Notes under the pieces: generated by a model
Database searches by the model: none
What the model was told of the DNA's origin: nothing
Seen by the model: the letters and a program-made list of their open reading frames with translations, nothing else
NCBI RefSeq assembly: GCF_002688565.1
Contig: NZ_CP024011.1
Location: forward strand, 2,480,001-2,544,000
Direction of reading: 5' to 3'
Length of the DNA: 64,000 bases
DNA from: Acinetobacter sp. LoGeW2-3
GTDB taxonomy: Bacteria > Pseudomonadota > Gammaproteobacteria > Pseudomonadales > Moraxellaceae
Made by a program: the position numbers and the translations under genes
Shown: positions 1-64,000 of the stretch, in pieces
How positions within the stretch are numbered: position 1 is the stretch's first letter
Layout: each line of letters starts with the position of its first letter

Positions 1-515
1 GGAATAATGGTTTCTAACCAGGCAATCCAGCCTTCTTCCAGGTCGATGCCGAGTTGCAGAATCATTTTATGAATATACAAGGTGCGGTTCTGTTCGTCTG
101 CTGTTGCAAAATCTTTAGTAAAAATTTGCTGGTAAATATTGAGCTTTTCTTTGTGCAGTTCCAGATGTCTTTCCAGCTCCGGCAAGATGGTATTGCTCCC
201 CATTTGGGCTTCAGCACGTAGGCGCACCATCAACTCCTCACGTAGCTGGGCTGGGGGACTTTGTTCTAGCATCCAGTTAGCTAGTTCTTCACGTCCTGGA
301 CGTTCCACTTTATAAGTCTTTTTGCGTGAGCCGCTGTCTTCTTCTTCAATGGTCGAGATCCAGCCTTTTTGTAACATGGCATTCAATTCACGATAGATCT
401 GCTGATGGGAAGCATTCCAGAAAAAGCCCATCGAACGGTCAAAGCGGCGTCCTAACTCAATACCGGTACTTGGTTTTTCCAGTAAACTGGTCAATAGAAC
501 ATGCGATAAAGACAT
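1..515 (-). CDS. PadR-family transcriptional regulator (3' end off the window)
   Basis: Reading leftwards from an ATG at 513-515, the frame stays open to the window edge (171 codons). The first ~80 residues match the PadR winged helix (MSLSHVLLTSLLEKPSTGIE, then the recognition-helix stretch FFWNASHQQIYRELN). An acidic/basic linker (EEEDSGSRKKTYKVE) and a helical C-terminal dimerisation part follow, as in the long PadR group of about 180 residues, so only a few codons are missing. It is divergent from the FadH-like gene, with two ATGCAAC palindromes between them, so it probably represses that gene, itself, or both. The ligand is unknown; PadR proteins often sense phenolic or aromatic compounds. 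Confidence 0.85.
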   Translation of the reverse strand, partial: MSLSHVLLTSLLEKPSTGIELGRRFDRSMGFFWNASHQQIYRELNAMLQKGWISTIEEEDSGSRKKTYKVERPGREELANWMLEQSPPAQLREELMVRLRAEAQMGSNTILPELERHLELHKEKLNIYQQIFTKDFATADEQNRTLYIHKMILQLGIDLEEGWIAWLETII

Positions 516-547
516 AAACGTCTCAAGAAAAATGACTCAGGATTATT

Positions 548-563
548 ATGCAACATGTTGCAT
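548..563. promoter_or_regulatory. Palindromic operator 1 (ATGCAACATGTTGCAT)
   Basis: A perfect 16-bp palindrome between the divergent PadR-type gene and the FadH-like gene. Its sequence and symmetry resemble PadR-family operators (ATGCAAC...GTTGCAT). Binding by the adjacent regulator is inferred. Confidence 0.75.
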
Positions 564-589
564 AAAAATCAATTCTGAACTATAAATTA

Positions 590-605
590 ATGCAACAAGT
601 TGCAT
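590..605. promoter_or_regulatory. Palindromic operator 2 (ATGCAACAAGTTGCAT)
   Basis: A second copy of the same 16-bp site, with one central asymmetry. Its centre is 42 bp from that of the first copy, about four helical turns, which puts both on the same DNA face. This fits cooperative binding by two regulator dimers. Confidence 0.75.
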
Positions 606-674
606 AAAAGCTGGTGATTGAGGGGAAATTTCACATCAGCCGATATAAAAATAGCCAGCTGACAGGCACGCTAA

Positions 675-2708
<2,034 letters not shown>

Positions 2709-2716
2709 TTCTTCAA

Positions 2717-2994
2717 TACTCCCTCTCCCTATGGGAGAGGGCTGGGGTGAGGGTAAATATAATTTCAATCTTTTTAGAGCGTTAAAAAAGTAAAAATTTG
2801 TCCTTATATAAATGACCTCTCCCTTGCGCAGCAGTGCCGCTCATCTCCTGAAAGGAGAGGGAACTTTGATCTTTAGGCAGGAGTTGCTCTATAGAAAACT
2901 CCTCCCTTTTTCTAAGGGTGAGAAGCACTGCTTCGCAAGAAGGGATTTCAAATTAAAATAATCCCCCTAAGTCCCCCTTTTTCAAAGGGGGACT
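2717..2994. repeat. Cluster of REP-like palindromes
   Basis: The 326-bp gap after the FadH-like gene has no gene but several G/C-rich inverted repeats. These are CCCTCTCCC/GGGAGAGGG at 2721-2741, CCTCTCCC/GGAGAGGG at 2817-2861, CTCCCTTTTTC/AAGGGTGAG around 2903-2923, and an 11-bp perfect hairpin AGTCCCCCTTT/AAAGGGGGACT at 2970-2994. They look like dispersed intergenic REP/BIME elements. Some may also act as transcription stops. Confidence 0.7.
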
Positions 2995-3034
2995 CTACTT
3001 AATTAAAAATACTAAAACAAAAAAGGACCCCAAC

Positions 3035-3439
3035 ATGACTCTACAAACCACCCAAGCCTCACTTGCACGCTGGCACGAAATGCTAGAAAACCGTGACATG
3101 AATATCCTGAATGAACTGCTCGCAGATGAAGTCGTGTTTCGATCACCAATCGCGTTTAACCCTTACTCAGGCAAACCAGTTGTCTTTTTCATTCTGACCA
3201 ATGTAATACAGGTGTTTGAGAACTTTACTTATCACCGAACTTTCTATTCAGAAGACGGTAACCATGTTGTACTTGAGTTTTCTGCCAATGTGGGGGATAA
3301 GAAATTAAAAGGTATTGATATGATTCAGTTCGATGATGAAGGTAAGATGATCGACTTTGAAGTGATGATTCGACCGAAGTCAGGTCTTGAAGCACTTGCT
3401 GCACAAATGGGGCAGAGGATGATGACCTTTCAAAACTAG
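3035..3439 (+). CDS. NTF2/SnoaL-like small protein
   Basis: 134 residues. The start (TLARW-type helix, then NILNELLADEVVFRSPI), the central FENFTYHRTFYSEDGNHVVLEF and the closing IDMIQFDDEGKMIDFEVMIRP follow the cone-shaped NTF2-like fold (SnoaL/ketosteroid-isomerase type). Such proteins are small isomerases, hydrolases or binding proteins, and the substrate cannot be read from the sequence. It is preceded by AAAGGA and followed 62 bp later by a hydrolase gene in the same direction, so the two may be co-transcribed. Confidence 0.7.
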   Translation: MTLQTTQASLARWHEMLENRDMNILNELLADEVVFRSPIAFNPYSGKPVVFFILTNVIQVFENFTYHRTFYSEDGNHVVLEFSANVGDKKLKGIDMIQFDDEGKMIDFEVMIRPKSGLEALAAQMGQRMMTFQN

Positions 3440-3501
3440 TCTGATTCAGGAGCAATCATACAATCCGGCATGAAATTTGTAAGTCACTGAAGGATAACTG
3501 G

Positions 3502-4662
3502 ATGGAAAGACAAATGAAAATGTTGATAAAAAATGTAGTTCAGCTTTCAGGTGAATATTTGGATCGTATGATTGGTGCGGATACGCCTACTTTATATTAC
3601 AACCCAAATGGCGTTTTTCAGGATCTGATTGATCATTTGCCTCAGTTAAAGCAAAAATACCGTCCTACACCGTGGCTGTGTAATGCGCATGCACATATCT
3701 TGTATTTTGATCTGATCAAAAAGAAAACGATTAAACTTAAATATGATGCCATTGAACAGCTGAACATGTCTGATGGCGGGATCACCGGCATTGCCTGGTA
3801 TGGACTTAACCTGCCCGCAGATACACCAACCATTGTACTTCTACATACTATTACCGGTTCACCAGAATCAATGAGTGAACTGGTTCGGGATCTGCATCTG
3901 CATACTGGTTGGAGAGTGGCACTGTGTTTACGCCGTGGTCATGCTGATTTACCCATGCCTGTTCCGAAAATGAACCTGTTTGGTTCCACTCAAGATTTAC
4001 GTGAACAGTTACTTTATATTCAGGATAAATTCCCGCAATCTGAACTATATGGTGTAGGTTCATCGGCTGGAACAGGTTTATTGGTGCGTTATCTGGGCGA
4101 AGAAGGTGCGCAGACCCCGCTCAAAGCTGCCTTTGCACTGTGTCCAGGCTATAATACTGAAAGTGGTTTTGCTTATGTGCATCCATTTTACAGCAAGGTT
4201 ATGGCTAAAAAATTACTGAAAAAATTTATTCATCCTTATCAAGACACATGGAAAAATATTCCTTCCTGGGAGCAGATTCTTTCTGTCCAGAACCTGGCTG
4301 ATTTTGAAAAATTGTATTTTCAGCTGACTGGTTATGAAGACTATGAAACCTATACCAAAGCTACCAATCCAATCTATGTATTTGAAAATGTTAAAATCCC
4401 ACTGATGATTTTAAATGCAGAAGATGATCCGGTCTGTCATATCAATAACCTGCATCCTTATAAAGACCGTATTCGTGCCATGCCGAATATTATTGTGGTG
4501 ACTACGAAGAAGGGCAGTCATTGTGGGTTTTATCAAGGCCTAACCAAAACCGAATCATGGGCGACTCGCCTGATGGCACAATATCTGAAACAGCTTTCTG
4601 TTACAGCAGAGAAAATGGAAGAAGCTGAACCGGAATATGTGGCATTAAAAAACCCAGCATAA
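3502..4662 (+). CDS. YheT-type alpha/beta-fold hydrolase
   Basis: 386 residues. An alpha/beta-hydrolase core begins near residue 100 (IVLLHTITGSPESM oxyanion region). The nucleophile elbow is GVGSSAGTG, the probable acid lies in NAEDDPVCH, and the His is in KGSHCGFYQG. The layout (long N-terminal lead with RPTPWLCNAHAH) matches the UPF0017/YheT esterase-like family, whose substrates are mostly unknown. GAAGGAT lies upstream of the ATG. The stop codon lies inside a bidirectional terminator shared with the convergent lipoprotein gene. Confidence 0.8.
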   Translation: MERQMKMLIKNVVQLSGEYLDRMIGADTPTLYYNPNGVFQDLIDHLPQLKQKYRPTPWLCNAHAHILYFDLIKKKTIKLKYDAIEQLNMSDGGITGIAWYGLNLPADTPTIVLLHTITGSPESMSELVRDLHLHTGWRVALCLRRGHADLPMPVPKMNLFGSTQDLREQLLYIQDKFPQSELYGVGSSAGTGLLVRYLGEEGAQTPLKAAFALCPGYNTESGFAYVHPFYSKVMAKKLLKKFIHPYQDTWKNIPSWEQILSVQNLADFEKLYFQLTGYEDYETYTKATNPIYVFENVKIPLMILNAEDDPVCHINNLHPYKDRIRAMPNIIVVTTKKGSHCGFYQGLTKTESWATRLMAQYLKQLSVTAEKMEEAEPEYVALKNPA

Positions 4663-4675
4663 GCTGGGTTTTTTA
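4647..4675. terminator. Bidirectional terminator between hydrolase and lipoprotein genes
   Basis: AACCCAGC/GCTGGGTT with a 4-nt loop (4651-4670), an A-run on the left and a T-run on the right. It serves two convergent genes and overlaps the TAA of the hydrolase gene. Confidence 0.85.
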
Positions 4676-4689
4676 ATGAAAACAGCAAA

Positions 4690-5136
4690 TCAGTTTTCAA
4701 GTGCTGGTGTAGCTGCTGCAATGGCAGCTGCCACAGCATCATCTTCAGACTGTTCTGAACTTGAATTGGCTTTTGGCTTGTTGTTCGTTTCAGAATCTTG
4801 GGCTTTCGGTGCTTGAGCAGGTTGTGATGCTGCTGGTGCTGTAGCCGCTGGAGTAGGATTGCTTTGAGCAGGGCGAGTTTCACGACGAATTTCAGTTGTG
4901 GTATTCGGTGTTTCTTCACGAATCACTTCAACTGTTTCAGGAACTTCTTCAATTAAAGGCTGATCCTGTTCTGCTGTTTCCAGTGTTTCAAACTTTGGCT
5001 GTTCTGCTGGTGTTGCTTCCGATGCTGCAGCAACTTCAGTCTGTTCTTCTTCCTTGGGAGCTTCTTTCTTGACACATGCCGTGAGTAATAGTCCGGTTGC
5101 AAGTGCGCCACAGATTAAAAGTTTCTTATTCATCAT
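4690..5136 (-). CDS. Small lipoprotein with Glu/Ala/Pro-rich tail
   Basis: 148 residues. The signal peptide is MMNKKLLICGALATGLL followed by the lipobox LLTAC, so Cys21 is the predicted lipidated residue. The mature part (VKKEAPKEEEQTEVAAAS, then repeats rich in E, P, A, Q and T) is low-complexity and probably disordered. Membrane anchoring is well supported but no function can be assigned. The gene is divergent from pyrG across a 224-bp gap. Confidence 0.8.
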   Translation of the reverse strand: MMNKKLLICGALATGLLLTACVKKEAPKEEEQTEVAAASEATPAEQPKFETLETAEQDQPLIEEVPETVEVIREETPNTTTEIRRETRPAQSNPTPAATAPAASQPAQAPKAQDSETNNKPKANSSSEQSEDDAVAAAIAAATPALEN

Positions 5137-5294
5137 TACTTCATACGTAAATGTAGATGGGATTACAGTATTATAGCAGTAATTTACCAGATAGAAATGA
5201 TCCGAACTTACTCTAATTTTTTATCGGAAATGCTGCTAGAATAGCCAATTGTTTATTGTTCTTTGAATTGATGCGGATTGACTTTGCTTTCTAG

Positions 5295-6998
<1,704 letters not shown>

Positions 6999-7031
6999 TA
7001 ATTGGTGTTAGGACACAACTAGGAAGTTTAA

Positions 7032-7889
<858 letters not shown>

Positions 7890-7903
7890 GAATGTACCCC
7901 CAT

Positions 7904-7930
7904 GAGCTGCCTTTAAAAAGCAGCTCTTTT
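7904..7930 (+). terminator. Hairpin/attenuator between kdsA and eno
   Basis: GAGCTGC (7904-7910) pairs with GCAGCTC (7920-7926), followed by TTTT. It lies 21 bp before the eno start, so it may partially terminate the upstream transcript or set the 5' end of eno mRNA. Confidence 0.6.
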
Positions 7931-7932
7931 AA

Positions 7933-9240
<1,308 letters not shown>

Positions 9241-9253
9241 GCGATTATCGTTG

Positions 9254-9637
9254 ATGTTAAATGTATTCGACTCTTTGATGAGTAAAGTACTGTTGGGCCT
9301 TGCGATCCTTGTGATCGCAGGGTTTCAATATTTATACTGGTTTGGTGAGGGTGGTTATCGAGACCATCAGGCACTGACTCAGAAAATACAACAACAAGTA
9401 GAATTGAATGAAGAGCTGAAAGAGCGCAACCGTGTGCTAGCAGCTGAAGTCTATGATCTGAAAAATGGTGATCAAGCCATTGAAGAACATGCACGTCTGG
9501 ATCTCGGCCTGATCAAGCCACATGAAACCTTTGTTCAGATGAGTACCATCAGTACTCAATATAAGCCGATTTATCTCGAAAATTCTAAAGTAGACCTACG
9601 TACCAATGAGTCAGCTGACACCCCAAGCACACCATAA
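9254..9637 (+). CDS. ftsB: Cell-division protein FtsB
   Basis: About 127 residues. A short cytoplasmic lead precedes one membrane segment (VLLGLAILVIAGFQYLYWF). A coiled coil follows (TQKIQQQVELNEELKERNRVLAAEV), then the FtsB signature region LKNGDQAIEEHARLDLGLIKPHETF. FtsB links FtsQ and FtsL in the divisome. The ATG at 9254 is the likely start; an adjacent TTG at 9251 and an ATG at 9278 are alternatives. The 3' end overlaps ispD by 32 bp, and the eno-ftsB-ispD order is common in gammaproteobacteria. Confidence 0.93.
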   Translation: MLNVFDSLMSKVLLGLAILVIAGFQYLYWFGEGGYRDHQALTQKIQQQVELNEELKERNRVLAAEVYDLKNGDQAIEEHARLDLGLIKPHETFVQMSTISTQYKPIYLENSKVDLRTNESADTPSTP

Positions 9638-10319
9638 ATTATGGGCCATTATTCCAGCTGCAGGTTCGGGTAGTCGATTCTCTAAAACAGAACTAAAGCA
9701 ATATCAAATGATTCAAGAACGGACCGTTCTTGAACATACAGTTGCACGTCTGAATCAATTACCTCTGGCTGGCTATGTGCTAGCAATTAGCAGTCAGGAT
9801 GATGTTGCCAAAACTCTACCATTCTCGAATAAAGACAAAGCACATTTCTGTGCCGGTGGTGCAGAGCGGGTCAATTCTGTCCTTAATGCACTGACTTACT
9901 TGTCTGAAATCACTTCGGAAGAGGATTGGGTATTGGTTCATGATGCAGCACGTCCATGTGTCAGTCAAAATGCACTGATTGATCTAGTCAATACTGCAAC
10001 TGAAACTGCCCAAGCTGCGATTTTGGCGATTCCGGTACGGGATACCTTAAAGCGAGTCGTGCAAGATCATGATATTGAAACTACGGTCGATCGCTCAACT
10101 TTGTGGCAGGCGCAAACCCCACAAATGGCGAAACTGGGTCAGCTAAAGCGTGCCATTGAACAGGCACTTAAAGATGGTGCTAATATCACCGATGAGGCCA
10201 GTGCACTTGAGCATATAGGTGAAACGGTGCGCGTGGTACAAGGGCGATCTGATAATCTGAAGATCACCTATCCAGATGACCTGGAACTGGCGCGCCTGAT
10301 TCTGGCCGCGCAAGCGTAA
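9606..10319 (+). CDS. ispD: 2-C-methyl-D-erythritol 4-phosphate cytidylyltransferase
   Basis: 237 residues. It transfers CMP from CTP to MEP in the non-mevalonate isoprenoid pathway. The nucleotide-binding loop is IIPAAGSGSRFSKTELKQY, followed by VLVHDAARPC, the IPVRDTLK loop, the WQAQTPQ motif and ITDEASALE. It overlaps the end of ftsB in another frame, suggesting translational coupling. Its pathway partner ispF lies far away at 61769-62257 rather than adjacent as in E. coli. Confidence 0.96.
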   Translation: MSQLTPQAHHKLWAIIPAAGSGSRFSKTELKQYQMIQERTVLEHTVARLNQLPLAGYVLAISSQDDVAKTLPFSNKDKAHFCAGGAERVNSVLNALTYLSEITSEEDWVLVHDAARPCVSQNALIDLVNTATETAQAAILAIPVRDTLKRVVQDHDIETTVDRSTLWQAQTPQMAKLGQLKRAIEQALKDGANITDEASALEHIGETVRVVQGRSDNLKITYPDDLELARLILAAQA

Positions 10320-10420
10320 ATTTATTTGAAGAAATACATAATAAATAGAGCAGTGGCACTCAATTCTCCGCTGCTTTCACTTATAATTTTGCCATTGTTA
10401 ATTTTGAACCCTTTGTCACA

Positions 10421-11557
10421 ATGATACCTTCACAGCAGTATCGATTTTTACGACAATCCGCACGCGATGGATTGAGTATAAAACACGATTCCTCAAGATG
10501 GGCCAAGCTCCATCTGGACCCATGGTTGCTATGCTTCCTGTTGCTTAATGCTGCCTTGGGGTTGATGGTGGTCTATAGTGCAACCTCAGAAAATTCTGGC
10601 ATGGTGATCCGTCAGGCGATCAGTTTTGGTGTGGGTTTTGTGGTGATGTTCATCTGTGCGCAGGTTCCGCCAAAAGTGTATCAAGCAGCAAGCCCGTACT
10701 TTTACGCCTTCGGAATCTTCATGCTGTTGCTGGTCTTTGTGATTGGTGAAAGACGACTTGGGGCGACACGCTGGATTACGCTACCGGGTGTAGGAAGTAT
10801 GCAGCCGAGTGAAGTGATGAAATTTGCCATGCCGCTGATGATGGCTTGGTATTTTGCTCGGAAACCATTTCCACCGAAATTCATTCATATTGTTGGTGCC
10901 TTGATTTTACTCGGTATTCCATTTGTACTCGTGGCATTGCAACCCGACTTGAATATTGGTCTGGTGATTCCAGGAATCTTTGTTTTATTTCTGAGTGGTA
11001 TGTCCTGGCGTTTGATCGGTGGGGCAATGGCAGCATTGGCTGTGGTTGCACCCTTGTTGTGGATGTTTTTATTGCAGGAATACCAAAAAAAACGTGTCCT
11101 GACCTTGTTTGATCCTGAATCGGATGCCTTGGGTGCAGGCTGGAATATTATTCAGTCCAAAATCGCCATCGGTTCTGGTGGGATGACGGGTAAAGGATAC
11201 TCGCAAGGGACGCAGTCACATCTCGGTTATCTGCCAGAACATCACACTGACTTTATTATGTCGACTTATGCCGAAGAATTTGGCTTTATTGGGGTGTTTT
11301 TACTATTTAGCTTATTTACCGCCATTATTGTCCGTTGCTTGATGATTGGGATGAACAGTTTCCATAACTTTGGCCGTCTTTATGCGGGTGCGACAGGTTT
11401 AACTTTCTTCTTCTTTGTGTTTCTGAACTCTGGCATGGTTAGCGGGATTCTTCCAGTGACAGGTGACCCATTACCACTGATGAGTTACGGCGGCACCGCG
11501 GTGATTTCCTTGCTTGCTGGTATGGGCATCGTCATGTCGATTCATACCCATCGATAA
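10421..11557 (+). CDS. rodA: Rod-shape-determining peptidoglycan polymerase RodA
   Basis: 378 residues (E. coli RodA 370), a SEDS-family integral membrane glycosyltransferase that works with PBP2 in cell elongation. About ten hydrophobic segments are visible, with the family blocks LGLMVVYSATSENS, RRLGATRWITLPG, ALQPDLN, QSKIAIGSGGMTGKG, LPEHHTDFI and the closing PLMSYGGTAVIS. It starts about 100 bp after ispD and ends at a strong terminator. No mrdA partner is in this window. Confidence 0.95.
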   Translation: MIPSQQYRFLRQSARDGLSIKHDSSRWAKLHLDPWLLCFLLLNAALGLMVVYSATSENSGMVIRQAISFGVGFVVMFICAQVPPKVYQAASPYFYAFGIFMLLLVFVIGERRLGATRWITLPGVGSMQPSEVMKFAMPLMMAWYFARKPFPPKFIHIVGALILLGIPFVLVALQPDLNIGLVIPGIFVLFLSGMSWRLIGGAMAALAVVAPLLWMFLLQEYQKKRVLTLFDPESDALGAGWNIIQSKIAIGSGGMTGKGYSQGTQSHLGYLPEHHTDFIMSTYAEEFGFIGVFLLFSLFTAIIVRCLMIGMNSFHNFGRLYAGATGLTFFFFVFLNSGMVSGILPVTGDPLPLMSYGGTAVISLLAGMGIVMSIHTHR

Positions 11558-11573
11558 ATAATAGAAGAAAAGA

Positions 11574-11601
11574 AAAAGCCAGATTGATCCTGGCTTTTTT
11601 A
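11574..11601 (+). terminator. Terminator after rodA
   Basis: AAAAGCCAG (11574-11582) pairs with CTGGCTTTT (11590-11598) and continues into a T-run: a typical intrinsic terminator. Confidence 0.85.
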
Positions 11602-11672
11602 TTGTCTGAAATTTTATGTTATAAATATTCAATAACTTAGATAAAAATTTATATTTTCATATTGGGGGAACT

Positions 11673-12026
11673 ATGAAGAAAATAATATTGATGCTGGGAC
11701 TGATAGGATTATCAGCGACTATCTGGGCACAGCCATTGAGTCAAACTGAATTTAAGTCTCAAGTGAAACAGTACTATAATGCACTGGAACAGAAACAGGC
11801 AGCGCTCAATGCATCCTTGGATCGTCGCGAACATCCATCCATCATGATTGCCAAGGCATGTGATTACTCAAAAGGCCTGAAACAGCTTAAGCATCTTTCT
11901 GAGCAAAATCTGCATCTGGCAGAAGCTAAAGATGAGTTGCAATTTATTAGCTCACTAGATATAGGTTTTAATCAGTCTTTACAGGATTTAGGCACGACTT
12001 ATGAAACAGGTTGCGTGAAAAAATAA
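11673..12026 (+). CDS. Secreted protein of unknown function
   Basis: 117 residues with a clear cleavable signal peptide (MKKIILMLGLIGLSATIWA, then QPLSQ). The mature part is helical and has two cysteines (KACDYSK and the C-terminal ETGCVKK), which may form a disulfide in the periplasm. I do not recognise the family. A GGGG purine tract lies a few bases upstream of the ATG and the gene stands alone between two terminators. Confidence 0.7.
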   Translation: MKKIILMLGLIGLSATIWAQPLSQTEFKSQVKQYYNALEQKQAALNASLDRREHPSIMIAKACDYSKGLKQLKHLSEQNLHLAEAKDELQFISSLDIGFNQSLQDLGTTYETGCVKK

Positions 12027-12048
12027 AAAAGCCCAAATGGGCTTTTTT
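12025..12048. terminator. Bidirectional terminator
   Basis: GCCCA/TGGGC flanked by A6 and T7 (about 12025-12048). It separates the secreted-protein gene from the convergent minus-strand gene. Confidence 0.8.
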
Positions 12049-12353
12049 TAATTCGCTTGCTTACGCTTCTGACGGGTATCCGTGACTTTCTTCAATAATG
12101 GTCCTTTTTGTTCAAGAATTTTGTTGATCATAAAGTCACGCGGTAAAACCAGGCGTACAGGTGTAGGCAGTAATTCATAAACCTTGGTAATGATAGCGCG
12201 AATTTCAGTTTCATTGACCAGTTTGTCTTCAGCTAAATCTAATAAACCATCGACAACAAGACTTTCAATTTTTCTTCTCTGTTGTTTCCATAGTTCAGCA
12301 GGGTTGGCTTGACTCACTTGGACTTTGGCTTTGTCGAGTAGGTTATTTAACAT
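12048..12353 (-). CDS. Conserved hypothetical protein
   Basis: 101 residues, helical and basic (pattern LLDKAKVQVSQANPAELWKQ, LPTPVRLVLPRDFMINKILE, ending KKVTDTRQKRKQAN). No signal peptide, membrane segment or catalytic motif is seen. I do not recognise a named family. It lies downstream of the cyd operon on the same strand but behind its terminator, so it is probably a separate unit. Confidence 0.6.
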   Translation of the reverse strand: MLNNLLDKAKVQVSQANPAELWKQQRRKIESLVVDGLLDLAEDKLVNETEIRAIITKVYELLPTPVRLVLPRDFMINKILEQKGPLLKKVTDTRQKRKQAN

Positions 12354-12428
12354 GAGAATATAACTTTAAAAAACTTGAATCATGCATCTTAGCTAAACTT
12401 ATTGAAAATTCTAGTATTTATATAAAAT

Positions 12429-12450
12429 TAAACCCTCCGAAGAGGGTTTA
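12429..12450 (-). terminator. Terminator of the cyd operon
   Basis: TAAACCCTC/GAGGGTTTA with a CGAA loop, 12 bp beyond the ybgE stop codon on the minus strand. Confidence 0.75.
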
Positions 12451-12461
12451 ATTGATTTGAT

Positions 12462-12764
12462 TCAGGCAATGAACCAGGTGTAATAGCCCCAAAGCATCAG
12501 CGGCCAAGAAAGGATAGGGCTAAATAGCCATTTCCAGACTTCATGGCGGGGCACAAAACCAACGCCATGAATAAAACCACCTGAAATGCCAATCATGATA
12601 AACATCAAGGTACGATGACTATATGCTCCACTGTCATCCAGCATCATAGCCGGATGAACCAATAACACTGCTGCGAGTGGAAATGCCAACAGGCAGGAAA
12701 TCACCATCGCAAACTTGTTTGGTTTAGGATCTACAACTGTTTTTTCCATCGCTAGCTCTGTCAT
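12462..12764 (-). CDS. ybgE: Cyd operon protein YbgE
   Basis: 100 residues with three likely membrane segments (FAMVISCLLAFPLAAVLLV, LMFIMIGISGGFIHGVGFV and a C-terminal Trp-rich one, LSWPLMLWGYYTWFIA). The position directly after cydX and the GFIHGVGFVPRHE region match the YbgE family, a membrane protein encoded in many cytochrome bd operons with an unsettled role. The ATG is only 3 bp beyond the cydX stop, so translation is probably coupled. Confidence 0.8.
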   Translation of the reverse strand: MTELAMEKTVVDPKPNKFAMVISCLLAFPLAAVLLVHPAMMLDDSGAYSHRTLMFIMIGISGGFIHGVGFVPRHEVWKWLFSPILSWPLMLWGYYTWFIA

Positions 12765-12767
12765 GTG

Positions 12768-12869
12768 TTAGTTCTCATCCAGGTCTTGATGATTTTCAAT
12801 ATAAAGTGCACTTAGTACACCGGCAAAACATGCCATTAAAATGCCGAGAATCCATGCAAAATACCACAT
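12768..12869 (-). CDS. cydX: Cytochrome bd small subunit CydX
   Basis: A 33-codon gene, easily missed. From the ATG at 12867-12869 the product starts MWYFAWILGILMACFAGVLS, continues with YIEN and an acidic tail, and ends at 12768. One membrane helix with the N-terminal W-Y-F-W and the E after the helix is the CydX/YbgT signature. A strong AAGGAG lies 8 bp upstream. CydX stabilises the haem groups of the CydAB oxidase. It sits between cydB and ybgE exactly as in E. coli. Confidence 0.92.
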   Translation of the reverse strand: MWYFAWILGILMACFAGVLSALYIENHQDLDEN

Positions 12870-12894
12870 AATTTCGTCTCCTTAGGACACAGAC

Positions 12895-14040
12895 TTAGTA
12901 CAGGCTGTGTGAATTCTCTTGAATGTGTTTGTTGGTGATGACGCCCCACATCTTGTAATAACACCAAGTGGTGTAAAGCAGGATGATTGGAACGAAGATG
13001 CACGCAGCAACAGTCATCACGGTTAAGGTATTTTTACTAGATACCGCATCCCACATGGTTAAGCTAGCAACAGGATTGATGCTAGAAGGCATTAGGAATG
13101 GGAACAAGGCAAAACCAGCAGTTAAGATTGCACCGATCACCACCATAGATGAACCCAGGAAAGTTAATCCAGCTTTAGCTTTAGATGCAGCCAGCACGAC
13201 AATCATGCCACCAAGGATACCCATAATTGGCGCAATCATGGTGATTGGATAAGTTGTATAGTTATTCATCCAGCCAGGGTTACCATTAGTCAGTACTTCT
13301 TTCGCTAATGGATTTGCAACACCATTGGTATCGTATGGAGTCACCAATGTATAACCCTGGATACCACCGAAATACAACCATGCGCCAGCAGCCAGGAAAG
13401 TCACCAGATAAACAAGCCCCATGATCTTGGTTGCTTTCGCAGAACGTTCACGTAACGCACCATCAGTACGTAGCATTAACCATGCACCGCCGTGTGCACA
13501 TAGCATTGATAAGCTGACTAGGCCACAAACAATTGCAAATGGATTCAGCAGAGCAAAGAAACTACCAGAATAAGTTGAACGAACAGTTTCATCTAAAGTG
13601 AATGGTACGCCGAGGAACATGTTGCCGAATGCGACACCAAAGACTAATGCAGGAACTGCGCCACCAACTGCCAGACCCCAATCCCAAGCATTACGCCATT
13701 TGGTATTTTCCAGCTTTGAGCGGTAGTCGAAGCCGACTGGACGCAGGAACAACGCAAATAGCACTAATAGCAGTGCCCAATACATACCTGAGAAGGCAGT
13801 CGCATAAACCATTGGCCATGCAGCAAACAGGGCACCACCGGCAGTAATGAACCAGACCTGGTTACCGTCCCAGTGTGGGGCAATCGTATTGATTGCCGCA
13901 CGACGTTCCTGATCATTTTTACCCACAAATGGCATGATCGCCATTGAGCCCATATCGAAGCCATCGGTCAGGGCAAAGCCAATCAGCAAGACACCAACCA
14001 GTACCCACCAGATAATTTTGAGCAGTTCGTATTCAATCAT
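12895..14040 (-). CDS. cydB: Cytochrome bd ubiquinol oxidase subunit II
   Basis: 381 residues (E. coli CydB 379). It has about eight membrane segments and the family start [20 protein letters not shown] with the [10 protein letters not shown] and PHWDGNQVW motifs that mark CydB. It pairs with CydA in the oxygen-scavenging terminal oxidase. The start overlaps the cydA stop by 4 bp, indicating translational coupling. Confidence 0.96.
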
Positions 14041-15656
14041 GATTGAACCTCGCCAGTTACGCCTTCTGGAAGAGCTGTGTCTTCTTGCTCGGCTGTTACT
14101 TGAGAATTAGGTTTTTCGAAATGGTATTTACCAGTGTGTAATGAACTTGGTCCTAAACGAGAGAACTTGATCATCAGGTACATTTCAATGATTAGTAATA
14201 CTGTGTAGAACGCAGCTAGTGCAAAGATAGAGCCCATTACATCGCCAGTGCTCAATGTAGAAGCAGACAGGTGTGTAGGCAGTACTTCACCAATCGTCCA
14301 TGGTTGACGACCTACTTCGGCTACATACCAACCGGTTTGCGCTGCAATCCAAGGTAGTGGTAAAGAGAACAGGGCAAATTTCAATAACCAAGGTTTGTTT
14401 TCTGCATTACGTTTAGCAACTGCAAAGGCAGCAAGAACGAACAGAAGTAGCATCAAGAAACCAGAACCCACCATGGCACGGAATGCCCAGAACAGACTTG
14501 GTACATGTGGAATAGTGTCTTTAGCAGCAGCTTTAATGTGTTCGTCAGAAGCATCTACTACATTTTCTGTATATTTTTTCAGAAGTAAGCCGTAGCCAAG
14601 ATCTTTTTGAGTATTTTCAAATGCCGCTTTTACTTCAGCAGACTGATCGCCTGCACGTAATTTTTCCAGTTGTTCGTAAGCCAGCATACCATTACGGATA
14701 CGACCTTCATGTTCAACTAATAGATCCTTGATCCCCATCACTGGAGTGTCGATTGAACGGGTTGCAATGATGCCCATTACATAAGGAATTTTTACTGCAT
14801 AATCGGTACGCATGGTTTCTTGATTTGGGAAGCCAAATAAAGTGAATGCAGCGGGTGCAGGTTCTGTTTCCCATTCTGCTTCAATCGCAGCCAGTTTGGT
14901 TTTTTGAACGTCACCGATTTCGTAACCAGATTCATCACCCAGTAAAATTACAGATAGGGTAGATGCCAGACCGAACACTGCTGCAATCGCGAAAGAACGG
15001 CGTGCAAAAGGAACATCGCGTTTTTTCAGCAAGTAAAAACTTGAAATTGCCAGAACGAAGATTGCACCTGTGACATAGCCTGCAGAAACGGTGTGAACGA
15101 ATTTCACCTGAGCAACCGGGTTAAAGATCAGTGCCCCGAAATCAACCAGTTCCATGCGCATGGTTTCGTAGTTGAATTTCGAGCCAACCGGGTTTTGCAT
15201 CCAGCCATTAGCAACCAGAATCCACAATGCAGACATGTTAGAGCCAAGCGCCACTAACCAGGTCACGCAAAGGTGCTGAACCTTAGATAAGCGATCCCAT
15301 CCGAAAAAGAACAGACCAATAAAGGTAGATTCCAGGAAGAATGCCATTAAGCCTTCAATCGCCAGCGGTGCACCAAAAATGTCACCGACATAGTGTGAAT
15401 AGTAGGCCCAGTTGGTACCGAACTGGAATTCCATGGTCAGACCAGTAGTTACCCCGAGTGCAAAGTTAATCCCGAAAAGTTTCCCCCAGAATTTGGTCAT
15501 GTCCCGGTAAATTTCCTTGCCGGAAACCACATAAGTGGTTTCCATAATAGCCAGGATAAAGGCCAGACCTAAGGTCAGCGGAACGAAAATAAAATGATAC
15601 ATCGCAGTCATAGCGAACTGGAACCGCGAAAGATCGACCACGCTTTCAGCAATCAT
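14037..15656 (-). CDS. cydA: Cytochrome bd ubiquinol oxidase subunit I
   Basis: 539 residues (E. coli 522). It carries the haem and quinol sites: His21 in FAMTAMYHF (haem b595 ligand), a His in [14 protein letters not shown] (b558 ligand), and [13 protein letters not shown], the hallmark of the family. The loop between the second His and GRQPW is a normal-length Q-loop region. I chose the ATG at 15654-15656 (8 bp after AAGGAG) over an adjacent TTG. The start overlaps the cydP stop by one base (TGATG). Confidence 0.96.
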
Positions 15657-15847
15657 CAACGTGTCTCCTTGATTTGGGAAGGACTGCCAGCGATACGCTC
15701 GGCAACTTGAGAGTCAAAATTTTTAGGAATTGTGGGCGCATCGAACCAGATATGTTTGATTGTCAGTAATAGAATGACCTTGATAATTAAAATCAAGGTG
15801 ATCTCTCTGACCACTTTTTGATTTAGATTTTCTGGAACTAAGCTCAT
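15656..15847 (-). CDS. cydP: Putative small cytochrome bd subunit CydP
   Basis: 63 residues. A basic N-terminus leads into one membrane helix ([21 protein letters not shown]), followed by the short D-A-P-T-I-P segment and a polar tail. The pattern of a charged residue, ELxLxLxIKxxLL and an aromatic patch matches the CydP family found ahead of cydA in several gammaproteobacteria. First gene of the operon, overlapping cydA by one base. The family call rests on pattern and position. Confidence 0.75.
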
Positions 15848-16499
15848 ATAAATAAGCCTGTTGTTAAAACGTGTTAATTTATTATTAATCTAATGTGGTA
15901 AAAAATAAATAGACCAAACAGTTTAAATAAATATATATTTATAAATATTTGAATATTAATAATTTAAAAATTTAATTTTTTAAAAATTATTCAAAAAATC
16001 TGTGATTATTTTGTGTAACTGAGTGATTTTTAAATCCGACCTTTTTGCTTATATTTATTATTTTAAATCCAATTAAAATACTTGGTTTAATATTAAATTT
16101 TTATCAATTTAAATCTTATTATTACAGTTGGTTTATTCTATTATTAGTCAAACTTAATATTGACTAAAATACTTGGAATTAATAAATCTAGATTTTTAAA
16201 ATAATAGTGATTGTTAGATAGGATTGTTTAATGTTTAAGCAGAATTGGTTTTATGGCCAGTAAATAGGCAAGAACAGATATGAATATGTTCCTTAAGTTT
16301 GATTAAAGAGTTGCACCAAAGTAGTGCTTGGTAGTCGTAACGAATATCAATAAACAGTCTGAGGGTGGTTTCCCTAGCGGCATTGATGCCTTGTACTAAA
16401 TCCTTGTTATTATTGTTTGTCTATGAGCACTGGGTGAGATTAGCCTTGTGATTCTTCAGCTTATTAAAAGTGAAGCTATCAAAAAGACACAAACAAAAA
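15848..16499. other. A+T-rich non-coding region upstream of the cyd operon, with a decayed coding-like patch
   Basis: About 650 bp without an intact gene. 15848-16200 is very A+T-rich and probably holds the cyd promoter, though I could not fix one with confidence. 16235-16420 has higher G+C and an open minus-strand frame with no start codon, described in the findings as a possible gene remnant. Confidence 0.6.
16235..16486 (-). pseudogene. Possible gene remnant
   Basis: On the minus strand a frame of 61 sense codons runs from 16420 to a TAA at 16235-16237 with protein-like composition (for example KDLVQGINAARETTLRLFID). It has no ATG, GTG or TTG start. An in-frame TAG at 16421-16423 separates it from about 20 further open codons upstream. 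The family is not recognised. It could be the eroded 3' end of a lost gene, or chance. Confidence 0.3.
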
Positions 16500-16524
16500 A
16501 AAATGGAGCCGAAGCTCCATTCTT
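16495..16524 (-). terminator. Terminator of the HIT gene
   Basis: AATGGAGC/GCTCCATT with a 4-nt loop (16502-16521). On the minus strand it is followed by a long T-run, 20 bp beyond the stop codon. Confidence 0.85.
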
Positions 16525-16543
16525 ATATTGGTTTAAACCAGAT

Positions 16544-16957
16544 TTATAGGGCTGCTTTGATTTTCTCAGCCAGAGCTTTGATCTTCTCCTGATCACCCAT
16601 CACCAAGGCATGCTTGCCCAGATTATGGAGTGAAGTAGGTACCAGATGGAAATGAACGTGTGGTACAGTTTGACCCGCTGCAGCACCAGAAAGCTGCATT
16701 AACACGATACCTTCCACACCTAAGCCTTTTTCAATAGCTTTGGCAATCTTTTGTACGATCTTGATAGTATATGCAGCCACTTCAGGATCTAAATCAAGCA
16801 GCGTCACCGCAGGCGATTTAGGAATGACCAATGTATGACCGTCTGCCTGAGGCATGATGTCCATAAATGCAAGAACCTGGTCGTCTTCATACACCTTGAT
16901 TGCGGGCAATTCACCACGCAGAATTCGTGCAAAAATATTTTGATCATCGTAAGTCAT
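16544..16957 (-). CDS. HIT-family nucleotide hydrolase/transferase
   Basis: 137 residues. The histidine triad HVHFHLVP (H-x-H-x-H) is near residue 100, and the N-terminal half has the family pattern (IFARILRGELPAIKVYEDD, FMDIMPQADGHTLVIPK). Bacterial HIT/HINT proteins hydrolyse phosphoramidates such as adenosine 5'-phosphoramidate; the physiological substrate is uncertain. It is separated by 31 bp from the YARHG-protein gene upstream on the same strand. Confidence 0.9.
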   Translation of the reverse strand: MTYDDQNIFARILRGELPAIKVYEDDQVLAFMDIMPQADGHTLVIPKSPAVTLLDLDPEVAAYTIKIVQKIAKAIEKGLGVEGIVLMQLSGAAAGQTVPHVHFHLVPTSLHNLGKHALVMGDQEKIKALAEKIKAAL

Positions 16958-16988
16958 GAGGGCATTCCTTGAACGTCATTGAATTAAA

Positions 16989-17258
16989 TTATTTACAGTT
17001 CAATTCTTTCTGACGATCTTTGATCGCGTCAAGACGTTGTTGCTCTTTTTCTGAAAATTTTGGCTTGGTGGTAAAGCAATTGTCATTACCGTACTTTGCT
17101 TTTGCTTCAGGATCTTTAAAACAGAAGCCTTTAGACGCGTAAATCACATCATGATCATTTTTCAGTTTTTTGCATTCCTGCTCAGAAGCTAAAACTGAAG
17201 TTGAAGCCCCTAGCAATGCTGCAAAACTCATCACTGTCGCAACAGTCAATTTTTTCAT
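16989..17258 (-). CDS. Secreted YARHG-domain-like protein
   Basis: 89 residues. The signal peptide is MKKLTVATVMSFAALLGASTSVLA. The mature part has YASKGFCFKDPEAKAKYG followed by NPKF-like TKPKFSEKEQQRLDAI, the layout of the small extracellular YARHG domain, here with extra Cys pairs (C at ECKK, GFCF, DNCF and the C-terminal NCK) that probably form disulfides. Function unknown; a cell-wall or periplasmic role is inferred. Confidence 0.7.
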   Translation of the reverse strand: MKKLTVATVMSFAALLGASTSVLASEQECKKLKNDHDVIYASKGFCFKDPEAKAKYGNDNCFTTKPKFSEKEQQRLDAIKDRQKELNCK

Positions 17259-17340
17259 GCGGGTTTCCTCTGGTGTTAAACCATGTGTCTATACCTAAAC
17301 ACAATATTGGGTTTTGTTCTCACGATTCAATGGCGATATA

Positions 17341-18213
17341 TTACTCAATGGTAATTTTACTCCACGATTCATACATTTTTACCGCAGCAGAAAAGTCGCT
17401 ATTTTCGTCTGCCTGTAGGTTGGCTGCCTGAATCAGGTTCTGGGTCAGCGACAGCAACGGCGCAGATAGCTTGGCATCACGAACCAGATCCACGGCAATG
17501 CCAGTATCTTTGGCAAGTAGTGGTAAAGCAAAGGTAAGTGGGAAGCTGCGGTTTAAAATACGCTGTGGCATTACAGTCTCAGTCACGTTACTTTTACCGC
17601 TTGATGCATTGATACATTCCAGCGCTTCATTCAGACTTACCCCATGCGCTTTTAACGTCGTAAAGCCTTCTGCAACTGCACACAGGTTTACAGCCATTAA
17701 CATATTATTGACCGCTTTTACTGCAAAACCCGCGCCAGATTCACCGACATGCTTGATCAGCTTGCCAAATGCCTGAATAGCCGGAAGGGCTTGTTCAAAA
17801 CCTGCTGCGCTACCCCCAATCATAACAGTTAATGTGCCATTTTCAGCACCGATCGTCTGACCGCTGACAGGTGCATCCAGGAAAATCACACCCTGATCTG
17901 CCAAAGCTTCTTCCAGGCGACGAGCGGCATCTGGTACACCACTAGTGCAATCCACCCAGATACTGCCAGATTTTAATTCCAGACCTTGAACTAAAGCTTC
18001 AACATCGGCACTGGTTGGCAGGCAGGAAAAGATGATATCTGCCTGAATGGCCTGTTCCAGATTCACTGCTTGCGTACCATATTCAGCTGCATGTTGCTCC
18101 GCCTTTGCAGCAGTACGGTTCCATACATAGACCGTATCAAAATGCTTTGGTAAATGTGCAGCCATGCGATAGCCCATAGCACCCAAGCCGAGAAATGCAA
18201 CTGATTGAATCAT
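17341..18213 (-). CDS. NAD(P)-dependent 3-hydroxyisobutyrate dehydrogenase-family oxidoreductase
   Basis: 290 residues from the ATG at 18211-18213, which has GAGG 8 bp upstream; an in-frame TTG four codons earlier is less likely. The N-terminal Rossmann motif is FLGLGAMGYRMA, then DAPVSGQTIGAENGTL (substrate-binding DAPVSGG-type signature), GESGAGFAVKAVNNML with the catalytic Lys, and SSGKSNVTE. The family includes 3-hydroxyisobutyrate, tartronate-semialdehyde and glyoxylate reductases; the exact substrate cannot be read. It appears to be transcribed alone. Confidence 0.88.
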   Translation of the reverse strand: MIQSVAFLGLGAMGYRMAAHLPKHFDTVYVWNRTAAKAEQHAAEYGTQAVNLEQAIQADIIFSCLPTSADVEALVQGLELKSGSIWVDCTSGVPDAARRLEEALADQGVIFLDAPVSGQTIGAENGTLTVMIGGSAAGFEQALPAIQAFGKLIKHVGESGAGFAVKAVNNMLMAVNLCAVAEGFTTLKAHGVSLNEALECINASSGKSNVTETVMPQRILNRSFPLTFALPLLAKDTGIAVDLVRDAKLSAPLLSLTQNLIQAANLQADENSDFSAAVKMYESWSKITIE

Positions 18214-18268
18214 GATAACCCTCAAAATCTTTTCATTAAAAAGTATAAGCTTGAGGGCATCTCTCGAA

Positions 18269-19366
18269 TTATTGCTCTAGTCGAGTAGAACGCTGCTCAA
18301 GCCAAGTCGTTAGTTTAGGCCAAAAAGTATTGGCTGTCTTTTGATTTGACATGAGTCCAAGGTGTCCACCGGGAATCAGGGTGAAAGTCACATCCTTGCT
18401 ACTGGTGAGTTGGGTCAGAGGCTCCGCAGCTTCTTGGGTAACAATCTGATCCGATAAACCGGCACCCACCAGCAGCGAACAGGAAATATTTTTTAGGTCA
18501 ACATGCTTGCCATGCAGATCAATTGAACCGTGTTTCAGCGGATTCTGTAGCCATAGGTGTAGCACCATATCCTGATTAATCCCACCCGGGTAATCGATCA
18601 TTTTATTCAGGAAATTACCCATAGTGGCATGTTCATAGACATGTTCCGGTTTTTCCAGATTCAATAAAAATTGCTTCTGACTCTTAAACCAGCCCACAGG
18701 ATCTAAAAGTTTGAAGCCTAAGGCATTCAAAATTCCCGGGGTATGAATATACTGCTTGGGAATAAGACCTTTATGTACCGTGTCTCGAATCGCTGGGTTT
18801 TGTGAAATGAGTTTATTGGTGGCTTCAAACAGTTTACCGACACGGCCAGAAGCATAACTGTCAATCGGACTGCCCATGACCATCAGGTTTTTCACGTGTT
18901 CGGGAGAATGTAGCGCGGTATACAGGATTACAAAGACACCGGCCATACTCCAGCCATGTAGGGAAATATATGGGCTGTCCGAATGTTCACAAATACGTTC
19001 TATGGCATCCGGAATGGCCTGATCGATAAAAGATAAGAAATTCAGGTTTTTGTGTTTGAAGCTAAAACGGTTCCATTCCACTAGATACACTTCAAAACCG
19101 CTGTGCTGAAAATGCTTCACTAAAGAACGGTAGGGATACAGGTCATAGATATCCATATTAATCGCCAGCGGTGCGACAAAGACCAAAGGTTCCTTAAACT
19201 GTCTCTCTGGTGCTGGATAATGCCGGACTTTATATAATTCAGTTTCCTTGATGTACTCAAATGGGGTTTTCTGAGACAGCACCAGTGAAGAGCTATTGAA
19301 AAACCGTGCACCCAGATGTTTGAGTTTTTTTCGTTGACGTTGCAGATTTTGTTTTAACTGAATCAT
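18269..19366 (-). CDS. PhaC-like alpha/beta hydrolase
   Basis: 365 residues from the ATG at 19364-19366; a TTG 16 codons upstream is a possible start. The sequence FVAPLAINMDIYDLYPYRSLVKHF and VYLVEWNRF resembles poly-hydroxyalkanoate synthase and its relatives. The nucleophile elbow is GWSMAG with Ser, where true PHA synthases use Cys (G-x-C-x-G). The His is in IPGGHLGLM and the acid probably in GLSDQIV. It lacks a neighbouring phaB, phaA or phasin gene. I infer a lipase/esterase-like enzyme rather than a polymerase. Confidence 0.75.
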   Translation of the reverse strand: MIQLKQNLQRQRKKLKHLGARFFNSSSLVLSQKTPFEYIKETELYKVRHYPAPERQFKEPLVFVAPLAINMDIYDLYPYRSLVKHFQHSGFEVYLVEWNRFSFKHKNLNFLSFIDQAIPDAIERICEHSDSPYISLHGWSMAGVFVILYTALHSPEHVKNLMVMGSPIDSYASGRVGKLFEATNKLISQNPAIRDTVHKGLIPKQYIHTPGILNALGFKLLDPVGWFKSQKQFLLNLEKPEHVYEHATMGNFLNKMIDYPGGINQDMVLHLWLQNPLKHGSIDLHGKHVDLKNISCSLLVGAGLSDQIVTQEAAEPLTQLTSSKDVTFTLIPGGHLGLMSNQKTANTFWPKLTTWLEQRSTRLEQ

Positions 19367-19499
19367 AAAGATATTTTGTCCGTGTCCGGTAGGGAGTGAT
19401 CGAAGTCTAAGCAATAATTGCTTATTATGCCTTGACCTGAAATAGCATAGGCGCTCAAAATGTTGGCAATTTTTTACAACAGGCAGCCTTTAGGGGTTG

Positions 19500-20696
19500 A
19501 TGAGCGCAATGAGCCAACACGACGAGATCGAATATCAATTAGACACTTTGGCGATTCGTACCGGTCATACACGTACAGCTGAAGGTGAGCATAGCGAGCC
19601 AATCTTCCTGACATCATCATTTGTATGTGAAAGTGCGGCGGATGCAGCAGCAAAGTTCTCTGGGCAAATTGAAGGGAATACCTACTCTCGTTATACCAAT
19701 CCAACGGTACAAACCTTTGAAAAGCGTTTAGCGGTGCTTGATGGGGCTGAAGCAGCAGTCGCAACCAGTTCAGGTATGGCAGGTGTGCATGCCATCACAT
19801 TGGCCTATTTGAAATCCGGTGATCATGTCGTTTGTTCACGTGCCGTATTTGGTTCAATTATCTCACTATTTGAAAAATATGTAGTGAAATTTGGTGTTGA
19901 AGTTACTTTTGTTGACTTGGAAGATGTTGACGCATGGAAACAGGCGATTCGTCCAAATACGCGTTTATTGTTTATTGAAACTCCGTCAAATCCATTGGCG
20001 CAAGTAGGTGACTTACAAGCAATTGCAGATATTGCACATGAAGCCAATGCCTTATTTGCGGTCGACAATACTTTCTGTACACCAGTGTTACAACAACCGA
20101 TTAAATTTGGTGCAGATTTAGTAGTGTACTCATCAACCAAGTATATTGATGGTCAAGGTCGTGCTTTAGGTGGTGCAGTTGTTGGTTCTGCAAAACTGAT
20201 GGAAGAAATTACTGGTGTGATTCGTACACTGGGTAATTCAATGAGCCCATTCAATGCCTGGATTTTCTTAAAAGGTTTAGAAACTTTAAATCTACGTATG
20301 AAAGCACATTGTGCGAGCGCACAAAAACTTGCAGAATGGCTCGATGCACATCCAAACGTAGAAAAAGTTTACTATGCTGGTTTACCAAACCATCCTGGAC
20401 ATGACCTGGCGAAAAAACAACAATCTGGCTTCGGTGGCGTGGTTTCATTTGTTGTGAAAGGCGAGCGTCAAGGGGCTTGGACTGTTATCGACAATACGCG
20501 TTTCTTGTCGATTACAAGTAACTTGGGTGACGTGAAGTCAACCATTACTCATCCAGCGACAACATCACATGGCAGAATGTCTGCAGAAGCAAAACAAGCA
20601 GCGGGAATTTCTGAAGGTTTAATTCGTGTTTCTGTTGGTTTAGAAGATATTGATGATATTATCCGTGACATTCAGCGTGGTTTAGATCTGATTTAA
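19500..20696 (+). CDS. metZ: O-succinylhomoserine sulfhydrylase
   Basis: 398 residues of the Cys/Met-metabolism PLP enzyme family. The PLP-Lys motif is [12 protein letters not shown], with substrate and cofactor blocks [27 protein letters not shown] and [21 protein letters not shown] SNLGDVKS. The GQGRALGG segment after the Lys and the overall pattern fit MetZ, which makes homocysteine directly from O-succinylhomoserine and sulfide. AGGGG stands 4-8 bp before the chosen ATG; the TTG just upstream and an ATG at 19509 are alternatives. Confidence 0.9.
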
Positions 20697-20725
20697 TTTT
20701 TATAAATTTATGTTCGGAGATTTTT

Positions 20726-21055
20726 ATGAACATTAACATGTTAATGCAGCAAGCCCAGCGCATGCAAAAGGAAGTGGAAAATAACCTGAAAAAAGCCAAA
20801 GAAGAGCTTGCACTGGTAGAAGTACATGCTGAAGCAGGTGGTGGTCTGGTGAAAGTGACCATGACTGCACGTAATGTAGTGAAACGCATTCAGATCGATC
20901 CAGAACTTCTGCAAGATGATCCGGATATGATCGAAGACCTGATCGCTGCAGCAATGAATGATGCGGCGCGTCAGGCTGAAGCCATCTCTGAAGAACGTAT
21001 GAAGTCTGCAAACCAAGGCATGGGTTTACCTCCAGGTCTGGCTGGCTTGTTCTAA
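20726..21055 (+). CDS. ybaB: YbaB/EbfC nucleoid-associated protein
   Basis: 109 residues (E. coli YbaB 109). It begins with an amphipathic helix ([20 protein letters not shown]), followed by the beta-rich core [30 protein letters not shown] and a closing helix with [11 protein letters not shown]. The protein is a DNA-binding dimer. It lies 13 bp upstream of recR, the standard ybaB-recR pair. Confidence 0.95.
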
Positions 21056-21068
21056 GGAAATATGCGCA

Positions 21069-21665
21069 ATGTTTAGTGATCGTTTTGATCAACTGGTTCA
21101 AGCATTACGCATCTTGCCAAGCGTTGGGCCGAAATCGGCTCAACGTATGGCATTGCACCTGATCATGAAAAACCGTGAAGGTGCGATTGGTCTGGCGCAT
21201 GCATTGACTGAAGCGACCAACCATATTCATGAATGTTCGGTCTGTCATTCATTGACTGAAGATGAAGTCTGTAATATCTGTACATCGACTGAACGTGATG
21301 ATGAACTGCTTTGTGTGGTGGAATCACCGGCTGATGTCATGGCAATTGAACAGAGTGGCAGCTTTCGTGGTAAGTACCATGTGTTGGGCGGACATTTGTC
21401 ACCGCTGGATGGTATTGGACCAGAAGAAATCGGTATTCCGTATCTGCTGGAGCGTTTAAACAGAGGTCAGATCCGTGAAGTGATTCTGGCAACGAATGCT
21501 ACTGTAGAAGGCCAGGCCACTGCACATTATCTGATGGAAGCCAGCAAGCATTTGCCGATTCAGATTACCCGGATCGCCCAAGGTGTACCGCAAGGTGGTG
21601 AACTGGAATATGTGGACAGTCATACCTTGAGTCAGGCTGTACATAACCGCATGCGGATGAAATAA
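21069..21665 (+). CDS. recR: Recombination protein RecR
   Basis: 198 residues (E. coli 201). A helix-hairpin-helix (LRILPSVGPKSAQRMALHL) is followed by the four-cysteine zinc site (CSVCHSLTEDEVCNIC) and a Toprim domain (LLCVVESPADVMAIE, HVLGGHLSPLDGIGPEE). With RecF and RecO it loads RecA at gaps. Its start lies 13 bp after ybaB, so the two form an operon. Confidence 0.96.
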   Translation: MFSDRFDQLVQALRILPSVGPKSAQRMALHLIMKNREGAIGLAHALTEATNHIHECSVCHSLTEDEVCNICTSTERDDELLCVVESPADVMAIEQSGSFRGKYHVLGGHLSPLDGIGPEEIGIPYLLERLNRGQIREVILATNATVEGQATAHYLMEASKHLPIQITRIAQGVPQGGELEYVDSHTLSQAVHNRMRMK

Positions 21666-21854
21666 AATCGTTTCTCCGCAGGCGTTTTACTAAATAGAAG
21701 AACAAGTTAGAAAAATACAAGAATATTCATTCATTTTATCGATATTGTGATCATTAAATTTTATAGCTAAATGTTTATTATTTTGTCATAAATATGAGAA
21801 ATATCAGTTAATATAACTGCATTCGGACATCCAATTACGTTGACTCAGTCATTT

Positions 21855-22997
21855 ATGTTTCAATTTATTCAAGATCAAGCTGGACTCGATCAAGTACTTG
21901 CACAAATGGATCAAAGCTCAGTTTATGCTTTGGATACAGAGTTCATCAAGGTCGATACTTTATGGCCGAAACTTGGTGTGTTCCAGATTAATGTCTGTGG
22001 CAATGTCTATCTACTCGATGGTACGACATTAGATCTGACTGAGTTCTTCAAGCGTCTCTTTGCTGCACAACAGAATATTTTCCATGCTTGCGGTGAAGAT
22101 ATTGATCTGATCTATCACTATACCCAGCAAAAATCTCTGAGTAATGTGTTTGATACTCAAGTAGGCATGGCATTCCTGGGTCATGGTCTACAGGTCAGCT
22201 ATCAGAATGCCTTAAAGCAAATGCTGGACGTGGAGATTGAAAAAGATCAGACCCGTTCAAACTGGTTGGCACGTCCTTTAAGTCATGAACAATTGCTGTA
22301 TGCGGCTAATGATGTGCATTATCTGGTACATCTGGGTGACCAGATCAAAACAGAGCTGAAGCAAAAGCATTTACTGGATTTTGCTCTGGAAGATTGCCGT
22401 TTTATGACTCAGGAAATTGGTCAAGAAACGCCAATCGAGTTGCTGTATCAGGATGTAGGCAACTATCGCCATTCACGCCGTCAACTGATGCAGCTGCAAC
22501 AGCTTGCAGTATGGCGTGAGCAGATTGCCAAGGCGCTGAATATTCCACGCAGCTTTATCATGAGAAACTCAACCATGATTAACCTGGTGGAAAAGAATCC
22601 GAAAAATATGTTCCAGCTCAGCACTGTGAAGGACCTACGTGCCAATATCATCCGTGATCATGGAAAATGTATTCTGGATCTGCTGAAATTCCTGCCAGAT
22701 CAATCTGAATGGCCGCTACGTTTGGCACGCCCAATCCGTCATTCTTCTAATGACATCGGTACAAAAATTGATGCCATTATTCAAAATGTGGTGGATGAGA
22801 CCTCAATTCCAAAAGAAGTGCTGATGCGCAAGAAATGGATGAGCGCGTTGTACCAGCATGTTGTATTCCATAATGATGAACAGGATCTGCCGGACTTCCT
22901 GCTTGGCTGGCGTTATGAACATCTGACCAAGCCATTAGTTCAGTTGCTACGCCAGGATGAATCCTATCTTTCTACGCAAATGAAAGTTGTCGACTAA
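21855..22997 (+). CDS. rnd: Ribonuclease D
   Basis: 380 residues from the ATG at 21855; an in-frame TTG at 21840 would add five residues. The DEDD 3'-5' exonuclease core is visible: DTEF (Exo I), HACGEDIDLIYH (Exo II) and LLYAANDVHYLVHLGDQ (Exo III). A C-terminal HRDC-type helical region follows (RRQLMQLQQLAVWREQIAKALNIPRSFIMRN). RNase D trims tRNA 3' ends. The YcgL gene follows, an arrangement also found in pseudomonads. Confidence 0.94.
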   Translation: MFQFIQDQAGLDQVLAQMDQSSVYALDTEFIKVDTLWPKLGVFQINVCGNVYLLDGTTLDLTEFFKRLFAAQQNIFHACGEDIDLIYHYTQQKSLSNVFDTQVGMAFLGHGLQVSYQNALKQMLDVEIEKDQTRSNWLARPLSHEQLLYAANDVHYLVHLGDQIKTELKQKHLLDFALEDCRFMTQEIGQETPIELLYQDVGNYRHSRRQLMQLQQLAVWREQIAKALNIPRSFIMRNSTMINLVEKNPKNMFQLSTVKDLRANIIRDHGKCILDLLKFLPDQSEWPLRLARPIRHSSNDIGTKIDAIIQNVVDETSIPKEVLMRKKWMSALYQHVVFHNDEQDLPDFLLGWRYEHLTKPLVQLLRQDESYLSTQMKVVD

Positions 22998-23148
22998 ATC
23001 CGAAGTGGATGCTCGCCTGAAAAATTGATTAAAGAAAGAGCAATTATACAAAATCACGACTGATGCGTTAATTATGGCTAATGCCTCAAAGGATGTTTTG
23101 AGGTATCCTTGCCACTGATTTTTCTAAATTGTTGTCTGAATCAAAATC

Positions 23149-23454
23149 ATGCAAGTGTCTATCTACAAATCGAGCAAAAAGGACGAAATGTACCTTTATG
23201 TGTCTCGTCCGGCTGATGAAAATGAAGCTGAAACTTTCGATCCACTTCAGGTACTGGGCGATGCTGTCCGCGTAGCGTTTGGTCGTGCGACTTTTGTCAT
23301 GCATCTTGAACTGAGCGAAACCCGTAAGCTGGCACGTGCCAATGTGCTGCATGTGATGGACTCTATTGAAACTCGTGGTTTCTTCCTGCAAATGCCGCCT
23401 GAAGGTTTAATTAATCCGAATGCTGTAGAGCCAGAAGGTCTGCGTGGTGCTTAA
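23149..23454 (+). CDS. YcgL-domain protein
   Basis: 101 residues with the YcgL pattern: [16 protein letters not shown] at the start, [23 protein letters not shown] in the middle, and [21 protein letters not shown] near the end. It is a small soluble protein of unknown biochemical role often found next to rnd. It lies 151 bp after rnd. Confidence 0.85.
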
Positions 23455-23475
23455 TGTTTATTCAGGAGTTGTAAA

Positions 23476-23868
23476 ATGAATGGTTATGTAACTGTATTAG
23501 ATTCAATTCCTGAAGAATCGATTGCCATCACGGTGTATCTGATTGGCAGCGCGATTGCATTGCTGTGCTGGTACGGCGTGACCAAGCGCCTGCCAAAACC
23601 GGCAGGTGGCTTTCTCTGGATTGTCGGATTTGCCATTCTGCTGACACCGACGGTATCTGAAGGTCCGAATGCTTCATTGGCGCCGGCAATTTTTGGATTG
23701 ATGTTTGGTGTATTGACCAAGGAACAAGAACTGGTCTGGATCAATGCCTCACTGATTCTGTTCGTGATAGGGATCGCGTCACTGATCGGCTATTGCTGGT
23801 CAACTTATGTAACGAATAAAGCAAAAACTGCTGTAAATACTGTAAACAAAAATACTTCACCGCTGTAA
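23476..23868 (+). CDS. Inner-membrane protein of unknown function
   Basis: 130 residues with three to four hydrophobic helices (SIAITVYLIGSAIALLCWYG, GFLWIVGFAILLTP, LAPAIFGLMFGVL, LILFVIGIASLIGYCW) and a polar C-terminal tail. It starts 21 bp after the YcgL gene, with AGGAG upstream, and 21 bp before the MoxR gene. The tight spacing suggests a ycgL-membrane protein-moxR-VWA transcription unit. Family not recognised. Confidence 0.75.
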   Translation: MNGYVTVLDSIPEESIAITVYLIGSAIALLCWYGVTKRLPKPAGGFLWIVGFAILLTPTVSEGPNASLAPAIFGLMFGVLTKEQELVWINASLILFVIGIASLIGYCWSTYVTNKAKTAVNTVNKNTSPL

Positions 23869-23889
23869 ATAGAAAAATAAGGTTAAATC

Positions 23890-24741
23890 ATGTCTGTGGA
23901 TCATCAACAGTTTTCGGGTACAAGTCAGTACATTGCAACTGACAGTTTAAAATTGGCTGTAAAAGCCGCACGCAGCTTACAAAAACCGCTGCTGGTCAAA
24001 GGCGAACCCGGTACAGGTAAAACCCTGTTGGCAGAGCAGGTGGCTGAAAGCCTGGGGATGAAACTCATCACCTGGCATATCAAGTCCACCACCAAAGCCC
24101 AGCAAGGTTTGTATGAATATGATGCAGTATCGCGTCTGCGTGATAGCCAGTTGGGTGATGATCGTGTCTATGACATCAAGAACTACATCAAGCCTGGAAA
24201 ATTGTGGGAAGCCTTTGCCAGTGAAGAGCGTTGTGTCTTACTGATTGATGAAATTGACAAGGCCGATATTGAATTCCCGAATGACCTGTTGCATGAACTT
24301 GATAAGATGTCGTTCTTTGTGTATGAAACAGGCGAGACCATTACTGCAAAACAGCGTCCAATCGTCATCATCACCTCGAATAATGAGAAAGAACTACCAG
24401 ATGCTTTCCTGCGCCGTTGTTTCTTCCATTACATTGAATTTCCGGATGAAGCGACCATGCGCGAAATCATTGATGTGCATTTCGAGAATATCTCGGCGAC
24501 ATTGGTCAATGAGGCGCTGCAAGTCTTCTTTAAATTGCGTCAGATTCCGGGCCTGAAAAAACCGCCTTCAACATCAGAATTGATCGACTGGTTAAGTCTG
24601 CTCATGGCAGATGATATGCCAGAAGATATTTTAAGAAATACCGACAAGTCTAAAGCCATTCCACCGTTGTATGGTGCGCTGATCAAAAATGAGCAGGATG
24701 TCCAGCTGCTTGAACGCCTAGCATTTATGTCACGCCGCTAA
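23890..24741 (+). CDS. MoxR-family AAA+ ATPase
   Basis: 283 residues. Walker A is GEPGTGKTLLAEQVAESLG, Walker B is LLIDEIDKAD, sensor 1 is IVIITSNNEKELPDAFLRRCFFHYIEF (including the arginine-finger region), and a small helical C-terminal lid follows. MoxR ATPases act with VWA-domain partners as chaperone-like machines that mature enzymes or envelope complexes. The VWA gene follows after 13 bp. The target of this pair is not evident from the neighbourhood. Confidence 0.9.
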   Translation: MSVDHQQFSGTSQYIATDSLKLAVKAARSLQKPLLVKGEPGTGKTLLAEQVAESLGMKLITWHIKSTTKAQQGLYEYDAVSRLRDSQLGDDRVYDIKNYIKPGKLWEAFASEERCVLLIDEIDKADIEFPNDLLHELDKMSFFVYETGETITAKQRPIVIITSNNEKELPDAFLRRCFFHYIEFPDEATMREIIDVHFENISATLVNEALQVFFKLRQIPGLKKPPSTSELIDWLSLLMADDMPEDILRNTDKSKAIPPLYGALIKNEQDVQLLERLAFMSRR

Positions 24742-24754
24742 GGGAGAAACACGC

Positions 24755-25942
24755 ATGTTCGTGCGACTGTTTTATACCTTGCGCAAATACGGTGTGCCGG
24801 TTTCAACGCGTGAGCTGATTGATCTGAATCAGGCAGTGGCTGCCGGAATCGTCTTTGCTGATCAGGATGAATTCTATCAGCTCGCTAAAACTGTGATGGT
24901 GAAAGACGAGCGTTACTTCGATAAGTTCGACCGCGCCATGAAAGACTACTTTGATGGCATTCAGTCCTTTGATCTTGATGAACTGCTGAATCAAGTCCAG
25001 AAGTTACCGAAAGACTGGTTTGATCTGGAATTGCTGGAAAAGCACCTGACCCCTGAACAGCGTGAAGAGCTGAAAAAAGCTGGATCGCTGGAAGAACTGA
25101 TGAAAATGCTGGAAGAGCGTCTGCGCGAACAGCATAAGAAACATCAGGGTGGCAACAAGATGATTGGTACCGGTGGTACTTCACCGTTTGGTGCTTATGG
25201 CGATCATCCGGAAGGTGTACGTATTGGCGGGCCGGGACGTAAACGTTCAGCAGTCAAAGTCTGGGAACAGCGTCAATACCGTAATCTGGATGATGAACAG
25301 ATTCTGGGTAGCCGTCAGATGCAACTGGCACTACGTCGCCTGCGTAAGTTTGCCCGTCAAGGTGCTGCCGAAGAACTGGATATTGATGGTACTATTCGTG
25401 AAACTGCCAAACAGGGCATTCTGGATGTGCAGCTGGTGCCGGAACGTCGTAACCGTATCAAAGTGTTGATGCTATTTGATGTCGGTGGTTCTATGGATGC
25501 GCATATTGCCCAGTGTGAAAAACTGTTTAGTGCTGCCAAAACTGAATTCAAAACACTTGAATATTTCTATTTCCATAACTGTCTGTATGACTACGTCTGG
25601 AAAGATAATTTCCGTCGTTCTAGTACGCGGATGAATACTTGGGATTTGCTCAATACTTATGGTCGCGATTATCGGGTGATTGTCGTGGGTGATGCCAGCA
25701 TGGCACCGTATGAACTGCATTCAGTCGGTGGGTCGGTGGAATATATGAATGATGAAGCAGGACAAGTCTGGTTACAACGTCTGCGTCAGCATTTTGAAAA
25801 AACTGCCTGGCTGAATCCCGAAGAAGAACGCTACTGGCACTATACCCAGACTATCGGAATGATTCAGCAGATCTTCGAAAGTCATATGTATCCAATGACC
25901 TTAAGAGGCATTGAAGATATGACCAAATATCTGGCGCGTTGA
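24755..25942 (+). CDS. VWA-domain (CoxE-like) partner of the MoxR ATPase
   Basis: 395 residues. The helical N-terminal half contains a charged stretch (LTPEQREELKKAGSLEELMKMLEERL). The C-terminal half is a von Willebrand A domain with the metal-binding motif in VLMLFDVGGSMDAHI; the usual D-x-S-x-S reads D-V-G-G-S here. YGRDYRVIVVGDASMAPYEL is the last metal-binding loop. It lies directly behind the MoxR gene, so they very likely act together. Confidence 0.88.
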   Translation: MFVRLFYTLRKYGVPVSTRELIDLNQAVAAGIVFADQDEFYQLAKTVMVKDERYFDKFDRAMKDYFDGIQSFDLDELLNQVQKLPKDWFDLELLEKHLTPEQREELKKAGSLEELMKMLEERLREQHKKHQGGNKMIGTGGTSPFGAYGDHPEGVRIGGPGRKRSAVKVWEQRQYRNLDDEQILGSRQMQLALRRLRKFARQGAAEELDIDGTIRETAKQGILDVQLVPERRNRIKVLMLFDVGGSMDAHIAQCEKLFSAAKTEFKTLEYFYFHNCLYDYVWKDNFRRSSTRMNTWDLLNTYGRDYRVIVVGDASMAPYELHSVGGSVEYMNDEAGQVWLQRLRQHFEKTAWLNPEEERYWHYTQTIGMIQQIFESHMYPMTLRGIEDMTKYLAR

Positions 25943-26050
25943 TTCCATTTATCTATTGATCACCTTATTTATAGTGATTAGTTCTTCAAAATAAAACAAT
26001 TTAATATAAAGTGGTTTTTATAAATTTAATCCAGATTGTTAGGGATCATT

Positions 26051-27259
26051 ATGGGTCATCAAATAAATGGCATTGCATTGCCAAATGAAGAGGGTTTTTT
26101 TGGGAACTATGGCGGCCAGTTTATTCCGCCAGATCTGAAGCAGGCAATGGATGACATTAATGTTGCCTATCAGGAAATTCGTCAAACTGCTGAATTCCAG
26201 AATGAACTGAAAGATCTGTTTGCAAATTATGTTGGTCGCCCAAGTCCATTATTTCATGCTAAACGCCTATCTGATCAGCTCGGTGGTGCACAAATCTACC
26301 TGAAACGTGAAGACCTAAACCATACAGGTGCGCACAAAATCAATCACTGCCTCGGCGAAGCACTGTTAGCAAAATACATGGGTAAAACCAAAGTGATTGC
26401 TGAAACGGGAGCAGGTCAGCATGGTGTTGCATTGGCAACGGCATGTGCATTGGTCGGTATTCCATGTGAAATTCATATGGGTCAGGTGGATATCGAGAAA
26501 GAACACCCGAATGTGGTGAAAATGAAAATTCTCGGTGCCAAACTGATTTCTGTGACGCGTGGTACGGCAACTCTAAAAGATGCGGTGGATAGTGCCTTTG
26601 AAGAATACCTAAAAGATCCTAAAAACTATATCTATGCGATTGGTTCGGTGGTGGGTCCACATCCTTTCCCGATGATGGTGCGTGATTTCCAATCGATTAT
26701 CGGTGATGAAATCAAAGTACAAAGTCATGATCGTTTTGGTGCAAACCCAGATTATATTGTCGCTTGTGTGGGTGGTGGTTCCAATGCACTCGGTGCGTTT
26801 ACTGCTTTTCTGAATGATGCTGATGTCAAATTGGTTGGTGTAGAGCCGGCAGGTCATGGTCTGGATACTGACAAGCATTCTGCAACGCTGACTCTAGGCA
26901 AACCAAGCCAGATTCACGGCATGGCATGCTATGTATTGGAAGACGAGCAGGGTGAACCTTTACCGGTACATTCAATTGCTTCTGGTCTTGATTATCCGGG
27001 TGTAGGTCCGCAGCATAGTTTGCTTAAAGATTTAGGGCGTGTGGAATATACTACGGCAACGGATCAAGAATGTCTGGATGCTTTTATGACTCTTTCACGT
27101 GTTGAAGGTATTGTTCCTGCACTGGAAAGCTCACATGCGGTGGCTTGGGCAATTCGTGAAGCCGGTAAATTGCCAAAAGAGGTGAAGATAGTCGTAAACC
27201 TGTCAGGGCGTGGCGATAAAGATTCTGACTACGTGGCTGAAAAACTGGGTCTAAACTAA
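26051..27259 (+). CDS. Stand-alone tryptophan synthase beta-chain paralogue
   Basis: 402 residues from the ATG at 26051, with AGGG 7 bp upstream. It has the TrpB framework: FFGNYGGQF near the start, [15 protein letters not shown] with the PLP-binding Lys, [47 protein letters not shown] [12 protein letters not shown], and [10 protein letters not shown]. Unlike the classical chain it reads GAHKIN rather than GAHKTN and begins with an unusual lead. No trpA or other trp gene is nearby. It may use free indole or act as a salvage/serine deaminase enzyme; that is inference. Confidence 0.85.
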
Positions 27260-27275
27260 TTTAGCTCTCAATAAA

Positions 27276-27304
27276 AAAACCGCTCGATTTGAGCGGTTTT
27301 TTTA
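27276..27304. terminator. Terminator after the trpB paralogue
   Basis: AAAACCGCTC/GAGCGGTTTT (27276-27300) with A-run and T-run flanks, 16 bp beyond the stop codon. Confidence 0.85.
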
Positions 27305-27362
27305 TGTTTGTTATTGCTTTGTCAGTTTAACGTCATTACAAAATGGCTTTTAGAACTTAATA

Positions 27363-27794
27363 TTAACCTGAAATGTACTGTTGTAGCTGATCAATCAGTA
27401 TTTGCTGATCATTCATTGCTGCTTTGACCAAGTCACCAATTGAAGCCAAACCTACCAATTTCCCTGCTTCCACCACCGGTAAATGACGCAAGTGTTTATT
27501 AGTCATCAGGCTAAGACAGTCTGGCACAGAAGTGTGACAATCTACCGTGATGACATTGGAAGTCATGATCTGGCTGACAGTGGTATTAAAGGAAGTACGT
27601 TCCATCAGCACGATCTTTCGGGTGTAATCACGTTCGGAAAGAATCCCGACCACTTTATCTTCTTCCATAACCACAATCGCACCGATGTCTTTATCCGCCA
27701 TTAAAGTAATGGCTTCAAGAACCGTGGCTTCTGGATGGATAGTATAAATTTCCTGACTTGGCTTGTCTTTGAGTACTTGGGCTACATTCGTCAT
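27363..27794 (-). CDS. Two-CBS-domain protein
   Basis: 143 residues made almost entirely of a CBS pair: CBS1 about residues 12-65 (EIYTIHPEATVLEAITLMAD, IGAIVVMEEDKVVGILSERDYTRK) and CBS2 about 76-130 (MTSNVITVDCHTSVPDCLSLM, HLRHLPVVEAGKLVGLASIGDLVK). Such pairs bind adenine nucleotides and sense energy state. No effector domain is fused, and the partner is unknown. Confidence 0.88.
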   Translation of the reverse strand: MTNVAQVLKDKPSQEIYTIHPEATVLEAITLMADKDIGAIVVMEEDKVVGILSERDYTRKIVLMERTSFNTTVSQIMTSNVITVDCHTSVPDCLSLMTNKHLRHLPVVEAGKLVGLASIGDLVKAAMNDQQILIDQLQQYISG

Positions 27795-27881
27795 TATTAA
27801 GTCCTTAGCTGTTATTATTTATCCTGAAGTTTAAGCTGTTTATCTTCAGGTAGTTGTTGTCCTGACTCTATAAATAACATG

Positions 27882-28265
27882 TTATGCAGCGAAGTGCAGC
27901 CCTTGTCCTGAAAAAAAGAAATGACGCACCTGTCCAATTGTCAGCTTGATTTGTTTGCCACTGCCACGTACCAGAACAGGGTTAACATTGAAACGTTGTA
28001 GGGTAGGTAAAAGTACCTGCTCAAAATCCTCAGGGGTAATTTTTCGAGGGGTGTAGTTTGGCCAGTGTTTCTTGGCATAGTTTTCTGCATGCGAAGAATT
28101 GAGCCAGAACGGGAATAGGTTTTCATCCTGATCTCGCATCATGCCCCAACCCTCATGAAATAGTCCCCAAAGTACCCCGCAATACATCATCGATTTCAGG
28201 ATAGTAAGTTTAACTGCAAGGTCTTTAGGTAATGGTTGAATATCTTTAATATTTGGCATTTTCAT
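27882..28265 (-). CDS. DUF2750-like protein
   Basis: About 127 residues from MKMPNIKD at 28265; an upstream in-frame start at 28298 is possible. The central segment with GWGMMRDQDENLFPFWLNSSHAE, the later HWPNYTPRKI and LLPTLQRFNVNPVLVRGSG look like the DUF2750 family, small soluble proteins of unknown role. The family call is from the pattern alone. Confidence 0.55.
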   Translation of the reverse strand: MKMPNIKDIQPLPKDLAVKLTILKSMMYCGVLWGLFHEGWGMMRDQDENLFPFWLNSSHAENYAKKHWPNYTPRKITPEDFEQVLLPTLQRFNVNPVLVRGSGKQIKLTIGQVRHFFFSGQGLHFAA

Positions 28266-28390
28266 TATGATCAAGTTATGGTGGAACAACGCTGTCATTG
28301 TAAGAAAATTAGATAAAACTAGTGTTTTAGCTTTGCAAGGAATCGTTACAGTAATGCTTCATCATGTATAAGTAATATTGTAGATATAAA

Positions 28391-28415
28391 AAAACGCCAC
28401 CGCGGTGACGTTTAT
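28391..28415 (-). terminator. Terminator of the Sel1-like gene
   Basis: AAACGCCACC/GGTGACGTTT hairpin next to the stop codon of the minus-strand gene. An A-run on the plus strand gives the T-run in the minus-strand transcript. Confidence 0.75.
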
Positions 28416-28649
28416 TTAGGCTTGCATGGTGGCCATGCTTTGCCAGTATTGAGCTTTCATTGAATCGCGTTCGACGCGGAAACCTTGATAGTAAAGTTCA
28501 GCTAAAAAAAGCGCCGCTTTACCATGTCCTGCACGTGCAGCATCTTCTAACTGTTTAACTGCATCTGAAAAGTTCATTTGTGACTGGATTGTATTCACAG
28601 CTTCAGCATACAGATGTTCAAGTTCATGTGGAGAGAATTGTTGAATCAT
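28416..28649 (-). CDS. Short Sel1-like repeat protein
   Basis: 77 residues. The part AVKQLEDAARAGHGKAALFLAELYYQGFRVERDSMKAQYW matches one Sel1-like (TPR-like) repeat (A..G...A...L...Y..G..V..D...A..W). An N-terminal helix precedes it. AAGGAG is upstream of the ATG. It is probably a small protein-interaction module; partner unknown. Confidence 0.7.
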   Translation of the reverse strand: MIQQFSPHELEHLYAEAVNTIQSQMNFSDAVKQLEDAARAGHGKAALFLAELYYQGFRVERDSMKAQYWQSMATMQA

Positions 28650-28867
28650 ATAAAACTCCTTAATTTTAATTATGATTACGGATAGACTTTTTAGTCTAGC
28701 TTCAAATATAACTGAGTAATGTTAAACTAATATTACAGAATGATTGAAATGTCAATTATTTCGTCGGATCTTGTTCTTGTTTTACAGTTTACATGATTAA
28801 ACTATCATCAAAAATATTTTTTATTAGTATATAAAGTAACTATTAAGCTAACAACAAGGAGAATAAC

Positions 28868-29227
28868 ATGTCGCGTACATTAGATGGAATTGATTTTGAT
28901 ATCCCTCCGACAGCTGGACAAGTGATGGCATTGGCTCAACTGCACCGAAAAAAATTAGATGCAGCCATTTTCCATAAGGAGATCCATTTAGGGGAGTACA
29001 GTCTGACACAGCGTAAGGCAGTTTATGATTTTACTCGTCAGCTAGATGAGAACCAGCGTGAGCAATTCTACAAACTTTATAATTCAGAACTGGTACGTCT
29101 TGCTGATCCGGATCGTTTGCATCCAGCCAGTGCCGAGTCTGGAGTAAGCAAGTTTGCGATTTTCCTGATTCTGGCGATTACTGCCGGTATGTTGGGAAGT
29201 ACTGTTTTTATTGGTTTATTTAAATAA
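28868..29227 (+). CDS. Tail-anchored membrane protein of unknown function
   Basis: 119 residues. A charged, helical cytoplasmic part (LAQLHRKKLDAAIFHKEI, YDFTRQLDENQREQFYKLYN) is followed by one C-terminal membrane helix (FAIFLILAITAGMLGSTVFIGLF). AAGGAG lies upstream of the ATG. No family is recognised. A second single-helix protein gene follows 111 bp later. Confidence 0.7.
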   Translation: MSRTLDGIDFDIPPTAGQVMALAQLHRKKLDAAIFHKEIHLGEYSLTQRKAVYDFTRQLDENQREQFYKLYNSELVRLADPDRLHPASAESGVSKFAIFLILAITAGMLGSTVFIGLFK

Positions 29228-29306
29228 GCGGGCAGAATACTGTACAGGATCAGCCATCTGCTAATAGAGTGAATTTCCAGTCAATTACTTGAACTTATTC
29301 GAATGC

Positions 29307-29344
29307 AGCCATACACTACTTTGAATTAGAGGTAGTGTATGGCT
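29307..29344 (+). promoter_or_regulatory. Hairpin covering a ribosome binding site and start codon
   Basis: A perfect 13-bp inverted repeat AGCCATACACTAC/GTAGTGTATGGCT with a 12-nt loop. The AGAGG ribosome binding site is at the loop edge and the ATG at 29339 lies inside the right arm. As RNA it would bury the start codon, so it is a candidate translational switch or structure-limited start. Confidence 0.7.
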
Positions 29345-29662
29345 ATTGATTTAGAAAAAATCAGGACGTTTTTGTCCAAATTAACGCTAGAGCAAATCTA
29401 TAACAGCGTTTTTGTCTTTATTGTTTTATTTATTATTGTGTTGGCAAGTGTCGCTCTCTATCGTCCTGTCACTATGGTTCAATCTGAACAAATTCAGCAA
29501 CTTTCCATACAACAGCAGTTGCCACAAACACAGGACATGGCTATCACTTTACTTGAACAGCCATCAATTTATCGTGGACAATACCTTAAGCTAATGCAGG
29601 CTTATCAACAGGAATCAGTCCGCGCACATCAGTTACCTCCAGTAGAAGCGGACCAACCTTAA
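29339..29662 (+). CDS. Single-pass membrane protein of unknown function
   Basis: 107 residues: a short N-terminus, one membrane helix (VFVFIVLFIIVLASVALY), then a Gln-rich outer part (QIQQLSIQQQLPQTQ) and a polar tail. The start codon lies in the right arm of a 13-bp hairpin. The stop is only a few bases from the 3' end of the convergent peptidase gene. Family not recognised. Confidence 0.65.
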   Translation: MAIDLEKIRTFLSKLTLEQIYNSVFVFIVLFIIVLASVALYRPVTMVQSEQIQQLSIQQQLPQTQDMAITLLEQPSIYRGQYLKLMQAYQQESVRAHQLPPVEADQP

Positions 29663-29666
29663 AATT

Positions 29667-31184
29667 TTAAGGGGTGGATATTAATCCATCAGTTGTAGCT
29701 GTATTTTCTAAATTTGCTTTCAAAGCCGCTTTCAATTCCTCTTTATCTAATGTCTGACTAACGACGACTATAGTTAGACGGTCTGGATGTAGATGTCTAC
29801 GTACTGCATTTTCTACATCTTTTGCAGTGATTTTGGCTAAGCGTTCTGGGTAAGTCGCCAAATAATCGCGTGGTTCTGTATAAAAACCGATAGTACCGAG
29901 CTGGGCATTGATGGTGGCATTGCTGCTGTAGTTATTCGGAAATGCCCTTAACATGCCAGATTTGGTTTCTTCGAGCCGTTTTTTATCAATCGGCTGATTC
30001 ACAAAGTTAATAAAGGCTTGATGTGCGACCTGAATGCTATCAAGTAGCTGGTCTTGACGAGTGGAATAGCGAAAACTGAAGACACCCGGTGCCTGACTAA
30101 AGCTAAAAGTGCTATAAGCTCCATAGGTAAAGCCGCGTTTAATCCTGAGTTCCTGCATCAGTACCGCATTAAAGCCACTGCCACCAAAGATACGATTTGC
30201 CACTTCTAAAGCCAGTTTTTCTTCAGTAAAACGGCTTGGTCCGATATGACCAAACATCACATGGGCTTGACTGGAATTGTAGGGAATATGCACCACCTCA
30301 ATATCATCTTTTAATTGCGGATCAGGCAATGGCTGTGCACGTGTACCTTGTTTGAGGTTGCCTGCAATACGTTCTGATAGGTCTAATGCTTCTTTAGGGT
30401 TAAGTTTCCCGGTAATGGCGATATTCATATTTTGTGCGACCAGAAACTGATCCCGGAACTTTTTAAGGTGTTCAGGATTTACTTTTTGAGTGCCGCCAAT
30501 GGTGCCTGTAATTGGTTGTGCGTAAGGATGCTGTCCATACAGGGTGTGATAGAAGCGGATATCCATTAGGCGACCTGGATTTTCCTGTAGCTGTTTCTGA
30601 CCGACATTGGTGTTACTCACTGCCAGGCTGATGCTCTGATTTTTAAAAGATGCATGTTTAAGCACTTCCACCATCATTGCTAAAGCAGGTTCCAGTTTTT
30701 TCGGATCAGACATGACACGTAAGCGGATGACAAACATATCCCGGTAGGCTTGGGCACTAAACTGAGCACCGCTTTGATCAAATACATCTGCAATTTGCCG
30801 GGCCGTATATTGATCGGTTCCTTCACGGATCAGCTTGGCTGCCATGCTGGACAAGCCGAATAAGCCTTTCTGGATTTCTTCATCCCGGGCTGAACCAGCA
30901 TTAAAGGTCAGCTGAATATCAACCATCGGCATGTCTTTGGTTTCGACAAATAACGTACGGACTTTGAAGCGGTTATTTAAATCATGTACATAAGGTGCCT
31001 GAAACTGCTTTTCGCTATTCAAATTTTTTAAGCTTTGTAGCAGGGGAATTGACTGTAATAGGCTAGGATTATCTTCTGATAGGTCTTCAGTGTTTTGAAA
31101 GCTCTCAGCCCAGACCTGAGAAGTACAGCTTAATGCGGCAAGTAAAAGACCGTTTGAAAATATTGACTTGAACTTATCCTTCAT
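29667..31184 (-). CDS. M16-family peptidase-like subunit lacking the zinc motif
   Basis: 505 residues with a signal peptide (LLLAALSCTSQVWA). The two-lobed M16 pattern is present (FVETKDMPMVDIQLTFNAGSARDE, then FNAVLMQELRIKRGFTYGAYS in the second lobe). Where the zinc-binding HxxEH should be it reads GLFGLSSMAAKLI, so it has no metal site. It overlaps the active M16 gene upstream by 4 bp. The pair probably forms a heterodimer, like other M16B proteins with one catalytic and one substrate-binding partner. Location: periplasm. Confidence 0.88.
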   Translation of the reverse strand: MKDKFKSIFSNGLLLAALSCTSQVWAESFQNTEDLSEDNPSLLQSIPLLQSLKNLNSEKQFQAPYVHDLNNRFKVRTLFVETKDMPMVDIQLTFNAGSARDEEIQKGLFGLSSMAAKLIREGTDQYTARQIADVFDQSGAQFSAQAYRDMFVIRLRVMSDPKKLEPALAMMVEVLKHASFKNQSISLAVSNTNVGQKQLQENPGRLMDIRFYHTLYGQHPYAQPITGTIGGTQKVNPEHLKKFRDQFLVAQNMNIAITGKLNPKEALDLSERIAGNLKQGTRAQPLPDPQLKDDIEVVHIPYNSSQAHVMFGHIGPSRFTEEKLALEVANRIFGGSGFNAVLMQELRIKRGFTYGAYSTFSFSQAPGVFSFRYSTRQDQLLDSIQVAHQAFINFVNQPIDKKRLEETKSGMLRAFPNNYSSNATINAQLGTIGFYTEPRDYLATYPERLAKITAKDVENAVRRHLHPDRLTIVVVSQTLDKEELKAALKANLENTATTDGLISTP

Positions 31185-32587
31185 TGTGCTTTTGCTTCCG
31201 GTGCGAGATAAAGCGTGCTGAGATTTGCACGAATGAAATAGTTATTCGCGACCCGTTGAATATCACTCATGCTGACATTTTCATAATGTTTAGGCAGTTC
31301 ATCCATGAGTCGGTAACTTAAACCATTCACTTCCAGATTGCCGATCATCTTGGCTTGCCCGGCAATATTATCTTGACTATAAATAAGACTGGAAACAAAG
31401 CGGGTAATAATTCGATCCAGTTCATGTTGAGGAATATCTTCAGTTTTTAAGGCATCAACTTCTGCCTGAATGGCTTTTTGCGCATCTTCAAAGCTGACAC
31501 CAGTCGCGGGAAGTGCGGAAATGCTAAATAGACTGTCACCACGATTATATGGGTCATAAGACACGCTCACGGAAGTCAGCAGCTTACGATCACGGACCAA
31601 GCGGTCTTGCAGGCGCGAGGAAATACCACTGTCCAGCAAGCTCCGGATAATCGTCAGTGCATAAGCATCTTGATGATTGATTGCTGAAGCCAGTGATTTG
31701 ACATTCCAGGTCATGTATAAGTTTGGCACTTGTACATCGGTACTGATTTCCATATGGCGATAGCCTAAGCGTTCAAACTCAACTACATCATTGCGTGGCG
31801 GCGTAGTACGCGAAGGTGTATCAGCAAAGTATTTCTGGACTTGCAGCAGCGCTTTTTCAGACTCGACATCACCGACAATGACCAGAATGGCATTGTTCGG
31901 GGTGTACCAGGTCTTGTACCACTGCTTTACATCGCTGATCTCGATATTATTCAGGGTTTTCATATGCCCAATTACCGGCTGGCGGTAATGACTGGTTGGA
32001 TAGCTGATCCATTTAAAACGTTCAAAGGCCCGTGAACGCGGATTGTCATCAGTGCGCTGGCGGCGTTCTTCCATTACGACTTTAATTTCTGGTTCAAAAT
32101 CCTGCTGGCGTAGTAGCAGATTACTCATTCGATCTGCTTCAAGTTCTAATGCCATTGGGAAATAGGCTTTAGGATAAAGCTGATAATAATTGGTGTAGTT
32201 GGTGGAGGTTGCCGCATTCACGCTGCCGCCGTAGATCCGGCTGATGCGAGTAAATTCATCATTTGGAACTTTGTTGGTGCCCTTAAACATCATATGTTCC
32301 AGTACATGCGATACACCGAGGGTGTTGCCGGACTCATCCGCACTGCCAACTTTATACCAGATCTGAGTCATCACCATCGGTGCGCGATGATCTTCCCGAA
32401 TAATCACTTTAAGACCATTTTTTAAGGTGGTTTCAAAAGTGCTGCGCGTCAGCTCAGATTGGGTTTTTTGTGTAGTTTGTGCCTGAATTTGACTACTGCT
32501 TAAACACATTAGTACTGCACCAAGCGAATACAGATATCGCTTAAGCTGGAGTGGACGAGCGTGCATAGAAATAAGTGATTTGGACAC
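31181..32587 (-). CDS. M16-family zinc peptidase (active subunit)
   Basis: 468 residues with an N-terminal signal segment (LYSLGAVLMCLSSSQIQA). The zinc motif is HVLEHMMFKG (HxxEH), followed by the downstream Glu in YFPMALELEADRM. The second lobe has LQDRLVRDRKLLTSVSVSY with the R/Y pair of M16 enzymes. It probably degrades periplasmic peptides together with the inactive partner encoded directly after it. Confidence 0.9.
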   Translation of the reverse strand: MSKSLISMHARPLQLKRYLYSLGAVLMCLSSSQIQAQTTQKTQSELTRSTFETTLKNGLKVIIREDHRAPMVMTQIWYKVGSADESGNTLGVSHVLEHMMFKGTNKVPNDEFTRISRIYGGSVNAATSTNYTNYYQLYPKAYFPMALELEADRMSNLLLRQQDFEPEIKVVMEERRQRTDDNPRSRAFERFKWISYPTSHYRQPVIGHMKTLNNIEISDVKQWYKTWYTPNNAILVIVGDVESEKALLQVQKYFADTPSRTTPPRNDVVEFERLGYRHMEISTDVQVPNLYMTWNVKSLASAINHQDAYALTIIRSLLDSGISSRLQDRLVRDRKLLTSVSVSYDPYNRGDSLFSISALPATGVSFEDAQKAIQAEVDALKTEDIPQHELDRIITRFVSSLIYSQDNIAGQAKMIGNLEVNGLSYRLMDELPKHYENVSMSDIQRVANNYFIRANLSTLYLAPEAKAQ

Positions 32588-32764
32588 GAATTATTCCAAA
32601 ATAAGCGGATGTATTTATAAGCCATTTTAAGATTTGTGTAATTGAAAGCAATCCACTGTTGTTGCTTTTTGGTGTAATAGAAATGGAAGTTTAATCTAAA
32701 GCTAAAACTTTATAACTTATGGTAGAATCCCATTTTTTAACGCAATGCTTTTCAAGGATTCGGC

Positions 32765-33871
32765 ATGCAACAGCAATCTAATGGGCAAAACAAATTTTTG
32801 ATTGATGCTGATATCGGAGATGACGATGTCACATTACCGAGTTTACCTGCGGTCAATGTGCCAATTATAGAAACGCCACGCGAACAAGCCGTTGTTTCAG
32901 CGCCTGCCGCAACAGAAACGTCGAGTGAAGAATCTACTGCCAAAGGTGGTTTCTTTAGCCGTATGAAGGAAGGTTTGACCAAGACCCGCAAGAACTTTGC
33001 AGACGGTATGGTAAATATCCTGATCGGTGGCAAGGAAATTGATGACGAATTACTAGAAGAAGTAGAAGAGCAATTGCTGGTTGCAGATATTGGTGTAGAT
33101 GCAACCAAGACCATTATTGCCAATCTAACCGAACGTACTGCTCGTGGTGATTTGATTTACTCTCATTCGCTGTACAAAGCGCTTCAGGAAGAATTGGTTG
33201 CTTTATTGGCACCGCGTGTAAAACCGTTGCACATTGACCCGAACAAAAATCCTTATGTGATTCTTGTTGTCGGTGTAAATGGTGTCGGTAAAACCACTAC
33301 TATCGGTAAGCTGGCGAAGCGTTTACAAGGTGAAGGCAAGAAAGTCATGCTGGCAGCGGGTGATACCTTCCGTGCTGCGGCAACTGAACAGCTGCAAATC
33401 TGGGGTGAGCGCAATAACATCGCTGTGGTTGCTCAAGGTCACGGTGCAGATTCAGCCTCTGTAATTTTTGATGCTTTTGAAAGTGCGCGTGCCAAAGGTG
33501 TAGATGTCCTGATCGCAGATACAGCTGGTCGTTTGCACAACAAGAGCAACCTGATGCAAGAGCTGACCAAAGTAAAACGCGTGATGCAGAAGATTGATGC
33601 CACTGCACCACATGAAGTGATGCTGGTGGTTGACGCGGGTACAGGTCAGAACGCGATTAATCAGGTAGAAATGTTTGATGAAGCTGTAGGTCTGACTGGT
33701 ATTACTATTACTAAGTTAGATGGTACTGCCAAAGGTGGTGTGCTATTTAATATTGCCAGCCGCAGTCATGTGCCAATTCGCTTTATTGGTGTGGGTGAGA
33801 AAATTGACGATCTTCGTCCATTCTCTGCCAAGTCATTTGTTGCTGCATTATTTGAAACTGAAAATAAATAA
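32765..33871 (+). CDS. ftsY: Signal-recognition-particle receptor FtsY
   Basis: 368 residues. A short acidic A-domain lead (~70 residues, against ~200 in E. coli) precedes the N domain and the SRP GTPase G domain: GVNGVGKTTTIGKLAKRL (G1), AAGDTFRAAATEQL, IADTAGRLHNKSNLM (G3), TKLDGTAKGG (G4) and the closing RFIGVGEKIDDLRPF. It docks SRP-ribosome complexes at the membrane. AAGGATTCGGC precedes the ATG. Confidence 0.96.
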   Translation: MQQQSNGQNKFLIDADIGDDDVTLPSLPAVNVPIIETPREQAVVSAPAATETSSEESTAKGGFFSRMKEGLTKTRKNFADGMVNILIGGKEIDDELLEEVEEQLLVADIGVDATKTIIANLTERTARGDLIYSHSLYKALQEELVALLAPRVKPLHIDPNKNPYVILVVGVNGVGKTTTIGKLAKRLQGEGKKVMLAAGDTFRAAATEQLQIWGERNNIAVVAQGHGADSASVIFDAFESARAKGVDVLIADTAGRLHNKSNLMQELTKVKRVMQKIDATAPHEVMLVVDAGTGQNAINQVEMFDEAVGLTGITITKLDGTAKGGVLFNIASRSHVPIRFIGVGEKIDDLRPFSAKSFVAALFETENK

Positions 33872-33888
33872 TCGTGCAATAAGTCACA

Positions 33889-33916
33889 AAAACTCCGCCT
33901 AGTGCGGAGTTTTTTG
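33889..33916 (+). terminator. Terminator after ftsY
   Basis: ACTCCGC/GCGGAGT (33892-33910) with A-run and T6 flanks. Confidence 0.85.
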
Positions 33917-34045
33917 TTTTTAAATGAATTGATTGCTGTAAAAAGAAACAGCCTTGAACGCTTATGCCATAAGCCTTTAGGCCAAAGCCATTACAATAAA
34001 CAGGTCTAGCCTTTGGCTGGCATGTGTTGATTGGGGAAAGTGTAA

Positions 34046-34735
34046 ATGGCGTTATTAGATAAGATTGGGCATGTACTGACGACAGACCTGACTAAAGATT
34101 TTAAATTTTCAAAAAAGAGCAAAACTGAACAAGGGGATGAGCTGACATTTGTTGATCAGCTGAAAAAGCGCCGTAGTATTTATGCCTTGGGGAAGCGGGT
34201 GCATTATAGCCAGGCGTATATTGCTGAACTGATTCAGGCTGCAGTACGTAGCTGTCCTTCGGCATTCAATTCTCAAAGTGCACGAATCGTGATTCTGTTT
34301 GGGGATTCACATTTTAAATTCTGGGAAATCGTGAAAGAGGTTAAGCGCCAAGACATGCCTGCTCAGGTATTTGAAGGGAGTGAAATCAAGATCGATCAAT
34401 GTGCTAGAGCTTTTGGAACAGTGCTGTTCTATGAAGATCAAACGGTGATTCATCAGTTGCAGAAAAAAATGCCAATGAGTGCGGATGATTTTCCGGTCTG
34501 GTCTGAGCAGACTTCCGGTATGGCACAGTTTGCTGTCTGGACAGCTCTGGCAGATTCAGGTTTAGGGGCATCACTACAGCACTATAATCCAACGGTGGAT
34601 CAGGCAGTCGCAGCACATTTTAAAATTGATGGAAACTGGCAGCTACGCGCGCAACTTTGTTTTGGTTCTATTGAGCAGCCTGCAGAACCGCGTCCGGAGA
34701 CTAACTTTCAGGATCGCTTCCGCGTATTTGCTTAA
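34046..34735 (+). CDS. Nitroreductase-family protein, extended N-terminus
   Basis: 229 residues of the FMN-dependent nitroreductase fold: KKRRSIYALGKRVHYSQAY (FMN phosphate region), AVRSCPSAFNSQSARIVIL, AQFAVWTALADSGLGASLQHYNP and WQLRAQLCFGSIEQPA. It resembles the YdgI/MhqN type. It carries about 30 extra residues at its start (ALLDKIGHVLTTDLTKDF) compared with the paralogue that follows. The substrate is unknown; quinones or nitro compounds are likely for the family. Confidence 0.85.
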   Translation: MALLDKIGHVLTTDLTKDFKFSKKSKTEQGDELTFVDQLKKRRSIYALGKRVHYSQAYIAELIQAAVRSCPSAFNSQSARIVILFGDSHFKFWEIVKEVKRQDMPAQVFEGSEIKIDQCARAFGTVLFYEDQTVIHQLQKKMPMSADDFPVWSEQTSGMAQFAVWTALADSGLGASLQHYNPTVDQAVAAHFKIDGNWQLRAQLCFGSIEQPAEPRPETNFQDRFRVFA

Positions 34736-34925
34736 AATCATAAAGATAAAGAACCTGCTGGAAATACGTGCCAGTGGGTTCAATACAAATATTAAACGTT
34801 AAAAATCCTCTTATTGTTCTATAAATAAAACACTACGTTTCTTATATGCGCCTGTTTTTGGGTGATAAAAAGATTAATCTTTCTTTATCGATTTTGAACA
34901 AGACAAGATATACAAGAGGTTCTTC

Positions 34926-35519
34926 ATGGCATTTTTAGATCAAATCAAACAACGTCGCACCATTTATGCAATTGGCAATAACGTAACCTTAGATCAGGCA
35001 GAAATTGAAAATACAATTAAAGAAGCAGTACGTCATAGTCCATCTTCTTTTAACTCACAAACTTCTCGTGTGGTGATTCTGTTTGGTGAATCACATCAAA
35101 ATTTCTGGGACATTGTCCGTGATACGTTGAAGAAAATTGTGCCAGCCGATGCGTTTGAAGCTACGAACAATAAAATCAATAGTTTTGCAGCAGGCTATGG
35201 TACTGCGTTGTTTTATGAAGATCAGGAAGTGGTAAAAGAACTGCAAGCACAATTTCCATTGTATGCAGATAATTTCCCAGTATGGTCAGAACACTCTTCA
35301 GCAATTGCCCAATTTTCGACTTGGACAGCACTAGCGGAGAAAAATATTGGTGCATCGCTACAGCACTATAATCCGATCATTGATGATGAAGTTGCCATTG
35401 CTTTTGATGTGCCTTCAAGCTGGAAGCTACGCGCTCAACTAGTCTTTGGTTCAATTGAGGCGCCAGCAGGTGAGAAAACCTTTATGAATGATGAAGAGCG
35501 TTTTAAAACCTTTAACTAA
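34926..35519 (+). CDS. Nitroreductase-family protein
   Basis: 197 residues. It aligns along its length with the preceding gene (QRRTIYAIGNNVTLDQAEI, SPSSFNSQTSRVVILFGESH, SLQHYNPIIDDEV, WKLRAQLVFGSIEAPAGE). The pair looks like an old tandem duplication with moderate divergence. AAGAGG precedes the ATG. An FMN-dependent NAD(P)H reductase role is expected; substrate not identified. Confidence 0.87.
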   Translation: MAFLDQIKQRRTIYAIGNNVTLDQAEIENTIKEAVRHSPSSFNSQTSRVVILFGESHQNFWDIVRDTLKKIVPADAFEATNNKINSFAAGYGTALFYEDQEVVKELQAQFPLYADNFPVWSEHSSAIAQFSTWTALAEKNIGASLQHYNPIIDDEVAIAFDVPSSWKLRAQLVFGSIEAPAGEKTFMNDEERFKTFN

Positions 35520-35535
35520 GACTTAGTGGAATAAT

Positions 35536-35563
35536 AAAAAGGAGTGCTTCGGTGCTCCTTTTT
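35536..35563 (+). terminator. Terminator after the second nitroreductase gene
   Basis: AAAAAGGAG...CTCCTTTTT with a TTCG-capped stem containing two G-T pairs, 17 bp beyond the stop. Confidence 0.8.
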
Positions 35564-35717
35564 ATTTTGCTCTTATTTAAGTCTAGGTACTTAGCTGAAT
35601 AAATCAGATGGATATACAGATATATGCTTGAAGTACTGGCTGTTTGTCTAAGTGATTTATCATAAAATTGTCACGTATACTCCACATAGTGCAAACAGAC
35701 TTAAATAATCAGGAAGA

Positions 35718-36389
35718 ATGAGGCAAATGAATTTACGTATTGCGATCGCAGCAGCGGCTTTAATGGGAAGTACTTCTGTTTTTTCTGCAGTGACTTTGAC
35801 GGCACCGGAAGAAATCAACATTGTTGCGGTAAATGAGCAAGAGGTGAATAGTGGATTAATACGTAAAAACCAGACCTATAAAATAGATCCAGGTTCAAAT
35901 AGTATTAGTGTGCGTTATACAGAATTCTTTGAGCATACGGACAGTACTCATGACATTTTAAAATCAGGCGTAGTAACCGTAAAAACACCAGAACTGAAAG
36001 ATGGAGAAAGTTACCGTCTGGCTTTGATTAATGCACCTAAAGATTTTAATGTAGCACAAAAATATAAAGACCAACCGATTATTGGTTTATATGATGCTAA
36101 AAATCAGCTACTGGTACAGCAGGTAGGGGCAAATAGCGAAGCCAAACCATTATTGGGCAAGAGTGTGCTGGGTAAAGCGGTAGACCTGACCACTAAAACA
36201 CTTACACCAGTGAATCAGCCTGCGCCAGTTTATACCCAGGCAGCAGTTGCACCTGTAGTTGCTAAAGTAAATACTGCTCAAACTGCAGCACAAACCTCAA
36301 CTGATCAAGCACTCATTCAGCTTTGGCAAAAAGCATCTAAAGCAGAACGTCAGAAATTTATGAGCTGGCTGGCTGAACAGGCTGATTAG
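35718..36389 (+). CDS. DUF2057/YccT-like secreted protein
   Basis: 223 residues with a signal peptide (LRIAIAAAALMGSTSVFSA). The first part (VTLTAPEEINIVAVNEQEVNSG, ISVRYTEFFEHTDSTHDILKSGVV, DGESYRLALINAP) matches the YccT/DUF2057 periplasmic family. The C-terminal tail (LIQLWQKASKAERQKFMSWL) is a helical motif often found at the end of these proteins. Function unknown. An ATG three codons downstream (35727) could be the true start. Confidence 0.75.
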   Translation: MRQMNLRIAIAAAALMGSTSVFSAVTLTAPEEINIVAVNEQEVNSGLIRKNQTYKIDPGSNSISVRYTEFFEHTDSTHDILKSGVVTVKTPELKDGESYRLALINAPKDFNVAQKYKDQPIIGLYDAKNQLLVQQVGANSEAKPLLGKSVLGKAVDLTTKTLTPVNQPAPVYTQAAVAPVVAKVNTAQTAAQTSTDQALIQLWQKASKAERQKFMSWLAEQAD

Positions 36390-36412
36390 AAAGCAATTAA
36401 TAATCACATGAT

Positions 36413-36440
36413 AAAGATCGAAGCTATTTCGGTCTTTTTT
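36413..36440 (+). terminator. Terminator before the rRNA operon
   Basis: AAAGATCGAA/TTCGGTCTTT with one G-T pair, followed by T6. It ends the DUF2057 gene and insulates the rrn promoter. Confidence 0.75.
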
Positions 36441-36580
36441 GTTTTGAAGGGTGGTTACATTTTGAAAATACATTACAGGCTGAAATGATGGATTTATACC
36501 CACAAAGCTGCTAAAAATACGCATTCAGGATAAAAAATGAACGACCAAATCATATTTTCATATATTTTTATGAAAAGCAC

Positions 36581-36608
36581 TTGCGCTCATTGTGAAACTG
36601 TATAGAAT
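36581..36608 (+). promoter_or_regulatory. Putative rrn promoter
   Basis: TTGCGC (36581-36586), a 16-bp spacer and TAGAAT (36603-36608), followed by a GC-containing ACGCAGCAC discriminator. Upstream is an A+T-rich UP-like stretch. It lies about 250 bp before the 16S gene. Confidence 0.65.
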
Positions 36609-36703
36609 ACGCAGCACACCAACGCAATGCACGAAACGAAACGTTAAGTGATTGAGTTGGAACTTAAAGCTGATGAGGTTTTAAGTGAGATCATTAAGAG
36701 ATT

Positions 36704-36726
36704 ATGAAGAACAACTTGTGTGGATT
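36704..36726 (+). other. 16S processing stem, 5' arm
   Basis: ATGAAGAACAACTTGT followed by GTGGATT. It is complementary to 38418-38441 on the far side of the 16S gene, with one extra base there. This is the expected layout of an RNase III cleavage stalk. Confidence 0.8.
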
Positions 36727-36855
36727 TTTACTGGTTGATCGATCGAAATTATTTTCATTGATTGATGGTAGAAATTACTCGAAGTTTATTTGAGAAATAT
36801 TTGTCAGAAAATTGATGAGCCAAGATTGGTACCCTTTAAAGGTACTACTGATTTT

Positions 36856-38394
<1,539 letters not shown>

Positions 38395-38417
38395 ACGAAA
38401 GATTGACGATTGGTAAG

Positions 38418-38441
38418 AATCCACAACAAGTTGTTCTTCAT
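38418..38441 (+). other. 16S processing stem, 3' arm
   Basis: AATCCACAACAAG followed by TTGTTCTTCAT, the partner of 36704-36726. Confidence 0.8.
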
Positions 38442-38455
38442 GACGATGTATCTGA

Positions 38456-38532
<77 letters not shown>

Positions 38533-38597
38533 CTACTGACGAAGCAAGCAATTGCAGAGCGAATAGAAAATCAGAACATTGACTTAATTGATAAGCT

Positions 38598-38673
38598 GGG
38601 GACTTAGCTTAGTTGGTAGAGCGCCTGCTTTGCACGCAGGAGGTCAGGAGTTCGACTCTCCTAGTCTCCACCA
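38598..38673 (+). tRNA. alaT: tRNA-Ala (TGC)
   Basis: 76 nt, acceptor GGGGACT/AGTCTCC, CCA encoded, anticodon TGC at 38631-38633 in loop TTTGCAC. It is the second spacer tRNA. Confidence 0.97.
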
Positions 38674-39126
38674 AATTTCAAGATCATAAAAGCACTGCTT
38701 TTACTTGAAATTTAAGCAAGAAGCTACGCTTCGCGCAGTATGTGAACATACGGCAGCGATGTTGTTTAGTTCCTAAGCGATCAAGTGCGTAGATCCTAGA
38801 GATTAACAAGTAGAAGCGTTAAGATACGCACCACTTGATAATCTCTGTGATTTATCACAGTAATGTACTCCGACGAGGATGCATTAAATCATTAACAGAA
38901 TATATTTGAGTTGAAATAATTTGTTCAAACTCGTTGAAAGCAACACAGGCAACTGTGAAGCGATTAAATGAGTTCTAGCGATTAAACTGAATCAAGCGTT
39001 TTGGTATATGAATCTAATTGAAGCTGTACAGTGATTAAGTTCACGAAACTCTAACTGTGTAATTAACTGAGTGATCGGTTGATTATGTTGTTTATCCTAC
39101 TTGTAGGGATGAACGACTGTTTGGGG
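38674..39126 (+). other. 16S-23S spacer, distal part
   Basis: About 450 bp between tRNA-Ala and the 23S processing stem. It contains several small hairpins (for example CTGTGATTTATCACAG near 38843) but no gene. Confidence 0.7.
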
Positions 39127-39133
39127 TTGTATA

Positions 39134-39140
<7 letters not shown>
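39118..39140 (+). other. 23S processing stem, 5' arm
   Basis: Ends GTTGTATAGTCAAG, which pairs perfectly for 14 bp with CTTGACTATACAAC at 42018-42031. Pairing continues outward with a bulge and a wobble. Confidence 0.8.
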
Positions 39141-42017
<2,877 letters not shown>

Positions 42018-42024
<7 letters not shown>

Positions 42025-42041
42025 ATACAACACCCAAGCAG
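42018..42041 (+). other. 23S processing stem, 3' arm
   Basis: Begins CTTGACTATACAAC and is the partner of 39118-39140. It extends the end helix of 23S into an RNase III substrate. Confidence 0.8.
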
Positions 42042-42241
42042 TTGTATACGAACTTCGAAAGAAGTGAGCATCAATTGATTTCATATTGATCTAACGATCA
42101 GACAAAAACTTGATTTAGTGAACGCTAAAGCGCAAACTACGACAACTCAGATACATCTGTTAATGAATTCTATTTGAAGAAAGCTAGGCACGAAGAGCAC
42201 TGCTCTGAGAGAAGACCATAGCGAGTAAGCATACCAGTTGT

Positions 42242-42356
42242 GCTGGCGACCATAGCAAGAGTGAACCACCTGATCCCTTCCCGAACTCAGAAGTGAAACC
42301 TCTTAGCGCTGATGGTAGTGTGGGGTTTCCCATGTGAGAGTAAGTCATCGCCAGCT
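42242..42356 (+). rRNA. rrf: 5S ribosomal RNA
   Basis: About 115 nt from GCTGGCGACCATAGCAAG to CATCGCCAGC, with the internal CCCGAACTCAGAAGTGAAAC of 5S rRNA. The end helix GCTGGCGA/TCGCCAGC is complete. Confidence 0.96.
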
Positions 42357-42366
42357 CATTATTCCA

Positions 42367-42397
42367 AAAGCCCCCTGCTAGCCAGGGGGCTTTTTTT
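42367..42397 (+). terminator. rRNA operon terminator
   Basis: AGCCCCCTG/CAGGGGGCT with a 5-nt loop, followed by T7, 12 bp after 5S. Confidence 0.92.
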
Positions 42398-42639
42398 ATG
42401 GGTGATAAAATTAGTTAAACTCACATAATGATTAAAACAGAATATTCATATGTATCCAAAATATTATCTTAATTATTTCTTAGCCAATATTGTGGGATGT
42501 AATTTTTATATTACTTGTATAAGCCTTATTAAAAATATTACTTATCATAAGGGGATATTGATGGCTGCATGAGTCTTTGGTGTAGTCATAATGCATATAA
42601 TAATTATCCGTTTACCTTTTTTTAATAAATATTATTTGA
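42398..42639. other. A+T-rich region between the rrn terminator and the split reading frame
   Basis: No intact gene. An AAGGGG followed by ATGGCTGCATGA (42551-42572) looks like a ribosome binding site and start, but the frame stops after three codons. It may be the decayed start of the reading frame split by the insertion element. Confidence 0.45.
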
Positions 42640-42709
42640 ATCGAAAAAATAAAAAATACTGTGGTTCCAGATCGTGCTGGAAATCTCGCAGAAGCTAAAG
42701 CTGCCTTTG
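42640..42709 (+). pseudogene. 5' part of a small reading frame split by the IS21 element
   Basis: The frame reads VVPDRAGNLAEAKAAF up to the TTTG target site. There is no good start codon: a TGA lies at 42637 and only a GTG at 42661 is available. If the element and one TTTG are removed, the frame runs straight into the part at 44669-44802. Confidence 0.65.
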
Positions 42710-42797
42710 TGTTATCGGCAGTGTAAAAATGACCCCCTAACGGCATTTAAAAACTGACCCCCTTGGTTAATATAGCGGTCATTTTGGACTGCTCAAC

Positions 42798-44590
<1,793 letters not shown>

Positions 44591-44668
44591 TAGGAAATCA
44601 AAGGGGTCAATTTTACTTTGCCATTCGTAAGGTAAAAGGGGTCAGTTTTTAAATGCCGTTGACATTTG

Positions 44669-44802
44669 CAATAAGTGGTTTATTTTCAGCGAGTGTATTC
44701 TGTTTGATTTTAATTAGTATTGGAGTTCCTGATCATATATTTGAATATGCTTTTCTTGCAGGAATTTCAACAGCCATCATTAGTGGTTATTATGAACCTT
44801 AA
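44669..44802 (+). pseudogene. 3' part of the split membrane-protein reading frame
   Basis: It continues the frame from 42709 as AISGLFSASVFCLILISIG (one membrane helix), then a second hydrophobic stretch (FLAGISTAIISGYY) and stops at 44800-44802. The joined frame would be about 67 codons with no interruption at the junction. The family is not recognised. Confidence 0.65.
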
Positions 44803-44820
44803 GCTCAAGTTAGAATAATA

Positions 44821-44848
44821 TTTAAAGCCTGAGTTTTCAGGCTTTAAA
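44821..44848. terminator. Bidirectional terminator
   Basis: A perfect 12-bp stem TTTAAAGCCTGA/TCAGGCTTTAAA with a 4-nt loop, between the split reading frame and the minus-strand Roadblock operon. Confidence 0.8.
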
Positions 44849-44862
44849 TATTTAAAAAGATA

Positions 44863-45279
44863 TTAAATCTGAAAGCCAGAAATATCTTGAGCGATTTTTT
44901 TAGTACAGTATAGTAGCTGTCCTAAAAGTACGTCACTGGATGTCATTATTAATATTAGCATAGGGTATTTTTGATGAGGAATAGCAGTTAAGATTGCTTT
45001 ACCATTATTAGCATCTAGTGTAATGCTTTGGCAGCCTTCAAGTTGTAATTCCTGCATAAATGCTTGAACCATAGCCACAATGGAACTACTTACTGCAGCA
45101 AGTTTTCCTTTACCATTGGTTTTGATTTTCTCAAATGAAGCCAATTCAAATCCATCTGAAGAGCAGAGCATAGTGAGTTCTACGCCTTGCACATTCAGTA
45201 AGAGTTCTTGAATCTGCTTGGCTGCAAATTCTGTTAATTCCTGTGGAGCAGTGCGTTTTGCGAGATCATTTAAGGACAT
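44863..45279 (-). CDS. Roadblock/LC7-domain protein B
   Basis: 138 residues. A helix at the start is followed by the Roadblock pattern QGVELTMLCSSDGFELASF, a middle helix (KLAAVSSSIVAMVQAFMQEL), then ITLDANNGKAILTAIPHQ and YPMLILIMTSSDVLLGQLL. Roadblock proteins regulate small GTPases as exchange or activating factors or as localisers (MglB, CvnB). Last gene of the four-gene cluster, 10 bp behind the GTPase gene. Confidence 0.82.
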   Translation of the reverse strand: MSLNDLAKRTAPQELTEFAAKQIQELLLNVQGVELTMLCSSDGFELASFEKIKTNGKGKLAAVSSSIVAMVQAFMQELQLEGCQSITLDANNGKAILTAIPHQKYPMLILIMTSSDVLLGQLLYCTKKIAQDISGFQI

Positions 45280-45289
45280 GGACTTTTCT

Positions 45290-45826
45290 TTAGGCAGTGA
45301 GTTGGACTTCAGCTTTTGCGATTAGAGCATCAACTAGCATTAACACATCATTTTTTTCACGGGCATCAATAAAGAACATTGGATGAATGCAGTCCTGATT
45401 TTCAGCCCAGTCATGATAGAGCGCAGCATTATTTTTAGCTTTTTTATCAATATGGGTAATGCCAATGACAACGTTTTTAACTTTATCCTTAAAATAATCT
45501 AGGTAAAATTCTAACTCTTGTAATGGCTCATCAATACTGTCATCAATGAGGAGGATTACTCCAATTGCTCCTTGTGTGATCACGTTCCAGATAAAGTCAA
45601 AGCGTTGTTGGCCTGGCGTGCCGTATAAGCCCACTTTGATGCCATCCTCTAGCACGAGTTCACCGTAATCGATTCCCACTGTAGTTAGTGACTTTTGGTG
45701 GGCCTCAAGATCGGTATTAATTGCTTCGGTACTTAATACATCAATATTAGAGATGGTACGAATAGCTGTGGTTTTGCCAGCACCCATGCTACCAGCAAAT
45801 ACCAATTTAAATTGGTGCAGGATCAA
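45290..45826 (-). CDS. Small Ras-like GTPase of the MglA/CvnD type
   Basis: 178 residues. G1 is FAGSMGAGKTTAIRTI, the switch-II segment reads YGTPGQQRFDFIWNVI (Gly-Thr-Pro-Gly-Gln, typical of the prokaryotic SRPRB-like GTPase group), G4 is the variant ITHIDKK and G5 is IDARE. No lipidation or membrane segment is seen. It lies between two Roadblock-type genes and the unknown 323-aa gene, so it is probably the switch of this module. Confidence 0.85.
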   Translation of the reverse strand: MILHQFKLVFAGSMGAGKTTAIRTISNIDVLSTEAINTDLEAHQKSLTTVGIDYGELVLEDGIKVGLYGTPGQQRFDFIWNVITQGAIGVILLIDDSIDEPLQELEFYLDYFKDKVKNVVIGITHIDKKAKNNAALYHDWAENQDCIHPMFFIDAREKNDVLMLVDALIAKAEVQLTA

Positions 45827-45838
45827 ACTAAATTACTC

Positions 45839-46810
45839 CTAGATACCGAGCTTCTTGCGTAATTTGCTAAAGAAACTCATCATTTTATTACCTTGCTTTT
45901 GAATAGGATCGGTTGCATTTTTGAAGAATTTGGCTTGATCGGATGATATAGGTTCAAGCATATTGGCGAGTTGTGCAGTGCATAAGAATTGATGAATATA
46001 TTTTTCACCTAATTTCAGCTGTTGTTGTGCATAAGCAACAGATGAACCTTCGCTAAAAAGCGCAGCTAATTTGAATAAGTCTTTGCGTTCTTCAAAGTTC
46101 TTGATCTGTGGCCATTTTGTTAATCTGTAATAGTCTGGATATTCAAGGTTTACAAACTGCAGGTGACACCATACAAAATTCCAGATTCCTTGATTGAGGT
46201 CTTCTGGGCGTGTTTGTGTACGGAATTGTACAATACTATTTAGATCTGCAGGTTCTATGCTTAATTCTGTATTGGAATTTGGATACCAGTCATTTGCTGG
46301 ATAGAAACAATGTTGTTCTAGATCGATAAGTGCAACACGTTCATCACCATTTTTGATCATGTATTTGCTATGACCTGAGGATTGAAATAGCTCATCCAAT
46401 ATTGATCTAAATGACTGATACGCTATTTTTGCACTGTACGTCGAAGTTGTTGGTGTTAGTTGTGTGATTGTATGAAGTCTTTGAGCACCTGACAAAAACT
46501 CATCTTGTAGCCATTCAACTAAAGCATGGGGCTGTTCAAAAGGTAAGAACAATGTGTCCTCAATCACCTGAGATGACAGCGCAGGATTCTTTTCGACTTG
46601 AAGAATTGTAAGATTATTATCTTTAATTTTTTGAATATGGGGTAAATCAATAAAGTCCTTATTTACTAATAAAAGCTGCAATTTCTGGTCAGTAAGATTA
46701 GTCCATACCAGATTATATTTTTCACTCAAAACATTCATCATTGTACTTTTAAATACATTGATTAAAGAGAGGCTGAGTCCAAAAATGGAAATATGGAGAG
46801 TATCTTTCAT
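45839..46810 (-). CDS. Unknown 323-aa protein in the Roadblock-GTPase operon
   Basis: No family is recognised. Residues ~1-110 alternate strands and helices (HISIFGLSLSLINVFKS, LQLLLVNKDF, NLTILQVEKN), suggesting a Rossmann or receiver-like domain. The middle is aromatic-rich (NDWYPNSNTELS, GIWNFVWCHLQFVNLEYPDY). A helical patch (LFKLAALFSEGSSVAYAQQQ) could be a winged-helix. The end is a basic amphipathic tail (KMMSFFSKLRKKLGI) that could touch the membrane. The gene ends 12 bp before the GTPase gene. Confidence 0.75.
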   Translation of the reverse strand: MKDTLHISIFGLSLSLINVFKSTMMNVLSEKYNLVWTNLTDQKLQLLLVNKDFIDLPHIQKIKDNNLTILQVEKNPALSSQVIEDTLFLPFEQPHALVEWLQDEFLSGAQRLHTITQLTPTTSTYSAKIAYQSFRSILDELFQSSGHSKYMIKNGDERVALIDLEQHCFYPANDWYPNSNTELSIEPADLNSIVQFRTQTRPEDLNQGIWNFVWCHLQFVNLEYPDYYRLTKWPQIKNFEERKDLFKLAALFSEGSSVAYAQQQLKLGEKYIHQFLCTAQLANMLEPISSDQAKFFKNATDPIQKQGNKMMSFFSKLRKKLGI

Positions 46811-46825
46811 AATGATGTACTCAGT

Positions 46826-46854
46826 TTAAGAGCTACCGGAAAAGTAGCTCTTAA
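46826..46854 (-). promoter_or_regulatory. Intra-operon hairpin between Roadblock A and the 323-aa gene
   Basis: A perfect 11-bp stem TTAAGAGCTAC/GTAGCTCTTAA with a 7-nt loop. On the minus strand no T-run follows, so it looks like an RNA-stabilising or processing element rather than a terminator. Confidence 0.65.
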
Positions 46855-46863
46855 ATGGCTTAA

Positions 46864-47223
46864 TTAAGCGAAATCTAAACCTTTTTCAAAGCGTTTTAAT
46901 TCGTGACGCGCCATGGCAAGGTTGGCACGGCTACGGTCAAGAACTAAGTAAAGGAACAAAGTTTCGTTTGAATCAAGTGGACGTAGCAAGTGATATTGCT
47001 TGCCTAAAGTGATTAGAATGTCTTCGATTGAATCATTCAGATTCAGGCTTGCTGCTACACGACGTTTCGCACGTACAACTTCTGTGTTACCTGCAGCTGC
47101 AAGTTCAAGATCAATTGTATTGTTGCCAAGAGTTGCCAATGCAAGACCGCTGTCGCTGTCTACAAGTGCTGCTGCAACGAAACCATCAGTATCTGTAAGT
47201 GCATCTAAAGTAAGCTTAGCCAT
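46864..47223 (-). CDS. Roadblock/LC7-like protein A
   Basis: 119 residues from the ATG at 47221-47223, preceded by GGGGA. An upstream in-frame start would add 27 hydrophobic residues and is less likely. The pattern [78 protein letters not shown] is that of a Roadblock domain. Codon use suggests good expression. It is first in the cluster and separated by 53 bp from the next gene. Confidence 0.78.
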
Positions 47224-47710
47224 AATATCCCCGGTAAAATTTTGAATAATCAAGATAAATAAATTTATCGCAAGAATGGTTATATAAAAAAACCAACAAT
47301 ACAAGTTGGAATATAATCGAAAATATTTAAAAATTAGCTTATAGCAATATTATAGATTGAATTATAGCGTTATTAAAAATAATTGAAGAATGATTTAAGG
47401 TGATATGGATCTTAGTATTTTTTTAGTATTAACATCATATTATGATGTCTATGTGTAGAAATATTTAGAGGTATTTAAAGTTAATCATTTAAATTAAGAC
47501 TAATATAAAAAAAATATAATTAAAGAATTTAAGTGTTGTATTACTAAACAATATAGGTTTTTGTATATTTAGAATAAAAAGTGATGGGGATATTATGTAG
47601 CTAATTAATGGTGAATTACATCAAATAATACTTTAAAAGTGTGGAATTGATATTATGATTATTAATTAAGCATAATATGGTATTATGCTTAATTATATTA
47701 TTTAGAAAAA
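47224..47710. other. A+T-rich intergenic region
   Basis: About 490 bp between the start of the Roadblock operon and the 3' end of the transglycosylase gene. It is very A+T-rich with no open frame of note. It must hold the Roadblock operon promoter, which I could not fix precisely. Confidence 0.6.
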
Positions 47711-48235
47711 TTAAAAAGAGTTTTTTAAAATATCTTTATGATTCATTACCTGTTGAGCATATTTTTTACCCTGTTTACGCATATTGCGGTTTTTCTCATA
47801 ATTGGTTGGACCAACATTATAGTAACCAAGCGCTTTTTTAATATCACCAGCAGATTGATGATAGTGAGAAAGGATGTAAGCACCACATTGAATATTGGCA
47901 GCTTCATCATAAAGATTATTACCACAAGTAGATTGCCAATAACGTGGAATCACTTGCATGAGTCCAACAGCACCAGCCGGTGAAGTCACTTGGCTACGAT
48001 AGGTCGACTCTTGACGGATAATCGCAGCAACAATCAGCGGATCCAGACTATTTTTTTCTGCATGCTGGATAATCAGCGGTGAAACACGATCTGCAGTAGA
48101 TGCTGGAACAGCATATGCATTTTGTATACCTTGAGATAACTTTGCAGAGCGTTTTTCAAGGGAATTGCCTCCAAAAGAGGTACAGGCGCTGAGTAAAACC
48201 GTACTCAAGCCCAGTAATCCCATTTTAAAAGTCAT
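47711..48235 (-). CDS. Lytic transglycosylase lipoprotein (SLT fold)
   Basis: 174 residues from MTFKMGLLG at 48235; an in-frame TTG at 48286 would add 17 residues. A signal peptide with lipobox LLSAC anchors it to the membrane. The catalytic Glu is in AAIIRQESTYRSQVTSPAGAVGLMQV, followed by AANIQCGAYIL and ALGYYNVGP. It cleaves peptidoglycan between MurNAc and GlcNAc with anhydro-ring formation. It is short, a catalytic domain only. Confidence 0.88.
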   Translation of the reverse strand: MTFKMGLLGLSTVLLSACTSFGGNSLEKRSAKLSQGIQNAYAVPASTADRVSPLIIQHAEKNSLDPLIVAAIIRQESTYRSQVTSPAGAVGLMQVIPRYWQSTCGNNLYDEAANIQCGAYILSHYHQSAGDIKKALGYYNVGPTNYEKNRNMRKQGKKYAQQVMNHKDILKNSF

Positions 48236-48508
48236 CTTATTAAAGAAAGATAAAAAATATTTTTTGACAGAAAATGCGCCCAACAATTTTCAGTTTCCAT
48301 GTGTTTTAAAATCAGTTTGATCTTAGGTAGCTGTATACAAATCGTCAAGAAATTAGATGAAATGTTTACAAAGCAAGGATAGAGGTGACTGAATCATGGA
48401 GCGTTTATGAAGGAATTGACTAAATAATATTTGATCAGGAAAGCCCTAACTGGAATCATATTTTTCTTGTTATATAGAACTTTCCTAAGCGTCATTATTT
48501 GGCTTGTT

Positions 48509-48997
48509 TCAAACTAAAGTTTTTAGCATCCAGATTTCACAGGCTTCACTATGACCCGTATTGCCTTCAGGATGAGCTAGATGTTCAAAGCCTAGTTTTT
48601 CATATAATTTGACCGCTTGCCAAAGTGATTTTGTCGTTTCCAAATAAATCTTATTAAAGTTCTGCTGTTGAGCGAAATTAAAAGCCAGATTTAAAATCTG
48701 TTTGGCAAAACCATGTTGACGAATTGCTGGCAGGAAATACATCTTCTGGATTTCTAGAATGCTGTCATCACCTTGTAGAAGCGCAATACCACCACCACCA
48801 TAGACTTGATCTTGTTCATCAACAATCACCCAGTAAGCAGCATTTGGTTGTTGATAGACTTGATACAGGGTATCCAGAATAGAATCTCCAACTGCAAAAC
48901 CAGAGTCAGCAGCGAGACCAAACTCCACAGAAACTTCACGAATAATTTTTGCAATTTGAGGATTATCTTGCGGCTGGATCAGGCGAATAGAATACAT
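48509..48997 (-). CDS. GNAT-family N-acetyltransferase
   Basis: 162 residues. The acetyl-CoA site is FLPAIRQHGFAKQILNLAF (R-x-x-G-x-A variant), preceded by the beta-bulge strand DSILEIQKMYFLPA and followed by KIYLETTKSLWQAVKLYEKLGFEHL. The substrate is unknown. Neighbours give no clue. Confidence 0.85.
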   Translation of the reverse strand: MYSIRLIQPQDNPQIAKIIREVSVEFGLAADSGFAVGDSILDTLYQVYQQPNAAYWVIVDEQDQVYGGGGIALLQGDDSILEIQKMYFLPAIRQHGFAKQILNLAFNFAQQQNFNKIYLETTKSLWQAVKLYEKLGFEHLAHPEGNTGHSEACEIWMLKTLV

Positions 48998-49107
48998 AAG
49001 TCATGACAATAAAAAAGATGGAAATTTTATAGTCCGAAAACTGTAAAAAATCCATCTTTTTAGCTTATAAATCCTTCAAGAAACTCTCAATTTTAGGATT
49101 TTGAGTT

Positions 49108-50307
49108 TCACTTCAGCTCACTGGATGATTTACCTAGTTCACGACGAGCAATAATCAGCTGCTGGATTTGCTGTGTACCTTCAAAAATATCCAGAATCTT
49201 AGAATCACGCGCCCATTTTTCCAGTAATTCTGTTTCGTTATAACCTACAGAGGAAGCCAGTTCGACACATTTCAGTGTAATTTCATTGGCCATACGCCCG
49301 GCTTTGGCTTTAGCAATCGAAGCTTCACGTGAGTTTGGCTTACGGTTATCTGCCATCCATGCAGCTTTTAGCATTAATAGACGTGCTGCTTCCCATTCTG
49401 CTTCCATACGATAAATTTGCGCAGCAATATTGGAAGTTTGTAGATAAGGCGTGCCGTAGTCTTGATCGAGATGATCTTTAAAGATTTCCTTGATATGTTC
49501 TAGAGATGCTTTAGAGCAACCAATCGCCATTGCCGCAACCAGTGGACGCGTATTATCAAAGGTTTCCATTACGCCAGCAAAACCTTTAGCGACATCAATC
49601 TCGGCATTACCTAATAGATTAGACGCAGGCACACGACAGTCGACAAAACTGATTGCAGCAGTATCAGAAGCTTTGATGCCAAGTTTGTGTTCCAGGCGCT
49701 CGACTTTCATGCCTGGTGTACCTTTAAATACGACAAAGGATTTAATTGCTGCACGGCCCAGACTTTTATCTAAAGTTGCCCATACCACCACAGAGTCTGC
49801 ACGTTCACCTGAGGTGACAAAGATTTTTTCGCCATTCAGGATATAATCATTACCATCTTTGGTGGCAGTGGTACGGATCGCAGCGGAGTCTGAACCACAA
49901 CCCGGTTCAGTAATTGCCATGGCCGCCCAAGTGCCTTCAAAACGAGTTAACTGTTCATCATTTGCCACTGCTGCAATCGCTGAGTTACCCAGACCTTGAC
50001 GTGGCATGGACAGGAGCAGACCTGTATCACCATAACACATCTCGATAATACTCAGTGCAGTCGACATGTTGACGCCATTTTTATTCGAGGTATCGGTATC
50101 ACCACGCTTATTTACTGCAGCACCGGCATTCATACCTTCACTACCTGCATTCATGCCATCTACGACAGAAGCCAGCATATCCAGCTCTTTCGGATAGGCA
50201 TGTTCAGCCTTATCATATTTACGGGAAATAGGGCGTAGGACATTTAAAGCTACTTCATGGGCCTGATCGATCAGTAATTTAAATTTTTTTGGATTTTGCA
50301 GATTCAT
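49108..50307 (-). CDS. Acyl-CoA dehydrogenase, with catalytic motif
   Basis: 399 residues. The FAD/substrate block is AMAITEPGCGSDSAAIRTTA, the middle domain has GEKIFVTSGERADSVVVWA, and the C-terminal helix bundle ends with ILDIFEGTQQIQQLIIARRELG, where the Glu of EGT is the usual base. Residues ~35-75 have Met/Asn/Gly-rich repeats (GMNAGSEGMNAGA). It lies 28 bp behind a second acyl-CoA dehydrogenase gene and is probably co-transcribed. Chain-length preference unknown. Confidence 0.92.
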   Translation of the reverse strand: MNLQNPKKFKLLIDQAHEVALNVLRPISRKYDKAEHAYPKELDMLASVVDGMNAGSEGMNAGAAVNKRGDTDTSNKNGVNMSTALSIIEMCYGDTGLLLSMPRQGLGNSAIAAVANDEQLTRFEGTWAAMAITEPGCGSDSAAIRTTATKDGNDYILNGEKIFVTSGERADSVVVWATLDKSLGRAAIKSFVVFKGTPGMKVERLEHKLGIKASDTAAISFVDCRVPASNLLGNAEIDVAKGFAGVMETFDNTRPLVAAMAIGCSKASLEHIKEIFKDHLDQDYGTPYLQTSNIAAQIYRMEAEWEAARLLMLKAAWMADNRKPNSREASIAKAKAGRMANEITLKCVELASSVGYNETELLEKWARDSKILDIFEGTQQIQQLIIARRELGKSSSELK

Positions 50308-50335
50308 TATAATTATTCCATATGAACGTCAATGA

Positions 50336-51631
50336 TCAGGCATGTAGCCCACTTTGAAGGACAGCAGTCGCACGCAGGTCGCGGTACCAGCGCTCTACCG
50401 GATGTTCACGCGTATAGCCATGTCCACCTAAGATTTGCACGCCATCTGTTCCAATCTTCATTGACTTTTCTGCACATAAAATACGGGCTAAATAAGCCTC
50501 TCGATGGAAAGGTTTGCCTGCTTCTGCAAGACTGGCTGCATTGAGTATCAGCATACGCATAGCATCTGTTTCAATCGCCATATCGGCAATCATGAAAGCC
50601 ACGCCTTGACGGTGTGAAATCGGTTCACCAAAAGCGGTACGTTCATTGGCATATTGAATACAGTATTTCTTAACTGCCTCGCAGGTACCAACCGCCATGG
50701 CACACCACATCAGGTTACCCAAATCGATAAATGCGCTGTAATCAAAGTCTTCATCACCGAGGCGTTGTGCTGGCGTATTGTCGAAATGCAGTGTGGCTGT
50801 TTCATTCGCTTTAAGCCCCATCGCAGGTGACTTCTGAATGCTGATGCTTGAGTCACGTTGCACCACAAAGATATCCGGTTGACCATTGAGCATCGCACTG
50901 ACCAGATAGAGATCTGCGGTCGCTGCGAGTAAAACCAATGTTTTTTCCCCTTGAATCAGATAATGGTCTGCATGCGGTGTTGCTTGGGTTTTTAAGGTGA
51001 ATGGATTGAAAGCCGGTGTATTTTCCTGAGTTGCAAATGTGGCTCGAATATCAGCATCATTCGCGAAAGTTGGGAGATAATCCGATTGAACCTGTTCTGA
51101 ACCCCATTGGGTCAGGGCATTAATCACACTAAATGTTGAAAGCAAGCCCGCAGTCAGGCTGAAATCACCTTTGGCCAAATGCTCTGCAATCAGTACATTG
51201 CTCACAATATTCTTTTCAGTCGCGACACCACCTAGGGATTCAGGTAAAGCATAGAAGTTAAGACCTAAATCGGTACTATGCTGCCACAGAATTTCTGGAA
51301 AGGTCTCGGTGTAATCTGCATCATGTGCAAGAGGATAAAGTACTTCAGTCGAGAACTGTTCCATCGCATCTACAGTCATCTGTTGTTCTTCGGTCAGACT
51401 GAGATCAAATAAAGATTTATTCTGGCTTGGCAAACGCTGTTTTTTGATTTTTTTTCCAGATTTCAGCAACTTTTGCGTCTGGCTCAAGGTTTTGAAACCT
51501 GCCTTTGAGCTTTGGTAGAGAGATTTTTCAACAAATTTGCGTAGCTTAAACTGATCCAGCAGCTCACTGCCTGCAATCTTAGTCAGTATGGATAAGCCAA
51601 CTCCTTGGGCCTTATTCACCATATTGCTCAT
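50336..51631 (-). CDS. Acyl-CoA dehydrogenase-like protein without the EGT motif
   Basis: 431 residues from the ATG at 51629-51631, 8 bp after AGGA; a further upstream start is unlikely. An N-terminal ~80-residue basic helical extension (LLKSGKKIKKQRLPSQNKS) precedes the dehydrogenase fold. The C-terminal part has GTDGVQILGGHGYTREHPVE but stops at RDLRATAVLQSGLHA, before the EGT catalytic segment. No frameshift is seen that would restore it. It may use another base or be a partner of the adjacent enzyme. Confidence 0.88.
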   Translation of the reverse strand: MSNMVNKAQGVGLSILTKIAGSELLDQFKLRKFVEKSLYQSSKAGFKTLSQTQKLLKSGKKIKKQRLPSQNKSLFDLSLTEEQQMTVDAMEQFSTEVLYPLAHDADYTETFPEILWQHSTDLGLNFYALPESLGGVATEKNIVSNVLIAEHLAKGDFSLTAGLLSTFSVINALTQWGSEQVQSDYLPTFANDADIRATFATQENTPAFNPFTLKTQATPHADHYLIQGEKTLVLLAATADLYLVSAMLNGQPDIFVVQRDSSISIQKSPAMGLKANETATLHFDNTPAQRLGDEDFDYSAFIDLGNLMWCAMAVGTCEAVKKYCIQYANERTAFGEPISHRQGVAFMIADMAIETDAMRMLILNAASLAEAGKPFHREAYLARILCAEKSMKIGTDGVQILGGHGYTREHPVERWYRDLRATAVLQSGLHA

Positions 51632-51815
51632 TATCATTATCCTGTTGTAAATGTTTTTAGGTATTTTCAGGATTATGCTGACAGGTTGTTGATTAAAAAA
51701 CCATGTCAGGAATGACATGAATGGTGGATAATAATTAAGCGGATTTATTTTATTAAAATTGATATCAAGCTAATGAAATAATTCATAAAAAACTATAATT
51801 AGAAAATATTAAAGT

Positions 51816-51858
51816 ACAAAAAGTTGACCCGAATGACAGAATCATTCGGGTCAACTTA
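51816..51858 (-). terminator. Terminator of the AarF/UbiB-like gene
   Basis: A perfect 16-bp stem AAGTTGACCCGAATGA/TCATTCGGGTCAACTT with a 5-nt loop. The minus-strand transcript runs into T5. Confidence 0.88.
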
Positions 51859-51877
51859 TAACATCAAGTGAAAAGAT

Positions 51878-53251
51878 TTATAGATGTTTTTTGATCATGG
51901 CGCGGACATTGGTTTTGGCATCAATCACGGTCATAAAGGTATAGGCACCAATAAATTTACGGCTGATAAACATAAACTCTTTCGGTGGTACGCTGAAATA
52001 ACGTGATGCCATCGACTTAGAGGCTTGCTGCATGACACGGCTATGCAACTGACTCTTTTTCCAGTCATAACGATCTTGTGAATCCATTACGCCAGCAGGT
52101 AAGTCTTTATTGTTCATTGGCGAGCTAAATGCTTCAGTTGCTAATAAGAAAACTTTGGCCATATCCGGTTTGATGCTTTGCGGAATTGAGTCAAAGAATT
52201 CATAGCCGGTCATCGCTTTGACCATCATGTCTGAATCATGGTGATAACCTGCTTCAATCAGATTGCGTGCCACACTGAGCAGATGCTGGTCAAACTGACG
52301 AATCGCACCGAAGTCGAGCAGGACAATTTTATCCTGTGCATCATCACCATTACCTAGACGTACCAGATAATTCCCGAAGTTAGGGTCGGTTTGCATTTCG
52401 CCCCATTCAAAAATCTCGCGTACTGCGATTTCTAAAGAAGCTTCGCCAAGTTTGTTACGACGTTCCTGCGGCAGCGATAGCATCACCGGACTATTGATGG
52501 GTACGCCATGTTCGTAAGTCATGCACAGCACGCGATCGGTCGAATAATTTTCGATAATGGTCGGTACAATATAGCGTGGATCATTCTGCAGACGTTGGCA
52601 GAAACGGCGGGTAGTAGCCGCTTCAATCTTATAATCCACTTCACGATGCATCATTTCGCGGACTTCATCAAACCACTGATCGAACTCGCGAGTTTGGGGA
52701 ACCATGCGGGTCAGCTTGAGCATATTCTTAAACAGGCTCATATCCGAATCAATGGCTTCTGCCACACCTGGATACTGAATTTTCAGAACCAGTTCTAGTC
52801 CATCAGACTTGCGTTTGGCACGATGTACCTGAGCCAGTGAAGCAGTACCTAAAGGTTCATGATCAATAATCAGATCATCAAGCTTTGAACCGAGCTGAGC
52901 TTGCAGTTGAGCTTTAATTGCAGGCCAAGCAAGGGCTACAGTCTGGTTGTTTAGGGTATTGAGTGCCTGGGTAATTTCTTCAGGCAGGAAGTGTTCGCCA
53001 TAGAGCGCCATCATCTGGCCAATCTTAACGATTGAACCTTTCAGCTTGCCGATTTCAGCAACCAGATAATCAGCCTGTTCTTTCATGGCTTTTTTGCGTT
53101 TTTTCTCTTTATCTTCTTCGCTTGAGAACATCGAAGTCGCATTCGATGCTGCCCAGCGGGTGCCTGCAAGTAGGGATGCCTTGGCGATCGATAAGCGTCG
53201 ATCCATGGATGAAGTTTTCAGTTGTTTGAGCTTATCGTTCTGATCTGACAT
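51878..53251 (-). CDS. AarF/ABC1/UbiB-family kinase-like protein
   Basis: 457 residues from the ATG at 53249-53251; an ATG 14 codons upstream is possible. The family signature KGSIVKIGQMMALYG (KxGQ) precedes the ATP-binding core: the Ala-rich loop LGTASLAQVHRA, VLKIQYPGV with the Lys, NFGNYLVRLG and IVLLDFGAIR (DFG). Members act in ubiquinone synthesis or lipid handling. No C-terminal membrane helices are seen, so it is not classical UbiB. The genome probably has a separate ubiB. Confidence 0.9.
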   Translation of the reverse strand: MSDQNDKLKQLKTSSMDRRLSIAKASLLAGTRWAASNATSMFSSEEDKEKKRKKAMKEQADYLVAEIGKLKGSIVKIGQMMALYGEHFLPEEITQALNTLNNQTVALAWPAIKAQLQAQLGSKLDDLIIDHEPLGTASLAQVHRAKRKSDGLELVLKIQYPGVAEAIDSDMSLFKNMLKLTRMVPQTREFDQWFDEVREMMHREVDYKIEAATTRRFCQRLQNDPRYIVPTIIENYSTDRVLCMTYEHGVPINSPVMLSLPQERRNKLGEASLEIAVREIFEWGEMQTDPNFGNYLVRLGNGDDAQDKIVLLDFGAIRQFDQHLLSVARNLIEAGYHHDSDMMVKAMTGYEFFDSIPQSIKPDMAKVFLLATEAFSSPMNNKDLPAGVMDSQDRYDWKKSQLHSRVMQQASKSMASRYFSVPPKEFMFISRKFIGAYTFMTVIDAKTNVRAMIKKHL

Positions 53252-53400
53252 GTAGAATAAATCCTTTCCCAGCATATAGCAGAAGTAAATCATTGTAGCG
53301 GATATTAACCTGTCTTCACGTATTAAAAAAGTTTTAACAGATTGAATTTACGCTGAACAATGATCAGGTTGAATGACCTGTATTTATATTAGCCAAGGCA

Positions 53401-53772
53401 TTATGGCATCTGAAATTGAATTTTTAATTCAGTTCTTTGTTGTAACTGTTGGATATTTGTTTGAATGTGCTGTTGAATCAATGTAATCACGGATTTATGT
53501 TGAAAGCCTAGGGCATAACCTTTAACGATCACGATACTTGGCAGGCTAAAAAACAGATAACGAGCATCATCCAGGGTTGCTTGTTGAAAAACACCTTGCT
53601 GAATCAGGAGGGTTTGTAAAAATGCTTTTTCTTGCTGCACGTTATGAGACTGTACATCATTCCAATAATTCTGGCGCATAGCCATCAGGTTGTTATGCTT
53701 GTAGCTCATAACATTCAACTCGTTTACTTGTTTATGTTCACTATATAATGGAGGCAATTGTAAGAGTTTCAA
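53401..53772 (-). CDS. Hypothetical protein
   Basis: 123 residues, or 102 from the ATG at 53709 (MSYKHNN), which looks more likely. Gln-rich and helical (LIQQHIQTNIQQLQQRTE). The middle SLPSIVIVKGYALGFQ may be a strand. No family is recognised. It is divergent from the LprI-like gene, across about 140 bp. Confidence 0.5.
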   Translation of the reverse strand: MKLLQLPPLYSEHKQVNELNVMSYKHNNLMAMRQNYWNDVQSHNVQQEKAFLQTLLIQQGVFQQATLDDARYLFFSLPSIVIVKGYALGFQHKSVITLIQQHIQTNIQQLQQRTELKIQFQMP

Positions 53773-53908
53773 TTGCGCATGTACGTAAAATTGGTACTTA
53801 TAAAGGAATAGGAATTTTCACTGGACTCAGGTAGTATCAGAACATAATTTACAACAAAAATGATGATTGCGATTGTGAGCATCATGCCAATTTGGCAAAG
53901 GGGAATGT

Positions 53909-54292
53909 ATGCGTTTTGCATGGTTATTAACTGCCGTTCTGGTAGGTACAGCTTTAAATACACAGGCAGCTCAGGATTATTCCAAGGAATATTCACAATG
54001 TATGAAGTTCACTTATGGTGATCGTGCCAAGACTGAAAAGTGTGTCGCCAAGGAATTAAAAGGTCAGACTAAAATCCTGAAAAAAAGCTATAAAAATTAT
54101 CTTAAATTAAACGCAAATAATGCTGCTGTGGTGAAAAATCAGCATGTGTTGTTTGAATCCAGATTGAATAAACAATGTGGTCGGATCCGCGCTGGAAACT
54201 ATACCAAAATCCAGCAAGGTCAATGTGCACTAGCGATGGTGATTGAGCAGAGCAATTATTACCAATCTCGCTCATTTGTCGCTAAACGCTAA
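53909..54292 (+). CDS. LprI-like periplasmic protein
   Basis: 127 residues with a signal peptide (RFAWLLTAVLVGTALNTQA). The mature part has Cys in YSQCMKF and EKCVAKEL, a long helix (LKKSYKNYLKLNANNAAVVKNQ), then NKQCGRIRAG and GQCALAMVIEQSNYY. This arrangement resembles DUF1311/LprI lysozyme-inhibitor proteins. The role is inferred from the family only. Confidence 0.6.
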   Translation: MRFAWLLTAVLVGTALNTQAAQDYSKEYSQCMKFTYGDRAKTEKCVAKELKGQTKILKKSYKNYLKLNANNAAVVKNQHVLFESRLNKQCGRIRAGNYTKIQQGQCALAMVIEQSNYYQSRSFVAKR

Positions 54293-54626
54293 TCATCTCA
54301 TCGAGATTTAAAAGCATAACTGGCTAGTCGGCTGGTTATGCTTTTTTATTAGAAGGCAGGAAAAATCTCTGTATTAGCTCGGCAATATTTTCATTAATTT
54401 ATTCATGACAGAATCAGGTTATGTCTCATAATTTAAGGTATTCAAATTCTGGTTTAAGAGACCTATTACTGATCATTCTCATCATCAAAAACTTAGGTTT
54501 CTAGAATCAGATTGAGCAAGTGCTAAGTCGTGCTGTTTTCGTATTTTTCATGGTTTTAGCATTATAAAAGCAGGCGAAACAAGGTATCATAAGGCGTTTT
54601 AAAATATGACTCTGGAGACGCCTTAA
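54293..54626. other. Intergenic region before prmB
   Basis: 334 bp without a gene. A terminator-like hairpin AAAGCATAAC/GTTATGCTTT with a T-run lies at 54311-54346. The prmB promoter must be in the right part. A short open tail on the minus strand was considered and rejected. Confidence 0.6.
54311..54346 (+). terminator. Terminator of the LprI-like gene
   Basis: AAAGCATAAC (54311-54320) pairs with GTTATGCTTT (54334-54343), followed by T-rich DNA. Confidence 0.75.
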
Positions 54627-55637
54627 GTGGATCGACCGACTATTAGCCCTGAACATTTGCAGGAAGCTGCTGAAAATTTAACAACCATTCGTGATTTTAT
54701 TCGCTTTGGTGTTACAGCATTACGTCAATACGATGCGCACTTGGGCCAAGGCACAGAAGATTATTTTGCTGAAAGTTCAGCACTGGTTTTACAAACACTT
54801 TCTCTGGACTGGAATGCTGATCCAGAAATTCTGGATTCAAAACTGCTTCCAAGCGAAAAAGAAGAGTATTTGAATCTGTTAGGTCGTCGTATCAATGAAA
54901 GAATGCCGACGTCTTATCTATTAAATCTGGCTTATTTCTTCGGCAAGCCATTCTATGTGGATGAGCGTGTGCTGATTCCACGTTCTCCAATCGTTGAACT
55001 GATTGAAAACCGCTTTGCTCCTTATTGCCTGACTGAAAATGGTGAAATGGGCGCAGCAGTAAATAACCTGCCAGAAAACCCGAATCCAAAAACTCCACAA
55101 CGTATTTTAGATATGTGTACTGGTTCAGGTTGTATCGCGATTGCATTGGCATATGCTTTCCCTGATTCTGAAGTGGATGCAACTGATTTGTCTAAAGATG
55201 CTTTGGAAGTAGCGCAGATCAACTGTGAACATCACAACAAGCAATATCAAATTGCTTTGCTTGAATCTGACCTGTTCGCAAAAATCCCTGCTGAAAATCA
55301 GTATGACTTGATTGTGTCTAATCCGCCGTATGTAGATGCTGAAGACATGGCAGACCTTCCAGATGAATTCCACCATGAACCTGAAATGGCATTGGCTGCA
55401 GGTCAGGATGGTCTGGACTTAGTACGTAAAATGCTGGCTCAAGCAGCAGATTACCTGACTGAAGATGGTCTGATCGTGATTGAAGTCGGTAACTCTGAAT
55501 GGGCAATGAAGCAAAACTTCAATACTGTTGATTTCTACTGGTTGCAATTCCAACGTGGTGGTTCAGGTATCTTTGCATTGACTGCAGCACAATGCCGTCA
55601 ATACCGTGATTTATTCATTCAATCTGTTAATTCATAA
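54627..55637 (+). CDS. prmB: 50S ribosomal protein L3 glutamine methyltransferase
   Basis: 336 residues from a GTG start at 54627, with GGAG 10 bp upstream. It methylates a Gln in ribosomal protein L3. Family motifs are the N-terminal helical domain (TIRDFIRFGVTALRQYDAHLGQGTEDY), VLIPRSPIVEL, the SAM site DMCTGSGCIAIALA and the NPPY motif in VSNPPYVDAEDMADLP. aroC follows 12 bp later, the usual prmB-aroC pair. Confidence 0.93.
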   Translation: MDRPTISPEHLQEAAENLTTIRDFIRFGVTALRQYDAHLGQGTEDYFAESSALVLQTLSLDWNADPEILDSKLLPSEKEEYLNLLGRRINERMPTSYLLNLAYFFGKPFYVDERVLIPRSPIVELIENRFAPYCLTENGEMGAAVNNLPENPNPKTPQRILDMCTGSGCIAIALAYAFPDSEVDATDLSKDALEVAQINCEHHNKQYQIALLESDLFAKIPAENQYDLIVSNPPYVDAEDMADLPDEFHHEPEMALAAGQDGLDLVRKMLAQAADYLTEDGLIVIEVGNSEWAMKQNFNTVDFYWLQFQRGGSGIFALTAAQCRQYRDLFIQSVNS

Positions 55638-55649
55638 GGAGTCGTTGGC

Positions 55650-56744
55650 ATGGCAGGTAATAGTATAGGGCAACTCTTCCGTGTAACGACTTGTGGTGAA
55701 TCTCATGGTGTTGGCCTGATGGCCATTGTTGATGGGGTTCCACCAGGAATTGAACTGTCTGAAGCTGATTTGCAAAAGGATCTAGACCGCCGTAAGCCGG
55801 GTACATCGAAATTTGCAACGCAGCGTAAAGAGCCAGATGAAGTTGAAATTATTTCAGGTGTGTTTGAGGGTAAAACTACCGGTACTTCAATCGGTCTTTT
55901 AATCCGTAATACGGATCAGAAATCGAAAGATTATGGCAATATCGCGCAAACCTTCCGTCCGGGACATGCAGACTATACCTATACCCAAAAGTATGGTTTC
56001 CGTGACTACCGTGGCGGTGGCCGTTCAAGTGCGCGTGAAACTGCGATGCGTGTGGCAGCGGGTGCGATTGCCAAGAAATTCCTGTTTGAAAAATTTGGGA
56101 TAGAAATCCGTGGTCATGTCACACAAATCGGTACTGAAAAAGCAGAAAAACTGGACTGGAACGAAGTTCCAAACAACCCGTTCTTCTGTGGTGATGTTGA
56201 TGCGGTGCCGCGCTTTGAAGCGCTAGTAACATCGCTTCGTGAACAAGGCACAAGCTGTGGTGCACGCCTTGAAATTATTGCCTCTAAAGTCCCAGTGGGT
56301 TGGGGTGAGCCAGTATTCGATCGTTTAGATGCTGATATTGCACATGCCATGATGTCAATCAATGCCGTGAAAGGCGTGGAAATTGGTGATGGTTTTGGTG
56401 TCGCTGAGCAGTTCGGTCATGAAACCCGTGATGAACTCACAACAGATGGCTTCCTGGCAAACCATGCAGGCGGTATCTTGGGTGGTATTTCTAGCGGTCA
56501 GGACATTCGTGTTTCGATTGCACTAAAACCAACCGCTTCTATCACGACTCCAGGTAAAACCATTACCATTAACCGTGAAGATACTGACGTTCTAACTAAA
56601 GGCCGTCATGATCCTTGCGTAGGTGTGCGTGCGACACCGATTGCTGAAGCGATGCTAGCAATTGTGTTGATGGATCATTTCATGCGTCATCGTGCGCAAA
56701 ATGCTGATGTGGTTGCGCCGTTTACACCGATTGAACCAAAATAA
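55650..56744 (+). CDS. aroC: Chorismate synthase
   Basis: 364 residues (E. coli 361). It forms chorismate from EPSP with reduced FMN. Signatures are [14 protein letters not shown] near the start, [20 protein letters not shown] in the middle, and the C-terminal [19 protein letters not shown]. It starts 12 bp after prmB with AAGGAG upstream. A strong terminator follows. Confidence 0.97.
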
Positions 56745-56773
56745 TTTGCTTTGTATTTGAAGTGAATACGATT

Positions 56774-56802
56774 AAAGTCAGACTTCGGTCTGGCTTTTTT
56801 AT
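56774..56802 (+). terminator. Terminator after aroC
   Basis: AAAGTCAGAC/GTCTGGCTTT with a TTCG loop and T6 after it; one G-T pair. Confidence 0.85.
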
Positions 56803-56811
56803 ATCTATACA

Positions 56812-57315
56812 ATGAAAAATAATAATATTCGTTTGGCGACATTACAAGAAATTGAAGCCCTAGTTGCACTCATCAATAATGCATATCGCTCCAATCTTGG
56901 TTGGACCCATGAACATAGCATTGTTTCAGGTGATCGAATTAATGAGGCTCAGTTAAGCGAACTTTTAATACAACCTGATTATGAGCTTTATGTCTTAGAA
57001 AAACATGGTCAAGTTATTGGGTTGACTGAATTAGTGGATGCGATCGAAATTGGCAGTTTTGCTATAGATCCTGAACGGCAAAATTCAGGTTATGGTCGAG
57101 TGTTATTAGATTTTGCTGAGGCTTATACAAAGCAGAAGCCACCTTTTAAAACTTTAAGAATGTCGGTGCTAAATGTTCGAACTGAATTAATTGCTTATTA
57201 TGAGCGCCGTGGCTATAGCAAAACAGGAGAAATAAAGGATTATCCCTTAGATGCAAATGTAGGATGGCCTTTGCTTGATTTAAATTTAGTGGTTTTAGAA
57301 AAGTGCTTAGATTAG
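56812..57315 (+). CDS. GNAT-family N-acetyltransferase
   Basis: 167 residues. The core is AIEIGSFAIDPERQNSGYGRVLLDFAEAY (acetyl-CoA loop Q/R-x-x-G-x-G), then LRMSVLNVRTELIAYYERRGYSKTGE. The pattern is that of small-molecule or amino-acid acetylating enzymes. No nearby gene hints at the substrate. There is little room for a strong ribosome binding site, and the start lies just behind the aroC terminator. Confidence 0.85.
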   Translation: MKNNNIRLATLQEIEALVALINNAYRSNLGWTHEHSIVSGDRINEAQLSELLIQPDYELYVLEKHGQVIGLTELVDAIEIGSFAIDPERQNSGYGRVLLDFAEAYTKQKPPFKTLRMSVLNVRTELIAYYERRGYSKTGEIKDYPLDANVGWPLLDLNLVVLEKCLD

Positions 57316-57395
57316 GAGTATCTTTTAGTAGATAAGTTTAGATTGTTTCTCTAATTTTTTGGGGTTTCTTGAAGTATTTGAATAAGCACTAAAAA

Positions 57396-57827
57396 TTAAT
57401 TACTATGTACAATATTGTAAGATATCCCTAAACCTACATCTGATAATAAGGATAATGTTTTAGGTGTAAACTCTATTAAGTTATTTTGATCTATCTTGTC
57501 CTCATAAATAAGTAAAAGATAGGAAGATTCTAAGAAATAAGATTTCATTAAACTTAAGTTTTTAAATTTTTCAATAAATTGACAAAGTACTTCATTTATC
57601 TTTATATGATTAGTTAGTGGATCAGCATTTAATAAAATATTCAAGTTTTCTGTTTTTGAGTAAAAATGTATCAATCTGCTGATATCTCTTTTTAAGTAAT
57701 AATTAGGGACATGTTCCGATATAATTCCTTTTGGATCTACAAAGATAGAGTGCTGCGTTATTAAGAATTGAATTATATCCTTATGTCTAGCATCAACAGC
57801 CAAAACAATTGCAAAACCTTTAAGCAT
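57396..57827 (-). CDS. Ankyrin-like hypothetical protein; 5' end inside a tandem duplication
   Basis: 143 residues. The beginning, LKGFAIVLAVDARHKDIIQFLITQH, resembles one ankyrin repeat (A..LAV.....DI..FLI). The rest is helical with hydrophobic stretches (YLLLIYEDKIDQNNLIEF) and not recognised. The A+T-rich codon use differs from its neighbours. The start codon and first 15 codons lie in copy 1 of a perfect 152-bp duplication. A second copy of the same start (57979) is cut off after about 15 codons. Confidence 0.55.
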   Translation of the reverse strand: MLKGFAIVLAVDARHKDIIQFLITQHSIFVDPKGIISEHVPNYYLKRDISRLIHFYSKTENLNILLNADPLTNHIKINEVLCQFIEKFKNLSLMKSYFLESSYLLLIYEDKIDQNNLIEFTPKTLSLLSDVGLGISYNIVHSN

Positions 57828-58086
57828 TTTGGTTTCTTCTTTTAAATTAATTTTCTAAGTTTAATCGAATAGATTCTTTAGAATAAAACACTATTACATG
57901 CATATAAAGATATATTGTTAAATAATTCATCGAGATGTCTAGCATCAACAGCCAAAACAATTGCAAAACCTTTAAGCATTTTGGTTTCTTCTTTTAAATT
58001 AATTTTCTAAGTTTAATCGAATAGATTCTTTAGAATAAAACACTATTACATGCATATAAAGATATATTGTTAAATAATTCATCGAG
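57783..58086. repeat. Perfect 152-bp tandem duplication
   Basis: 57783-57934 and 57935-58086 are identical and adjacent. Each copy starts ATGTCTAGCATCAACAGCC and ends AAATAATTCATCGAG. The unit covers the 5' end and likely promoter of the ankyrin-like gene. Confidence 0.97.
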
Positions 58087-58348
58087 TTGCTGTGATGTAA
58101 AAGCTCACGCTAACTTAATTAGTTTTTATTTTTCTGTATATGTACTATTTAGTATTAATAAATACTATCAGGCTGAAAGTAATTCAAATTTGAAAAAAGA
58201 ACTTGGTGTCTAAAGCATTTTACAATATTTTATTATCTATTGATTTTTCCAATATTTTTTTAGCGAGTAACAACAAGGTGTTGTATCCTTAACCACTGAT
58301 AGGCAGTTGAGTTCGATTGCCACAAAACTGCATATCACGAGTTGCTTA

Positions 58349-59257
58349 ATGCTTCAGACTATCTTCACTGTACTATTTCCACTGATTGCCTTAATTACAT
58401 TGGGCTATGGATTAAAACAAAGAAAATGGTTAGAAGACGGATTTTGGCGTGGTGCAGAAAAACTAAATTATTATGTGCTATTCCCAATCATGCTATTTCT
58501 GAATCTGGCCACGGCCCAGATTCAAATGGACATTATTCATGACGTAGTGCTAGTGATCTCGCTGACTACCGTACTGGTCTGTGCAGGACTTTATAGCTTA
58601 AAAGCGATTTACCAGATTAGTTTTGCCCGATTTGGGGTCTACGTACAAAGTATCCTGCGTTTTAATACCTATATTGGGATCGCCGCGGTCAGTACCTTAT
58701 TCGGTCAGGCTGGCATGACAGTATTCGCCGTCATCATGGTGTTCTTTATTCCAGTCGTAAATACCATTTCTGTGCTGGCATTTACTAAACCGGCTGATAT
58801 GCAGTTTGGAAAAATCTTGATATCTCTTGCAAAAAATCCGCTGATATTAGGCTGCCTGGTAGGTGGTCTATATAACCTGACTGGATTAGGTGTTTGGCAG
58901 GGCATGAACCAATTGCTGAAACAGATGGCAGCTTGCAGTTTGCCATTAGGCTTGATGTGTGTCGGAGCCGCATTAAAGTTTGGTCAAATTAATCTGGACT
59001 TATGGCGGATTATTTGGAACACAACTGGGCGCATGATTTTAATGCCGCTGCTTGGCTTGGCTATGTGCAAGATGCTTGGGATTTCTACACTGACAACTCA
59101 AGTATTGGTGCTATTTTTTGCTTTACCGACAGCTTCAGCTTCCTATGTATTAACCAAAGTTTTAGGTGGTGATAGTGAACTGATGGCGAAAGTCATTAGT
59201 GTGCAAACCGTCGTTGCAGCATTGACCTTGCCCATATTTTTAACTTTTCTGATTTAA
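58349..59257 (+). CDS. AEC-family (auxin efflux carrier-like) transporter
   Basis: 302 residues from the ATG at 58349; a TTG 42 bp upstream is less likely. About ten hydrophobic helices with the AEC/BASS-type layout: LITLGYGLKQRKW near the start, KLNYYVLFPIMLFLNLA, FNTYIGIAAVSTLFGQAG in the middle and LFFALPTASASYVLTKVLGGD near the end. Family members move organic anions such as malate or malonate. The substrate here is unknown. Confidence 0.85.
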   Translation: MLQTIFTVLFPLIALITLGYGLKQRKWLEDGFWRGAEKLNYYVLFPIMLFLNLATAQIQMDIIHDVVLVISLTTVLVCAGLYSLKAIYQISFARFGVYVQSILRFNTYIGIAAVSTLFGQAGMTVFAVIMVFFIPVVNTISVLAFTKPADMQFGKILISLAKNPLILGCLVGGLYNLTGLGVWQGMNQLLKQMAACSLPLGLMCVGAALKFGQINLDLWRIIWNTTGRMILMPLLGLAMCKMLGISTLTTQVLVLFFALPTASASYVLTKVLGGDSELMAKVISVQTVVAALTLPIFLTFLI

Positions 59258-59503
59258 GTGAAAAAAATCAGAATAAGGAATTCTTAACTAAAATAGCCTA
59301 AGCAAATTATAATTTTTAATCATTACCGATAGCTCATACACCTTTTATTTAATTATCTAAGCCCAAATATCACTTCAATCTAGAGGTGAACAAGTAAAGA
59401 GAATGTATTTTTAATTGCTGTATCTTTACAACTTTGCACAGTAATTTTCTTTCAATCTCTTTAGCATGGTATATAAATTGCAAAACAACAATCATGCACA
59501 TTA

Positions 59504-59687
59504 TTGCGGGAGAGAAATGCATCTGCATTCGCCGAAGGAGCAACGACCCCGGAAACTCTCAGGCAAAAGGACTGTAATAATGCAAAACTCTGGAGAGAAG
59601 TGTTAAATCACTCACCGAAGGGGAAGGTTTAAGTATTGATATCCAATACGATAATCAAAGCTCTCAGGTATAAATGACAGATGGGGC
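59504..59687 (+). ncRNA. Tandem glycine riboswitch
   Basis: Two aptamers are visible. The first (about 59506-59577) has GCGGGAGAG, then CGCCGAAGGAGCAA and AACTCTCAGGCAAAAGGAC. The second (about 59587-59685) has CTCTGGAGAG, TCACCGAAGGGGAAG and AAAGCTCTCAGGTA. These are the conserved glycine-aptamer blocks. It lies 29 bp before the DadA-like start, so glycine very likely controls that gene. Confidence 0.93.
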
Positions 59688-59715
59688 GGACATCATAATA
59701 AAAAAGGAGATGTCT

Positions 59716-60963
59716 ATGCGTCATGTGATTGTCATTGGTGCCGGGATTACCGGCGTAACTACAGCTTATGAACTGGCCTTGTTAGGCTATCAAGTTACTG
59801 TTGTCGACCAGCATCTTTATCCCGCGATGGAAACGTCTTATGCCAATGGTGGGCAGCTTTCTGCCTGTAACGCAGAAGTCTGGAATCAGAAAGCCACCGT
59901 ACTGAAAGGCTTAAAATGGATGTCGCAAAAAACTGCACCATTACTGCTCAATCCGTCTTTTAGCATGCATAAATATAGCTGGCTGATGGAATTCATGGGA
60001 CATATCCGCCACTATGAAACCAATACCCGTGAAACGGTAAAAATGGCTTTATTGGCTCGAAAACGTTTATTTGAAATCGCAGAAACTGAAAAAATTGAGT
60101 TTGATTTAGAAAAAAGGGGAATCTTGCATTTTTATCATACCGAGCAGGACTATAAAGTCGCGATGAAGGTTAATGATCTGCTCTGTAGTGGCGGGTTAGA
60201 ACGTAGTGCCATTTCCAATGAAGAAATTAAACAGATCGAACCGACTTTAACCGGTGATTATTATGCAGGTTTCTTTAGCAGTAGCGATGCGACCGGGGAT
60301 ATTCATAAATTCACCACCGGTTTAGCCAAAGCTTGTGCCGATAAAGGTGTACTGTTCCTGTTCGGTCAGAATGTACAGACAGTTGAACAGAAGGATGACT
60401 ATATCGGGGTCCATTGTGCACCGAGTAGCGAGAATACCAATGCCAATCCAGAAGAGCGTTTGGAACTTAAAGCCGATGCTATTGTGGTCTGTGCGGGTGT
60501 AGGAAGTTATCAATTATCCTATCTGCTGGGCGATCGGGTGAATGTCTATCCAGTGAAAGGATATTCGATTACTGTACAGCTTAATGATGAACAAAGTCAG
60601 CAAAATGCGCCGTGGGTCAGTCTGCTAGATGAAAGTGCCAAAATTGTACTTTCCCGTCTGGGTAAAGACCGACTACGTATTGCGGGTACGGCAGAGTTCA
60701 ATGGCTATAACCGCGACATTCGTGCAGACCGAATTCAGCCTTTAATTGACTGGACGCATCGCAATTTTGATATTTCTACTGAGCATGTAGTTCCTTGGAC
60801 GGGATTAAGACCGATGATGCCGAACATGATGCCGGTAGTAAAACAAGGGAAAGACAAACGGGTGTTTTATAATACTGGGCATGGACATTTGGGTTGGACG
60901 CTCTCTGCTGTGACAGCAGCGATGATCAGTCAGCAGGTTGCTCAAGCCTATCTAGTGGCTTAA
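59716..60963 (+). CDS. DadA-like FAD-dependent amino acid dehydrogenase/oxidase
   Basis: 415 residues from the ATG at 59716, 6 bp after AAGGAG. The FAD Rossmann motif is VIVIGAGITGVTTAYELALLGYQVTVVD, followed by SYANGGQLSACNAEVW (DadA signature), the C-terminal WTGLRPMMPNMMPVV and YNTGHGHLGWTLS. It resembles the D-amino acid dehydrogenase small subunit; no alanine racemase gene is beside it. Control by a glycine riboswitch suggests that it oxidises glycine or a close relative (glycine, sarcosine or D-alanine); inferred. Confidence 0.88.
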   Translation: MRHVIVIGAGITGVTTAYELALLGYQVTVVDQHLYPAMETSYANGGQLSACNAEVWNQKATVLKGLKWMSQKTAPLLLNPSFSMHKYSWLMEFMGHIRHYETNTRETVKMALLARKRLFEIAETEKIEFDLEKRGILHFYHTEQDYKVAMKVNDLLCSGGLERSAISNEEIKQIEPTLTGDYYAGFFSSSDATGDIHKFTTGLAKACADKGVLFLFGQNVQTVEQKDDYIGVHCAPSSENTNANPEERLELKADAIVVCAGVGSYQLSYLLGDRVNVYPVKGYSITVQLNDEQSQQNAPWVSLLDESAKIVLSRLGKDRLRIAGTAEFNGYNRDIRADRIQPLIDWTHRNFDISTEHVVPWTGLRPMMPNMMPVVKQGKDKRVFYNTGHGHLGWTLSAVTAAMISQQVAQAYLVA

Positions 60964-60965
60964 AT

Positions 60966-60995
60966 AAAAAAGATCATCATCCGATGATCTTTTTT
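60966..60995. terminator. Bidirectional terminator
   Basis: AGATCATC/GATGATCT with an ATCC loop between A5 and T5 runs, shared by two convergent genes. Confidence 0.87.
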
Positions 60996-61009
60996 AACTC
61001 TATATGAGT

Positions 61010-61645
61010 CTAATCATACAGGCGGTAGATCCCACTAAAGCGTTCACAGCCTTTTTGTTGAGTTTTTACCGAAAGAATGGCCTTGGTATACTGGAATTCA
61101 TATTTACAGTCATTTTCATTGTCAGTAATTTCAGTCTTAGCTTCAGGTGTTGTGTACGCTAAAAAGGGAATAGTCTGGGTATCTATACGGTTTTTGGGAC
61201 TGCGGTAGGCAATGCCTTCAATCTTGATCCGGTCTTTGCTCAGCTGATGGATTTTTAGATGCACCGGCTGTTTGGCAATCTGACCCTGTTCAAATTTTAA
61301 ATAATGCTGGGTCAAACTCTGATTCAGGGAAATAAAAATATTCAGATCATCCAGACGAACATCAAACTGCTGTTTATAACAGTCTACAGTTTTGCATTGT
61401 TGTAAGCGGTGCAACCAGAGTTGATGGGTATCCTGAACAATACTTAGTGGCGCATCAGTAATCAGATAGGCTGTGAGATACTGGTTAGCCAGATTTTTTC
61501 GAAACTCAGTCAAAGGTGCAGAACACAGGGGTGAAGTAGTTTTACTGGCCTGTGGGCTATCTGAACATTCTAGTGGCTGCACGGATGCTGAAGCACCTGT
61601 TGCCAAAGTACCCAAACCCAGCATGAGACCCAGAAGTTTCATCAT
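61010..61645 (-). CDS. Secreted protein with LprI-like segment
   Basis: About 211 residues from MMKLLGLMLG at 61645. Signal peptide LLGLMLGLGTLATGASA. The segment THQLWLHRLQQCKTVDCYKQ with the following RLDDLN is the W..R..C...C pattern of LprI/DUF1311 lysozyme-inhibitor-type domains. The C-terminal half (IKIEGIAYRSPKNRIDTQT, NDCKYEFQYTKAIL, GCERFSGIYRLYD) is beta-rich with paired cysteines. Likely periplasmic; function not established. Confidence 0.65.
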   Translation of the reverse strand: MMKLLGLMLGLGTLATGASASVQPLECSDSPQASKTTSPLCSAPLTEFRKNLANQYLTAYLITDAPLSIVQDTHQLWLHRLQQCKTVDCYKQQFDVRLDDLNIFISLNQSLTQHYLKFEQGQIAKQPVHLKIHQLSKDRIKIEGIAYRSPKNRIDTQTIPFLAYTTPEAKTEITDNENDCKYEFQYTKAILSVKTQQKGCERFSGIYRLYD

Positions 61646-61768
61646 TTTTATATCAGTTTTCAGCAGCATGATCGCTTATACTTTCACTGTGTTACGCTTG
61701 GTCTAACTATATCGAAATAGAAACGAAGTGTACAAGATTTCAATTGGTTATTTCTGAGGATGAAAGCA

Positions 61769-62257
61769 GTGGTTGCACAAATTCGTATTGGTCAGGGGCT
61801 GGATGTGCATGCATTCGAAGAAGGTAATTTTGTCACACTGGCAGGCGTGAAAATTCCACATACCCATGGTCTTAAAGCACACTCGGATGGTGACGTGGTT
61901 TTACATGCCTTGTGTGATGCTTTACTCGGTGCATTGGCGCTGGGTGATATTGGTCAGCATTTCCCGGATACCGACCCGAACTTTAAAGGTGCCGATAGTC
62001 GCGTGTTGCTGAAGCATGTGTATCAGCTGATATTGGATCGTGGTTATGTATTAAATAATGCCGATATTACTGTGGCCTGTGAACGCCCAAAACTGGCAAA
62101 GCATAATCTGGAAATGCGTCAAAGTATTGCAGATGTCTTAGATGTCGATGTGACTCAGATCAGTGTTAAAGCGACTACCACTGAAAAACTGGGCTTTACT
62201 GGCCGTCAGGAAGGCATTTTGTCTATGGCAACAGTCCTGATCGCTCACGCAAAGTGA
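61769..62257 (+). CDS. ispF: 2-C-methyl-D-erythritol 2,4-cyclodiphosphate synthase
   Basis: 162 residues from a GTG at 61769, which has GAGG 9 bp upstream. The ATG at 61760 sits directly on that GAGG and is less likely. It closes the cyclic diphosphate of the MEP isoprenoid pathway. Motifs: [14 protein letters not shown] (zinc-binding D-x-H), [18 protein letters not shown], and [16 protein letters not shown]. It overlaps the convergent phosphatase-like gene by 13 bp. Confidence 0.95.
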
Positions 62258-62769
62258 TCAGGATTAATCATTGCCAGTTTGACTTCTTCTGTTGCTTTAC
62301 GGCCTTGTAGCTGTAGGGCAACCGCATGGATCAGTCCGGTCCAGGTATCATTCGGTTCCCAAACCTGATGCAGCAATTCTTGCGCCGTTGGTAGGTCCAT
62401 ATCCATATAGTACTGGCGATATAAATATATTAGGCTGGAAACACGGAAATTTTTCGCGCAGTGAATCCAGACCATCTGTTCTTGTACCAAATGATTGATC
62501 ATATCTAGGATCAGCAGACATTGCTCGTCTGATGGCATTTCCCAGGAAATTGGCAGATGGATATAATTTAAGCCAAGATCCAGGCAGATTTTATCTTCAT
62601 GATCTAGATGAGGTTCTGCATCAGTCAACGCGACATTGATAACAGTTGAAACGCCGTATTCCTTAATCAGCTGCAGCTCCTCAGCTGTTGGTTGCCCCGA
62701 AGTAAACAGGTGTTCATGGATGAATTGAAAATTATTGATTTGACTGAGTGCAGTTTCAATTTCATTCAT
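62245..62769 (-). CDS. Dual-specificity phosphatase-like protein with shortened loop
   Basis: 174 residues from MNEIETALS, 9 bp after AAGGAAA. The start [20 protein letters not shown] and [10 protein letters not shown] match the COG3453/DUF442-like phosphatase group. The P-loop reads [20 protein letters not shown]: Cys and Arg are four residues apart (CX4R) instead of the usual CX5R. Activity is therefore open. It runs convergent with ispF, overlapping by 13 bp. Confidence 0.75.
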
Positions 62770-62796
62770 CAGATCATTTTCCTTATGTAGAAATGC

Positions 62797-62824
62797 AAAC
62801 GCCATCTTTCGATGGCGTTTTGAT
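62797..62824 (-). terminator. Terminator of the DAHP synthase gene
   Basis: AAACGCCATC/GATGGCGTTT with a TTTC loop, 12 bp beyond the minus-strand stop. Confidence 0.85.
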
Positions 62825-62831
62825 CAATCGC

Positions 62832-63944
62832 TTAGCGATTTGGTAAAACGTCCTTTAACGCTTCATGCATATCAAGTAATGCCTTTTCAGTCGTTTCCCA
62901 GTCGATACAGCCATCAGTCACTGATTTGCCGTATTCTAGATCGCAAAGGTTCGCCGGGATATCCTGACGGCCACCTTTGAGATGACTTTCTACCATAATA
63001 CCAACAATTGATTTATTTCCATCAATAATTTGTTCAGTAATATTTTTCAATACTAATGGTTGTAAGTACGGGTCTTTGTTCGAGTTTGCATGACTGGTAT
63101 CAATCATGATTTTGGTGCTTACTTTAGCTTTTGCCAGCGCTTGCTCAGCTTCAGCCACAGAACCTGCATCGTAGTTAGGCTTGCCATTACCACCACGTAG
63201 AACCACGTGTGCGTATGGGTTACCTGAAGTACGGATCACCGCAACCTGACCTTGATCATTCAAACCGAGGAAGCTATGACCGTGTTTTACTGATTGCATC
63301 GCATTGGTAGCCACAGTTAGACCGCCATCCGTACCATTTTTGAAACCAACTGGTGAAGACAGGCCAGATGACATTTCACGGTGAGTCTGACTTTCAGTGG
63401 TACGTGCACCGATCGCTGACCATGAAATTAAATCTTGATAGTACTGTGGAGAGTTTGGATCAAGTGCTTCAGTGGCACACGGCAAACCTTTTTCATTCAG
63501 TTCAAGCAGAAGTTTACGGCCAATGCGCAGACCTTTCTCAATGTTGAAAGAATCATTCATGTCTGGGTCATTTATCAGACCTTTCCAGCCAATCGTGGTA
63601 CGTGGTTTTTCAAAATACACACGCATCACTAGATACAAGGTATCTTTTACTTTTTCGCTGATCACTTTCAGGCGTTCAGCATATTCTTTAGCAGCTTCAG
63701 GATCGTGAATTGAACATGGGCCAATCACGACAAAAAGACGTTTATCTTTGCCATCTAGAATATTGCGAATCGTTTCACGACCTTTCAGTACGGTTTGATA
63801 AGCATTTTCAGTCAAAGGCAACTCAGTCTTTAATTGCGCTGGAGTTACAAGAGGAATCATGCTTTGGATATTCACATCATCAATATCTGATTGTGAAATA
63901 GGATTTGACTGTAGTGTATTCATTGCCGTCACTGGTTTGATCAT
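62832..63944 (-). CDS. 3-deoxy-7-phosphoheptulonate synthase, class I
   Basis: 370 residues of the AroF/AroG/AroH type. It condenses PEP and erythrose-4-phosphate at the head of the shikimate pathway. Motifs: FVVIGPCSIHDPEAA, MRVYFEKPRTTIGWKGLIND, ATEALDPNSPQYYQDLISWS, ARTTESQTHREMSSG and IDTSHANSNKD. The N-terminal ~40 residues control feedback inhibition, but which amino acid inhibits cannot be read. An ATG seven codons downstream (63923) is an alternative start. With aroC it covers two steps of the same pathway in this window. Confidence 0.95.
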   Translation of the reverse strand: MIKPVTAMNTLQSNPISQSDIDDVNIQSMIPLVTPAQLKTELPLTENAYQTVLKGRETIRNILDGKDKRLFVVIGPCSIHDPEAAKEYAERLKVISEKVKDTLYLVMRVYFEKPRTTIGWKGLINDPDMNDSFNIEKGLRIGRKLLLELNEKGLPCATEALDPNSPQYYQDLISWSAIGARTTESQTHREMSSGLSSPVGFKNGTDGGLTVATNAMQSVKHGHSFLGLNDQGQVAVIRTSGNPYAHVVLRGGNGKPNYDAGSVAEAEQALAKAKVSTKIMIDTSHANSNKDPYLQPLVLKNITEQIIDGNKSIVGIMVESHLKGGRQDIPANLCDLEYGKSVTDGCIDWETTEKALLDMHEALKDVLPNR

Positions 63945-64000
63945 ACAAAAGATTGTTTAATAGCCTGAATATAACATGAATGATGCGTCACTTTGTTATA

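Follow-up and report, generated by a model that had tools for sequence, protein, structure and literature searches.

Bacterial small Ras-like GTPases are understood in only a few organisms, and the locus described here raises the question of what kind of switch is formed by such a GTPase encoded with two Roadblock-type proteins and a larger protein, X, and what that switch acts on. The locus lies in a stretch of 64 000 nucleotides from Acinetobacter sp. LoGeW2-3 (NZ_CP024011.1, positions 2 480 001 to 2 544 000; hereafter the window). The four ORFs reported in the initial annotation were confirmed. All are read in one direction, with RblA (119 aa) first, then X (323 aa), the small GTPase (178 aa) and finally RblB (138 aa), separated by 53, 12 and 10 bp. 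The locus had also been said to lack a kinase, and none was matched among the four proteins (Pfam) or recognised by reading among the neighbouring ORFs. A promoter and terminator scan gave predictions no commoner than in shuffled sequence. Experiments on the module in Acinetobacter were not found in the literature searched, which largely excluded subscription papers.

Table 1. Features of the module, with positions in the window and the basis of each assignment
Feature	Position	Strand	Basis
Four-gene module	44863..47223	minus	All four ORFs present, one direction
RblB, 138-aa MglB-type Roadblock	44863..45279	minus	Pfam, alignment, profile match
Small GTPase of 178 aa, probably MglA Group 3	45290..45826	minus	TTG start; motifs; TIGR00231
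X, 323-aa input-adaptor protein	45839..46810	minus	AF2 model
X residues 307-323, conserved basic amphipathic C-terminal tail	45842..45892	minus	Charge and moment statistics
X residues 242-287, winged-helix-like part of adaptor domain XC	45950..46087	minus	Model
X residues 131-216, middle region XM	46163..46420	minus	Model secondary structure, domain profile
X residues 1-108, receiver-like domain, degenerate in Acinetobacter	46487..46810	minus	Model strands and helices
RblA-X spacer with hairpin, 12-bp arms by exact match	46811..46863	minus	Folding energy against shuffles
RblA, 119-aa Roadblock-fold protein, first gene	46864..47223	minus	AF2 model, Foldseek, identity across loci

The profile searches that had been proposed as a check gave matches over the cut-off for two of the proteins, RblB with Robl_LC7 (32.5 bits, cut-off 23) and the GTPase with ATP_bind_1 (34.7 bits, cut-off 27). 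The GTPase, whose TTG start codon is preceded by AGGAG, also matched TIGR00231 at E 4.9e-9, below the cut-off of that model. Its motifs are a P-loop GSMGAGKT, G2 TTVGIDYG, G3 GTPGQ, G4 THID and G5 DAR, and the earlier description as MglA/CvnD-like was right. The protein carries all four signatures tested for MglA Group 3, namely GTPGQ in G3 (YGTPGQ), Thr instead of Arg in G2 (SLTTVGIDYG), a G4 without the usual Lys (THID) and DAR in G5. For the alignment, 22 of 77 rows were chosen. In the GTPase tree, which was built without the sequences of PMC4316618, the window protein grouped with 29 proteobacterial rows at a 93/92 branch, which falls below the starred level; the other side of this branch held L150 and the rows from Streptomyces, from Deinococcus-Thermus and from the BLUF-linked loci. 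In RblB, the Asp-Gly pair (D42, G43) was present in all 29 rows chosen for its alignment, for which 28 of 60 were taken, and its profile matched the CvnB5 structure 3leq at E 3.7e-7.

The partner of such a GTPase has been described before. Group 3 MglA modules of the beta- and gamma-proteobacteria were reported in 2014 by Wuichet and Sogaard-Andersen, and the part of that survey available (PMC4316618) describes one or two MglB proteins and an unnamed partner with a receiver-like N-terminus, a variable linker and a winged-helix C-terminus. The main text makes no mention of Acinetobacter. X gave no match at E <= 1 against Pfam or NCBIfam, in line with its having been called unrecognised. Since Foldseek also gave nothing at E <= 0.001, the fold was assigned by reading the secondary structure of the AF2 model (pLDDT 86.9, pTM 0.60). 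In the model, strands and helices alternate in the N-terminal part, and a WP motif (residues 233-234) stands just before predicted helices at 242-253, 258-265 and 269-281 and a strand at 285-287. On this reading, X would have both the receiver-like N-terminus and the winged-helix C-terminus of the Group 3 partner. The lower-ranked Foldseek matches include CpaE-type pilus-assembly chains (probability 0.96-0.98, E 0.035-0.1, TM to target about 0.5). The initial annotation had X replacing the usual partners, a claim that must be withdrawn, as a protein of this build is the standard partner in Group 3 in the available part of PMC4316618.

Two features of X stood out in the alignment, for which 65 of 77 rows were chosen. 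Among the 14 rows shown, those from Acinetobacter carry Asn or His where the strand-3 Asp would stand, and they lack the strand-5 Lys. At the other end, the last 14 residues of 66 proteins have a mean charge of +4.7, compared with 0 +- 1.6 for random 14-mers from the same proteins, and a hydrophobic moment of 0.42 against 0.24 +- 0.12; the corresponding values for the window protein are +4 and 0.33.

RblA scored 16.6 bits (E 0.0068) against Robl_LC7, below the cut-off of 23. Its AF2 model (pLDDT 89.5) matched Roadblock and MglB structures in Foldseek, with a best E of 4e-7 and a query TM of 0.73-0.82 in 49 of the 50 matches listed, the exception being MglC (7ct3, 0.55). The two Roadblock proteins claimed earlier were retained, RblB by Pfam and RblA by its predicted fold. 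On these grounds, and with the Asp-Gly pair of RblB, the locus shows the Group 3 trait of having one or two MglB partners that carry a conserved Asp-Gly. The start of RblA is most likely the ATG at 47223 and not the upstream TTG; Met occupies this column in 49 of 50 RblA ORFs from the named loci. Across the 44 loci holding all four genes, mean identity to the window was 77.9% for RblA and 58.5, 51.2 and 28.0% for the other three components, and RblA was the most conserved of the four in every one. It is still 54-60% identical in five plasmid copies (Streptomyces, Comamonas and others), and the alignment rows (28 chosen of 43 listed) are all 118-119 aa long. In the annotated records of relatives examined, the protein is labelled hypothetical. 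So strongly conserved a protein without annotation suggests that a component common to these systems has been overlooked in several phyla. A Streptomyces neighbour of RblA combines weak DUF4388 and DUF742 matches in one protein, both under the cut-off.

The spacer between RblA and X folds into a hairpin with a minimum free energy of -18.0 kcal/mol (z -5.84). Arms of at least 7 bp were found in 26 of 35 RblA-X spacers, which are mutually related, as against a mean of 4.5 and a maximum of 9 in 60 shuffled sets. The codon bias of RblA is higher than that of its neighbours. The hairpin and the codon bias together suggest that RblA is produced in excess.

The distribution of the module was then considered. 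Relatives of X were present in 62 of the 99 genomes of the genus, a conservation beyond this strain that the earlier reading required, and the GTPase in 63, the extra one being a 37-residue match; X and the GTPase co-occur in the identical 62 genomes. In 77 of 80 named loci and 19 of 20 genus regions, the adaptor domain was encoded close to the GTPase gene and on its strand. In the class, the search gave 93 GTPase places besides the window, of which 85, and one added, were examined and seven left out. Of 80 class regions, 65 had a GTPase that the greedy ORF caller detected, and in 49 of these the adaptor lay nearby on the same strand; in the other 15 regions the caller overlooked the GTPase. 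With all ORFs considered, the GTPase was recovered in L075 and L144, and it lay within a longer ORF in L091 and L145. The association of the four-gene set is far beyond chance. The canonical four genes occur in A. celticus (L173), for example, and some Acinetobacter copies consist of X and the GTPase with no Roadblock recognised. Ten neighbours from six Acinetobacter loci were searched against Pfam; two gave no match and the remainder were housekeeping, regulator, transporter or mobile genes. Elsewhere, the Methylobacter relatives adjoin genes for O2-type sensors (hemerythrin, protoglobin, PAS) and a Thermus plasmid relative adjoins a protoglobin gene.

The C-terminal domain of X is a portable adaptor, which is new in this analysis. 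In relatives the input part is either a BLUF blue-light domain or a GAF-HisKA_2 (GAF-histidine-kinase) part, the latter directly upstream of a GTPase. For the BLUF type, nine loci with all four genes lie in a single gammaproteobacterial genus and one lies on an Agarilytica plasmid. That XC is found with either of these argues for an input role of the N-terminus and a coupling role of XC. Of 14 aligned BLUF-adaptor proteins, six had their BLUF domain confirmed by Pfam, the other members being assigned by alignment. Within the approximately 3.6 kb examined, the loci L289, L290 and L291 had no module partner and L288 had no GTPase, and the XM profile gave no match to the shorter BLUF versions. 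All four BLUF-linked GTPases have GVPGQ in G3 and are separated from the window protein by the 93/92 branch; they form a separate clade and do not clearly belong to Group 3. Because these GTPases differ in motif and tree position, evidence from the BLUF-linked loci may not fully carry over to the window. Tentatively, and with the balance of our judgement somewhat against it, the loci could be seen as a plug-in G-protein platform in which XC and the hyperconserved RblA are fixed and the input varies, and with it the GTPase subfamily, in which case the GTPase of the BLUF version would be a bacterial Ras-like GTPase switched directly by blue light. A literature search for BLUF, Roadblock and GTPase returned only an optogenetics review, and among the matches listed in a broader search none had BLUF. 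For experiments, the BLUF-bearing relatives have the advantage of an input that can be switched at will.

A possible output is the type IV pilus. A PilT-family gene was present in all 64 GTPase-positive class genomes, compared with 245 of the 305 others (Fisher p 3.5e-6, ignoring kinship and genome size). The family is common overall (309 of 369 class genomes), and the model used also matches the control E. coli. FliG, counted in GTPase-positive genomes only, was present in 39 of the 64. Snodgrassella has a Group 3 mglA, and mutation of an orphan mglB there changed spreading and gut colonisation, from which the authors infer altered pilus-dependent motility (PMC11112851, in the part available). 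No pilus gene was seen adjoining the module in the Acinetobacter flanks examined, and since 37 of the 99 genus genomes are without X, the module is unlikely to be essential for pili.

Taken as a whole, a membrane-associated MglA Group 3 input switch acting on type IV pili has, in our judgement, an even chance of being correct. The receiver-like N-terminus of X would take the signal, probably through protein contact instead of phosphorylation, given that Acinetobacter has lost the acceptor residues. XC, with its WP motif, winged helix and basic amphipathic tail, may keep the complex at the membrane and couple the input to the GTPase. RblB would be an MglB-type regulator setting GTP hydrolysis, and RblA, in excess, might either pair with RblB as a second Roadblock, somewhat as MglC does with MglB, or serve as a scaffold; the MglC comparison is not favoured because the RblA model fits MglB better than MglC. 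The GTP-bound GTPase would act on pilus assembly or placement. The membrane-proximal switch for surface motility suggested in the initial annotation is reasonable given the basic tail, the co-occurrence with PilT and the Snodgrassella data; its motility or polarity output is, for Acinetobacter, something we infer.

Three other explanations were weighed against this one. The GTPase could belong to a conservon-like switch whose output is cyclic-di-GMP, the envelope or metabolism and which merely occurs in piliated bacteria. The Streptomyces, Deinococcus and Thermus GTPases among the matches listed are 31-40% identical to that of the window, the plasmid stretch with the A. wuhouensis copy also carries an EAL-domain gene, and GGDEF or HD-GYP genes are close to the Deinococcus copies. 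The presence of PilT in every GTPase-positive class genome and the motility effect in Snodgrassella speak for a pilus output instead, and we consider this explanation doubtful. It is less probable again that X is a DNA-binding transcription regulator, with the GTPase and Roadblocks gating the winged helix and gene expression as the output. This role was suggested by the 2014 survey itself (PMC4316618, available part), and the predicted winged-helix region is consistent with it. However, this stretch is not strongly basic (its net charge is -1 in the window protein and averages +1.4 over the 66 proteins, with a range of -4 to +6) compared with the +4.7 of the tail, and for this reason the regulator was demoted to a rival. 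DNA binding is also less obvious where XC is fused to BLUF or a kinase part upstream of a GTPase.

The least likely of the rivals is that RblA is an independent, abundant Roadblock with an ancient function of its own, no regulator of the GTPase, which the other three genes have joined. Its identity, well above that of the other components in the same 44 loci, and its codon bias would fit this, as would two plasmids on which the nearest listed genes are a recombinase, a transposase or unrelated, in gene tables that are incomplete. Yet 15 of the 16 class genomes with RblA also carry such a GTPase (the exception is G247), RblA is in the neighbourhood in 48 of the 80 GTPase-anchored named loci, and in Comamonas it comes after RblB. 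The input switch acting on pili was kept as the preferred reading. A self-contained set of four genes in culturable Acinetobacter, its input adaptor encoded alongside, would make the signal route to MglA-type switches directly testable.

Among known systems, the window locus most probably belongs to the MglA Group 3 modules, with which it shares the GTPase signatures, one or two MglB proteins and the receiver-like/winged-helix partner; in the available part of PMC4316618 there was no mention of how strongly RblA is conserved, of the hairpin, of the tail or of swapped inputs. MglA Group 1, the Myxococcus type, has TVPGQ in G3 and, beside the Thr of G2, an intrinsic Arg (same source and part), both missing in the window GTPase. 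The M. xanthus MglA/MglB/MglC/RomR polarity module (PMC7949163, PMC12719032 and PMC6785124, each available in part) likewise consists of a Ras-like GTPase, an MglB-type Roadblock, a second Roadblock paralogue and a receiver-domain protein, but the receiver-type partner genes lie away from mglA, whereas X adjoins the GTPase gene. The actinobacterial conservons (CvnA-D) are alike in their Roadblock and in the oddities of G4 and G5; just before their GTPase stands a small DUF742 protein, in the position that X has here. They differ in that the window locus has neither a histidine kinase nor a DUF742 match in Pfam, X is a single protein and a second Roadblock is present; conservon (Group 2) membership was rejected on the missing CvnA histidine kinase. 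A profile comparison of XC with DUF742 gave a probability of 7%. Finally, in the Thermus PATAN (DUF4388)-GTPase-Roadblock-protoglobin locus and similar Deinococcus loci, the gene directly before that of the GTPase encodes a protein whose C-terminus has a basic stretch (annotated DUF4388 in Thermus) and which, unlike X, is without a receiver part. Profile comparisons of X or XC with these upstream proteins gave probabilities of 31, 16 and 12%, which is no more than suggestive of homology with the C-terminal part of X.

Four consecutive open reading frames on the minus strand, separated by spacers of 53, 12 and 10 bp, confirmed the four-gene set reported in the initial annotation. Each of X (the 323-aa input-adaptor protein), the GTPase and RblA was found as a single copy when the window's genome was searched. 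An insertion-sequence gene pair lies directly downstream of the module, and its istB end was 92–93% identical to elements annotated as ISAba8 family on Acinetobacter plasmids, among the matches listed.

Coordinates of the module genes and the adjacent insertion-sequence genes in the window
Feature	Position	Strand	Assignment
RblA	46864-47223	minus	Roadblock by fold; Pfam Roadblock 16.6 bits, under the cut-off of 23
X	45839-46810	minus	No family match in Pfam or NCBIfam
GTPase	45290-45826	minus	Group 3 signatures
RblB	44863-45279	minus	Pfam Roadblock, 32.5 bits (cut-off 23)
istA/istB	42798-44590	plus	IS21-type pair

Group 3 MglA systems were described in a 2014 survey of prokaryotic Ras-like GTPases (PMC4316618) as almost exclusive to the beta- and gamma-proteobacteria, comprising one MglA, one or two MglB and a partner protein that is receiver-like in its N-terminal region and winged-helix-like in its C-terminal region. 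Their GTPases carry GTPGQ, have Thr in G2 and DAR in G5, and often lack the Lys of G4. All of these features were present in the window GTPase, including the lack of the G4 Lys. In a tree of 46 GTPases, it was placed beside that of A. schindleri (94% identity), and these two grouped with 28 further proteobacterial rows at a branch whose support of 93/92 falls short of the starred level. Across this branch were the Streptomyces, Deinococcus-Thermus and BLUF-linked (blue-light sensor) rows and one other. Since the GTPase has all the signatures and groups with the proteobacterial rows, the module was filed as a member of the Group 3 MglA kind, its place in the survey's own clade being putative. 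The earlier interpretation, a membrane-proximal switch in which the 323-aa protein replaced the usual partners, was right in part; the system belongs to an already described kind.

Within Acinetobacter, X was present in 62 of the 99 genomes sampled and absent from 37, with up to three copies per genome. The GTPase was found in 63, namely the 62 X-positive genomes and one with a 37-residue match. Three layouts were seen: RblA-X-GTPase-RblB as in the window, X-GTPase alone, and GTPase-RblB-X-RblA. One module copy is carried by A. wuhouensis p1_010062, a plasmid typed as conjugative. Gene order is free, with gene content mostly retained: among the 80 GTPase-anchored named loci, an adaptor domain was nearby in 77, RblB in 62 and RblA in 48, and 44 loci had all three.

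Across the 44 four-gene named loci, RblA was the best conserved component, with a mean identity to the window of 77.9% compared with 58.5% (GTPase), 51.2% (RblB) and 28.0% (X), and it had the highest identity in every locus. Six aligned RblA relatives were 47–60% identical to the window protein, the lowest being from Agarilytica. RblA matches were found in 28 plasmid records, including Streptomyces, Comamonas, Deinococcus and Hymenobacter, and the annotated relatives in the records examined were labelled hypothetical. None of the three relatives tested gave a Pfam Roadblock match at E <= 0.1; the predicted fold of the window RblA is that of MglB. RblA was present in 16 of the 369 class genomes, 15 of which also had the GTPase, and in 12 of the 120 genomes of the phylum sample. 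Codon bias was higher for RblA (0.434) than for X (0.374), the GTPase (0.340), RblB (0.335) and flanking ORFs (0.343), these values being rough as the reference contained only eight sequences, drawn from two ribosomal proteins. A hairpin in the RblA-X spacer (z -5.84 in the window) was present in 26 of 35 cases compared with a mean of 4.5 and a maximum of 9 in 60 shuffled sets, a rough count given that the spacers are mutually related. On a Streptomyces plasmid (L311 2125-3845), a protein with weak DUF4388/DUF742 matches, a Roadblock protein and RblA form a row, and the GTPase was not among the genes listed beside it.

The AF2 model of X (66 aligned sequences, mean pLDDT 86.9, pTM 0.60) predicted a receiver-like domain (residues 1-108), which a linker of low confidence joins to a middle region (131-216), and then a winged-helix-like region (242-287) and a C-terminal helix (307-320). 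Foldseek returned no match to the model at E <= 0.001; CpaE-type pilus-assembly chains were found lower down the list (probability 0.96-0.98). Of the 14 rows shown, those from Acinetobacter have Asn or His at the position of the strand-3 Asp and lack the strand-5 Lys; the Thiomargarita relatives retain both of these phosphorylation residues. Over 66 proteins, the last 14 residues had a mean charge of +4.7 (controls 0 ± 1.6) and an amphipathic hydrophobic moment of 0.42 (controls 0.24 ± 0.12). The corresponding values for the window X were +4 and 0.33, and the winged-helix stretch was near neutral. We infer that the basic tail binds the membrane.

The C-terminal adaptor domain of X (XC) was present in 72 of the 369 class genomes, and its N-terminal partner varied. 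A BLUF domain (Pfam E 5.8e-20 to 7.5e-24) preceded XC at L143, L146, L140, in two L256 genes and in Agarilytica, where XC was assigned by alignment. At L075, the XC-ending protein starts with GAF-HisKA_2 and the GTPase is directly next. A first XC profile, built without BLUF rows, matched L143 (6e-6) and L146 (3e-4) and left L140 and Agarilytica unmatched at 1e-3. When all four were added, the resulting second profile matched 13 proteins from the BLUF family search (E 2e-5 to 5e-30), three being copies of its own rows and the others independent. The family search gave 17 loci in 11 of 21 family genomes; RblA-BLUF/XC-GTPase-RblB was complete in nine loci, or ten counting Agarilytica. At order level (1e-25), 8 of 109 genomes matched, all from the genus of the BLUF loci. 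In the 14 aligned BLUF-adaptor proteins, the BLUF Tyr and Asn were present in all and the Gln in 12, these being the photocycle residues. The BLUF sets share their layout, RblA and adaptor with the window module. Their GTPases (four in the tree) clustered together with 100/100 support at the end of a long branch, with GVPGQ replacing GTPGQ, and given this motif and their place across the 93/92 branch, may be outside Group 3. One genome has two BLUF modules in tandem (L256 3114-7931), the first consisting of RblA, BLUF-adaptor and RblB with the GTPase missing between. The window's genome encodes two short BLUF genes elsewhere (G000:C1:1129595-1129876 and 2424368-2424649; ORF lengths 173 and 144 aa), and the adaptor search of this genome matched X alone.

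Further arrangements were observed in relatives. Hemerythrin, protoglobin and PAS genes flank X-GTPase-RblB in Methylobacter, and a Thermus plasmid has the row DUF4388-GTPase-Roadblock-protoglobin. L104 4047-5546 and L262 365-1810 encode fusions of the GTPase with a Ser/Thr kinase domain, the latter based on a Pfam scan for the kinase and our own profile for the GTPase. One protein (L260 1251-2873) has one receiver-like part and two tandem adaptor domains. At L263, L265, L271 and L274, an X-type protein is directly followed by a Roadblock protein, with no GTPase within the stretch examined. In N. gonorrhoeae (L037 3457-6560), the coding sequence of the GTPase homologue is divided between two reading frames, and the locus appears broken; a putative FimV-like gene lies upstream.

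A PilT-family gene (TIGR01420) was present in all 64 GTPase-positive class genomes compared with 245 of the 305 others, a comparison that ignores kinship and genome size. FliG, counted among those 64 alone, was found in 39. The PilT co-occurrence fits a pilus output of the module. To the described kind, the analysis adds an exchangeable input, a strongly conserved Roadblock protein (RblA) without annotation, and a testable four-gene format. An experimental hint on Group 3 output comes from Snodgrassella, where mutation of an orphan mglB located outside the operon led to motile flares on soft agar and gave the bacterium an advantage in the gut of a non-native bee, which the authors read as altered pilus-dependent motility (PMC11112851). 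In Myxococcus, MglA drives the formation of type IV pili at the leading cell pole (PMC11580455).
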